A DNA stretch of 40,283 bases. Origin: Terriglobia bacterium (lineage in GTDB: Bacteria > Acidobacteriota > Terriglobia > Terriglobales > Acidobacteriaceae). The stretch covers positions 1 through 40,283 of the forward strand of contig JAIQGF010000022.1 of assembly GCA_020072845.1 (NCBI GenBank). Direction: 5' to 3'. The notes under the pieces were generated by a model. The model did no database searches. It had not been told where the DNA came from and saw only the letters and a program-made list of their open reading frames with translations. The position numbers and the translations under genes were made by a program. Positions 1 to 40,283 of the stretch are shown in pieces; the first letter of the stretch is position 1; each line of letters opens with the position of its first letter.

Positions 1-132
1 GACCGGGTGCTCGCGGCGGGACGGCACGTGGTCCTGGACATCGAAATCCAGGGCGCCCGCTCGGTCCGGAAGGCATACCCAACGCCCGAGTCCGTCGCCA
101 TCTTCATCCTCCCCCCGAGCGCGGCGGCGCTG
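1..132 (+). pseudogene. gmk: guanylate kinase fragment (both ends missing)
   Basis: The reading frame is open from the first base. The first 44 residues match the middle of guanylate kinase: the stretch LDIEIQGARSVRK followed by IFILPPS is the family's conserved core, around the GMP-binding region and the start of the lid. After ILPPS the similarity stops, where a real Gmk would continue for about 90 more residues (RLxxRG and the C-terminal helices). The frame runs on without a stop into an unrelated permease fragment. The upstream half lies outside the window. It is either a decayed gene cut by a deletion or insertion, or a mis-joined contig end. I am confident of the family match and unsure of the cause. 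Confidence 0.6.
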
Positions 133-711
133 GTGAGCGACGGGCGGATCATCGGGCTGCTTGAAGGAGGCAGTGCTCCTGAGGTGAAGGAGCGCCTCTC
201 CGTCCGACTAAAGCTGGTCGATCCCTGGTATTTCGGCACGCTGCAAATTCCCGTGGAGTCCGGGCGCGGAATTGAAGATCGGGATCGCGCGGGCGCCCCG
301 CCCGTTATGGTCATCAATCAGGAGGCGGCCCGGCATCTGTCGAGCAGATTCGGGATGGCGAATCCGGTTGGACGAGCCGTTGGCATCGACTGGCCCGGCT
401 ACGGCACAAACCCAGGGTCCGGGGCGAAGGTGCAGATCGTGGGCGTGATTCGCAGCGAGCGTACCGGCGGATTGCACGCGCCGGAAGAACCGGTAGCCTA
501 TCTGCCTTTGGCCCAGGTCCCGCGGCAGGAGATCAAACTGGTGCTCAGCACAAAGACCGAGCCGTTGGCGGTAATGTCCGGCATTCGGGAAGCGGTGCGG
601 CAGGTTGATCCCAACCTGCCCCTGGGCTATTGCCGCGGAGCATTTCCGCTGTTGGAGGCGGCGGTGGACGCGTCCTTGTCGAGCTGGACCAGTTGCGAGC
701 CCGGCGGCTGA
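133..711 (+). pseudogene. ADOP/MacB-type ABC permease periplasmic-domain fragment
   Basis: In the same open frame as the guanylate-kinase fragment, the protein becomes a MacB/FtsX-like periplasmic domain of the kind found in acidobacterial duplicated orphan permeases. Signatures are VDPWYFGTLQIP, PPVMVINQEAARH, NPVGRAVG, VQIVGVI, EPVAYLPLAQ and REAVRQVDPNLPLG in the family order. The transmembrane segments that should flank this domain are missing on both sides. The last 28 or so codons run antisense over the 3' end of the lipoprotein gene and are probably not ancestral. The fragment has no start codon of its own and is most likely a remnant. The family is known for export or efflux, but no function is expected from this piece. 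Confidence 0.6.
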
Positions 712-1559
712 TTGAGGACGAACTGCTCGTCGGTCAGCGGCTGGTTGATGGTCATCTTTTCGATCTTCAGGGTGACCGAATACTCTTCCTGCGGCCGCCA
801 GACGCGGATCGTCGAGGGGAACAGAAGCCCGTCGAAATCCTTGAAATCAAAATAGGTGGCATCGGTGGCGAGATAGCCGTTGCGGTCGTAAACCCGCTGG
901 CGGATCGGCATCAGGTCAACCCGGCTGAAGGTGATCCTGCGCGATAGATACCAGGAATGGTCGGTGCGAGTAATCACATCCACGTTGTAGTCGGGTTCCA
1001 AAACCCGCTTTTTGGTTTTCGGGTCCTCGATCGTCCGGTTGCCCTGTTCGAGGACGGCGATATCGTGCTCGGAATCGATGGGGTGCAGGAGCAAGGCGTC
1101 GTAGATATGCTGCGGGCGCAGGTTCTCCAGTGGCTTCTGCGACGGATGGACAACGGCATTGCTTCCGACCACGAATTTATTCACCGGCGGCACCCAGAGT
1201 TTGAAGAAGCTGCCGTCGCTCACCATGTCGAAGGCGCGATTGCGGACGATCGGCATCAGTCCGATCATGCGCAGCATGTTCGGCTGCCGCACCAGGATGT
1301 AACCCTTGATCTCCTTGTACTCCGTGATCTTGCCCTTCTTGGACCCGCCCGAAGAGGCCGCAATGTCAGCCGTGGAGTTGAGCGTCTGAATCTTGTTCGC
1401 CTGGGTGTTGATAGTGCTCACCAGCTGCTCGAGCGTGGCGGTCTGCAAGGGAGCATTACTGAGCAGGACCTGGGCGCGGTGGGAACGGAAAAGACAGCCG
1501 GCCAGCGGGAGAGCCAGCACGACTGCCAAGACGGCGCGGAGCGGAAAGCGAACGTTCAT
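627..1559 (-). CDS. outer-membrane-type lipoprotein, LolA/DUF4292-like
   Basis: The protein of about 310 residues begins with a lipoprotein signal: basic n-region, hydrophobic core (LAVVLALPLAGC) and lipobox LAGC, so it is probably lipidated and exported. The mature part has alternating beta strands typical of LolA/LppX/DUF4292-like half-barrels (KGYILVRQPNMLRMIGLMP, FDMVSDGSFFKLWVP, SWYLSRRITFS, GLLFPSTIRVWR), which carry or sense lipids in the envelope. I chose the ATG at 1559; a GTG three codons upstream (1568) is possible, and neither has a clear ribosome site. It lies 77 bases downstream of mltG on the same strand, so it may be co-transcribed. The 3' end abuts the permease fragment, so the last residues (ASTAASNSGNAPRQ) could be altered by that junction. 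The exact family is an inference from the strand pattern. Confidence 0.75.
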   Translation of the reverse strand: MNVRFPLRAVLAVVLALPLAGCLFRSHRAQVLLSNAPLQTATLEQLVSTINTQANKIQTLNSTADIAASSGGSKKGKITEYKEIKGYILVRQPNMLRMIGLMPIVRNRAFDMVSDGSFFKLWVPPVNKFVVGSNAVVHPSQKPLENLRPQHIYDALLLHPIDSEHDIAVLEQGNRTIEDPKTKKRVLEPDYNVDVITRTDHSWYLSRRITFSRVDLMPIRQRVYDRNGYLATDATYFDFKDFDGLLFPSTIRVWRPQEEYSVTLKIEKMTINQPLTDEQFVLNQPPGSQLVQLDKDASTAASNSGNAPRQ

Positions 1560-1636
1560 GCGGGACACGCAGTTAGATGAACAAAACAGTATACGAGAAG
1601 CGAAGTTGCGCGGCCGGGCGGAACAAAGTTGAAGGG

Positions 1637-2671
1637 TCAGCGCGAGTTGGCAAGGGTTCGGCGGTAGGCGGCGACATTGCGACTGTGTTCGTCCAGAGTG
1701 CGGGCAAAGCGGTGATGGCTGTTGCCGTCGCTGACGAAGTACAAGAAATCGGTCTTGGCCGGGTGTAGCGCGGCTTCCAGGGAAGCACGCCCGGGATTGG
1801 CAATCGGCCCCGGCGGCATTCCGGCGTGGCGGTACGTGTTGTAGGGCGAATCGAACTGCAGGTCGGACTGGTGGATGGCTCCGGTGTAGCGCCCGGAAAC
1901 GAGCGCCGCATAGATGACAGTGGGGTCGGCGGCGAGCGCAATGTGGCGTTGCAGGCGATTGTAATAAACGCCCGCTACCATGGGGCGCTCCTCGGGAGCT
2001 GCTGTCTCTTTTTCGACGATCGACGCCATGGTGACAACGGCGTGAATGTCGGCGCAGCCGGCGGCGCCGGATTCCGATGACGACGGCGGCGGTTGCTGGC
2101 CGGCGCAGATCAGGCCCAATTGTGCGGCATCGCGGCGAAAGCGATGCACCATGACGGCGATCATGTCGTGCATGGACTGGGTGCGGGTGAACCCGTAGGT
2201 GTCGGGGAACAGGTAGCCTTCCAGGCTGGCAGCCTGGGGATCGAGATCGCGGATAAAAGCGACATCCTCTTTGGCGGCGATGAGAAAATCCTTGGCCGAT
2301 CCGAGCCCGGCAAGCTGCACCACGCCCGCAATGTCGTACAAGTTATAACCCTCGGGAATCGTAATGGTGTGGACGAAGATGTCGCCGCGGGCGAGACGAT
2401 CGTGAATCTGCCGCGCGGTGGCGGGCTGGTCGAACTTGTACTCGCCGGCCTTGAGGGTGCTGCCGAGAGCGTAATGCATTAGCAGGAAGGCGCGCGCGCT
2501 GCGGATGACGCCGGCAGATTGCAGTTCGGCGGCGATGCGGCGGCTGGAGGAGCCCGGGCGCAGAAGAACGAACTGCGTGCCGCTGGGCTGGACGGGCAGG
2601 TAGAGCGCCCAGGCCAGCCAGAGGGCGGCGACGAGAACGAGGATCAGAAAAAGTGTGGAAAAAACGCGCAT
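1637..2671 (-). CDS. mltG: endolytic murein transglycosylase MltG
   Basis: This 344-residue protein is the YceG/MltG family enzyme, which cuts nascent glycan strands in the periplasm and sets peptidoglycan chain length. An N-terminal membrane anchor (residues about 4-26) is followed by a LysM-like region (about 31-95) and the catalytic domain. TIPEGYNLYDIA, SLEGYLFPDTY, ASIVEKET (catalytic Glu about 220), PMVAGVYYNRL, LAADPTVIYA, DSPYNTYRHAGMPPGPIANPG and FLYFVSDG are in family order. A serine-rich insert (about 193-205) before the catalytic Glu is longer than usual. The length is normal. In many bacteria mltG lies beside ruvX; here a four-helix-bundle gene and repeat arrays separate them. 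Confidence 0.95.
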   Translation of the reverse strand: MRVFSTLFLILVLVAALWLAWALYLPVQPSGTQFVLLRPGSSSRRIAAELQSAGVIRSARAFLLMHYALGSTLKAGEYKFDQPATARQIHDRLARGDIFVHTITIPEGYNLYDIAGVVQLAGLGSAKDFLIAAKEDVAFIRDLDPQAASLEGYLFPDTYGFTRTQSMHDMIAVMVHRFRRDAAQLGLICAGQQPPPSSSESGAAGCADIHAVVTMASIVEKETAAPEERPMVAGVYYNRLQRHIALAADPTVIYAALVSGRYTGAIHQSDLQFDSPYNTYRHAGMPPGPIANPGRASLEAALHPAKTDFLYFVSDGNSHHRFARTLDEHSRNVAAYRRTLANSR

Positions 2672-2700
2672 TCCGACCTTAGTTTAGATGATTGCAGGGA

Positions 2701-2934
2701 GTCTTCAGTCGTCAGTCTTCAGTCTTCAGGCGTAAGACTTTGGAGAGTTGATCGTCAGTCGTCAGTCGTCAGTCGTCAGTCGTCAGTCTTCAGTCGTCGG
2801 TCTTCAGTCGTCAGTCTTCAGTCGTCAGTCGCGTCAGTCGTCAGTCTTCAGTCTTCAGTCTCCGGGCGTCAGTCTTCGGGCGTCAGGCGTCAGGCTTCAG
2901 TCGTCAGGCGTCGGGCGTCAGGCTTGGGTCGCTA
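2701..2934. repeat. heptamer tandem array, left of the S23/IVP-like gene
   Basis: About 30 copies of a 7-base unit, consensus GTCKTCA with variants GGCGTCA, GTCTTCG and GGCTTCA, run from 2701 to 2934. A degenerate stretch at 2736-2757 and a 2-base phase slip near 2828-2836 interrupt it. The array starts 29 bases upstream of the mltG start and ends 41 bases before the four-helix-bundle gene. The reverse complement of the same heptamer forms the array at 3336-3437, so the two arrays are inverted around that gene. It does not look like CRISPR: there are no spacers and the unit is too short. The array translates openly in several frames, but these are not credible proteins. Confidence 0.9.
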
Positions 2935-2975
2935 AGGCTACAATTTCCGGTCTCAACTTGTCGTGGAGGTGAAAC

Positions 2976-3338
2976 ATGAGCGGATCTTATGGTGATCTTA
3001 AAGTTTGGCAAAAAGCCATGGAACTCGTTTATCGGGTTTACGAGGCTACCCAGTCCTTTCCAAAACATGAACTCTATGGGCTGGTAAGCCAGTTGCGGCG
3101 GGCGGCAGTTTCCATACCAAGCAACATTGCCGAGGGCAAGGGGCGATCCGGTGATCCGGAGATGATCGTGTTCTTTTGCCACGCCCGCGGCTCAATTCAC
3201 GAAGTCGAGACGCAGGTCCTAATTTCAAAGCACCTCAAGTACCTGGATGAGGTGCAATCGCACGAACTGCTGGAGCGCGCGGGTGAAGTTGCACGTATGT
3301 TGAATGGCCTCATGACGGCACTGACCGTCACCGCCTGA
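2976..3338 (+). CDS. four helix bundle protein, S23/IVP-like
   Basis: The 120-residue protein matches the small four-helix-bundle family first noticed in 23S rRNA intervening sequences. The signatures are DLKVWQKAMELVYRVYEAT near the N-terminus, then LVSQLRRAAVSIPSNIAEGKGR, and a C-terminal helix with the family's LLERAGEVARMLNGLM pattern. Avd of diversity-generating retroelements shares this fold, but no reverse transcriptase or variable repeat is nearby. The biochemical role of the family is not established. A strong ribosome site (GGAGGTG, 2965-2971) precedes the ATG. The gene lies between ruvX and mltG on the opposite strand, framed by inverted heptamer arrays, and its stop codon TGA is the first three bases of the right array. 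Confidence 0.9.
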   Translation: MSGSYGDLKVWQKAMELVYRVYEATQSFPKHELYGLVSQLRRAAVSIPSNIAEGKGRSGDPEMIVFFCHARGSIHEVETQVLISKHLKYLDEVQSHELLERAGEVARMLNGLMTALTVTA

Positions 3339-3437
3339 CGACTGATGCCTGAGGACTGAAGACTGACGACTGACGACTGAAGACTGACGACTGAAGACTG
3401 AAGACTGGCTGAAGACTGAAGACCGACGCCTGACGAC
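3336..3437. repeat. heptamer tandem array, right of the S23/IVP-like gene
   Basis: About 14 copies of TGACGAC/TGAAGAC, the reverse complement of the left array's GTCGTCA/GTCTTCA, with one 4-base partial unit at 3406-3409. The array fills exactly the gap between two stop codons. Its first base is the first base of the four-helix-bundle stop (TGA 3336-3338), and its last base is the last base of the minus-strand ruvX stop (3439-3437). Left and right arrays could pair over about 100 bases in single-stranded DNA or RNA, with the gene as the loop. Confidence 0.9.
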
Positions 3438-3913
3438 TAGGTTTTGGAGTGTGCGTCGAGGTAGGACTGGAGGATGAGCACGGCGGCCATGCGATCCACG
3501 GCGGCGGCACGCTTGGCAATGCTGAGTTCCATTTCGCGGAGCAAGCGATTGGCCTGAACCGAGGTCAGGCGCTCATCCCACAGGTGCACCGGCAAGGAGA
3601 AGCGCTGGCGGAGTTCCTCGGCAAAGGCCGCGACCTTTTCCGATTGCCGGCCCTCGGCGCCGCTCATGCGCAACGGGTACCCGACGACGAGTTCGCAGAC
3701 ATCGTGGTCGAGAATGGCGCGTTCGAGAAGGCCGAAGTCGGTGCGCTTGTTCTTGCGGCGAACGGTTGCCAGGCCTTGGGCGGTGATGCCGAGCGGGTCG
3801 GAAACGGCCAAGCCGATGGTTTTGGACCCGACATCGAGGCCGAGAATGCGGCGGTGCGGGGAGTGCGCAGATTGGTCCGGAACGGAAGAGGTGGGATGCT
3901 GTTGACCGGACAC
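3437..3913 (-). CDS. ruvX: Holliday junction resolvase-like RuvX/YqgF
   Basis: The 158-residue protein has the RNase-H-like YqgF fold: ILGLDVGSKTIGLAVSD near residue 24 (first catalytic Asp), VVGYPLRMSG, LWDERLTSVQANR (acidic residue plus Arg) and VDRMAAVLILQSYLD (last catalytic Asp). The family acts in 16S rRNA 5' maturation and/or Holliday-junction processing. The start taken is GTG at 3913. A TATAAT-like box on the same strand (3925-3920) lies only about 7 bases upstream, so the mRNA could be almost leaderless or the true start could lie slightly inside. The N-terminal 22 residues are a non-conserved Ser/Pro/His-rich tail, so either is acceptable. The stop codon overlaps the heptamer array. 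Confidence 0.93.
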   Translation of the reverse strand: MSGQQHPTSSVPDQSAHSPHRRILGLDVGSKTIGLAVSDPLGITAQGLATVRRKNKRTDFGLLERAILDHDVCELVVGYPLRMSGAEGRQSEKVAAFAEELRQRFSLPVHLWDERLTSVQANRLLREMELSIAKRAAAVDRMAAVLILQSYLDAHSKT

Positions 3914-3954
3914 AGCTATATTATAGGCTCACACATCGGAGTGAGTGGGCGGCG

Positions 3955-5121
3955 ATGGCAAGCAAGCGCGGCGAGGGAGATCCGGAAGTGCTGCACGAGG
4001 CGGTGGACGATGAATCGCGGCCGCAGCGCGTCGTAGGACTTCCGCGGACGCAGGAAGAAGCGGACGAACTGCACCGGCAGATGCGCGCCAGTGCGTCAGC
4101 CACCATGGTGCTGGGGGTGCTGGCGGGGCTGTCGGTGTTCTATTTCGCCAAACTGCCGATCATCGTCCTGCTGATTTCGATCCTGCTGGCATTTATCCTG
4201 GCGCCGCTGGCGGACCTGTTTCAACGCATCCGGCTGCCGCGCTCGCTGGCGGCCCTGATTGCCGTGCTGCTGTTTATGGCCGTGTTGTACGGGATCGGTC
4301 AGGTGTCCTACAACAAGGCGGTCTCGTTCAGCCATGACCTGCCGAAATATTCCGGAAGGATCAGGTCGGTGCTTGGGCGGGTTCGTCAGCAGGCCCAGGA
4401 ATTCCGGAAGACCACGTCGTCGGTAATGCCGGAAGAGGAAAAGCAGGCGGCGAACGCCCCCAAGTTCACGGTCCAGCAGGAGAAAGACTGGACCGAATAC
4501 CTGAGCGGGGGACTGGGGCCCACCATCGAGATCGTCTTTGCGGCATCCTTCATTCCTTTCCTCACCTACTTCATGTTGAGTTGGCAGGACCACGTGCGCT
4601 CGGCCACGGTGATGTTGTTCCGCATGAAGAACCGCAACACGGCCTATGTGACGCTGGGGCTGATGGCGAGCATGATTCGGAGGTTCATCGTCGGCAACGT
4701 GCTGGTCGGCTTGTTTATCGGCGCCATGAGCACGGTCATCTTCGGCGCCCTGCACCTGCCGTACTTTTACTTTATCGGCTTCATGAGCGGGTTCCTCAGC
4801 CTGGTGCCGTACCTGGGCGTGCTGCTGGCGGCGGTTCCGCCGCTGCTTTCCGGGATCGGGCAGATCGGTGGCGGAGGCATCGTCGCCATTCTCATGACCG
4901 TGCTCGGGTTGCACCTTTTCGCGCTGAATGTGCTGTACCCGAAGTTCCTGGGCAGCCGGCTGCAACTGAACCCGCTGGCGGTCACGTTGTCGCTGCTGTT
5001 CTGGGGATGGTTGTGGGGCGCGATGGGACTGGTGCTGGCGGTGCCCATGACCGCCGCCATCAAGATTGTTTTCGATCACATCGAGACGCTGCGCGGTTAC
5101 GGCTCGTGGCTAAGTGAGTGA
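3955..5121 (+). CDS. AI-2E/PerM-family membrane transporter
   Basis: The 388-residue protein belongs to the AI-2E family (PerM/YdiK/TqsA-like). After a charged cytoplasmic N-terminus (residues 1-45, rich in Glu and Arg) there are paired membrane helices (TMVLGVLAGLSVFYFAK, PIIVLLISILLAFILAPLAD). A soluble periplasmic segment follows, and then the conserved C-terminal core of FIPFLTYFML, NVLVGLFIGAMSTVIFG, SGFLSLVPYLGVLLAAVPP and LNPLAVTLSLLFWGWLWGAMG. LNPLAV and the GxxGxxLAVP-type ending are family hallmarks. Members export various small solutes or act as sodium-proton antiporters, so the substrate cannot be told from sequence. It diverges from ruvX across a 41-base gap. The ribosome site is weak. 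Confidence 0.9.
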   Translation: MASKRGEGDPEVLHEAVDDESRPQRVVGLPRTQEEADELHRQMRASASATMVLGVLAGLSVFYFAKLPIIVLLISILLAFILAPLADLFQRIRLPRSLAALIAVLLFMAVLYGIGQVSYNKAVSFSHDLPKYSGRIRSVLGRVRQQAQEFRKTTSSVMPEEEKQAANAPKFTVQQEKDWTEYLSGGLGPTIEIVFAASFIPFLTYFMLSWQDHVRSATVMLFRMKNRNTAYVTLGLMASMIRRFIVGNVLVGLFIGAMSTVIFGALHLPYFYFIGFMSGFLSLVPYLGVLLAAVPPLLSGIGQIGGGGIVAILMTVLGLHLFALNVLYPKFLGSRLQLNPLAVTLSLLFWGWLWGAMGLVLAVPMTAAIKIVFDHIETLRGYGSWLSE

Positions 5122-5122
5122 A

Positions 5123-5171
5123 GCAGGCTTCAGGCTTACGCTTTGCGTCTCACAAGCTTCACGTTTCAGGT
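5123..5171. repeat. degenerate heptamer repeat in the 204-base gap after the transporter
   Basis: Right after the transporter stop the sequence reads as loose 7-base units (CAGGCTT, CAGGCTT, ACGCTTT, then ACGTTTC). GTGAAGC at the end of the transporter gene is mirrored by GCTTCAC downstream, which could form a weak hairpin. The rest of the gap up to the PilZ gene (5172-5325) shows no gene. The repeat assignment is modest, since the units are imperfect. Confidence 0.4.
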
Positions 5172-5325
5172 CAGCCACCGCCGGAATGCTGCATGGAGAG
5201 AGTGGTTGGTGCCCAGATCGGCACTTGCCGCGCCCTATTAGTTTGACATGATAAGCGTAGGAATGATTTTCTCGGTTCGACTCCGCAGCGGGTCGGCCCC
5301 CTCCGAGTGAATCAGGAAGCGACCG

Positions 5326-6066
5326 ATGCCGCAAAGAGTCAGCGAGTATAAGGGCTTTGCACAGAGCAGCGCCGCTCTTAAGCGGTTGGATCGACAGGAT
5401 TGGTACCGCTGGGCCTGTATCCTGACTATCACGCTCGTAGAATTGTTCGGGCTATGGTCTCTCGCCAGACCCGGAATTAAGACCTCCCTCTTTGAGCAGG
5501 ACGCACTCGAAAGAGGAATTTTCGGCCTCTTCGGGCTGGTGCTCCTGTTTGCAGTATTTGCGGCTTACCAACAGTTCCTGATCGCCGGGCTGCGTCGCCG
5601 ACTCGCCGCTCAAATTGGGATGAACGCGACTCTGGAAATGCTGAGACCCGCAGCGACGTCGGAATCTCCGGTCGCCGAACGACGCCAGATTCAGCGCTAT
5701 CACTTTGACCAAATGCTGAAGATCGCCCTGTTAGTACGCGGGCGGGAAACCACCTTGAGCGGGTGGACGGCGGATATCAGTGACGGCGGTGTGGGTGCAG
5801 TGATCCCGGAGGTACTTCCGCCGGGAACGCGGTCAACGATTCGATTCCGCACCGAGCGGGACAGTCCCGAACTGGTTATCGAAGCGGTGATCCGCCACCA
5901 GCGCGGATTCCACCACGGATTCGAGTTCGTAAGTCTCACGTCGGACCAGCTTCGACAAATCCGCGCGGCGTACGTCGGGGCGGTACCTTTCCGAGATCTG
6001 TACCAGGACACGCCACCGGCAGAAACGAAAAGCGCGGCTCGTGGCCGCGCTTCTGGAAAACAATAA
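5326..6066 (+). CDS. membrane-anchored PilZ domain protein
   Basis: The protein of 246 residues has two predicted membrane helices (about 30-48, WACILTITLVELFGLWSLA; about 65-88, GIFGLFGLVLLFAVFAAYQ), then a cytoplasmic PilZ domain (about 120-230). The c-di-GMP-binding signatures are present: RRQIQRYHF (RxxxR-type motif) and DISDGGVGAVIP (D/NxSxxG). This suggests a membrane-bound receptor for c-di-GMP, but the output is unknown. The ATG at 5326 has an AGGAA ribosome site. The gene converges on carD, and its last codons hold the hairpin that ends carD transcription. Confidence 0.88.
   Translation: MPQRVSEYKGFAQSSAALKRLDRQDWYRWACILTITLVELFGLWSLARPGIKTSLFEQDALERGIFGLFGLVLLFAVFAAYQQFLIAGLRRRLAAQIGMNATLEMLRPAATSESPVAERRQIQRYHFDQMLKIALLVRGRETTLSGWTADISDGGVGAVIPEVLPPGTRSTIRFRTERDSPELVIEAVIRHQRGFHHGFEFVSLTSDQLRQIRAAYVGAVPFRDLYQDTPPAETKSAARGRASGKQ
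6024..6052 (-). terminator. rho-independent terminator of carD, inside the PilZ gene 3' end
   Basis: Bases 6030-6038 (AAGCGCGGC) pair perfectly with 6044-6052 (GCCGCGCTT) around a 5-base loop. Read on the minus strand the stem is followed by TTTTCGTTT, a good terminator tail, 28 bases past the carD stop. On the plus strand no T-run follows at once, so it mainly serves carD. The stem is coding sequence for the last residues of the PilZ protein. Confidence 0.7.
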
Positions 6067-6079
6067 TAAGAAGATGGTT

Positions 6080-6616
6080 TCAGGCTTCCGCGACGGTCTC
6101 CGGAAAGCGGAGCTTGGATTTGGACAGCGTCTTGGAAAGCAGTTGTTCGACCTGGAGCTCGTCGCAGTTCTTGGCCATGGCCAGCTCGCTGACCAGCAGG
6201 TAGCGGGCACGTTCCAGCATCTTCTTTTCGCGGAACGATAGAGGTTTGCTCTGCGCCAGCAGCAGCAAGCCTTTGAGCACGGCCGCTACTTCCAGCAGCG
6301 AGCCGGTACGCATCTTTTCCGAGTTCTCCTTGAAGCGGTACTTCCAATCGCTATGGTTGCAGCACTTGCCGTCGGTGAGAAAATCGATGACCTTCTGCAC
6401 GTCGCCATTGCGAATCACCCGCCGCAGCCCGACACTGGCCACGTTGTGGAAGGGCACCATCACCTTCAAGCTGCTGGACTTGATTTTCAGGAGGTAAAAG
6501 CGCTCGACGCTGGCGCCAATGGTGCGGCTGCTGATCTGTTCGATGGTTCCTACGCCGTGGTTGGGATAGACGACTTTGTCCCCGATATCGAAGTTCAGAT
6601 TCGCGTTGCTGATCAT
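6080..6616 (-). CDS. carD: CarD family RNA-polymerase-binding transcription regulator
   Basis: The 178-residue protein starts FDIGDKVVYPNHGVGTIEQI, the Tudor-like RNA-polymerase interaction domain of CarD/CdnL. It continues with the helical DNA-binding domain (KYRFKENSEKMRTGSLLEVAAVLKGL, LSFREKKMLERARYLLVSELA). CarD stabilises the open promoter complex at rRNA and other promoters. A longer frame reaches 6691, but I chose the ATG at 6616. It gives the family's usual N-terminus, has an AGGTG ribosome-like site about 8 bases upstream, and lies downstream of an excellent promoter at 6699-6671. It is divergent from greA. Confidence 0.93.
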   Translation of the reverse strand: MISNANLNFDIGDKVVYPNHGVGTIEQISSRTIGASVERFYLLKIKSSSLKVMVPFHNVASVGLRRVIRNGDVQKVIDFLTDGKCCNHSDWKYRFKENSEKMRTGSLLEVAAVLKGLLLLAQSKPLSFREKKMLERARYLLVSELAMAKNCDELQVEQLLSKTLSKSKLRFPETVAEA

Positions 6617-6670
6617 CAAGGGCACCTGCGAGATTTGGTAGGTGGCTCTGGCTGAGGGAGAACGACTATT

Positions 6671-6699
6671 AATATATCGTAAATCGAGCAAAACGTCAA
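6671..6699 (-). promoter_or_regulatory. sigma-70-type promoter of carD
   Basis: On the minus strand a TTGACG -35 box (6699-6694) and a TATATT -10 box (6676-6671) are separated by exactly 17 bases. Transcription would begin near 6664, giving a leader of about 48 bases before the carD ATG at 6616. This box lies inside the longer alternative carD reading frame, which supports the shorter start. Confidence 0.75.
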
Positions 6700-6820
6700 A
6701 CGGGCCTATGACTTACCGGAGTTGCGTGGAGCAATGGTTTAAAATCGGCAGAAGCCCGCCGAAAGCGGCGCAAATTGCCATGGCAACGGCGTCCGGCCCC
6801 CTTCTCCTGAGGGATCGTTC

Positions 6821-6826
6821 TATAAT
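6821..6826 (+). promoter_or_regulatory. possible -10 box for greA
   Basis: A perfect TATAAT stands at 6821-6826 in the carD-greA gap, with no convincing -35 hexamer 16-18 bases upstream. It would start a transcript near 6833 and leave a leader of about 80 bases before greA. The rest of the 298-base gap between the two start codons holds the carD promoter and no gene. Confidence 0.45.
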
Positions 6827-6914
6827 CACAGGATGTCATCCGCGGTGGGGTGCTCTCCGCTGCCGCGCTGACCAGCAGGCCGCTGACCTGAGCGGCGGAG
6901 ACCGTCGACTTTAC

Positions 6915-7394
6915 ATGCCAGAACACATCAAGAAAAAGCTTACCGAAGAGATTCGAACGCTGGAACGCGAATTGAATCACGAACTCCCGAAGGAGTTGAA
7001 GAAAGCCGTCGCCATGGGAGACTTGAGCGAAAACGCCGAGTATCACATGGCCAAGCAGCGGCAGGAATACGTCCGCGCGCGGCTGGGACAGCTCAAGAAG
7101 AGGATGGCCGAGTTGTCGCTGGTCAACATGAACAACATACCCCGGGACAAGGCGGCCCTGGGATCGACGGTAAGAGTGTATGACTCCACCAAGGACGAGC
7201 AGATCGAGTACAAGCTGGTGACCAGCGAGGAATCCGACATCAGCAAGGGACTGATCTCCACCACCTCGCCGATCGGGCGCGCCCTGATGGGAAAAAAGGC
7301 CGGAGATACGGCGACGGTGGTCACGCCCTCGGGCAATCGTGAGATGGAAGTGCTCTCGCTGCTGACCATCCACGATGAAGCGGAGCAAGACTAG
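6915..7394 (+). CDS. greA: transcription elongation factor GreA
   Basis: The 159-residue protein has the two GreA parts: an N-terminal coiled coil (residues 1-75, with GDLSENAEYHMAKQRQEY, whose acidic tip enters the polymerase secondary channel) and a C-terminal FKBP-like domain (YKLVTSEESDISKGLIS, SPIGRALMGKKAGD). It rescues backtracked RNA polymerase by stimulating transcript cleavage. The frame is open further upstream to 6642, but the ATG at 6915 gives the normal length and N-terminus. The next gene starts 2 bases after the stop, so the two are probably co-transcribed. Confidence 0.95.
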   Translation: MPEHIKKKLTEEIRTLERELNHELPKELKKAVAMGDLSENAEYHMAKQRQEYVRARLGQLKKRMAELSLVNMNNIPRDKAALGSTVRVYDSTKDEQIEYKLVTSEESDISKGLISTTSPIGRALMGKKAGDTATVVTPSGNREMEVLSLLTIHDEAEQD

Positions 7395-7396
7395 TC

Positions 7397-8056
7397 ATGA
7401 GTTGGACGAGCGTAGTCGGGCACGGGAGCAAAGTAATTCTGCACAAGATCGTGCACGGGCTGGCGCTCACCAAGATCAATCCCAACTACCTGACGTTCCT
7501 GGGCCTGTTGATCAACCTGGGCGCGGGCGTGCTGTTCGGCTACGCCAACGCCGAAAATCAGGCGCGCATGTTTCGTTACGCCGCGCTGGTGATCATTGCC
7601 GCCGGCATCTTCGACATGGTGGACGGGCGCGTGGCCCGGGCGACCGGACAGGTCACCGACTTCGGCGGATTCTTCGATTCGGTGATCGATCGTTACAGCG
7701 ATGTGGCGCTCTATTTCGGCTTGCTGGTGTATTACGCGCGCGGCAACCGGTTCTTCTATGTTGTGCTCACCGCCGTGGTCATGGTCACGTCGGTCATGAT
7801 CAGCTACACGCGCGCCCGCGCCGAGACGCTGATTGGCAAGTGCAAGGTCGGATTCATGGAACGGCCGGAACGCATCGTGCTGGTGATCATCGGCGCATGC
7901 TTCAACCGCATGGCGCCGGTGCTGTGGGTGATTGCCGTCATCGGAAACATCACCGTCATCCACCGCATCGTTCACACCTACGGGCAGACGCGGGAGCGCG
8001 ACCTCTCCCGCCTGCGTGAGCCCGAACCGATCGAGCAGGAGTGGGCGCCCAAGTAG
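7397..8056 (+). CDS. CDP-alcohol phosphatidyltransferase family protein
   Basis: The 219-residue integral membrane enzyme carries the complete CDP-alcohol phosphotransferase signature: D73, D76-G77, A80-R81, G90, D94 and D98 (read as DMVDGRVAR ... GGFFDSVIDRYSD). It joins an alcohol acceptor to a CDP-activated lipid at the inner membrane. The acceptor (glycerol-phosphate, inositol-phosphate or other) cannot be told from sequence. Helices flank the motif (FLGLLINLGAGVLFGYA, FYVVLTAVVMVTSVMISY, IVLVIIGACF). It follows greA by 2 bases. Confidence 0.9.
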   Translation: MSWTSVVGHGSKVILHKIVHGLALTKINPNYLTFLGLLINLGAGVLFGYANAENQARMFRYAALVIIAAGIFDMVDGRVARATGQVTDFGGFFDSVIDRYSDVALYFGLLVYYARGNRFFYVVLTAVVMVTSVMISYTRARAETLIGKCKVGFMERPERIVLVIIGACFNRMAPVLWVIAVIGNITVIHRIVHTYGQTRERDLSRLREPEPIEQEWAPK

Positions 8057-8152
8057 CGGGTGCACCCGGCTGCTACTCAATTCTCCCCTCCAGCCGCGCT
8101 ATGATGGGTGGCTCGGAACCAATCAGCGGGGCGAGGCAGCGGAGAAACCTGT

Positions 8153-9094
8153 TTGTCCAACCAGCCGATCCTTGTGGTCCACGGCGGCGCGTGGGCGATT
8201 CCTGACGACATGGTGGAAGCGCATCTCCAGGGTGTCCGCCACGCCGTGGATGCCGGCTGGAAGGTGCTGGAGCGCGGCGGGTCGGCGCTGGATGCGGTCG
8301 AAGCGGCTATCGTGGTCATGGAGGACGACGAAACCTTCGACGCCGGGCGCGGCAGTTTTCTCACCCGCGACGGGCGCGTGCAACTGGACGCGCTGATGAT
8401 GGATGGACGGACGCTGCGCGCCGGCGGCGTCGGTTGCGTCGAGCACATTCGTCATGCCATCCATGCGGCGCGCAAGGTGCTGGAGGAAAGTCACCACGTT
8501 TACCTGGTTGCGCAGGGCGCGGAAGCGTTTGCGCAGGAGCATGGGATCGAACTCATCAGCAATGAGGAGCTCATCATCCCGCGCGAAGTCGAGCGCTTAA
8601 GGGAAGCGCAGCAAAAGGAAGTGGCGGGCGAAAAGCACGAGCTCTTCGCCTCGCCGACGACCTCGCACGATACGGTGGGGGCGGTCGCCCTGGATTCGAA
8701 CGGCAACATCGCGGCCGGTACCTCCACCGGCGGCACGCTCAACAAAACGCCGGGCCGGGTGGGCGATTCCTCGCTGATCGGCTGCGGCTGCTTTGCCGAC
8801 AACGAAAGTGCCGCCTGCTCGACGACCGGCTGGGGCGAGCCGATGATGAAGCTCGTGCTCGCAAAGTGGGCCGCCGACCGGGTCCTGGCGGGCCACGACC
8901 CGGCCAAGGTCGCACCCGATGCCATCCACTACCTGCACCGGCGCTTGCATGGCCACGGCGGCATCATCCTGCTGGACGGCAAGGGACGTTTCGGCCTGGC
9001 GCACAATACTCCGCGCATGGCCTGGGCAGTGCGCAGGGGGGACCGGCAGGAGCAAGGGATCACGGTGCCCCGCGATACGGCCATGGCCCCTTAG
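8153..9094 (+). CDS. isoaspartyl peptidase / L-asparaginase (Ntn hydrolase)
   Basis: The protein of about 313 residues is a plant-type asparaginase, which self-cleaves and removes isoaspartyl residues from peptides. It opens with PILVVHGGAWAIPD. DAVEAAIVVMEDDETFDAGRG follows, and then the autocleavage site HDTVGAVALD, where Thr174 becomes the N-terminal nucleophile. The GNIAAGTSTGG and GRVGDSSLIGCG motifs follow. The linker before Thr (residues about 140-172) is charged, as usual. I chose TTG at 8153 because GGAG stands 8 bases upstream; a GTG at 8108 would add 15 unconserved residues. The C-terminal part is slightly short for the family. Confidence 0.9.
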   Translation: MSNQPILVVHGGAWAIPDDMVEAHLQGVRHAVDAGWKVLERGGSALDAVEAAIVVMEDDETFDAGRGSFLTRDGRVQLDALMMDGRTLRAGGVGCVEHIRHAIHAARKVLEESHHVYLVAQGAEAFAQEHGIELISNEELIIPREVERLREAQQKEVAGEKHELFASPTTSHDTVGAVALDSNGNIAAGTSTGGTLNKTPGRVGDSSLIGCGCFADNESAACSTTGWGEPMMKLVLAKWAADRVLAGHDPAKVAPDAIHYLHRRLHGHGGIILLDGKGRFGLAHNTPRMAWAVRRGDRQEQGITVPRDTAMAP

Positions 9095-9270
9095 TACTAC
9101 ATGTATGCCGAGCCGCGCCGGCGCTTGCTTTCCCAATGGTTTCTGATATAAAACCCTGCCACATTGCCTGCACTATTTTTGGTGCCATTGATTCCCGGTG
9201 TGAACCGAACCGGGAGGGCCTCGATTCGTGTCTACGGTGTGCTGGTCAGCGTGTGAAAGGGGATGGAACG

Positions 9271-12200
9271 ATGAGGCAAGTGACGAAGGTGTGCCTGGTA
9301 GTTATTGCGACGTTGCTGATTGCCGCCAGCGCCGCCGCGCAGTCGGCCGCAACCGCTCAATTGCACGTAACAGTGCGGGATCCGAAGGGCGCGGTGGTAA
9401 AGAACGCGACCGTCACCTTGCTCAACGAAGCTCGCAACATCGAGCGCGCGGGGACCAGCAACATCGAAGGCGACTATCAGTTTCTCGCCATTCCGCCGGG
9501 GCAATACACGATTACCGTGCAGGCGGCCGGGTTCGCGAAAATGGTCGCCAGGGACGTGACCGTCACCATCGGGCAGACCGCGGAAGTGCCGGTCACCCTG
9601 CAGGTGGCTTCCGTGGCGTCCATCATCAATGTGACCACCGAAGCGGAGCTGGTGGAGACACAGCGCACCGCGAGCACCACCACGATTGACCAGCAGCAGA
9701 TCGACAATCTGCCGATCAACGGGCGGAACTACATCAATTTCACGCTGACCGACTCCAAGCTGGCGCGCGACAACACGCCCAATATCCCGGTGGCGCCCAC
9801 CTCGGGCCTGAACTTCGGCGGACAGCGCGCTCGCGCCAACCTGGTCAACGTGGACGGCGCCGATGCGGGGGACAACTCGACGAATGGCATCCGCTCCACG
9901 GTTTCGCAAGAAGCGGTGCAGGAATTCCAGATCATCACCAACAACTACGCCGCCGAATATGGGCGCGCGTCGGGCGGCGTGGTCAACATCATCACCAAGT
10001 CCGGGACCAACGCGTTTCACGGCAGCGCATTCGGATATTTGCGCAATCGCGACATCCAGGCAGTCAATCACTTCAGCAACGTGCCTGACCCGGCCTATAC
10101 ACGGGTGCAAGCTGGACTTGCCGCCGGCGGGCCGATCAAGAAGGACCGCACGTTCTTTTATTTCTCGTATGAGACGACGCGGCGGCGCGAAACCGGATTC
10201 TCCAACATCGGCGCCAACAACTTTGACTTGGTGTCATTTAATACCACTCCCCTTGCGCCTCTCCTCGGGGGCTTAAATCTGGGAACCGTGCTGCTTACTC
10301 CCGCTCAAGTCAGCTTTGTTACAAAACTGGCGGGGTTCGTACCGCTGGCGCCTGCCTCGTATGCCCCGGCGCTGGCGGGCATGTTAGGCGCGGCCGGCGG
10401 CGCTTCCGGCGTGGCGCTGAACGGCGTGTTGCCGAATGCCGGGATTCTGGCGGTGATGGCCGGCAACGGCATTCCGACAGCGGGTTGCGTTGCCGCCTCG
10501 CTGCGCTGCTTCCCCAGTTCCGGCGCTCCGATTCCGGGTTTCGGTACCTCGTATTTCCCGCTGCAGTCCGAGATCGGCAACTTCCCCATTACCGAAGGTA
10601 CGACGCTGGTATCGCTGCGTTTGGACCACCGCCTCACGAGCACCCAGCAACTCATGTTGCGCGCCAATGTAAGCCCGAGCACGTCCACGGGCCTGGAGGT
10701 GAGCGCCCAGGGGAACCAAACGCTCGGGCTGAACTCGTTTTCGCGTACCTCGGACGTCACCAACCGCGACGTTGCCGGCGTGGCGCAGCACGAGTGGACG
10801 ATCGGCAACAGCAAGATCAACGAATTCCGCTTCCAATACGCGCGCCGCGGACAGCTTTTCAACTACTCCAGTGCTCCGGGCGGCAGCGCCGTGGGCGACC
10901 AGATTTTTGGATACGCTTTCATCGGGCGGGAGCCGTTCTCCTTCGTCCGCCGCACCGAGCAGCGCTATCAGTTCACCGACAATTTCTCCGTCAGCCACGG
11001 GAAGCACACCTTCAAGTGGGGCGGCGATTTCAACTACTTGCCGCTGAAAGCGGATTTCGCCGTCAACTTCGGAGGTGTTTACAACTTCAGCAGTCTGCCT
11101 GCCAGCCTCGTCGGGCTGCCAAGTTGCGTACCGGCGCCGGCGGCGCCTCATGTTTGCGGCAGCAATCCGGCTGACCTCATCACGCCACAGTTTTCTTCGG
11201 TACAGGCCTATGGGCTGGGCATACCACAGACAACGACGCAAGGCGTCGGCAATCCACACGACCAGTTCTCCAACAAGATTTTCGGTGGATACCTCCAGGA
11301 CAGCTGGCGCCTGAAATCAAACCTTACGCTGAATGTCGGGGTTCGCTATGACGTGGAACTCACGCCGACATTCGCGCCGGCTACGAGCATCTCGGCGGCA
11401 GCGGAAAAAGCGCTGGGGATTATCGAGGGCATTCCGCGCGACTACAACAATTTTGCGCCTCGCTTGGGGATTGCCTGGGATCCGTGGAAGGACGGCAAGA
11501 CCGTGGTTCGCGCCGCCTACGGGTTGTTCTACGATCACCCGCTGCTGGCCCTCGCTTTCGACTCCAACGTGGCCAACGGCTCGCAAGCGCCCCAGTTCGG
11601 GCTGATCCTCGGCAATCCGGGATGCGGTACCAGCCTGGCCACCGCGGTCAATGCGGTCAATGTGTTCCAGGGCATTCTGGCGTCCTGCCCTTTCGCCGGC
11701 GTTTCGCAGCTCAACTACCTGCCGCAGGAACAGCGGTTTAACGCCACGCCGAATGCGCCCTCGGCGTTTACCAACCAGCAATTCCTTGCGCTCGGTCTGC
11801 CGATGACGTTTCTGCCGGACGGATTCCCGGTGGCGCGCAACTTCCAGTACGCCTACTCCAACCAGGCTAGTCTGTCGGTCGAACATGACCTGGGCCATAA
11901 CTTCGCACTGTCGCTGGAATACAACTTCAACGGCGGCCGTCATCTGAACCGTCCGGTGGATTCCAATTACGTGGTTCCTTCCGCCTTGCTGGCAAATTAC
12001 AAGAATTGCCTGGCCGACCCGATCTGCGTTGCCCAGCCGGGCACCGCTCTTGGGCCGCAGTTCGCCGGCTTCGGTGGCGCTCAGCCATGCAATGTGGGAC
12101 CCGGTGGTCCCTGGGTGGCCCCGCCGATCATGAACTTTTTCCGCAAAGGCGGCATCAATCCGTCGTTCGTACCGGCGTTGCAGGCCTCAGGCGCGGGCGG

Positions 12201-13035
12201 GTTGGCGTGCCTGGGACTGGCCAACCAGTTACAGGCCGCCTACGGCCTCGGGTTCAAGGACGCCAACGGCGCTTACATCCCGATTCCCTTTAATGCCATG
12301 GGCGCGAATTTCTCCAACGGCAGCTCGGTGTATCACGCCTTTAGCGCGAACCTGCGCAAGCGCATGAGCAACCACGTCGAGTTCCTGGCGTCCTATACCT
12401 GGTCACACGCGATTGACGACTCCACCGACCTGGAAACTCCTCTCGCCGTGCAGGACCCGCTCCACCCCGGCCTCGATCGGTCCAACTCGCTGTTTGACCA
12501 GCGGCATCGCTTCGTGTTCAGCGGCGTGTATCAGACCGGGCGCGTGTCTGGAAGCAGTTTCTCCAGCAGGCTGCTCAGCGACTGGACGTTTGCGCCCATC
12601 ATTGATGTTGCTTCCGGGCGGCCTTTCCCGATCCTGAGCGGCAGCGACACCAACCTGGACAGCCGCAGCACCAACGACCGGCCCAACGCCGTTACCGCCA
12701 ATTATGTGGCGCCTTGCGCCGTGCCGGCGCCGGTGGCGTCGAAGTTTTCTCCTACCGGGTACCTCCAGCCGGCGTGCTTCAATGACGCGAACTTCGGCAA
12801 CGGCACGTTGGCGCGCAACGCGGGCCGGCGTCCGTACACGCTGTTCAACGATCTGCGGGTCGCCCGCCGCATCCACCTGACGGAACGCATCAACCTCGAC
12901 GGGATCATGGACCTGTTCAACATCGCCAATAAGTACAACGTGCAGGACGTCAACTACAGTTGGAACCAGGCGGGTCAGCCCACCGCGGCTTACGATCCGC
13001 GTCAGTTCCAATTCGCGCTGCGCTTAAGCTGGTGA
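9271..13035 (+). CDS. TonB-dependent receptor, Oar-like, with N-terminal carboxypeptidase-regulatory-like domain
   Basis: This outer-membrane protein of 1254 residues has a Sec signal (LVVIATLLIAASAAAQ) and a carboxypeptidase-regulatory-like beta-sandwich (about 28-115, with VTVRDPKGAVVKNATVTL and GDYQFLAIPPGQYTITVQAAGF). A TonB plug follows (LPINGRNYINFTL, FGGQRARANLVNVDG, VSQEAVQEFQIITNNYAAEYGRASGG split across the text). A long C-terminal barrel ends in FQFALRLSW. Acidobacteria have many such Oar-like receptors, thought to import large glycans or other ligands; the ligand is unknown here. The ATG at 9271 has a GAAAGGGG ribosome site. The 176-base gap upstream shows no gene. Confidence 0.93.
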   Translation: MRQVTKVCLVVIATLLIAASAAAQSAATAQLHVTVRDPKGAVVKNATVTLLNEARNIERAGTSNIEGDYQFLAIPPGQYTITVQAAGFAKMVARDVTVTIGQTAEVPVTLQVASVASIINVTTEAELVETQRTASTTTIDQQQIDNLPINGRNYINFTLTDSKLARDNTPNIPVAPTSGLNFGGQRARANLVNVDGADAGDNSTNGIRSTVSQEAVQEFQIITNNYAAEYGRASGGVVNIITKSGTNAFHGSAFGYLRNRDIQAVNHFSNVPDPAYTRVQAGLAAGGPIKKDRTFFYFSYETTRRRETGFSNIGANNFDLVSFNTTPLAPLLGGLNLGTVLLTPAQVSFVTKLAGFVPLAPASYAPALAGMLGAAGGASGVALNGVLPNAGILAVMAGNGIPTAGCVAASLRCFPSSGAPIPGFGTSYFPLQSEIGNFPITEGTTLVSLRLDHRLTSTQQLMLRANVSPSTSTGLEVSAQGNQTLGLNSFSRTSDVTNRDVAGVAQHEWTIGNSKINEFRFQYARRGQLFNYSSAPGGSAVGDQIFGYAFIGREPFSFVRRTEQRYQFTDNFSVSHGKHTFKWGGDFNYLPLKADFAVNFGGVYNFSSLPASLVGLPSCVPAPAAPHVCGSNPADLITPQFSSVQAYGLGIPQTTTQGVGNPHDQFSNKIFGGYLQDSWRLKSNLTLNVGVRYDVELTPTFAPATSISAAAEKALGIIEGIPRDYNNFAPRLGIAWDPWKDGKTVVRAAYGLFYDHPLLALAFDSNVANGSQAPQFGLILGNPGCGTSLATAVNAVNVFQGILASCPFAGVSQLNYLPQEQRFNATPNAPSAFTNQQFLALGLPMTFLPDGFPVARNFQYAYSNQASLSVEHDLGHNFALSLEYNFNGGRHLNRPVDSNYVVPSALLANYKNCLADPICVAQPGTALGPQFAGFGGAQPCNVGPGGPWVAPPIMNFFRKGGINPSFVPALQASGAGGLACLGLANQLQAAYGLGFKDANGAYIPIPFNAMGANFSNGSSVYHAFSANLRKRMSNHVEFLASYTWSHAIDDSTDLETPLAVQDPLHPGLDRSNSLFDQRHRFVFSGVYQTGRVSGSSFSSRLLSDWTFAPIIDVASGRPFPILSGSDTNLDSRSTNDRPNAVTANYVAPCAVPAPVASKFSPTGYLQPACFNDANFGNGTLARNAGRRPYTLFNDLRVARRIHLTERINLDGIMDLFNIANKYNVQDVNYSWNQAGQPTAAYDPRQFQFALRLSW

Positions 13036-13042
13036 GAGAAAG

Positions 13043-13098
13043 CAGGCTCCAGGCTCCAGGCTTCAGGCTCCAGGCTGCAGGCGGCCTGGAGCCTTTTT
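13043..13098 (+). terminator. terminator made from a heptamer repeat after the TonB receptor
   Basis: Six heptamers CAGGCTC/CAGGCTT/CAGGCTG run from 13043 to 13084. The unit at 13065-13074 (AGGCTCCAGG) pairs perfectly with 13085-13094 (CCTGGAGCCT), and five T residues follow. The element thus works as a rho-independent terminator 8 bases past the receptor stop and also belongs to the dispersed 7-base repeat class. Confidence 0.75.
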
Positions 13099-13167
13099 CC
13101 TGGCCGCTGAACTTTCAGGCGGTTCCGACTTTGCGCTTCCCTCTTCTGCATTTACCATTTCACTCTT

Positions 13168-14358
13168 ATGCCGGATCACACGAAGCCATCTCTCGCCGAC
13201 GCCACGCACTGCGTCCATGCCGGCGAGGAGCGCCACGGAACCAATGCCAGCCTGACCACCGACATTGCACAAACCGCGGTCTTCGTCATGCCCAGCCTCG
13301 ACGAGCTGCGCCGCTACGCCGAGGGCAAATCGCAAGCGTACATGTATTCGCGCTACGGCAACCCGACCACTACGGTGGCGGAGCAGAAGATCGCCGCGCT
13401 GGAAGGCGCTGAAGCGTGCGTCGTCACCGCCAGCGGCATGGCGGCGGAGCTGGCGACACTCATGGCGGTGTGCGAATCCGGCGACGAGATCGTTTCCATG
13501 CTCGATCTCTACGGCGGCACGACCAAACTTTTTCAAAACGTTCTGCCGCGCTTCGGAATCCGCACCCACTTCGTCCCGTTTCACGAGTTGAATGATGTCG
13601 AGCGCTATTTCTCCGAGCGCACGCGCCTGCTGTTCCTGGAGACGCCGACCAATCCCACGCTGCGTTGCGCCGACATCCGCGCGCTCTCCGAGATCGCGCA
13701 CCGGCGCCATGCCGTGGTCGCGGTGGACAGCACGTTTGGCACACCCATCCTGCAAAAGCCGCTCGACCTCGGGGCCGACCTCAGCCTGCACTCCGCCACC
13801 AAGTATCTCGGCGGACACAACGACCTGACCGCCGGCGCTGTCGCCGGAGGGCGCAAGTGGCTGGATCCGATCCGCGAAATGGTGAAGTTCACCGGCGGCT
13901 GCCTGGATCCGCTGGGCTCGTTCCTGTTGATTCGCGGCCTGAAGACGCTGGAGATTCGCGTCGAGCGCGCCTGCGCCAACGCTCGCGCGATTGCCGAAGC
14001 CTTGCGGCGCAACCAGAAAGTAGAGCGCGTGTTCTATCCGGGTTTCGCCGGCGATCCCAGCTACGAAGTCGCCCGCCGCCAAATGCGCGACTTCGGCATG
14101 ATGGTCTCATTCGACATCAAGGGTGGCGGCGCGGCGGCCGAGAAATTCATCAACGCGCTGCGGCTGTGGTACCTGGCGACCAGCCTGGGAGGAGTGGAGT
14201 CCACCGTCTCGTACCCGTTACTCTCGTCGCATGTAGGGCTGACTGACAAGCAACTGGAGTTGCTGGATGTCTCGGCGGCAACGGTGAGACTCTCGGTCGG
14301 CGTCGAACATCCCGCCGACCTGGTGGCCGACCTGGAGCAGGCCCTGGACCGGGCCTGA
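13168..14358 (+). CDS. PLP-dependent trans-sulfuration enzyme (cystathionine/methionine metabolism family)
   Basis: The 396-residue protein is a Cys/Met-metabolism PLP enzyme (cystathionine gamma-synthase, gamma-lyase or O-acetylhomoserine sulfhydrylase group). Seen in order: Y60 and SRYGNPTTT (cofactor phosphate contacts from the partner subunit), TASGMAAELATLMA, FLETPTNPTLR, VDSTFGTPILQKPL and SLHSATKYLGGHND with the Schiff-base Lys212. The C-terminal GGVESTVSYP and LSVGVEHPADLVADLEQAL are also family features. The exact reaction cannot be fixed from these motifs. It starts 70 bases after the receptor terminator and has no obvious ribosome site. The 147 bases after its stop hold no gene. 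Confidence 0.92.
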   Translation: MPDHTKPSLADATHCVHAGEERHGTNASLTTDIAQTAVFVMPSLDELRRYAEGKSQAYMYSRYGNPTTTVAEQKIAALEGAEACVVTASGMAAELATLMAVCESGDEIVSMLDLYGGTTKLFQNVLPRFGIRTHFVPFHELNDVERYFSERTRLLFLETPTNPTLRCADIRALSEIAHRRHAVVAVDSTFGTPILQKPLDLGADLSLHSATKYLGGHNDLTAGAVAGGRKWLDPIREMVKFTGGCLDPLGSFLLIRGLKTLEIRVERACANARAIAEALRRNQKVERVFYPGFAGDPSYEVARRQMRDFGMMVSFDIKGGGAAAEKFINALRLWYLATSLGGVESTVSYPLLSSHVGLTDKQLELLDVSAATVRLSVGVEHPADLVADLEQALDRA

Positions 14359-14505
14359 GCACCCTCACAGGGTCACCGCAGGGAGTTGTCCTTTCGGGTG
14401 CCGGTAAGACTTTCCGTCAATTGACCCTCAATTAACGCCACGGTAACATTTTGTGGGCTGGAGCGTCTGGAGGATCTACCGGAAACGAGCTCGTAACGAG
14501 GTTGC

Positions 14506-16389
14506 ATGCATAGGTACTGGTCCTTTCCGATCGTCGGCGCGCTGACTCTGTCGCTGCTCTCCTGCAAGACCGAGGAGACCAAGCCGACGGCAGCAGCCCC
14601 GCCTCGGCAGGCCATGGCGCCCAAGCTGACCGCCGCACCGCCGCCTCCACCGCCGAAAATTCAGGAACCAGTCCAGCCCAAGATCGACCCGGTGGAAGCG
14701 CTGATCGCCAAGGTGGAGAAGGAATACCAGGCGGGCCTGACCAACTACAACGCCGGCCACCTCGACGCCGCCAAGGACAATTTCGACCGCGCCTTCGATC
14801 TGCTGCTCCAGTCCGGGCACGACGTGCGCGGCAATGACCGCCTGCAGCAGGAATTCGACAAGCTGGTTGAGGGCGTGAATAACCTCGAGATCGTCGCCTT
14901 GCAGGCCGGCGATGGCTTCACCGAGCAGAAAGCCGAGCCCGCGCCCATCGACGAGGCTAACGAGGTCACGTTTCCTGTCGATCCCAACATCCGCGCCAGG
15001 GCGGAAGCGGAAATGAAGGATACCCACTCCGACCTGCCGCTGGTGATCAACGACGAGGTGGCGCGCTACATCAGCTACTTCTCCAGCGGCGGGCGCGGCA
15101 CACTGGAGCACGCCCTCACCCGCGCCGGCCGCTATCGCGAGATGATCCTGCGCATCCTGAGGGAAGAAGGCGTGCCGCAGGACCTGATTTACCTGGCGCA
15201 GGCCGAATCCGGCTTCCATCCGCTGGCACTGTCGCGCGCCGGGGCTCGCGGAATGTGGCAGTTCATGGCCGGGCGCGCTTCCGGGTACGGCTTGCAGCGC
15301 AACTGGTGGCTGGACGACCGCCAGGATCCGGAAAAGTCCACCCGCGCCGCGGCCCACCATTTGAAAGACCTCTACAACCAGTTTGGCGACTGGTATCTGG
15401 CCATGGCCGCCTATAATTCCGGCCCCGGCACCGTCCAGTCTGCCGTGCAGCGCACCGGCTACGCCGATTTCTGGCAGCTTTACCGCCGCGGCGTCCTGCC
15501 CAAGGAAACGCGCAATTACGTTCCCATCATTGTGGCCGTCACCATCATGGCCAAGAACCCCGCGCAGTACGGGCTTGACCACCTGACGCCGGAACCGCCG
15601 CTCAAGGCGGACAGGGTTGAGATCAACTATCCCGTGGACCTGCGCCTGGTTGCCGAGTGCGTGGACAGCAGCGTCGCCACGCTCCAGGAATTGAATCCCA
15701 GCCTGCTCCGCATGACCACGCCGAAGGATGGCTCGTTCTCCCTGGCGCTGCCGGCCGGCACGGCGGAAAAGTTCCGGCACAACATCGCCGCCATTCCCAA
15801 GGACATGCGGGTCTGGTGGCGCTATCACAAGGTCAACCGCGGCGAAACCCTGGCCGAGGTCGCCCGCCAGTACCGCACCACCTCCACCGCCATCGCCCAG
15901 GTAAACAGCCTGCGCGATAACGACCTGGAGGCCGACTCGAAATTGATCATCCCGGTCACGCCCGGAAGGCGCACCGCCAGCGGCGAGGCGCAGGTGGCAT
16001 ACTCCAAGCGGCCGACTTCTTATAAAGTCCGCAAAGGCGACACCGTCCTTTCCATCGCCGACGACTTCAGCGTTCCCGCGGAGAAGATTCGCAAGTGGAA
16101 CCGTCTCCATGGCAATCAGGTGCGCGCCGGACAAACTCTGCGTATCTATCGACCCGTCGCCGAGCCGGCCACAGCCCGGCAAATGGCTTCGAACAAGACA
16201 CCTAAGTACAAGAAGGCAAGCAGCTTACAGGCGTCCAACGGCGAGCGCTTGCTGCACCACAAGGTCAAGTCCGGAGAGACTTTGGTCAGCATCGCCAACC
16301 GATATAACACCAGCGTTGCCGCCCTCCGGCGCGACAACAAAATCTCCAGCCTCAAAGCCGGCGACGTGCTGGTCATCCGCACCCCGTGA
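14506..16389 (+). CDS. lytic transglycosylase lipoprotein with LysM domains, MltD-like
   Basis: The 627-residue protein begins with a lipoprotein signal (LSLLSC, lipidated Cys20), then a proline-rich linker and a helical repeat-like region (60-140). The goose-lysozyme/SLT catalytic domain spans about 190-360: YLAQAESGFHP with catalytic Glu234, SRAGARGMWQFM, and AMAAYNSGPGTV. Three LysM domains follow (about 445-490, 505-550 and 582-627; for example YKVRKGDTVLSIADDFSVP and HHKVKSGETLVSIANRYN). It cleaves peptidoglycan to the anhydro form at the envelope. The ATG at 14506 has a GAGG-like site. It is likely a single-gene unit. Confidence 0.94.
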   Translation: MHRYWSFPIVGALTLSLLSCKTEETKPTAAAPPRQAMAPKLTAAPPPPPPKIQEPVQPKIDPVEALIAKVEKEYQAGLTNYNAGHLDAAKDNFDRAFDLLLQSGHDVRGNDRLQQEFDKLVEGVNNLEIVALQAGDGFTEQKAEPAPIDEANEVTFPVDPNIRARAEAEMKDTHSDLPLVINDEVARYISYFSSGGRGTLEHALTRAGRYREMILRILREEGVPQDLIYLAQAESGFHPLALSRAGARGMWQFMAGRASGYGLQRNWWLDDRQDPEKSTRAAAHHLKDLYNQFGDWYLAMAAYNSGPGTVQSAVQRTGYADFWQLYRRGVLPKETRNYVPIIVAVTIMAKNPAQYGLDHLTPEPPLKADRVEINYPVDLRLVAECVDSSVATLQELNPSLLRMTTPKDGSFSLALPAGTAEKFRHNIAAIPKDMRVWWRYHKVNRGETLAEVARQYRTTSTAIAQVNSLRDNDLEADSKLIIPVTPGRRTASGEAQVAYSKRPTSYKVRKGDTVLSIADDFSVPAEKIRKWNRLHGNQVRAGQTLRIYRPVAEPATARQMASNKTPKYKKASSLQASNGERLLHHKVKSGETLVSIANRYNTSVAALRRDNKISSLKAGDVLVIRTP

Positions 16390-16497
16390 TTCCGGATTGC
16401 GGAAACCCGTCTTGCTGCCGCCGGTTTCCCCCCAGTGCATCTCTGCCTGCCCGCACCGGCATCCATGCTAGCGTTGTAGTGGAGACAAAAATTGCTG

Positions 16498-16506
16498 TGC
16501 TATAAT
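16498..16506 (+). promoter_or_regulatory. extended -10 promoter of the histone-H1-like gene
   Basis: TGCTATAAT at 16498-16506 is an extended -10 element (TGn plus a perfect TATAAT). No clear -35 stands at the right spacing; TTGTAG lies 21 bases upstream. A start near 16513 would give a leader of about 100 bases to the gene at 16614. No gene is seen in the 224-base gap. Confidence 0.6.
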
Positions 16507-16613
16507 CCGCCGCGGTTTTTGGTACTCCTTCATCGGCTCTGTTTGCTGTGATCCCAGGTACCACGCGAGCTGCCTCGGTGCGATGACGCCGCGCTCGCCA
16601 ACTAGGAGGAAAA

Positions 16614-17030
16614 ATGTTCGACGACATCACTCTCTACGGACGCGACGACGAGATGGACGAATTTGGCGAGGCCGGCTCCTACGGCGAGAACCTGGAAGAG
16701 GACTTCGAGGAAGAAGAGGAAGAGGAAGAAGAACCGGCGGGCGCCATAACCCCGGCCCCCGGCGGCGTTGGCGTCCCGACGGCCGGCGCTCCCACCGCGG
16801 GTGGAGGCGGCGGTGAGGCTGGCGGCGCGCCCAAGAAAGCGGCCGCCAAGAAAGCCGCAGCCAAGAAGAAGCCGGCGGCGCGCAAGAAGCCGGCTGCCAA
16901 GAAAGCCGCGGCCAGGAAGAAACCGGCGGCGCGCAAAAAGCCGGCCGCCAAGAAGAAAGGCGCGGCGCGCAAGAAGGGCGGCGCCAAGAAGAAGGGCGGC
17001 ACCAAGAAGAAAGGCGGGCGGCGCCGCTAG
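16614..17030 (+). CDS. histone-H1-like Lys/Ala-rich DNA-binding protein with acidic head
   Basis: The 138-residue protein is strongly bipolar. Residues 1-42 are acidic (DDEMDEFGEAGSY, then a run of about 14 Glu with few other residues), residues 43-72 are a Gly/Ala/Pro linker, and residues 73-138 are a basic tail of KKAAAKK, ARKKPAAKK and KKGGAKK repeats ending KGGRRR. The tail resembles histone H1 C-termini and bacterial H1-like proteins (AlgP/HctB type), which compact DNA. The acidic head is unusual and could mask the tail or bind other proteins. The ribosome site AGGAGGAAAA is very strong. A terminator lies at 17164-17189. The role is inferred from composition only. Confidence 0.8.
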   Translation: MFDDITLYGRDDEMDEFGEAGSYGENLEEDFEEEEEEEEEPAGAITPAPGGVGVPTAGAPTAGGGGGEAGGAPKKAAAKKAAAKKKPAARKKPAAKKAAARKKPAARKKPAAKKKGAARKKGGAKKKGGTKKKGGRRR

Positions 17031-17163
17031 TCGCCCGGCGTGGCACACAGGCTGTCCTGCTTTTGCCGAGCGCAGCGAGCCCGGAGCGGAGCCGAAGGGG
17101 AAGTCGAAGGGCGCGCCCGCGTGTGCGGCCTCGCGATCTGAGATCAATTGCAGGCTCAACAGC

Positions 17164-17189
17164 AAAGCCGCGGCCAGTCCGCGGCTTTT
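17164..17189 (+). terminator. rho-independent terminator
   Basis: AAAGCCGCGG (17164-17173) pairs perfectly with CCGCGGCTTT (17179-17188) around a 5-base loop, with T residues following. It lies 134 bases past the histone-like gene. The 218-base gap between that gene and the next holds this terminator and a GAGCGCAGCGAG-type short repeat near 17070, but no gene. Confidence 0.75.
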
Positions 17190-17248
17190 GTATTGTTATT
17201 GGCCAGGCTGTGCAGCGCCAGAACGGTCAGTCCAAGGGGAAACGGGAA

Positions 17249-17464
17249 TTACTTTTTCCCCTGCACCGCATTCAAGCACCTGCCATAAAGATCGAGCAGA
17301 TGGTCGGCGTACTCAGAAGGCTTGGCCGTCTGCCCGCCCTGGAACCCGGGCACGCCCGAGCCTGTCTTGCCGTAGCCCGTCGTCATAGCGATGAACTTCA
17401 TCATGTCGAGCGCGATATCCTCGTTGCGCCGCGAACCGACGCTGATGCCAGGCATTTCGTCCAT
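17249..17464 (-). CDS. small conserved-looking hypothetical protein (71 aa)
   Basis: The 71-residue protein reads MDEMPGISVGSRRNEDIA, a helical core (LDMMKFIAMTTGYGK), a Gly-rich loop (GSGVPGFQGGQT) and a last helix (YADHLLDLYGRCLNAVQGKK). The start is well supported: GGAGG stands 6 bases upstream of the ATG on the minus strand. I do not recognise a family. It is soluble, with no signal or membrane helix. It sits between the last clear chromosomal gene and the prophage repressor, on the repressor's strand, and could belong to either side. Confidence 0.65.
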   Translation of the reverse strand: MDEMPGISVGSRRNEDIALDMMKFIAMTTGYGKTGSGVPGFQGGQTAKPSEYADHLLDLYGRCLNAVQGKK

Positions 17465-17578
17465 GAGAATTCCTCCCTGCTGTGGTAGATGAGTGGCTGG
17501 TCTGCGCGGCTGGGCGCGAGGTCAGAACGTTAGGATGATATCAAAAGCAACGGCCGCGGCTTGGTCGCCGCCGCGCTT

Positions 17579-17605
17579 GCTCACAACTCACAGCTCGGAA
17601 CTCAC
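17579..17605. repeat. short heptamer run downstream of the repressor
   Basis: CACAACT, CACAGCT, CGGAACT and CACTCAC follow each other between about 17581 and 17608, ending at the stop codon of the minus-strand repressor. They match the 7-base period seen elsewhere but with a different unit. The 141-base gap to the small gene at 17464 shows no gene. Confidence 0.4.
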
Positions 17606-18322
17606 TCACGTTTCGATTCCCACGTGGCACACCCGGCCGATGATGCGATCGGAAAACCTTTTCCCTTCCTCGATCGGCAGCAGCTCCACCGGGTACGCCT
17701 GATTGTGCGGCCGCAGCACCAGGTTGCTGCCGGCGACCTGCACGTACTTCACGGTGCAGCCGCCGTTCACCCGCACCGCGTACATGTTCTGCTCATGTCT
17801 CCGGTACGGCTTCAGGGAGTTGTAATGGCGGTCGATCAGCAGGGTCGAGCCCGGCAGCAGGCGCGGGTACATGCTCATGCCGTCGCGCGCGTCCACCTTG
17901 ACCAGCACGAAACGCCGCCAGTCCTCGCGCGGACTGGCGGGCTCCGCCCGCAGCCGCCGCAGGAATGATTTCTTGAACTTCAGGATCTCGCGCACCGACT
18001 CGCTGGTGATGGCCGGCTCGCCGGCGGCAATGGCGCCCTCCACCAGCACCACATTCTCGAACTCGTCCTCGCTGGGCGGCAGGATCGTGGCCCGCTTCCC
18101 TACCTCCTCCGGGTCCAGCAGGTCCAGCACCGAGAGCCGCAGCGCGGTGAGCACGCGGTCCATCCCGTCCAGGCTCAGGGAGCGCTTGCGGTTCAGAAAA
18201 TTGCAGATGTGCGCCTGCTGAAAACCCGACATCTGCGCTACTTCCATGCCGGTCAGGTCTCCCGCATCGATACTCGCCAGCAAGAGCTGCCGGAGCCTCT
18301 CCTGTAACTTTGTGAATTTCAT
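17606..18322 (-). CDS. CI/LexA-like prophage repressor (HTH plus S24 peptidase domain)
   Basis: The 238-residue protein has an N-terminal helix-turn-helix (about 22-60: LTGMEVAQMSGFQQAHICNF) and a C-terminal S24 self-cleavage domain. The cleavage site is Ala100-Gly101 in VEGAIAAGEPA, the nucleophile Ser150 is in DGMSMYPRLLPGSTLLID, and the general base Lys192 is in TVKYVQV. RecA-stimulated self-cleavage of such repressors relieves lysogeny after DNA damage. It is divergent from the early genes, with overlapping promoters and palindromic operator candidates between them. Position and partners say phage repressor rather than host LexA. No Shine-Dalgarno site is seen. Confidence 0.88.
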   Translation of the reverse strand: MKFTKLQERLRQLLLASIDAGDLTGMEVAQMSGFQQAHICNFLNRKRSLSLDGMDRVLTALRLSVLDLLDPEEVGKRATILPPSEDEFENVVLVEGAIAAGEPAITSESVREILKFKKSFLRRLRAEPASPREDWRRFVLVKVDARDGMSMYPRLLPGSTLLIDRHYNSLKPYRRHEQNMYAVRVNGGCTVKYVQVAGSNLVLRPHNQAYPVELLPIEEGKRFSDRIIGRVCHVGIET

Positions 18323-18372
18323 CTTGATGTCAAGTATATCACTGAGCTATAGTAGGATCATAATAAAGTCGT

Positions 18373-18401
18373 ATTAAAGTTGCATATTTCGCTCTTGACA
18401 A
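18373..18401 (-). promoter_or_regulatory. repressor promoter (PRM-like)
   Basis: On the minus strand TTGTCA (18401-18396) and TTTAAT (18378-18373) stand 17 bases apart, giving a leader of about 45 bases before the repressor start at 18322. Its -35 box overlaps the -35 box of the opposite promoter almost completely, so the two promoters cannot easily be used together. Confidence 0.6.
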
Positions 18402-18422
18402 GGTCATCCGTATAGCTATATG
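18395..18422 (+). promoter_or_regulatory. early promoter (PR-like) with operator palindromes
   Basis: TTGACA (18395-18400, perfect) and TATATG (18417-18422) are 16 bases apart. The palindrome TATAGCTATA (18411-18420) covers the -10 box. Related elements are CTATAG at 18347-18352 and GTATAACTAT near 18435. A second set of palindromes shares the CTTG..CAAG halves: CTTGATGTCAAG at 18323-18334 beside the repressor start, and CTTGACAAG at 18394-18402 on the shared -35 region. Either set could be repressor operators. Confidence 0.65.
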
Positions 18423-18462
18423 GTGTGCTTTCTTGTATAACTATCTGAAAAGGATTTCCCCC

Positions 18463-18741
18463 ATGCCCGATCCTCCGGTTCCCGTTCCCGGGTTTGATTG
18501 CATAGCGGAACGGCCGCTCGCGGCGCCCGTTGCCGATACCCGGGCCGCCGACGAAAAGATCTTTCTTGAGCTGCGCCGCAAGGTCCAGGAATCGGAGTTG
18601 CTTTCCGCCGCGACCGCCCGCCTGCTGCACATGATGAAATTCAACGGGCGGCTCACGGTCGTCGTGCATAACGGCCGCATCTTCAAGTCCGCCTACGAGG
18701 AAGGATACTTCCGGCGGAAAAACGACCTCGGGTGCGGCTAG
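18463..18741 (+). CDS. small early prophage protein (92 aa), unknown function
   Basis: The first gene of the rightward early transcript encodes 92 residues. It has a proline-rich N-terminus (PDPPVPVPGF), a charged helix (DEKIFLELRRKVQESELLSAATARLLHMM) and a short strand-rich end (GRLTVVVHNGRIFKSAYEEGYFRRK). The start at 18463 has AAAAGGA 8 bases upstream; an in-frame TTG at 18433 is less likely. By position it takes the place of a Cro or anti-repressor gene, but no helix-turn-helix is evident. The 141 bases after it contain no gene. Confidence 0.6.
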   Translation: MPDPPVPVPGFDCIAERPLAAPVADTRAADEKIFLELRRKVQESELLSAATARLLHMMKFNGRLTVVVHNGRIFKSAYEEGYFRRKNDLGCG

Positions 18742-18882
18742 GCCATGCGGCTCGCGGCCGTGCTCCGGCCCTGCCGCCGACAACTAAATAGCTGAGCAGG
18801 TCCACGGTAACACCAACCAGCCCTGCGCCGTCCGGCCCCGCCGCCGTTCGGCGAAGGGCTTTTTCCATTGTCGGGAGGAATC

Positions 18883-19131
18883 ATGCACGCCCTTGCCACT
18901 CTCGTCTATTTACACCTGAAGTATTGCGAACGCTGCGGCGGCCTCTGGCTGCGTCCCGACCGGACCGCCACCCCGTACTGTCCCAACTGTGCGCGCATCA
19001 TGGCCGCGCTGCCTGTGCGGGCTCGCCGGCCGGAGCGCAAGATTGTCCCGGCCCCTTGCGTGCCCGCTGCCCTGGCGATGCTCTCGACCGTCGCCGACAT
19101 CGCCCAACTCATCGCGGAGTGTGTCGTATGA
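18883..19131 (+). CDS. small zinc-ribbon protein
   Basis: The 82-residue protein has a CxxC...CxxC zinc ribbon: C15-E-R-C18-GG and C33-P-N-C36, followed by an Arg/Pro-rich linker and an alanine-rich helix. Such ribbons bind nucleic acid or proteins. The ATG at 18883 has a perfect GGAGG site. Its stop overlaps the start of the next gene (ATGA), so the two are translationally coupled, and both may regulate phage transcription (inference). Confidence 0.7.
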   Translation: MHALATLVYLHLKYCERCGGLWLRPDRTATPYCPNCARIMAALPVRARRPERKIVPAPCVPAALAMLSTVADIAQLIAECVV

Positions 19132-19760
19132 AACAAGCTAAGGCTCCCCTCCCCCAGCCCGCACTTGAGTTCTCCATCTACCGCGGCAACTGCATCGCAC
19201 TCCTGCGGCGTTATTTCTGTATGTCAGTCGAAGTCGGACGCCTTCCTTCCATCCTCGGCCGCGAATGTTTCATTACCCGCACGGAGGACTACCACACCCA
19301 CTCCTTCGAAGACACGGTTCTGTTCGTCATCGATGTCGAGCGCTGCCTCGACCGCCTGGATCTCTTCGACCAGCAACTGATCGCCTGCATCATCCTGCAG
19401 GAGTACGCGGAGGAAGAAGCCATGAAAATCCTTCACTGCAGCTTACGCACGATCGAGCGCCGGCTGCCCGATGCGCTGGACTTTTTGACAGAGACCTTCC
19501 TGCAGAACGGCATTTTGATTCTCACCGGGAAAGTCGGTCGCAACCTCGCGGACGGCGAAGGCGAACCCCATCGCCGGCATCGCGTGCCGCAGCGCGCCAC
19601 CGCGAATCAACGTTCCCACAGCGTTGGTTCTCATCTTGACACATTGCTTGTCAAGCCCCCTTTTTCGGCAAATCTCCCGCAAGCTGCTGGGGTCAAAGAA
19701 AATATAATTTTCCCGGATGTGGCGGGTTTTCCCTCGCAATCTGCTATGCTAGATATGTAA
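19128..19760 (+). CDS. sigma-region-4-like HTH protein
   Basis: The 210-residue protein contains a sigma-70 region-4-like helix-turn-helix in residues about 65-125: LDLFDQQLIACIILQEYAEE then AMKILHCSLRTIERRLPDAL. The upstream helices (ALLRRYFCMSVEVGRLPS) could be a region-2 remnant or a phage-specific domain. It resembles late-gene activators or sigma-like factors encoded by phages. The C-terminal 70 residues are low in predicted order. The start overlaps the zinc-ribbon stop. A perfect inverted repeat (CTTGACA, 7-base gap, TGTCAAG; 19635-19655) lies inside the 3' end and matches the CTTG..CAAG palindromes at the switch. The function is inferred. Confidence 0.6.
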   Translation: MKQAKAPLPQPALEFSIYRGNCIALLRRYFCMSVEVGRLPSILGRECFITRTEDYHTHSFEDTVLFVIDVERCLDRLDLFDQQLIACIILQEYAEEEAMKILHCSLRTIERRLPDALDFLTETFLQNGILILTGKVGRNLADGEGEPHRRHRVPQRATANQRSHSVGSHLDTLLVKPPFSANLPQAAGVKENIIFPDVAGFPSQSAMLDM

Positions 19761-19782
19761 GCTGAAATTGAGGCAATCTTCC

Positions 19783-19812
19783 AGGCGCGCCGCCACCACG
19801 ACGCGCCTTTCT
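19783..19812 (+). terminator. probable terminator after the sigma-like gene
   Basis: AGGCGCG (19783-19789) pairs with CGCGCCT (19802-19808), followed by TTTCTC. It lies 23 bases past the sigma-like gene and just before the ATG of the next gene, so it would separate early from later transcription. Confidence 0.5.
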
Positions 19813-19817
19813 CATTT

Positions 19818-20162
19818 ATGTCGAAACTCAGGACAAACCCGGCGACCAGCGGCCCCGCGGTTGACCAGCGGCCCGGCAGACCGGCAGAGCGGTCGTCCGA
19901 CCAACCTTTGCCCGACGCCTTCACCCAGATCCGCGAGGCCCGCGACCGACTCATCGCCGCCGTCATCGATCGCGCCGAGAAAGACGGGAGCTACCAGGCC
20001 ACCAAATTCCTCTTCGAGTTCGGCGGCATCGTACCCGCCGGCCACACGGCGCCGGAAGACGAGCGCTCGCTCCTACGTTCACTTTTGGAGACGTTGCAGA
20101 TTCCGGAAACGCCGGAAGAAATCGCAGCCGAATTATCCGCCACCGATCATGCCGTAGAATGA
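19818..20162 (+). CDS. small phage protein (114 aa), possible terminase small subunit-like
   Basis: The 114-residue protein has a disordered Pro/Arg-rich N-terminus (1-32) and a helical core: LPDAFTQIREARDRLIAAV, then DRAEKDGSYQATKFLFEFGG, then an acidic C-terminus (ETPEEIAAELSATD). The core has the look of small terminase or DNA-packaging helical proteins, but no motif proves it, and the large subunit lies 8 kb away. No strong ribosome site is seen. Confidence 0.5.
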   Translation: MSKLRTNPATSGPAVDQRPGRPAERSSDQPLPDAFTQIREARDRLIAAVIDRAEKDGSYQATKFLFEFGGIVPAGHTAPEDERSLLRSLLETLQIPETPEEIAAELSATDHAVE

Positions 20163-20202
20163 ATCTGTATGGGTGCAAACCTCTAGGGGAGCGCTTGGGC
20201 GA

Positions 20203-20709
20203 ATGGACATGACCTGGGTCACCGACCGCATCGCGGTCGGGGGTGGCATCTGGACTGGCGAGAAAATGGCGCAGGTGGCCGGCGCCGGCATCACCCACAT
20301 CATTGATATGCAGATCGAGTTCGACGACACGGCCCTGGCCGAGCCGCATGGCGTCCAGGTCCTGTGGAACCCGACCGACGATGATTTCCAGGTCAAGGGA
20401 CCGGAGGTTTTCCAGCGCGCCGTGGATTTCGCGCTGCAGGCGCTGAACGGCGAGGCGGGATCCCCCGAGCGCGCCGCGGCTGCGCGGGCCGGGGTGCACG
20501 GCAACGGGAACCGCCTGTTCATCCATTGCGCCGCCGGGGTGCACCGCGCGCCCATGATGACCCTGGCCATCCTCCGCGTCCTCGGCTTTCCGCTGCCCGA
20601 GGCCATGGAGCTGATTGAGAGCCGCCGCCCGGTGGTGGATTTCGCCGCCGTGTACGTCCGCAGCGTGGAGAATTTTATTCGCACATACGAGTCCGCCGCC
20701 GCGAAATAG
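20203..20709 (+). CDS. dual-specificity protein phosphatase-like
   Basis: The 168-residue protein carries the cysteine-phosphatase loop H108-C109-A-A-G-V-H-R115 (CX5R), followed by APMMTLAILRVLGFPLPEAMELI as in dual-specificity phosphatases. The Asp60/Asp61 region (NPTDDDF) is a plausible general-acid loop, and the N-terminal strand/helix pattern (ITHIIDMQIEFDD) also fits. It should remove phosphate from Tyr/Ser/Thr or another phosphorylated substrate in the cytoplasm. I chose the ATG at 20203, with AGGGGAG 10 bases upstream; a GTG at 20173 is possible. Its neighbours are phage genes. A kinase-like gene lies 9.3 kb downstream in the same prophage. Confidence 0.85.
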   Translation: MDMTWVTDRIAVGGGIWTGEKMAQVAGAGITHIIDMQIEFDDTALAEPHGVQVLWNPTDDDFQVKGPEVFQRAVDFALQALNGEAGSPERAAAARAGVHGNGNRLFIHCAAGVHRAPMMTLAILRVLGFPLPEAMELIESRRPVVDFAAVYVRSVENFIRTYESAAAK

Positions 20710-20713
20710 CGCC

Positions 20714-20770
20714 ATGGCTGACAAAAGCAGCTTTGATTTCCCCGGCAGCGACGAATCTGTATTTGCCTAA
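20714..20770 (+). CDS. possible 18-residue ORF
   Basis: A tiny frame starts 4 bases after the phosphatase stop and encodes MADKSSFDFPGSDESVFA. It has no clear ribosome site and no recognised homologue. It may be a leader peptide or chance. Confidence 0.15.
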   Translation: MADKSSFDFPGSDESVFA

Positions 20771-20805
20771 CGGCTACTAACCCACGAACAAGAACAGCGA
20801 ACACT

Positions 20806-23800
20806 ATGACTTCGAGAATCCGCCGCCTCGCGCGGCTTTTTTCTTGCCTGCTGATGTTCGGCATGGCCGCTTACGCCGTCGAGCCCGCGAAGACCGTCGT
20901 GTCCGACACGATCTATCGCGCTGACGGCTCGCCCGCTTCCGGCACGATGGTGATTTCGTGGCCCGCTTTCGTATCCGCCGATGGCAAGCCGGTCGCCGCC
21001 GGCTCCAAGACGGTAAAGATCGGCGCCACTGGCGCGATCAGCATCCCTTTGGTGCCGACGCAGGGCGCCACGCCTTCCGGCACGTACTACAAGGTGGTGC
21101 TCAGCCTGGATGATGGCGCCAGTTCGCAGGAGTACTGGACCGTGCCCACGCTCTCGCCGACCTCGATCGCGGCCATCCGCTCCGCGGTGGTACCGGCGAC
21201 GGTGGCCATGCAGGTGGTCTCGCGTGAGTACGTGGACGGCGCCGTCGCCAACACCGTGCACAAGACCGGCGACGAGACCGTCGCCGGCCTTAAGACCTTC
21301 GACAGCTCTCCCCTGGTGCCCTCCCCGTCGGCGCCCACGGCGGCAGCCAACAAAGACTACGTTGACGTCAGCGTTGCCGCCGGCGGTTTCAATCCCGGCG
21401 CCCTGGCGCTCAACCGGGGCGGCACCGGGCAGACCTCGTGGACACCGGCGCGCTGCGTCCGCGTGGCCAACAATGGCTCCAGCCTGGAATCGGCGCCCGC
21501 CGACTGCGGTATCGCCACCAATTCCGACATGGTGGATGGTATGCACGCCTCCGCCTTCCAGACCGCAATGACCAACGCCGCCACCTTGTCCAAGATTGCG
21601 GAGAGCGGCGGCAATCCGCTGTGGAATGGAAGTGCGTGGCCGGGTGGTGACGCCAGCAATTCCGACATGGTGGATGGCCAGCACGCCAGCGCCTTCCAGT
21701 CGGCGATGGCCAACGCCGCCACCCTGTCCAAGATCGCCGAGAGCGGCGGCAATCCGCTGTGGAATGGAAGCCCGTGGCCGGGTGGTGGCGGATCGGGAAA
21801 CGCCACCCAGATCCAGGGCAAGGCGGTGGATGTGCCTGACACGGCTCGGCAATTTGAGGTGTATGACGGGGCAACAGGGTTCAAAAAGTGGCAGGATCCG
21901 GTGGTCCGCATGAATCGCGATTGCGGCATCGTCGGAACCGGGGATGAAACCGCAGCGCTCAATACCTGCATCGCCAATCTGCCGAACTATACCGGCGTCC
22001 TGCAGTGCGACAAGCCGGGCATGGTGATCCACTCCACCGGTGTGGTGGTGCGCGACAAGGTGGGCATCCGCATTGAGACAGCGGGCGGGGGGCACACGCT
22101 GAACAATGCCTGCCAATTGATCAATACGAGTGTGTCGACTGGCGGAACATTCATCGACGTGGAACGCACGCGTGATTCGGTGATCTTTAAGGGCTTTCAG
22201 ATTTATGCCGGAAATGCGGACATCGGTTTCCAGACCGGGCAGACCGGCAGCGGCACGAACATCGCCACCAGCGACTCGTTCGAGGAAATCATCCTCAACA
22301 ACAGCAACGGGAGATCAACCTTTATCGGCTTCATGATTGGCGATAGCACGGCGAACAACAGCGACGAGATGAAGTTCAACCACGTTTCGGTCAGTAGCAG
22401 CGGCTGCACCAAATGCGGCACCGCATTCAAGAGCGTACTCACCAACGTGTACGGCACCGAATTCCGCGACATCCATCTTTACAACATGGCGGTGGGATTC
22501 GACTGGACCAACAACGCCAGCGTGGACAAAGTGAACGCCACATCCATTGGCCTGCTCTACAAGCTCCAGGGCAACGGTCTTACCTTCCATGTCCAGCACG
22601 AAGATATTGAGATGGCCGACCAGATATTGTCGGCTTCCAACGGCGGGGGCACGTTTGTCGAGGAGAATGGGCGCGTCATCCTGAATACGCCGACATCTGG
22701 TGGAACAACCGGAACCTCCGGACATCCGGCATGGGACAACTCTTCCGGCGGCAGTCTCAAGATTAGAAATGTGCACACTGGTTTCTACGGGACGCTGTTG
22801 AAGGGAAGTTCCTTGAGTTGGGCTGATGTCGATTTCTATGATCCTGGGATCGTATCCTATGGGGCTGGAATCGGCGCCCCGTCCTTCAACACGCTGAATT
22901 TCCTGAACAACAACGCGTTTCTGTCCGGGGTGGCGGGCAGTAACAGCACCATCTGGGTCGGTCGTGGGTTTCTTGACGAAAATGGAATGACGGTTCCGGG
23001 GATCGGGATGCAGCAGACCACCAGTGTCAACGGTCTGCGCGTCAACTTCACTCCGTGCGCTCGCGGAAACGTCTGCTTCAACGAAGGGCAAGTCGAACTG
23101 ACCGGCGTTCATTCCATCTTCAACGTCCCTGCGATCAGTTACACCGGGACGGCCGGTTCGACGGCACGGTACTACGCCGTGGTCGCCTGCGATGACACCA
23201 GTTGCGCGGCAGGGCATCGGTCGATTCCGACGGCTTCCGTGAGCAAGAGCAATACACAAGCGACACTAGATGGCAGCAATTACATCACGTTGACCTGGAC
23301 GCCGGCCCTGAATGTGAATAAGTACGGCATCCTTCAACAGTTTGGCTCGCCTGACACCTGGAATCTCCTGATGTCGAATATCTCCTGTGCGACGAACCCT
23401 TGTACCGTAAACATTACGACCGATAGCAGCACCGCCACGTCCGGTTATCCCTCAGACAATGAGACGGGCGGGGTAATCCTGCGCGGCGCCATCAAGATGG
23501 GTAAATCGTCCACCCAAACGGCAGCACTTGATCTTACCTACGCGACCGTCACTCCGCCTTCGGGCACCATCACGGGGTTAGATGCCGATAAGGTGGACGG
23601 CAAGCATGCCGCCGATTTCCTGGCGGCGACTACCCAACTCCCGCTCACCAAGACCGCTGTGGCGCATAAGTGGCTGGCATCGTACGATGCGACTACTGGC
23701 GCGTATACCCAAACTCAGCCCGATTACTCTGATCTTACGGGCACGCCTGCACTGGCGACGGTGGCGGCCACCGGGGCATACGCGGACCTCACCGGCAAGC

Positions 23801-25092
23801 CGACGCTGGCGGCGAACTCCACTGCGACTTCGCACCAATTCTTCAGCGCCTACAACTCCACCACGGGCGCATTCACGAAGGCGCAGCCGGATTACTCCGA
23901 CCTGACCGGAGCCCCCACGCTTGCCGCGACCAAAACCTGTACCGGGACGGACAAAGTGAGCGCCTACGATGCCTCCACGGGCACGTTCACCTGCACCGCC
24001 GATCAGACTGGCATCGGCGGCAGCGGCATCACCTCGCTGAATGGCGCGACCGTGACCACGCAGACATTCGTCAACGGCGCCAACATTAGCGTCTCCACCA
24101 ATACCGGCACCGGGGCGCACACCATCGCCGTCACCGGCCTGGGCGGTGCGGCGGCACTTAACGTCGGCACGACAACTGGCACGGTCGCTGCAGGTGACGA
24201 CTCGCGTATGACCAACGCGCGCACTCCCACCGCGCACGCCTCGACGCACCAGAACGGCGGCAGCGATGAAATCGCCACCGCCACCGCCGGCGCCAACGCG
24301 ATTCCGAAAGCGGGTTCGGGTGGCACGCTGGCGGTTGGCTGGATTCCCGACCTGAGCGCGACCTACCTGCCGCTGCACTCGACCGCCGATCTGGCGGCGG
24401 GATTATCGGCGCAATACACGGATTGGAACGCCGGCAGCGGGGGCGCGTCCATCAAGAACAAGCCCACGCTGGGCGGCGCCGCGGCGCTCAACGTCGGAAC
24501 CACTACCGGCACCGTGGCCGCCGGCGACGATTCGCGCATGACCAATGCGCGCACCCCCACTGCACATGCTTCCACGCACCAGAACGGAGGTGGTGATGAG
24601 ATCGCCACCACGGCTGCCGGCGCGAATGCGATTCCGAAAGCGGGTGCGGGCGGGCAACTCGCGGCCGGCTGGATGCCCGCGTTCACCGGCGATGTCACCA
24701 CCTCGGCGGGCGCGGTCGCCACTGCGATGCGCACCGGGCTGAACGTCCGCACCTGCGAGCTCCACATCTGGGGCACGGGCACGAGTTCGGTCCTGCAGGA
24801 CACCGACGACGAGGTCGCCAGTTGCCTGAACAAATACGGCGTCACCTGGACCATCACCTATGTGGGCTGCTGGGCCAATGCGGGTTCGCCAACGGTGATG
24901 ATCACCAAGACCGGCGGCAACAATGTGCTGTCCGGCAATCTGACGTGCGGTACCGCGTCCTGGGCGTCTGGGACGCTTACCGGGACCACTGCTGACAAGC
25001 AAACTGCCGACGGCGGCACGCTGGACGTGAATATCGTCAGCGCCGGCGGAACCGCCACCAACATCCGCGTGGTGATTGCGGGGACAATCTAA
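20806..25092 (+). CDS. giant phage fibre/tailspike-like protein with signal peptide
   Basis: The 1428-residue protein starts with a Sec signal (RIRRLARL, hydrophobic LFSCLLMFGMAA, cleavage after AYA). An Ig-like domain follows (about 25-110). Phage-fibre motifs come next: VHKTGDETVAGLKTF, LNRGGTGQTSW and two copies of a 43-residue unit beginning SDMVDGMHASAFQ. Residues about 365-640 look like a right-handed beta-helix (GDETAALNTCIANLP, FKGFQIYAGNADIGF, FNHVSVSSSGC), as in tailspike depolymerases. The C-terminal half has YSDLTGTPAL/YADLTGKPTL repeats and two 69-residue repeats containing GTTTGTVAAGDDSRMTNART. The role is probably host-surface binding or degradation. The export signal is unusual for a virion protein made in the cytoplasm. 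Confidence 0.8.
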   Translation: MTSRIRRLARLFSCLLMFGMAAYAVEPAKTVVSDTIYRADGSPASGTMVISWPAFVSADGKPVAAGSKTVKIGATGAISIPLVPTQGATPSGTYYKVVLSLDDGASSQEYWTVPTLSPTSIAAIRSAVVPATVAMQVVSREYVDGAVANTVHKTGDETVAGLKTFDSSPLVPSPSAPTAAANKDYVDVSVAAGGFNPGALALNRGGTGQTSWTPARCVRVANNGSSLESAPADCGIATNSDMVDGMHASAFQTAMTNAATLSKIAESGGNPLWNGSAWPGGDASNSDMVDGQHASAFQSAMANAATLSKIAESGGNPLWNGSPWPGGGGSGNATQIQGKAVDVPDTARQFEVYDGATGFKKWQDPVVRMNRDCGIVGTGDETAALNTCIANLPNYTGVLQCDKPGMVIHSTGVVVRDKVGIRIETAGGGHTLNNACQLINTSVSTGGTFIDVERTRDSVIFKGFQIYAGNADIGFQTGQTGSGTNIATSDSFEEIILNNSNGRSTFIGFMIGDSTANNSDEMKFNHVSVSSSGCTKCGTAFKSVLTNVYGTEFRDIHLYNMAVGFDWTNNASVDKVNATSIGLLYKLQGNGLTFHVQHEDIEMADQILSASNGGGTFVEENGRVILNTPTSGGTTGTSGHPAWDNSSGGSLKIRNVHTGFYGTLLKGSSLSWADVDFYDPGIVSYGAGIGAPSFNTLNFLNNNAFLSGVAGSNSTIWVGRGFLDENGMTVPGIGMQQTTSVNGLRVNFTPCARGNVCFNEGQVELTGVHSIFNVPAISYTGTAGSTARYYAVVACDDTSCAAGHRSIPTASVSKSNTQATLDGSNYITLTWTPALNVNKYGILQQFGSPDTWNLLMSNISCATNPCTVNITTDSSTATSGYPSDNETGGVILRGAIKMGKSSTQTAALDLTYATVTPPSGTITGLDADKVDGKHAADFLAATTQLPLTKTAVAHKWLASYDATTGAYTQTQPDYSDLTGTPALATVAATGAYADLTGKPTLAANSTATSHQFFSAYNSTTGAFTKAQPDYSDLTGAPTLAATKTCTGTDKVSAYDASTGTFTCTADQTGIGGSGITSLNGATVTTQTFVNGANISVSTNTGTGAHTIAVTGLGGAAALNVGTTTGTVAAGDDSRMTNARTPTAHASTHQNGGSDEIATATAGANAIPKAGSGGTLAVGWIPDLSATYLPLHSTADLAAGLSAQYTDWNAGSGGASIKNKPTLGGAAALNVGTTTGTVAAGDDSRMTNARTPTAHASTHQNGGGDEIATTAAGANAIPKAGAGGQLAAGWMPAFTGDVTTSAGAVATAMRTGLNVRTCELHIWGTGTSSVLQDTDDEVASCLNKYGVTWTITYVGCWANAGSPTVMITKTGGNNVLSGNLTCGTASWASGTLTGTTADKQTADGGTLDVNIVSAGGTATNIRVVIAGTI
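21520..21648 (+). repeat. tandem in-gene repeat, copy 1 of 2 (129 bases)
   Basis: Bases 21520-21648 and 21658-21786 encode near-identical 43-residue units (SDMVDGxHASAFQ ... SKIAESGGNPLWNGS ... PGG), separated by 9 bases. The DNA is also nearly identical, so the duplication is recent or homogenised. Confidence 0.85.
21658..21786 (+). repeat. tandem in-gene repeat, copy 2 of 2 (129 bases)
   Basis: Second copy of the 43-residue unit of the fibre gene, in the same reading frame as the copy at 21520-21648. It differs from it at only a few positions. Confidence 0.85.
24142..24348 (+). repeat. in-gene direct repeat, copy 1 of 2 (207 bases)
   Basis: Bases 24142-24348 and 24472-24678 encode near-identical 69-residue blocks (GGAAALNVGTTTGTVAAG ... 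NAIPKAG ... GWxP) in the fibre gene's C-terminal half. The length is a multiple of three, so the frame is kept. Confidence 0.85.
24472..24678 (+). repeat. in-gene direct repeat, copy 2 of 2 (207 bases)
   Basis: Second copy of the 69-residue block of the fibre gene. The DNA differs from copy 1 mainly at third codon positions, which suggests selection on the protein repeat. Confidence 0.85.
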
Positions 25093-26984
25093 TGAAGCGC
25101 CTCGCCCTGATCGTCGGGCTACTGCTCTGCGCCGCGCCGGCGTGGGCGCAGACCTACGTGAATTCCACCAGCAAGGTATGCACGTCGGCGACCACCTGCG
25201 CGCTCACCTACTCCCCGACGGCGGGCAATGCCTTGTTCATCGGCCTGGAAGCGCCGAGCAGCTCCACCACCATCACCGGCCTCGCCGACAATGGAGCAAG
25301 CGGCGGAAGCACGTACACCGTACCGCTCAGCGCCAGTTGCAGTGGCGGCAGCGCGCAACGTTGCGGGTTCGCTTACACCTGCAACGTGGCGAGCGGCGTC
25401 ACGTCCATCACCCTGACTCTAGGAGGGGCCGACACGCCCACCATCACCGTGGCGGAATATTCCGGGGTCGCCACCAGCGCATGTTTGGACCAGAGCAGCA
25501 CTGCCGCTACTGGCACCGGCACCTCCCAGACAGGAAACGACGTAACTACGACGCAGGCCAACGAAGTGCTGATCGGATATGTGATTCAGGGCACCAACTC
25601 TACCAGCCCCTTCACCGGGGCGAATGGCTTTACGGCGAGAGTGAATCAGGCGGAGACGGTGAATCCATCGGTACAGGCGCTGATGGACAAGACGGTGACT
25701 TCCATCGTCACCGACCACGCGGCATCGACAACGGGGGCATCGGTGGCGTGGCAGATCTACACCTTCACCTTCAAGGCTCCCGGCTTCAGCTCCGAGCAGA
25801 CTCATTTCCGCTTCCGCAACGATGACGGCTCCGAATCGGCGGCGACCTGGCTGGCGGACGAAGACACCAACCTTACGCAGCCGCTCTCCACCAACACGCG
25901 TTTGCGCATGCAGGCGGACACGGTTGGAGCGAGCGGATCGCAGCAGTACCGGTTGGAATACGAAAAGTCGGGTGGCTCGTGGGCGGCGGTTCCCACCTCT
26001 TCCAGCACAACCAGCACGATCACCCAACGCGGCACGCCGGTCAAGGCAAACGGCACTACCGCTTGTACCGGAACGGCGCCTACCGGCGTAGCGAATGGCG
26101 ACGTGCTCTATGCCTTCGTGACCGATCATGCCACCTCGGGCAGCAGCAGCGCTCCGACCGGCTGGTCATGGATCGGCGGCACAGCGGCCGCGGCAGGGCG
26201 CTTCCAGGCCTTCCGTTGCATCATGGATTCGGGCTCCTGTTCGGGAACTTCATGGAGCTTCACCGGCCTCACTACGCGCGCCGAGTGCGTTGTGACGGCC
26301 TACTACAACGTGGATACGGCCACGCCCGAGGATGGTGTGACGCCCACGGCGCAGAACAATGCAAGCGGCACAACCGGCGCGGCAACGATTACGCCTAACA
26401 CTTCCGGCGACATGATCTTGGGCGGCTTCACGTCGCTGGCTAATAATGCTACCTGGTCGGCAGAGGCGACCGCCACCAGCCCAGGCACGCTGGCTGAAAG
26501 CTATGACGGCGCCAACTCGACCTACTGTTCGATCGCTCTTGCCAATGCCATTCAGAGTTCAGCCGCCGCGACCGGGGCCAGTTCGGCGACCATGTCGACA
26601 AACGCGGCCAATGCCGGAATCCTGCTGGCCTTGAAACCGGTGGTAACGGCAAATCCGATTTTCTTGTATGCGACGGCGAACATCACGGCTTCGGCAGCCA
26701 CCTCGACCACGGCACAGCTGAGCGTGCCGAATTCCCATTCCTTCACCGCACTGCGCATCAGCGACGACGCCAACCCGTTGCCCGCGTTGACGCTTGGCAG
26801 CAGCAATTACGGTGAAGCGGAGTGGAATCTCCTGGCGGCCACTCCCGCGGCCGATGGCGATATTTACACCTTCCGGCTGACCATGAACGGAACCGTGCTG
26901 ACCACCTACTCGGTCACGCCGCAGTGGACCATCGGCACGGCAGGCGGCGGAGTGCGCAAGCGGGTGGCCTCAACCCAGCACTGA
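25092..26984 (+). CDS. secreted Thr/Ser/Gly-rich phage-region protein, fibre-associated
   Basis: The 630-residue protein begins with a clear signal peptide (KRLALIVGLLLCAAPAWA, cleavage before QTY). The mature part is rich in Thr, Ser, Ala and Gly with repeated beta-sandwich-like strands. Similar blocks occur twice: residues about 20-220 (GNALFIGLEAPSS ... QTGNDVTTTQANEVLIGYV) and about 310-510 (NGDVLYAFVTDHATSG ... NTSGDMILGGFTSLAN). Such domains are seen in structural or adhesion proteins. Its start overlaps the stop of the giant fibre gene (TAATG), so translation is coupled and the two products probably act together. The exact family is not recognised. Confidence 0.7.
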   Translation: MKRLALIVGLLLCAAPAWAQTYVNSTSKVCTSATTCALTYSPTAGNALFIGLEAPSSSTTITGLADNGASGGSTYTVPLSASCSGGSAQRCGFAYTCNVASGVTSITLTLGGADTPTITVAEYSGVATSACLDQSSTAATGTGTSQTGNDVTTTQANEVLIGYVIQGTNSTSPFTGANGFTARVNQAETVNPSVQALMDKTVTSIVTDHAASTTGASVAWQIYTFTFKAPGFSSEQTHFRFRNDDGSESAATWLADEDTNLTQPLSTNTRLRMQADTVGASGSQQYRLEYEKSGGSWAAVPTSSSTTSTITQRGTPVKANGTTACTGTAPTGVANGDVLYAFVTDHATSGSSSAPTGWSWIGGTAAAAGRFQAFRCIMDSGSCSGTSWSFTGLTTRAECVVTAYYNVDTATPEDGVTPTAQNNASGTTGAATITPNTSGDMILGGFTSLANNATWSAEATATSPGTLAESYDGANSTYCSIALANAIQSSAAATGASSATMSTNAANAGILLALKPVVTANPIFLYATANITASAATSTTAQLSVPNSHSFTALRISDDANPLPALTLGSSNYGEAEWNLLAATPAADGDIYTFRLTMNGTVLTTYSVTPQWTIGTAGGGVRKRVASTQH

Positions 26985-27140
26985 CCGCTTTGCATGATCG
27001 GGCGCACAACTGGGATGCGGCAGTTTCTACTCAACCTTATCCCTGCGCCGGTCATCCCATCGTTCTCAGGCCAAATTTGCCCCTGGTTTTGCCCTGGGGA
27101 ACAGCGCACGGTGACCCGATCAAGGCCGACCAGCATTATC

Positions 27141-27264
27141 GATCGCCGGCCAGCGAGGCTTCTTCATCAGGACCCCGGGACCGTCATCATCCAGAGCATT
27201 TGCAGCATTCCGATCTTCTCCTACTCAAATTTCTTGGCCGCGCGTTGGATTCGCGCGTGCCACG
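27141..27264. repeat. degenerate copy of the terL 5' region (copy 1)
   Basis: Bases 27141-27264 align along their whole length with 28275-28399, which contains the terminase start and its first 25 codons. Copy 1 has the ATG changed to ATC and a one-base deletion, yet LLLLKFLGRALDSRVPR is still readable, against LFLLKLLGRVLNSRVPR in terL. Identity falls off after the shared CCACG. The 406-base gap between the secreted protein and the lipoprotein (26985-27390) otherwise holds no clear gene. A short open stretch reading DPKGRECMARELPAR near 27300-27345 may be another gene remnant. Confidence 0.85.
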
Positions 27265-27390
27265 TATTGCAAGAACATTTTCGACAACGATCACGTCGCG
27301 GACCCGAAGGGGCGCGAGTGCATGGCGCGCGAATTGCCGGCGCGGGCAAAAGCGAGGACTTCGCGCTGCCAAGCCGAAAGGAGCAGCGGC

Positions 27391-28146
27391 ATGAGAAAGA
27401 TCGCACTACGAATGACCGGAGCCTTGTGCATCATCCTGCTGGGGTGCGCGTTTTCGTGCAGCCCGAGCAGCTATCACACGGCGGCCGACGCGACGGCGAA
27501 AATCGCGACCGGTCTGGCCGCGGTGGAGACTGTCAACGAGGACCTGGCGGCGCAGAAGCTGATCAGCGCCTCCGCCACGATCGCGGTCGCAAACTACGTG
27601 AACGCGGCCACCGTTTGCAACGATGCTTTCGTGTCGCAACTGAAGGCGCTGGGCGCGGTGAACGCCGCCACCGGACCGCAGATCTATTCCTGGTGGACGG
27701 CGGCGCGCAATTGCATCCAGCCGCCGCTGGACGCCATGGTCCTGGTGGACGACCCGCAGTCGCGGGCGCGGCTTGATGCGGCGCTGGCGGCGGTGAATGC
27801 CGCGGCGCAGATCATCGATCTTCTGCTGCAGCCTTACGCGCCGGCCGCGGCGCCATCTCAATCGCGGGCCACCCGGCCCGCTCAACCGACAGGAGTGACC
27901 TATGGATCCGACCGTAGCGATCGGGCTTGCGCTCGAAGGCTTGAAAGTGGCGCTCGCCTTGATCAGCGAGCTGAAAGCCCAGAGCGGAATGACGGACGCG
28001 CAACTGCTCGACTTCGCGGCCTCGAAAGACCAGGCGACGCGCGACGCGATCGCAGCCCACATTGCGAGCGTGAAAGCGCAAGCATGATTCGCACTGAGGG
28101 CACAAAAGCAGTCGCACCTATCCCGCTGCGCCTGAATTTCGCCTGA
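27391..28146 (+). CDS. prophage-encoded lipoprotein, unknown function
   Basis: The frame encodes 251 residues and starts with a signal (RKIALRMTGALCIILLGC) and two possible lipidation Cys (LLGC and AFSC). The body to about residue 155 is helical (YHTAADATAKIATGLAAVE, DDPQSRARLDAALAAVNAAAQIID). The last 85 residues are Arg-rich and overlap, in another frame, a convincing 61-residue gene, so they are probably not original. A TGA at 27896 in that other frame suggests the lipoprotein once ended there and a one-base change lengthened it. The ATG at 27391 has AAAGGAG upstream. It sits between the two terL-end repeats and may be cargo, a spanin-like lysis lipoprotein or an exclusion protein. None of these is proven. 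Confidence 0.6.
   Translation: MRKIALRMTGALCIILLGCAFSCSPSSYHTAADATAKIATGLAAVETVNEDLAAQKLISASATIAVANYVNAATVCNDAFVSQLKALGAVNAATGPQIYSWWTAARNCIQPPLDAMVLVDDPQSRARLDAALAAVNAAAQIIDLLLQPYAPAAAPSQSRATRPAQPTGVTYGSDRSDRACARRLESGARLDQRAESPERNDGRATARLRGLERPGDARRDRSPHCERESASMIRTEGTKAVAPIPLRLNFA
27902..28087 (+). CDS. small helical phage protein (61 aa)
   Basis: The 61-residue protein (starts MDPTVAIGLALEGLKVALAL) is helical and amphipathic, with a mildly hydrophobic first helix and a second half (MTDAQLLDFAASKDQATR) like small phage accessory proteins. AGGAG ends 6 bases before the ATG, which supports it strongly. It lies wholly inside the lipoprotein's trailing frame, so only one of the two frames is likely real in this stretch; composition favours this one. 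A holin-like role cannot be excluded, but there is only one weak membrane segment. Confidence 0.6.
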   Translation: MDPTVAIGLALEGLKVALALISELKAQSGMTDAQLLDFAASKDQATRDAIAAHIASVKAQA

Positions 28147-28260
28147 GCGCCTCTACAGGGCTGCGATCGCCGGCTCCATCAGGGCGGCGCTCGCCGCGGA
28201 AAAAACCCACGTCGCCGCTGGCGTGGCCGCGCGCAAGCGCGTCTTTGTGCCAAGGCCAGC

Positions 28261-28277
28261 ATCCCGCTTAGCGGGAT
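28261..28277. repeat. perfect hairpin before terL
   Basis: ATCCCGC and GCGGGAT pair around TTA just upstream of the second terL-end repeat. No T-run follows, so it is more likely a repeat scar or a processing site than a terminator. The surrounding gap 28147-28322 contains no gene. Confidence 0.5.
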
Positions 28278-28399
28278 CGCCGGCCAGCGAGGCTTCTTCA
28301 TCAGGGCCCCGGGACCATCATCATGCAGAGCATTGGGCAATATACTGATCTTTTCCTACTCAAACTGCTGGGCCGCGTGTTGAATTCGCGCGTGCCACG
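28275..28399. repeat. terL 5' region repeat (copy 2, intact)
   Basis: This is the intact partner of 27141-27264 and includes the terminase start codon at 28323. The two copies are direct repeats whose starts lie 1134 bases apart, with the lipoprotein and 61-residue genes between them. Confidence 0.85.
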
Positions 28400-29900
28400 T
28401 TTTCGATCGCTGGTCTGGAACCGCGCGGTCCGCTGGCTGCTCAAAATTCGCGACAAGCACGGCAACGTAGTGCCGCTGGTGGCCAATTCCGCCCAGGCCG
28501 AGTTTGCACGCAAGGCCACCGGACGCGACATCGTGCTCAAGGCGCGCCAGCTCGGCATCACCACCTGGATCGCGGCACGGTTTTTCATCTGGACCGTATC
28601 CCATCCGGGAACGCTGACCGTACTGGTGGCGCACGATCAACGCGCCGCCGAGGAGATCTTTCGCATCGTGCACCGGTTCGTGGAGTACCTGCCCGACCGG
28701 TTGCGCCAGGGAGTGCTGGCCACCTCACGCGCGAATGTCGGGCAGTTGATCTTCCCGCGTCTCGATAGCGAGTACCGCGTGGAAACCGCGGCTGACCCGA
28801 ACGCCGGCCGCGGGCTCACCATCCATAATCTGCATTGCTCGGAGGTGGCCCGCTGGCCGCGCGACGCTGCCGCCACGCTCGCCTCGCTGCGCGCTGCCGT
28901 TCCCCCCGGCGGCAGCATCGTGCTCGAGTCCACGCCGAACGGCGCCGGCGGATGCTTCTACGACGAGTGGCAGCGCTCCGCCCAGACCGGTTACTGCCGC
29001 CACTTTTTTCCGTGGTGGTGCGAGAAGGAATATGCGATCGAGCAACCGATTGCCGACGACCTGAGCGCGGAAGAAAGGGCTTTGATTGCGAAGCATCACT
29101 TATCACTCGAACAGATCGCCTATCGCCGCGAGGTCCGCGCCAACTTCCGCGGCCTGGCGCGCCAGGAATTCGCCGAAGACTCGGTGTCATGCTTTATCGC
29201 CTCGGGCGAGTGCGTCTTCGATCTGGACATCGTGCAACGCCGCCTGGCCGAGTGCTCGGCGGAGGGAGCGCGCTCGGCCTCGAGCGCGACCCGGGGCGCC
29301 ATCGAATGCCGCAACAACGGCCGCCTGTTGATTTTCTGGCCGCCGCGTCCCGGCGCCTCGTACATCATCGGGGTGGACCCGGCGGGCGGCGGCTGCGACG
29401 GCGACTACGCCTGCGCCCAGGTTATTGACCGCCTTACCGGCTTGCAATGCGCCGAGCTGCACGGACACGTGCCGCCGCGCGAACTGGCCGCCCACGTCGC
29501 CGCGCTCGGCCGCGAATACAACAACGCGCTCATCGCCGTCGAGCGCAACAACCACGGTCACGCCGTGCTCGCCCACCTGGACGCCAGCGAGCACTACGAT
29601 GGCGCCAAGATTTACGCACAGCGCCACCAGCTCGGATGGCTGACCTCCGCGGTCAGCCGCCCGCACATGATCGAGCAGTTCGCCGCTCTCGTCTCGCGCC
29701 ATCCTGACTTGCTGAGCAGCGCGCGCCTGCTGACCGAGTGCCGTACGTTTGTGCGTCACCAGGACGGCGCCGCCGCCGCGGCCAACGGCACCCACGACGA
29801 TTGCGTCATGGCCATGGCCATCGCCCAGGCCGTCCGCCTGGAACAGGGCGGGCGCCCGCGGCCAGGCGCAGAATTGGAGTTCGCAAGCCTGGCGCGATGA
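28323..29900 (+). CDS. terL: phage terminase large subunit (TerL)
   Basis: The 525-residue protein is a DNA-packaging motor. The ATPase domain shows a deviant Walker A (KARQLGITTW, residues about 73-82), LVAHDQRAAEEIFRIV, a Walker-B-like region near VLESTPNGAGG, and the coupling region beyond. The nuclease domain begins with YIIGVDPAGGG (metal-binding Asp near 351) and has LIAVERNNHGHAV and a last acidic site NGTHDDCVMAMAIA. The length is normal. No good Shine-Dalgarno site precedes the ATG. Its first 25 codons are duplicated upstream. In most phages portal follows at once; here about 3 kb of cargo intervenes. Confidence 0.92.
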   Translation: MQSIGQYTDLFLLKLLGRVLNSRVPRFRSLVWNRAVRWLLKIRDKHGNVVPLVANSAQAEFARKATGRDIVLKARQLGITTWIAARFFIWTVSHPGTLTVLVAHDQRAAEEIFRIVHRFVEYLPDRLRQGVLATSRANVGQLIFPRLDSEYRVETAADPNAGRGLTIHNLHCSEVARWPRDAAATLASLRAAVPPGGSIVLESTPNGAGGCFYDEWQRSAQTGYCRHFFPWWCEKEYAIEQPIADDLSAEERALIAKHHLSLEQIAYRREVRANFRGLARQEFAEDSVSCFIASGECVFDLDIVQRRLAECSAEGARSASSATRGAIECRNNGRLLIFWPPRPGASYIIGVDPAGGGCDGDYACAQVIDRLTGLQCAELHGHVPPRELAAHVAALGREYNNALIAVERNNHGHAVLAHLDASEHYDGAKIYAQRHQLGWLTSAVSRPHMIEQFAALVSRHPDLLSSARLLTECRTFVRHQDGAAAAANGTHDDCVMAMAIAQAVRLEQGGRPRPGAELEFASLAR

Positions 29901-29914
29901 GCGGCCCAGTACCG

Positions 29915-29999
29915 AGTGCCGGGTCCCTGCCCTCCTCCTCGACACTCGGTACCGGGCGCTCGGTGCCAAATCGGCAATCGACAATCGGCAATCGGAAAT
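29915..29999. repeat. heptamer repeat/hairpin after terL
   Basis: After the terL stop the sequence holds two parts. GTACCGAGTGCCGGGTCC (around 29928) is echoed by CACTCGGTACCGGG further on, and a tandem run AATCGGC, AATCGAC, AATCGGC, AATCGGA (about 29971-29998) has a clean 7-base period. It fits the dispersed heptamer class with yet another unit. The 158-base gap to the kinase gene holds no other gene. Confidence 0.65.
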
Positions 30000-30058
30000 G
30001 GTTTAGCCTTCCCATCACGGAATTCGCTGGTCAACGAGGTGTAAGATTCGCGGTTCCA

Positions 30059-30883
30059 ATGGCGCTTTTCGCGGTACAACACGTTAGGAGAATGCGCGGT
30101 GGCGCGCAGGCGCATCTGATGCGCGCCAGCGACGGCAATTTCTACGTGGTGAAATTTCAGAACAACCCGCAGCACCCGCGCGTGCTGGCCAATGACTTCA
30201 TCGCGACGCGGCTGGCCGAGCGCGTCGGCCTGCCGGTGCCGCAGACCGAGGTCATCGAGGTCGAAGACTGGCTGGTGAAGCACACGCCGGAGCTGACCAT
30301 TCAACTGGCGCAAAAGTCGATGCCGTGCCAGGCGGGCCTGCAGTTCGGCTCGCGATTTGTGGTGGACCCGGCGGCCGGACAGGTGTTCGATTATTTGCCG
30401 GAGTCGGCGCTGGCGCAGGTGAAGAACCTGGCAGCCTTCGCGGGCGTGCTCGCGCTCGACAAGTGGACGTGCAACGCCAACGGCCGCCAGGCGGCATTCT
30501 ATCGCCGCGGGCGGGAGCGCAAGTACACCGCCGCGTTCATCGACCAGGGCTACTGCTTCAATGCCGGCGAGTGGACGTTCCCCGACGCGCCGTTGCGCGG
30601 CGTTTACCTGCGCAACGAGGTTTACGAGTGGGTACGCGGCTGGGACTCGTTCGAGCCCTGGCTCTCGCGCCTGGAGCAACTGGATGCGCAACACATCTGG
30701 CAATGCGCCGAAGGCGTTCCGCCGGAGTGGTACGGCAGCGACTTCGACGCGCTGGAGCGCCTGGTGGAATCGCTGGTCCAGCGGCGCGCGCGCGTGCGGG
30801 CCCTGATCACCGAGTTTCGCAATTGCTCGCGCCGGCCGTTTCCGTACTGGACGGCGGCGGGAGTCACTGTGGGTCATGCATAG
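30059..30883 (+). CDS. HipA-like kinase (HipA_2-type)
   Basis: The 274-residue protein is a stand-alone HipA-like kinase. VQHVRRMRGGAQAHLM and YVVKFQNNPQHPRVLANDF carry the likely ATP-binding Lys32. LALDKWTCNANGRQ (Asp134, Asn139) is the catalytic loop and FIDQGYCF (Asp162) the metal-binding DFG-like site. HipA-type kinases phosphorylate protein targets and can stop growth, but the target here is unknown. No HipB-like antitoxin lies beside it. The ATG at 30059 gives the usual family N-terminus; its ribosome site is weak. HipA-like kinase and DUF3037 genes often lie side by side in bacteria, as here. The setting between terL and portal is unusual. Confidence 0.85.
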   Translation: MALFAVQHVRRMRGGAQAHLMRASDGNFYVVKFQNNPQHPRVLANDFIATRLAERVGLPVPQTEVIEVEDWLVKHTPELTIQLAQKSMPCQAGLQFGSRFVVDPAAGQVFDYLPESALAQVKNLAAFAGVLALDKWTCNANGRQAAFYRRGRERKYTAAFIDQGYCFNAGEWTFPDAPLRGVYLRNEVYEWVRGWDSFEPWLSRLEQLDAQHIWQCAEGVPPEWYGSDFDALERLVESLVQRRARVRALITEFRNCSRRPFPYWTAAGVTVGHA

Positions 30884-30916
30884 CTGAAAGCGGAGAGCTG
30901 ATGGCTGATAGCTTGA
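30882..30916. repeat. heptamer run spanning the kinase/DUF3037 junction
   Basis: AGCTGAA, AGCGGAG, AGCTGAT, GGCTGAT and AGCTTGA run in register from 30882, starting within the kinase stop codon and covering the first five codons of the DUF3037 gene. The reverse complement of this unit (AGCTATC, AGCTTTC, AGCTCTC) occurs at 33931-33958 after the portal gene. Confidence 0.65.
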
Positions 30917-31701
30917 AACAACTCGAGTTCATGCTCATCCGCTACGTCCCGGACGCGGTGAAGGATGAATTCGTCAATATCGGCGTGCTGCTGCTGAATG
31001 GCGACTCGGCCGACCTGCGCTTCACGCGCGACTGGCGCCGCGTGCGCTGCCTCGACCCCGCGGCCGACATCGAGATGCTGGAAGCGCTGGAGGCCGACCT
31101 GCGCCAGCAGCTAACCAGCGGCGTGCTGGACCGCGCAACGCTGCTGACAAAGTTGCAGGACTACCTTTCCAACGGCCTGCAACTTACCGCGCCGAAAGGG
31201 TGCCTGGCCGAGGATCCGGCGCAAGAGTTGCAGTCGCTGGCGCAGATGTACCTGGAGCACCGCCGCGCCGGTGCACGCGAAACCAGCGGCCGCCAGGCCA
31301 TCGTCACGCAGATGAAAGACGCCTTTGAGCAGGCCGGGATCTGGGCGTTGATGAAAAAGAAAATCGCGGCCGCGCAGTACACGCACAAGGGCGACCCGTT
31401 AAAGATTGACTGCGGCTATCGGCCGAACGGCGTGATCAAGATGTTTCACGCCGTCTCGCTCGACTCGGACGTGGATGCGGCCAAGGTGCTGGCGTTTACC
31501 TATCCCGATATCCGCGACGGCATCGCGCGCGTGGAAAAAGCAAAATCCGAGCTGACGGCGATTGTCGAGCCCGATCTGGACCGCAGCGACGAAGCAATCC
31601 TGTTCGCGCTGGCGACGCTGGAGCGCAGCGCGATCGCGGTGGCGACGACGAACGAATTACCGAAACTTGCAGAGACGGCGCGGGTGGAACTGCGCTTATG
31701 A
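30901..31701 (+). CDS. DUF3037 family protein
   Basis: The 266-residue protein starts LEFMLIRYVPDAVKDEFVNIGVLLLNGD, the diagnostic N-terminal pattern of DUF3037, followed by LRFTRDWRRVRCLDPAADIEML. The C-terminal half has helices and a second strand-rich domain (DCGYRPNGVIKMFHAVSLD). The family has no known biochemical activity but is typically encoded next to a HipA-like kinase, so it may be a partner, substrate or inhibitor. It follows the kinase by 17 bases, and its stop overlaps the start of the membrane protein (ATGA). Its first codons are made of heptamer repeat. Confidence 0.85.
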   Translation: MADSLKQLEFMLIRYVPDAVKDEFVNIGVLLLNGDSADLRFTRDWRRVRCLDPAADIEMLEALEADLRQQLTSGVLDRATLLTKLQDYLSNGLQLTAPKGCLAEDPAQELQSLAQMYLEHRRAGARETSGRQAIVTQMKDAFEQAGIWALMKKKIAAAQYTHKGDPLKIDCGYRPNGVIKMFHAVSLDSDVDAAKVLAFTYPDIRDGIARVEKAKSELTAIVEPDLDRSDEAILFALATLERSAIAVATTNELPKLAETARVELRL

Positions 31702-32105
31702 GGGGAGCTTGGGCATTCGATATCGTCATTGTCCTGCTTCTGCTCGGCGCACCTTTCATGTTGGCTAGTGGCTGGGTTCGCTGGTGGTCCGCCATTCGAG
31801 AACGCCGGCCTGATTGGCACGATTGGACCAGTCTTGTATGTCTTGGGATCATGTCGGTAACCGCGATCGTCGGCGTTGGACTTTGGTTCTACTGCGAGAG
31901 TCGCTACAACGGTCCCCAACAACGCAGCACGGGTGAGTTCTGGAATTTCTTTGTGGTATGGAAGGTTTGGGCACGACCGGTCGTTCGCGTCCTCATGGCT
32001 GTAGCCCTCTTAGGCTTGGCCGGAACCCGAAGACTAATCCCCTTCGTGTTCATCGGCGCCGTTGGAGGAATCGCCTGGTGGATTCTTCCACTCTGGATGC
32101 AATAA
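31698..32105 (+). CDS. small four-helix membrane protein of the kinase/DUF3037 cassette
   Basis: The 135-residue protein has about four hydrophobic helices: DIVIVLLLLGAPFMLASG, LVCLGIMSVTAIVGVGLWF, VVRVLMAVALLGLAG and FVFIGAVGGIAWWILPLW. No enzymatic motif is seen. It is translationally coupled to DUF3037 by an ATGA overlap, so it belongs to the same unit. Membrane effectors that follow a kinase or regulator are a common design of growth-arrest or phage-exclusion systems; that role is inference only. Confidence 0.65.
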   Translation: MRGAWAFDIVIVLLLLGAPFMLASGWVRWWSAIRERRPDWHDWTSLVCLGIMSVTAIVGVGLWFYCESRYNGPQQRSTGEFWNFFVVWKVWARPVVRVLMAVALLGLAGTRRLIPFVFIGAVGGIAWWILPLWMQ

Positions 32106-32115
32106 CTAAACTCCG

Positions 32116-32197
32116 GCCGCCGCAGGCGGCGCAGAATGTGTAGCCCACGGCGTAAGCCGTGGGTTCGGGATCAAGGATGACCTAGCCCCGAAGGGGC
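32116..32197. repeat. REP-like palindromes upstream of the transposase
   Basis: Three hairpins stand in a row: GCCGCC/GGCGGC (32116-32130), CCCACGGC-GTAA-GCCGTGGG (32144-32163) and GCCCC/GGGGC (32185-32197). The middle and last recur inverted downstream of the gene (32675-32694 and 32641-32653), so the transposase is bracketed by inverted copies of the same module. Confidence 0.8.
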
Positions 32198-32204
32198 GAA
32201 AGAG

Positions 32205-32633
32205 ATGTCACTCAGCAGCCTGCATGTGCACTTCGTGTTCGGCACGAAGCATCGTCAGCCGATGATCACACCTGAGCTGCGCCCGCGCTTGCACGCATAC
32301 CTCGGCGGGATCGCGCGGGAACTGAAAGCGAAGGCGGTCATCGTCAATGGCACCGCCGATCATGTGCATATGCTCGTGACGATTCCGGCGAAACTTTCCG
32401 TGTCGGATGCAGCCCGTGTTTTGAAAGCAAATTCTTCCCGATGGGCCGGCCCTGATTTCGGCTGGCAGACTGGGTACGCCGCGTTTACCGTCAGCACGTC
32501 GAACATGCCCGATGTAGTTGCGTACATCCGTGACCAGGAGCAGCACCACCAGACGCGGTCCTTCGAGGACGAACTCATAGCGCTCCTGGAAAAGCACGGC
32601 GTGTCGTACGATCCGGCGTACCTGTGGAATTGA
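32205..32633 (+). CDS. REP-associated tyrosine transposase / IS200-like Y1 transposase
   Basis: The 142-residue protein is a Y1 HUH nuclease of the IS200/RAYT group. It has LHVHFVFGTKHRQPMI at the start, the metal-binding HUH motif in TADHVHMLVTIP, and the catalytic Tyr in VAYIRDQEQHHQ. It cuts and joins single-stranded DNA at hairpins. Inverted REP-like palindromes on both sides are what such enzymes recognise. The ATG at 32205 has a GAAAGAG site. It lies between the kinase cassette and the portal gene. The length is normal, with nothing missing. Confidence 0.88.
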   Translation: MSLSSLHVHFVFGTKHRQPMITPELRPRLHAYLGGIARELKAKAVIVNGTADHVHMLVTIPAKLSVSDAARVLKANSSRWAGPDFGWQTGYAAFTVSTSNMPDVVAYIRDQEQHHQTRSFEDELIALLEKHGVSYDPAYLWN

Positions 32634-32640
32634 TTCTGTC

Positions 32641-32751
32641 GCCCCTGCGGGGCTTGATCCGTCGACTTCGCTGACCCACGGCTTACGCCGTGGGCTGCGC
32701 ATTCTGTGCCCGCTCCGCGGGCTGCCGTGGACTATGCCCGCTCCGCGGGCT
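32641..32751. repeat. REP-like palindromes downstream of the transposase
   Basis: GCCCC/GGGGC (32641-32653), CCCACGGC/GCCGTGGG (32675-32694), then two direct copies of the hairpin GCCCGCTCCGCGGGC (32708-32722 and 32736-32750). The first two are inverted relative to the upstream module. Further on, about 32818-32866, is a loose repeat reading ATCCGCGTTCATCCGC and CCGCGTTAATCAGCGG that runs up to the portal gene. The 243-base gap contains no gene. Confidence 0.8.
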
Positions 32752-32876
32752 AACAGTAACGCACCAGAAATTCAGGTCGCGCTGACCGCAGCGCACAAGC
32801 AGCTCAGGTTCCACCAATTCAATCCGCGTTCATCCGCACTGATTTCGTCCGCGTTAATCAGCGGCAAGAAGAAACC

Positions 32877-33932
32877 ATGAACATACGAGAATCGCTTCGC
32901 GGCGCACTGCGCCGCATCGCAGGCGTACGTGCGCTCGAAAAACGGCGCACGCAACCGTTGCCCTCGATCCTTTCCACCTACTCGCCACGCAGCGACGCCT
33001 TACCGAAGCCGACGCCCGCCAACCTGCGCCGCTTCGCCGAGACGCCGATTGCGCGCAAGGCGATCAACACCATCAAGGACCGCATCGCCGGCATGCGCTG
33101 GCGGGTGCAGCCGCGCAAGGGCCGCGCCGTCGAAGAAGTGGGGCGCGACGCGTCGCGCCCGCTGGTGATGTGGCCGGTGGACGGTTCGACCATCCGCATG
33201 AAAGCCGACTGGGACGGCCAGCCTGCGTCGCCGCGCTATGTGCAGGCCACCGGGCGCTACGGCCCCGAGGGGCAGATCGTCCTCAACGACGATGAGCTCT
33301 GCTACATCCGGCTGAACCCGCGCACCCACACGCCCTTCGGGCTGGGCCGGCTGGAGGTGGCGTTTGAGACCATCAACGAGTTCCTCGGCGCGCACCGCTA
33401 CGCCGCCCGGCTGGCTTCGAACTCGGTGGTGCAGTACGCGCTCTGGCTGCAGGACCTGGGGCCGGCGCAGCACGAGCGCCTGATCCACTGGTGGCAGGAC
33501 GAGATCGAGGGAACAGGTCGTGTTCCGATACTTTCGGTGGAGTCCAAGCCCGAGGTACTGCGCTTCGGCCAGGGCACCGACAGCGACCTGCGGCTGGCCT
33601 GGCAGGAGTTTCTGCTGCGGGTGATCGCCGACGCCTTCGATCTGCCGCCGTTTTTCCTCGGCGTGGAGCACGACGTGAACCGCTCCACCGCCGCCGAACT
33701 GAGCGACCTTGCCTTCCGCCAGGCGATCGTGCCCACGGCGCGCCTGTTGGCGGAGCACCTGACGCGCGACGCCATCGGCAAGAAGCTCGGCTGGAGCGAT
33801 TTGGAATTCGTGTTCACCGATGTAGACGCGCGCAATGAAATGGAAGACGCGCAGATCCAGGAAATCCTGTTGCGCTCCGGCGTGCTGACGGTGAATGAAG
33901 TGCGGAGAATGCGCGGGTTGCCGCCGCTGTAG
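32877..33932 (+). CDS. phage portal protein, apparently shortened
   Basis: The 351-residue protein is an HK97-type portal: RFAETPIARKAINTIKDRIAGMRW, then VDGSTIRMKADWDG, ELCYIRLNPRTHTPFGLGRLE, a central helix domain and the C-terminal FDLPPFFLGVEHDVNRSTAAEL, where a plug/clip helix lies. Between MRWRVQPRKG (about residue 80) and LVMWPVDGST the protein passes directly. Portals normally have some 60-80 residues of wing domain there. The junction is a perfect 20-base palindrome (33141-33160) coding GRDASR. If so, the portal is probably not functional. The ATG at 32877 follows GAAGAA. Confidence 0.82.
   Translation: MNIRESLRGALRRIAGVRALEKRRTQPLPSILSTYSPRSDALPKPTPANLRRFAETPIARKAINTIKDRIAGMRWRVQPRKGRAVEEVGRDASRPLVMWPVDGSTIRMKADWDGQPASPRYVQATGRYGPEGQIVLNDDELCYIRLNPRTHTPFGLGRLEVAFETINEFLGAHRYAARLASNSVVQYALWLQDLGPAQHERLIHWWQDEIEGTGRVPILSVESKPEVLRFGQGTDSDLRLAWQEFLLRVIADAFDLPPFFLGVEHDVNRSTAAELSDLAFRQAIVPTARLLAEHLTRDAIGKKLGWSDLEFVFTDVDARNEMEDAQIQEILLRSGVLTVNEVRRMRGLPPL
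33141..33160. repeat. perfect 20-base palindrome inside the portal gene
   Basis: GGGCGCGACG is followed at once by its reverse complement CGTCGCGCCC, with no loop. It encodes the unconserved GRDASR at the place where the portal appears to lack its wing domain. Confidence 0.9.
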
Positions 33933-34055
33933 CTCACAGCTATCAGCTTTCAGCTCTCACCCTTAAGAAGTTGTCATTCCGAGCGCAGCGAGGAATCTGC
34001 TGTTCGTCCGTGGGAATAAGCACGGCCGCGGCGTAGCTTCACGAAACGAAATGCT
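33931..34055. repeat. heptamer run plus a second dispersed repeat after portal
   Basis: AGCTCAC, AGCTATC, AGCTTTC and AGCTCTC run in register from 33931, beginning inside the portal stop codon. After it, TCATTCCGAGCGCAGCGAGG (33974-33993) resembles a short repeat I have seen in many bacterial genomes. No gene is seen before the prohead protease at 34062. Confidence 0.6.
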
Positions 34056-34061
34056 AAACCC

Positions 34062-34691
34062 ATGAATATCGAACTGCAATCCATGGCCATCGACCTGCCG
34101 CCTATTGCGGCGCACCCCAACCGCGCGCCTTTTCGCGGCGTGCTCACCCTGGTGGACACGCCGTCGGACCGCGCGCCCTCGGGCGCGCGCGGACATCGCG
34201 TCGTGCTCACCCGCGCCGCCGCCGAACAGGCGCTGCCCTCGCTGCTCGGCATGGCGCTCGACTACACGCCCGCGCTCGACCGCCACGACACCCGCCACAA
34301 GGTCGGGATCATTACGGAAGCAAATGTTGTCAGTGGCCAGTGGTCAGTGGCCAGTGGTCAGCCAAAACCAAGGAATGGCCACCGGTCACTAGCCACTGAC
34401 CACTTGCGTGCAAGCGCGATTGAAATCGCAGGTTATCTCTACGCCCGCGACTTCCCCGACGTCATGCGCGAGTTGCGAGAACAATGTGGCCCGGGTCTCC
34501 GACCCGGGATCGCGGGCGAGGGCGCCCGCGCCACATGGCACGCGCTCGGCATGTCGTACGAGATCACCGACGCCCGCATTGACGACCTGCGCGCCGCCAT
34601 CTGGACGGTCAGCGAGTGCACCTTCACCGGCGCCGCCATCCTGCGCCGCGACAAAGCGGCGTACCGCGATACGTGGATCGAACTGCTTTGA
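34062..34691 (+). CDS. putative prohead protease with two in-frame repeat insertions
   Basis: The 209-residue protein resembles capsid maturation proteases: FRGVLTLVDTPSDR, ALDYTPALDRHDTRHKVGII with a candidate His, GYLYARDFPDVMRELRE, LGMSYEITDARIDDL with a candidate Ser, and FTGAAILRRDKAAY. Between the conserved blocks two stretches do not fit. VVSGQWSVASGQ and the following residues come from a heptamer repeat (about 34325-34410), and CGPGLRPGIAGEGAR from a 51-base palindromic element (34485-34535, exactly 17 codons). Both keep the frame. The family call is by motif pattern and position between portal and capsid. Confidence 0.72.
   Translation: MNIELQSMAIDLPPIAAHPNRAPFRGVLTLVDTPSDRAPSGARGHRVVLTRAAAEQALPSLLGMALDYTPALDRHDTRHKVGIITEANVVSGQWSVASGQPKPRNGHRSLATDHLRASAIEIAGYLYARDFPDVMRELREQCGPGLRPGIAGEGARATWHALGMSYEITDARIDDLRAAIWTVSECTFTGAAILRRDKAAYRDTWIELL
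34325..34410. repeat. heptamer repeat inverted pair inside the prohead protease gene
   Basis: The left arm has GTCAGTG, GCCAGTG, GTCAGTG, GCCAGTG, GTCAGCC. The right arm has GGCCACC, GGTCACTA, GCCACTG, ACCACTT. The arms are inverted around a central AAAACCAAGGAA. It is translated in frame with the protease. Confidence 0.85.
34485..34535. repeat. 51-base palindromic element inside the prohead protease gene
   Basis: The element is bounded by TGTGGC and GCCACA. Two inner hairpins lie in tandem: CCGGGTC/GACCCGG, then GCGGGCG/CGCCCGC. The 51-base length is 17 codons, so the host frame is unbroken. Confidence 0.85.
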
Positions 34692-34768
34692 AGCAGTCGC
34701 GAGTCGTTGGTCGTTAGCCGTTCGCAACACGGCCAACGACCAACGACGAACGACTAACGACTAACGAC
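34692..34768. repeat. heptamer inverted pair in the protease/scaffold gap
   Basis: GTCGTTG, GTCGTTA and GCCGTTC on the left face ACGACCA, ACGACGA, ACGACTA and ACGACTA on the right across a short loop (GCAACACGGCC). The repeat ends directly before the AGGAG ribosome site of the next gene. Confidence 0.85.
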
Positions 34769-34778
34769 AAGGAGTCCC

Positions 34779-35204
34779 ATGGACGAACTCAACGAACAAC
34801 TCACCGCCGCCACCACCCGGCTGGCCGCCGCCGCCGAAGCGCTGGAGAACGCGATCAGCCGCTTCGACGCGCAGCACCAGGAACTCAATGCCAAAGTGGA
34901 CCGCATCGTCGCCGCCATTGACGACAGCATCGCGGTCCGCCCCGAACCGGGAGAACCCGCCACTGAAGCCGGCGAACTGAAGTCGCGCGTCGCCGAACTG
35001 GAGCGCGCCAACCAGGAGCTGAAAGCACAGGCCGCACGCGCCGCCCGCAAGACGCTGCCGCCGCTGGTCTCGGCGCTGTTGTCGAAAGAGACCGCCGGCG
35101 ACGCGCTGGACTCGGCGGCGCTCGACAAGGCGCTGCATTCCCTCTCGCTCGAGCAGCGCATCGCCGTCAAGGCGGAGATGGCCCGCGCGGGCCTTCTGGA
35201 ATAA
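34779..35204 (+). CDS. coiled-coil protein, likely capsid scaffold
   Basis: The 141-residue protein is almost wholly helical. A long coiled coil occupies residues 1-95 (LNEQLTAATTRLAAAAEAL ... AELERANQELKAQAAR), followed by a short C-terminal helical part (LEQRIAVKAEMARAGLLE). Composition and place between prohead protease and major capsid gene fit a scaffolding protein that shapes the procapsid and is later removed. No motif proves it. The ATG has a good AGGAG site 6 bases upstream. Confidence 0.6.
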   Translation: MDELNEQLTAATTRLAAAAEALENAISRFDAQHQELNAKVDRIVAAIDDSIAVRPEPGEPATEAGELKSRVAELERANQELKAQAARAARKTLPPLVSALLSKETAGDALDSAALDKALHSLSLEQRIAVKAEMARAGLLE

Positions 35205-35207
35205 CCA

Positions 35208-35277
35208 CGTCGTTGGTCGTTGGTCGTTGGTCGATGGCTCTATCGGCCGCGGCGGCCATCGACCATCGACCATCGAC
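35208..35277. repeat. heptamer inverted pair in the scaffold/capsid gap
   Basis: GTCGTTG repeats three times, then GTCGATG GC. After a GC-rich loop comes GCCATCGAC followed by CATCGAC twice. The arms can pair over about 14 bases, and the left arm extends into the wider 7-base array. Confidence 0.85.
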
Positions 35278-35314
35278 ACCCCTAAATCCACACCTCATCT
35301 TCACTGGAGAAAAC

Positions 35315-36286
35315 ATGAACGCACAATTCCTGGACCTGCACGCGGCGGCCGATTTCCTCGGGCCGGGCGCGGTGGAGGTCAACCGCTACCAGTCCGAGAT
35401 TACCGACATCGTGCGTCGGCGCGGCGTGTTCGGCCAGCGCGTCAAGCAGGTGCCCGCCACCGGGCATCCCTCGCGCTTCTTCGAACAGACGGCGATCAAC
35501 TCGCCCACCGCCGCCAACGCGTTCGTCGATCCGCGCAACATCGTCGCCACCGTCGGCTCGCCCACGCGCGTGGAGCGCAGCGTGCCTTTGAAGGCGCTGG
35601 TCTCGCAGATCAACTACAACCTGTTCGACCTGGAGGTCGGGCAACAGCAGTCGCAGTTCGCCTTCCTCCAGGCCAAGGACCTCGCCGACGCCGTGGATGG
35701 CCTGATGCGCACGCACGACGTCGCGCTGTGGAACGGCAACGACACCTCGTTGTCGGCGCCCACCACGCTGCAGTACTACGGCGCCGCGGGGCAGATCGCC
35801 GGCGGCGGCAACCTCGGCACGGTTCACCGCACCGATCCCAGCATCGTGGACGGCATGAAGGCCATCATTGCCGGCATGGTCGCGAACTCCTCCTACGAAG
35901 TTCGCCCCACCGCCATCTACGCCAACCCGGTGCTGCTCGACCTGATCGACCGCGAGATGAAGTCGCAGTTCAACGTCGTGCTCTCCACCACCGAGATCGC
36001 CGGCGGCCTGCGCGTGAAGACCCTCTCCACGCAAGCGGGCGATCTGCCGCTGGTTCCCGAGTGGTCGCTCGGCTACACCGGCACGCCCGGCACCGATGCG
36101 ATCTTCCCGGCCTACATCGTGAGCGAAGACATGATCGAGTACCACTGGCTCACCGATCCCAACCCGCGCGTCTTCCAGTTGGGCCTCAGCGGCTCGCTCG
36201 CCCAGCAGATGGTGGTGGTGAAGTTTGGCGCCATCGTCGTCAAGGGCGCCGGCTACGCGCATTACAAGGTCAACGTGGAGCGCTAA
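35315..36286 (+). CDS. phage major capsid protein
   Basis: The 323-residue protein has the layout of HK97-type capsids. An N-arm is followed by an extended loop (VFGQRVKQVPATGHPSRFF), a spine helix region (VGQQQSQFAFLQAKDLADAVDGLMRT) and an A-domain (YEVRPTAIYANPVLLDLIDREM). The terminal strands QQMVVVKFGAIVVKGAGYAHYK follow. The ATG at 35315 has a GGAGA site. The length is normal for a small capsid protein without a protease domain. The gene lies between scaffold-like and connector genes, which supports the call. Confidence 0.85.
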   Translation: MNAQFLDLHAAADFLGPGAVEVNRYQSEITDIVRRRGVFGQRVKQVPATGHPSRFFEQTAINSPTAANAFVDPRNIVATVGSPTRVERSVPLKALVSQINYNLFDLEVGQQQSQFAFLQAKDLADAVDGLMRTHDVALWNGNDTSLSAPTTLQYYGAAGQIAGGGNLGTVHRTDPSIVDGMKAIIAGMVANSSYEVRPTAIYANPVLLDLIDREMKSQFNVVLSTTEIAGGLRVKTLSTQAGDLPLVPEWSLGYTGTPGTDAIFPAYIVSEDMIEYHWLTDPNPRVFQLGLSGSLAQQMVVVKFGAIVVKGAGYAHYKVNVER

Positions 36287-36292
36287 CGCAGA

Positions 36293-36375
36293 GTCGTCAG
36301 TCGTCAGTCTCCAGTCGCCAGGAATTCCGGCGGCTGGCCCTGACGACTGGCGACCGAAGACTGGCGACTACTGAC
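36293..36375. repeat. heptamer inverted pair filling the capsid/connector gap
   Basis: GTCGTCA, GTCGTCA, GTCTCCA and GTCGCCA (36293-36320), then GGAATTCC at the centre, then TGACGAC, TGGCGAC, CGAAGAC, TGGCGAC and TACTGAC, which ends at the base before the connector ATG (36376). The unit is the same as in the arrays around the S23/IVP-like gene 33 kb away. It leaves no room for a normal ribosome site. Confidence 0.9.
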
Positions 36376-36996
36376 ATGAACTATCTCGACCCATCCGAAT
36401 ACGAGGCGCACGGGCTGGAGGCGACCACTCCGCTTGCCTGGATCGCCGCCGCCTCGGCGCTGATTGACGCCCACTGCCGGCGCCCCACGCTCGACGTTGC
36501 GCAGTATCACGAGCGCGCGCGCCTCGACGGCGGGCGCAACACGGTTCGCCTGTCCTATCTCCCCCTGGCGACGGTTGCGCCCGCAGCAACTCCGTTTGTC
36601 TCCGTGCTCGCCCGCTACGGTGTGCCGCGCCGCGGTGAAGCGCTGGCGGATGCTGCCCAAGAAATCGCGCAGGCGTTCTCGCTTCCCGGTTCGTGGACCA
36701 CGCTGGATGCGGCGACGATCGAATTCAGCGCCGACACCGGCGAGATCACGCTGCCCGCCAACGCGCTCGGCCTCACCTTCAACGAGCTGGATGTGACCTA
36801 TACCGCAGGCTGCACTGACGTGCCCGCGCCGGTGAAGGTGGCCTGCGCGCAAATCGTCCGCAACGCCCAGGCGACGCCCGCGCTCAACGTCCGTGTCGGG
36901 ACGCTGGACCGCATGCACCTGGAGTATTTCTCCGACACGCTGTTGGACCCGACCGTCCGCAAGTTGCTGGCGCCCTGGGTCGCACAAAAACTCTAA
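36376..36996 (+). CDS. head-tail connector-like protein
   Basis: The 206-residue protein has an N-terminal helical part (YLDPSEYEAHGLEATTPLAWIAAASALIDAHC) and the family-like pattern of gp6/DUF3199 adaptors (NTVRLSYLPLATV, NELDVTYTAGCTDVPAPVKVACAQIVRN). It likely docks under the portal. The start at 36376 touches a heptamer array and lacks a Shine-Dalgarno site, so initiation may depend on coupling or structure. Confidence 0.6.
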   Translation: MNYLDPSEYEAHGLEATTPLAWIAAASALIDAHCRRPTLDVAQYHERARLDGGRNTVRLSYLPLATVAPAATPFVSVLARYGVPRRGEALADAAQEIAQAFSLPGSWTTLDAATIEFSADTGEITLPANALGLTFNELDVTYTAGCTDVPAPVKVACAQIVRNAQATPALNVRVGTLDRMHLEYFSDTLLDPTVRKLLAPWVAQKL

Positions 36997-36998
36997 AT

Positions 36999-37089
36999 CC
37001 AGTCTTCAGGCTTCAGTCGTCAGTCTTCAGGGCAAGGCATCAGGCCCGGCAGCCTGACGACTGAAGACTGAAGACTGAAGACTGAAGAC
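36999..37089. repeat. heptamer inverted pair in the gap after the connector
   Basis: GTCTTCA, GGCTTCA, GTCGTCA and GTCTTCA on the left, then GGCAAGGCATCAGG, CCCGGCAGCC, then TGACGAC and four TGAAGAC in a row, ending just before the next gene. Confidence 0.9.
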
Positions 37090-37096
37090 TCACATC

Positions 37097-37510
37097 ATGT
37101 CTGAAACAACTGGAAGTAGCCGCGCTGCCACACTGGCTCGCGCTGCCCAAGCCATGCTGCGCGCCCTCGGCGGCGACGAAGTCGTGATCCGCTGTCCCGC
37201 CGCGCCCGCCGCCGATGGGGCGCAAGCCGAGCTGGGGATCGAAGGTCCGGTCACCGAGGATATCACCGTCTCGCCGGTGGTCGCGGGCCCCAGTGCGGTC
37301 CGAACCTCCGACCCGAGATTGCGCCTCGAGTTTCTCTTCGCAGCGACGACGCTGGCTCCGTATCTGGCCGATCGCGGCGAGTCGGCGGAAGATTTCTTCA
37401 GCGGCGCGCTCGGCATCGTGTACGGGCAAAAGCTTCTGCACATCGAGACCGTGAGCGCCGAATCGTTTGCCGGCACGCCATACCTGTACCGCGTCATCGC
37501 CGCTGAATGA
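37097..37510 (+). CDS. phage structural/head completion protein, unknown
   Basis: The 137-residue protein has a helical start (AATLARAAQAMLRALGG) and a strand-rich body (DEVVIRCPAAP, ITVSPVVAGPSAVRT, LRLEFLFAATTLAPYLADRG). The position after the connector suggests a head-completion or tail-joining role. No family motif was recognised. Its stop overlaps the next start by ATGA if the upstream start at 37507 is used. Confidence 0.55.
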   Translation: MSETTGSSRAATLARAAQAMLRALGGDEVVIRCPAAPAADGAQAELGIEGPVTEDITVSPVVAGPSAVRTSDPRLRLEFLFAATTLAPYLADRGESAEDFFSGALGIVYGQKLLHIETVSAESFAGTPYLYRVIAAE

Positions 37511-37551
37511 CGTTGATCCCGACGGCCGACGGCCGATCTCCGAGAGGCAAT

Positions 37552-38049
37552 ATGCAATTCGCCAAAGACAGCTTCTTTGTCGCCATGCGCGACCGCCTCG
37601 CCACCCTCGATCCGGCGCGTACCGTCGTGGTCGCGGGCCGCATGCGGCCGGCCGTGCTGGTGGACGAAAATGAGCCCGCCAACTCCGCGCTGCCGCTGCC
37701 CAACGCCTTTCACCTTACTTGGGGAATTCCAGAGTTCGTGAAAGGCGCCGAGTCGGCGCGACGCCCGCTGATGAAGATCGATTGCACCATCGCGTACCGC
37801 ATCGCGGGCACGCAATCCGGCGCGGTGGACCGCGGCCGCGCACTGGCCACGCTCGATTCCGAGCTGCTCCGGCTCACCGCCCCGCCGCGCACACCCAAAC
37901 GTGACCAAACCTTCACTCCGCCGGTCGATTTGGGCAGCACCGTCTTTTGGGGGCTCCCGGAATTCGGCGCCATCGAGTACGCGCACGATGAACTGCGCCG
38001 GCAGGCGCGGCTGGCAATTTTCTTCTTTTCCGAGGTGGACCAGGCATGA
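37552..38049 (+). CDS. putative tail terminator / neck protein
   Basis: The 165-residue protein (MQFAKDSFFVAMRDRLATLD ...) has the helix-strand pattern of neck and tail-completion proteins: RTVVVAGRMRPAVLV, KIDCTIAYRIAGT, RQARLAIFFFSEVD. I prefer 37552, which has GAGAGG upstream. The ATG at 37507 is coupled to the preceding stop, but its extra 15 residues are encoded by a GACGGCC duplicate and look unconserved. Its stop overlaps the next gene's start. Confidence 0.6.
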   Translation: MQFAKDSFFVAMRDRLATLDPARTVVVAGRMRPAVLVDENEPANSALPLPNAFHLTWGIPEFVKGAESARRPLMKIDCTIAYRIAGTQSGAVDRGRALATLDSELLRLTAPPRTPKRDQTFTPPVDLGSTVFWGLPEFGAIEYAHDELRRQARLAIFFFSEVDQA

Positions 38050-39023
38050 GCACCACTCCGTTGCGCGGCCCCATGGTCGCCATTTCCCGCCGCGCGCGCG
38101 CCTACTTCGCTCCCGTGAATCGCGATACCGGTGCGCCCGCGGTTTACGACCCGTCGAAGCAAGGCGCCTTCGTTCTCGACACGCCGCCGTCACCGTGGAT
38201 CGACACTGGCTGGATCGAAAACCTGAAGCGCGTTCCGGCGACCTCCAGCGTCGCCATGCGCGCCGGCTCGAAAGGCGCGCCGGTGGCCCAGTTCCGCCAA
38301 CACCTGGAGGCGCGTGTCGAATTCGAGTTCCGCGAGTGGGGCAAGCTGCAGATGGCGCTGGCCGGCGGATCGCAGCACATGAACGTCCTCGCCGCCGACG
38401 CGAATGCCGACGCCATGCCCTCCGGCGGCAGCCCGCAATCGGCCGTCGCCGTGCTGTCCGGTTCCACCGCGCAGGAAATCATCTTTGGCGCCGGCGCCGT
38501 CGAGGCGTTCAGCGTGGGCGATTTGCTCGCCGTGGACCTGGATTATCAGCAGCAGACGGGCTACGTCGGCGCGGGCGTCGCGGGTGCGTACGTGAAATAT
38601 CCCGTGGACGTGCTGCGCGACCGCCATTACGTGCGCCGCGTCACCTTTAACGTCGGGCGGGTAGCCGTGAAGACCGTGACCAGCGTCATCCTGGCACAGC
38701 CGCTGATCGCCGGCGTGCCGGCGGAAGGCGCGTCGGCACAGAAGGTGGTCGCGTTTGTGGATCGCGAGGGCGGGAGCTTCTTCCAGGAGTGGTCGGCGCT
38801 GTTCGTGCTCGAACAGGAAAGCGGCGCGCGCATCTGCTTCTACTATCCGTGCCTGCAACCGGCCACGCCGGCGCAGGAAACGAAGTTCGAGCTGCCAGCT
38901 TCACTGTGCGGCTGGTCACTGCACGCCTCATTCCTCGCGCTGCCGCACACCGACCTCAACGACGGCGAGCAGGTGCTTTGCTATCGCAGCTTCTTCCCCG
39001 CGCCCAGCGCAGCGTTGTACTGA
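38046..39023 (+). CDS. tail tube-like structural protein
   Basis: The 325-residue protein is strand-rich (VDLDYQQQTGYVGAG, HYVRRVTFNVGRVAVKT, QKVVAFVDREGGSFFQEWSALFVLEQ) with a Ser/Gly loop region. The place after the neck gene and the ATGA overlap suggest a tail tube or baseplate tube protein. The family is not proven by motif. Confidence 0.6.
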   Translation: MSTTPLRGPMVAISRRARAYFAPVNRDTGAPAVYDPSKQGAFVLDTPPSPWIDTGWIENLKRVPATSSVAMRAGSKGAPVAQFRQHLEARVEFEFREWGKLQMALAGGSQHMNVLAADANADAMPSGGSPQSAVAVLSGSTAQEIIFGAGAVEAFSVGDLLAVDLDYQQQTGYVGAGVAGAYVKYPVDVLRDRHYVRRVTFNVGRVAVKTVTSVILAQPLIAGVPAEGASAQKVVAFVDREGGSFFQEWSALFVLEQESGARICFYYPCLQPATPAQETKFELPASLCGWSLHASFLALPHTDLNDGEQVLCYRSFFPAPSAALY

Positions 39024-39026
39024 AAC

Positions 39027-39108
39027 AGTCTTCAGCCGCCAGTCTTCGGCCGTCAGGAGAATCTGCCTGCGGCTGAAGCTGCCGGCTGAAGACTGACGAC
39101 TGAAGACT
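39027..39108. repeat. heptamer inverted pair in the tail tube/tail protein gap
   Basis: GTCTTCA, GCCGCCA, GTCTTCG and GCCGTCA face TGAAGAC, TGACGAC and TGAAGAC across a GC-rich centre. It fills nearly all of the 88-base gap between the two genes. Confidence 0.85.
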
Positions 39109-39111
39109 CCT

Positions 39112-40283
39112 ATGAAACTGACGATCGATAATTTCGATTCTTTCGGTGCGCGCGACTACACCGCCACGCTCGATGGCGAGCGTCCGCCTCGCGTACATCG
39201 CCGGCTGAATCGTCCGGCGGAGCTGCGCGCCTGGCTGCTTGCCTCGGACGCGCAGTTCGTCGTTCCGGTGCGCGGCGCGCGCGTCGTCCTCATCCGCAAC
39301 GATCAGGAAAAAATCTTTACCGGCTATGTCACCGCGGCCCCAGAGTACGAGTATCTCGGCTGGGGCGAGCACGGCCCGGCGTACCGATACGCCCTCAGCG
39401 CCGCCGGAGATGAGTCGTTGCTGGACAAGAAAACGCTGCCGCAACGTGCTCCGTTCACCAATCGTGCCGCCGGGAATGCCTTCAAGCAACTCGCCGAGGA
39501 CCTGCTGCCCGGAGCGTTCGGGTTCGCCGGCGTCGAGGATCTAACGCTGATCCCGTCCTACCCGGTGGACTCGCGCAAGCCCTGGTCGGAGCACGCTGCC
39601 GCGCTTGCTGTTTGCAGCCGCGCCGCCTACCGCGCCCACGACGGCCAGTTGTTTTTTCGGGCGGTCGGCGCCGTCGAGCACCCTCTCGACGAGGCGGCGC
39701 CCCAGTTCTGTCCCGAGGGCCTGAAGCTGAGTGCCTCACAGCGGCTTGTGAACGACGTCACCGTCGTCGGGTACGTCGAGCCGCGCGCCTACGTGAAGGA
39801 CTACTTTCTCGGCGACGGCTACACTCTCCATTTCTACCTCTCCGAAGTGCCGTTCGGGCGCTTCGGATCGGTCCTGCTCGACGAGGAATACACCGACCCC
39901 GTCCTGCGCCCGACGCGCTGGCTGGTCTCCGACGCCGCCCATGCCGTCGCCGTCGCCGGCGGCAAGCTGAGCATCGAGGGCAGCGCCACCGTCCGCTTCG
40001 CCGAACCAATCGAACTTGGCGGCGCGCTCGTGTTGCAGCATGGCGACATCAGTTTCACCGCCGCTTCCGACGGCCTCATCGGCGGCCTGTACGCCGGCGA
40101 GGTTGCGCCCGCCAATTGCTTCGCCGGATTTCAGATCACCGCCGCGGGCGCGCAGTCGCTGATTGGCGCTCTCGTTTCGGGCGCGCCCGCCGGCGCCACC
40201 GTCACCACCGTGGCCGGGCATCGTTATGTACTGACCACCCGCATCGCCGCCCCGGAGATTTATCGCCGGGGCCAGACGTTTTA
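39112..40283 (+). CDS. phage tail/baseplate protein, cut by the window end
   Basis: An open frame starts at ATG 39112 and runs through the last base without a stop, so 390 residues are visible. It begins MKLTIDNFDSFGARDYTATL and continues with strand-rich segments (IRNDQEKIFTGYVTAAPEY, YTLHFYLSEVPFGRFG, ITAAGAQSLIGALVSG). The overall layout is of a large tail hub or fibre-type protein. Its function cannot be fixed from the visible part. Confidence 0.7.
   Translation, partial: MKLTIDNFDSFGARDYTATLDGERPPRVHRRLNRPAELRAWLLASDAQFVVPVRGARVVLIRNDQEKIFTGYVTAAPEYEYLGWGEHGPAYRYALSAAGDESLLDKKTLPQRAPFTNRAAGNAFKQLAEDLLPGAFGFAGVEDLTLIPSYPVDSRKPWSEHAAALAVCSRAAYRAHDGQLFFRAVGAVEHPLDEAAPQFCPEGLKLSASQRLVNDVTVVGYVEPRAYVKDYFLGDGYTLHFYLSEVPFGRFGSVLLDEEYTDPVLRPTRWLVSDAAHAVAVAGGKLSIEGSATVRFAEPIELGGALVLQHGDISFTAASDGLIGGLYAGEVAPANCFAGFQITAAGAQSLIGALVSGAPAGATVTTVAGHRYVLTTRIAAPEIYRRGQTF

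What the first reader, a model, noticed from the sequence alone, without database searches (positions are those of the whole stretch)
2701..3437. S23/IVP-like gene framed by long inverted heptamer arrays, inserted between ruvX and mltG: candidate mobile or self-spreading element
Seen directly: an array of about 30 GTCKTCA units, a four-helix-bundle gene with a strong ribosome site on the opposite strand to its neighbours, then about 14 units of the reverse complement ending exactly on the ruvX stop codon. ruvX and mltG are neighbours in many bacteria, so the unit looks inserted into an old gene pair. The same heptamer recurs in inverted pairs far away at 36293-36375, 36999-37089 and 39027-39108, as if the gene were the autonomous member and the hairpins its passive derivatives. 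The function of S23/IVP proteins outside rRNA is unknown; a role in repeat spread or expansion is inference.
Basis: partly seen in the sequence, partly recalled or inferred. Interest (0 to 1): 0.85.

Follow-up and report, generated by a model that had tools for sequence, protein, structure and literature searches.

The report
Four-helix gene inside heptamer-repeat hairpin
A small gene of a widespread protein family of unknown job sits in the loop of a long hairpin made of inverted seven-base repeats, and the same arrangement, with a different seven-base word from copy to copy, was found around most of the relatives examined, which suggests an overlooked kind of repeat-bounded genetic element.

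Summary
In detail: a 120-aa 23S_rRNA_IVP (S23) gene at 2976-3338 lies between inverted GTCKTCA arrays, between mltG and ruvX. All 9 IVP genes of this genome with both flanks readable lie between inverted tandem arrays, with nine different units. Of 127 IVP loci from many groups, 85 have arms matching their own partner beyond the 99% level of mismatched pairs; 6 of 321 other genes of this genome do. Passive inverted heptamer pairs are frequent here and share the polarity of the IVP arms. Their units fit the resident IVPs best in 4 of 4 genomes, though one of these rows is not beyond chance. Congeners show an empty site, a gene-less hairpin, an internally deleted element keeping both arms, and orthologous elements whose two arms changed unit together. 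Orthologous IVP genes in the genus are under purifying selection; the window gene has no ortholog to test. Not shown: movement, target duplications, or action of the protein on repeats. IVP number is confounded with Y1 transposase number. Best reading: an intergenic relative of the 23S rRNA intervening sequence. In the literature rows I saw, only the Coxiella rRNA case joins IVP with heptamers.

The parts
2701..2729 (+). outer part of the left heptamer array (4 GTCKTCA units), mltG side; aligns with degenerate heptads in the spacers of congeners G001-G003
2752..2923 (+). main left arm: tandem GTCKTCA-type array, G/T-rich strand leading into the gene
2965..2970 (+). ribosome-binding site GGAGGT
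   Evidence: read
2976..3338 (+). IVP / S23 four-helix-bundle gene, 120 aa, PF05635; TIGR02436
   Evidence: PDB relative 2gsc (XCC0516), E 1.2e-22
3335..3438 (-). right arm: reverse-complement array, overlaps the IVP stop and runs into the ruvX stop codon
36293..36375 (.). passive inverted pair, same heptamer family; in G001 and G002 both arms at this site carry AGGCTTC-type units
37000..37090 (.). passive inverted pair, same heptamer family
39027..39108 (.). passive inverted pair, same heptamer family; loop similar in G001 and G002
34329..34400 (.). passive inverted pair of the GTGGCCA family, the unit of the IVP element at trpE-trpG (L009)
34703..34768 (.). passive inverted pair, GTCGTTG unit; an 8-mer GATCGGGT-type pair at this site in G001 and G002
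35209..35277 (.). passive inverted pair mixing GTCGTTG and GTCGATG, the units seen at the prfA-site IVP in different congeners; a CACAGAG-type pair in G001 and G002

Best explanation
The unit is a stem-loop element related to the 23S rRNA intervening sequence (IVS) but living between protein genes. An IVP gene fills the loop, and two inverted arrays of a short unit, mostly 7 nt, form the stem. Shown: the architecture, its recurrence across bacterial groups, the shared polarity, locus-specific units, purifying selection on orthologous IVP proteins in the genus, presence/absence between congeners, and one internally deleted remnant. Inferred: arrays lengthen by replication slippage; the two arms stay complementary because fold-back template switching copies one arm onto the other; in RNA the stem is cut (RNase III in the rRNA case), so insertion into operons is tolerated; loss of the gene leaves a passive hairpin. 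Most speculative: the IVP oligomer binds its heptad strands and promotes the upkeep or spread of the arrays.
For: All 9 IVP genes of G000 with both flanks show inverted arrays by eye; 8 of 9 pass the numeric threshold. 85 of 127 loci exceed the 99% quantile of mismatched arm pairs and 77 of 127 rank their own partner first. 6 of 321 other genes of the same genome reach that score, two of them Y1 transposase genes (identified). Best period is 7 in 88 of 105 paired arms. All 8 plasmid IVP loci read, of 25 records with a match, have paired arms, score 38-63. Upstream arms are more than half G+T in 87 of 105; passive pairs 55 against 14; other inverted repeats 11 against 18. Close inverted pairs 30 against 2 direct. 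Units of passive arrays fit resident IVP units best in 4 of 4 genomes. Deleted element with both arms and an IVP 3' end in G001 at trpE-trpG. Empty site in G002 and gene-less hairpin in G001 at the L014 site. Arms more alike within a locus than between species in 14 of 20 comparisons. dN/dS (NG86) 0.04-0.17 in four ortholog pairs with dS 0.24-1.31. IVS of Coxiella: excised by RNase III, tandem heptamers before the ORF (PMC4990558, passages).
Against: No movement caught: no target duplications, no near-identical copies. Loops of passive hairpins look unalike and no clear IVP remnant was found in the samples, so most passive hairpins are not visibly deletion products. Within-locus arm likeness fails in 6 of 20 comparisons. 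42 of 127 IVP loci do not pass the arm threshold. Genome G028 shows no polarity bias, 5 against 6. Eight of 15 IVP-bearing genomes gave no array, mostly in 40-kb samples. IVP-rich genomes are also Y1-rich, and neither factor keeps a significant partial correlation. The window gene itself has no ortholog on which selection could be measured. In Coxiella the authors conclude that S23p is probably not made and its ORF is decaying (PMC4990558, passages). Nothing shows that the protein touches the repeats. RNase III cutting is borrowed from the rRNA case.
Confidence: 0.5

Rival explanations
1. Target model: the heptamer hairpins are resident intergenic structures of other origin, and IVP genes settle in their loops, as IVSs settle in loops of rRNA helices. 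The arms belong to the host site, not to the element.
For: Explains why IVP copies have different units, why congeners keep degenerate heptads at ruvX-mltG without the gene, why hairpins are more numerous than IVP genes, and why loops look unalike. At the L014 site G001 has a heptamer hairpin without the gene.
Against: The G001 trpE-trpG remnant keeps both arms and an IVP 3' end, so gene loss also leaves hairpins. Nine zero-IVP genomes (setting aside G040, 53% complete) gave 1 period-7 array in 736,600 bases, so such arrays do not abound there.
Confidence: 0.25
2. A REP-type transposase (Y1, RAYT) moves the heptamer hairpins and the IVP gene is a passenger.
For: The genome has 9 Y1 matches, one in the window at 32211-32537. 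Array density correlates with Y1 number as well as with IVP number (rho 0.57 and 0.56).
Against: None of the 6 Y1 genes read has period-7 arrays in its flanks; 5 of the 6 have long inverted repeats of another kind, and L371 only a short weak match.
Confidence: 0.1
3. Plain host function: the hairpins are selected RNA structures (terminators, mRNA processing or stability) that change sequence by slippage with compensatory change, and IVP is a housekeeping RNA-binding protein that happens to lie between them.
For: At five of seven compared intergenic sites of the window a pair is present in congeners too, often with other units. IVP orthologs are under purifying selection.
Against: Does not explain why 85 of 127 IVP loci share the arrangement while 6 of 321 other genes here reach it, nor presence/absence between congeners.
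Confidence: 0.15

Closest known systems
23S rRNA intervening sequences with an S23/IVP ORF (Coxiella, Leptospira)
   Same: Same protein family (S23p/IVP); ORF in the loop of a stem; tandem heptamers just upstream of the ORF in Coxiella (PMC4990558, passages read)
   Different: Here between protein genes, not in rRNA; both arms are tandem arrays; several copies per genome with different units; excision not tested
REP/REPIN and RAYT systems
   Same: One gene inside inverted repeats plus many dispersed gene-less inverted pairs (general knowledge; PMC3116915 and PMC2817692 seen only as search listing)
   Different: Gene is a small helical protein, not a Y1 transposase; repeats are tandem heptamers that change unit from locus to locus
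Heptameric simple repeats of Xanthomonas and Nostoc (GGGAATC, GGGGA(T/C)T), PMC4692102
   Same: Intergenic tandem heptamers, 70 convergent inverted pairs in X. campestris (passages)
   Different: Its text has no hit for '23S' or 'four helix', and it generally did not find the repeats with mobile elements. A protein named XCC0516 (by its name from X. campestris) is an IVP relative, PDB 2gsc; its flanks were not examined here
TAACTGA direct repeats of Beggiatoaceae and cyanobacteria, PMC4679880
   Same: Abundant intergenic heptamer arrays
   Different: In the BOGUAY genome 169 direct sets and one inverted; text has no hit for 'four helix' or 'S23' (passages)
Avd of diversity-generating retroelements
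   Same: Weak model hit to the window protein (PF22296 bAvd, 26 bits)
   Different: Hit is below the cut-off of 40; reverse transcriptase count does not track array density, and G028 and G010 have no RVT_1 match

Membership tests
23S rRNA-intervening sequence protein family (PF05635) | profile match over the curated cut-off | tested here: met
   131.2 bits against 33.8, residues 7-111 on profile positions 2-106 of 106
23S rRNA intervening sequence (IVS) | located inside a 23S rRNA gene | tested here: not met
   lies between mltG and ruvX
23S rRNA intervening sequence (IVS) | ORF in the loop of a complementary stem | tested here: met
   RNA fold of 2701-3437, z -10.6
23S rRNA intervening sequence (IVS) | excision by RNase III | not testable with these tools
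   needs RNA ends
Insertion sequence / MITE | terminal inverted repeats | tested here: met
   inverted arrays, in tandem form
Insertion sequence / MITE | transposase | tested here: not met
   IVP is the only gene identified between the arms
Insertion sequence / MITE | target-site duplication at a filled site | tested here: inconclusive
   boundary lost in degenerate heptads
Insertion sequence / MITE | near-identical copies at different sites | tested here: not met
   eight G000 IVP proteins aligned: 36-61% identity to the window protein; most alike G000 pair listed 63%
REP/RAYT | Y1 tyrosine transposase between the repeats | tested here: not met
   IVP instead; the 6 Y1 genes read have no heptamer arrays
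Diversity-generating retroelement | reverse transcriptase beside Avd | tested here: not met
   one short RVT_1 match in the genome, on another contig, C1

The most novel reading that the evidence does not exclude
A new class of bacterial element in which a non-enzymatic IVP oligomer recognises period-7, G/T-rich single strands and templates or guides their growth on both sides of itself. Each lineage of the element would hold its own heptamer word, seeding the many passive inverted heptamer pairs in its genome, and the rRNA IVS would be the special case that landed in 23S rRNA.
Probability: 0.3. Interest if true: 0.95.

Novelty: new variant of a known kind. Interest (0 to 1): 0.82.

Why it matters
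S23/IVP proteins are widespread and were said to have no known function in 2016 (PMC4990558, passages). An arrangement that recurs around them across bacterial groups gives a direct lead to what they bind. It also offers a common account for three loose ends: the rRNA intervening sequences, the over-abundance of intergenic heptamer repeats noted in some bacteria (PMC4692102, passages), and inverted pairs whose two arms change in step. If the protein acts on the repeats, this would be a gene family that maintains or spreads short tandem repeats.

Tried and rejected
Chance or low complexity: rejected. Deletion derivatives as the visible source of the passive hairpins: not borne out, loops look unalike and no clear IVP remnant was found. 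Reverse transcriptase partner (from the Avd kinship): no significant correlation (rho 0.22), no match in G028 and G010. Phage or plasmid cargo: no hit in 50,697 phage records, 25 of 72,556 plasmid records, 11 loci in viral contigs (their flanks were not scored). A one-motif logo of the unit: weak, 1.02 bits against a mean of 0.65 (max 0.83) for letter-shuffled units; the strand bias was clearer. A wider gene-trapping role of the arms: two other wide pairs in G031 appear, read by eye, to enclose ordinary operon genes. Samples were 8-440 kb per genome, not whole genomes.

Rows dropped or chosen: of 148 ORF hits in 135 loci, 128 full-length, one per locus, were kept and 127 had flanks long enough; the loci came from searches that keep the best-scoring IVP matches, not a random draw. 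105 arms scoring 30 or more, of 128, went into. L017, at a contig end, could not be scored for pairing. In one search I chose the arm strings by hand, and the one for L241 was not an exact copy; one search repeats the test with units taken by script (9 of 10 loci in G000, 9 of 10 fetched in G028, 5 of 8 in G010, 6 of 6 in G031; one search lists 11, 9 and 8 matches for the last three genomes). In one search the script misread the long window array, which lowers the G000 count. The array lists are not filtered for coding sequence. In one search I used 3 IVP sites and 5 hairpin sites; the hairpin sites 33937 and 37000 were left out (no pair in congeners at the first, wide arms of another kind at the second). 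One search ended with an error when saving; its printed results are complete. The gene caller missed the window IVP and cut the other one short, so serves only as the control.

Full report
What is there. The window is contig C22 of a 4.23-Mb draft genome in 27 contigs. At 2701-3438 a 120-aa gene of the 23S_rRNA_IVP family lies between a left array of GTCKTCA-type units and a right array of the reverse complement. Its neighbours are mltG and ruvX on the other strand. The right array overlaps the IVP stop and runs into the ruvX stop.

Copies differ in their word. The genome holds 10 IVP matches. I read the flanks of all of them. Nine have both flanks, and all nine show an upstream array and its reverse complement downstream, with nine different units: GTGGCCA/GTGGTCA, GGTTTTA/G, GGTTATC, GTCKTCA (window), AGTTTC (six bases), GTTAGTT, AGCTCTC, GATGGTC/GATGGCC and GATTGTC. 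The tenth (L017) is cut by a contig end; its downstream array resembles the AGCTCTC unit of L015. The AGTTTC element has beside it a second set of arms around a copy of the first codons of the gene.

It recurs across bacteria. I aligned 350 bases upstream of each of 127 full-length IVP genes with the reverse complement of the downstream flank. Own pairs had median score 40, mismatched pairs 19 (99% quantile 34). 85 of 127 exceed 34: 8 of 9 in this genome, 10 of 12 in congeners, 19 of 28 in the family, 48 of 78 in named records (Acidobacteria, planctomycetes, Clostridia, Bacteroidetes, Chloroflexi and more). The best period of 105 paired arms was 7 in 88 and 8 in 12. Of 321 other genes in the 440-kb sample of this genome, 6 reach 34, two of them Y1 transposase genes. 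As a second sample I read 8 of the 25 plasmid records with an IVP match; these 8 are cyanobacterial. All 8 have paired arms scoring 38-63, though in L392 and L397 another locus's arm scored higher, and L390 and L391 are near-identical (97%). Two of these genes sit between cas6 and cas4 and one between two ribonucleotide reductase genes.

Passive hairpins. In 440 kb of this genome there are 103 period-7 arrays against 2 after shuffling; period 6 has 23, period 8 26, periods 4, 5, 9, 10 and 11 have 0-11. By a rough gene caller, 68 of the 103 lie mostly outside genes. Over four genomes, pairs 10-100 bases apart are inverted 30 times and direct 2 times. Of 23 inverted pairs in this genome, 12 could be assigned to an IVP unit and all 12 have the order of the IVP arms; these are 10 distinct places, because one left arm pairs with three right arms; 11 could not be assigned. 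The strand entering the hairpin tends to be G+T-rich: 87 of 105 IVP upstream arms (16 below half, 2 at half; the family group is weaker, 17 of 24), and 55 against 14 among 69 passive pairs found for 174 arrays (105 unpaired). Other inverted repeats give 11 against 18. Genome G028 alone shows no bias, 5 against 6.

Units fit residents. For four genomes I compared arrays away from IVP genes with IVP units of the same and of the other three genomes. With units taken by script, arrays within one mismatch of a resident unit are 29 of 74 in G000 (15, 9 and 8 with the units of the others), 16 of 25 in G028 (9, 7, 7), 3 of 9 in G010 (1, 1, 1) and 11 of 13 in G031 (6, 8, 7). The resident set is best in 4 of 4 rows, also per unit. 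Letter-shuffled units reached these counts in 4, 0, 24 and 0 of 300 draws, so the G010 row is not beyond chance. An earlier run with hand-chosen strings gave 37 of 74, 14 of 25, 3 of 9 and 12 of 13.

Comparison with congeners. At ruvX-mltG all three congeners lack the gene; their spacers are 160, 160 and 141 nt against 765. Their mltG-side sequence aligns with degenerate heptads, so an array there predates or outlived the gene and no insertion point can be fixed. At trpE-trpG, G000 has the full element; G001 keeps the left arm, the 3' end of the gene and the right arm; G002 has another short repeat; in G003 the two genes are on different contigs. At the prfA site, G000, G001 and G002 have the gene, with GTCGATG in the first and GTCGTTG in the others, and G003 has a 171-nt stretch that by eye looks like a decayed element. 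At the L014 site, G002 has a spacer of 26 bases, G001 a heptamer hairpin with another unit and no IVP, and G003 another small open frame. Of seven passive sites in the window compared with G001 and G002, five (34329, 34729, 35209, 36293, 39027) have a pair in congeners too, for example GTCGTTG here and an 8-mer there at 34729; 33937 has none, 37000 has wide arms of another kind, and 34329 in G002 carries an extra insert. Over 8 sites, within-locus arm likeness exceeded between-species likeness in 14 of 20 comparisons; four of the six failures are between G001 and G002.

The protein is kept, where it can be tested. dN/dS by NG86 is 0.05, 0.04, 0.17 and 0.11 in four ortholog pairs (topA-site and prfA-site genes) with dS 1.30, 1.31, 0.24 and 0.37; YN00 gives 0.06, 0.05, 0.34 and 0.16. 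Other pairs are saturated, and the window gene has no ortholog among the loci read. The only PDB relative found by sequence at E up to 0.01 is 2gsc, XCC0516; PMC4990558 describes the X. campestris S23p structure as a homopentamer of four-helix bundles (passages).

Genome-level test. Over 25 genomes of the family, array density rises with IVP number (Spearman 0.56, p 0.004). Ten zero-IVP genomes gave 2 arrays in 751,600 bases; one of these came from a genome 53% complete. Fifteen genomes with IVP gave 133 in 1,665,283 bases, but eight of the fifteen gave none, seven of these from 40-kb samples. Mann-Whitney p is 0.07. Y1 transposase number correlates equally (0.57) and with IVP number at 0.78; neither partial correlation is significant.

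Mechanism. I commit to an IVS-like stem-loop element. Slippage in a short array, together with fold-back copying from one arm to the other, would give locus-specific units that change in both arms at once; such correction is known for imperfect palindromes (recalled, not from a call). A stem cut in RNA would make insertion in operons bearable, as RNase III excision does in 23S rRNA (PMC4990558, passages). That paper also concludes that the Coxiella S23p is probably not made, which warns against assuming a role for the protein everywhere. The part played by the protein is the open question; binding to heptad strands is the natural guess and is untested.

Literature. I looked for IVP/S23/four-helix genes or Avd, and for heptamer or inverted repeats, in searches of an open-access library that lacks most subscription papers. 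Several of these matched more papers than were listed, and I saw only the listed rows. Among them only the Coxiella IVS paper joins an IVP gene with heptamers. PMC4692102, PMC4679880 and PMC4990558 were read as passages only.

Noticed in passing
window 32211-32537: A Y1 (REP-associated type) transposase gene flanked by its own GC-rich inverted repeats, arm score 78; the genome has 9 Y1 matches.
   Followed up: partly
window 21513-21787: Two copies of a 138-base unit, 89% matches, inside a long open reading frame.
   Followed up: no
window 16823-17017: Overlapping 15-51-base tandem repeats; the unit would read as lysine/alanine-rich, like a histone H1-type tail (inference).
   Followed up: no
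L395 989-1357 and L394 992-1351: IVP genes with heptamer arms between cas6 and cas4 on cyanobacterial plasmids.
   Followed up: partly
L016 3010-3102: A dispersed repeat of about 90 bases with several dozen listed matches, most in G000 and G002, unrelated to the heptamers.
   Followed up: no
L400 (G003 C94 6690-7235): At the site where G000 has an IVP element, G003 has a different small open frame with a likely signal peptide (read by eye).
   Followed up: no
L327, L334 at the 34729 and 35209 sites: Inverted pairs of other units (GATCGGGT 8-mer, CACAGAG-type) stand where G000 has heptamer pairs.
   Followed up: partly
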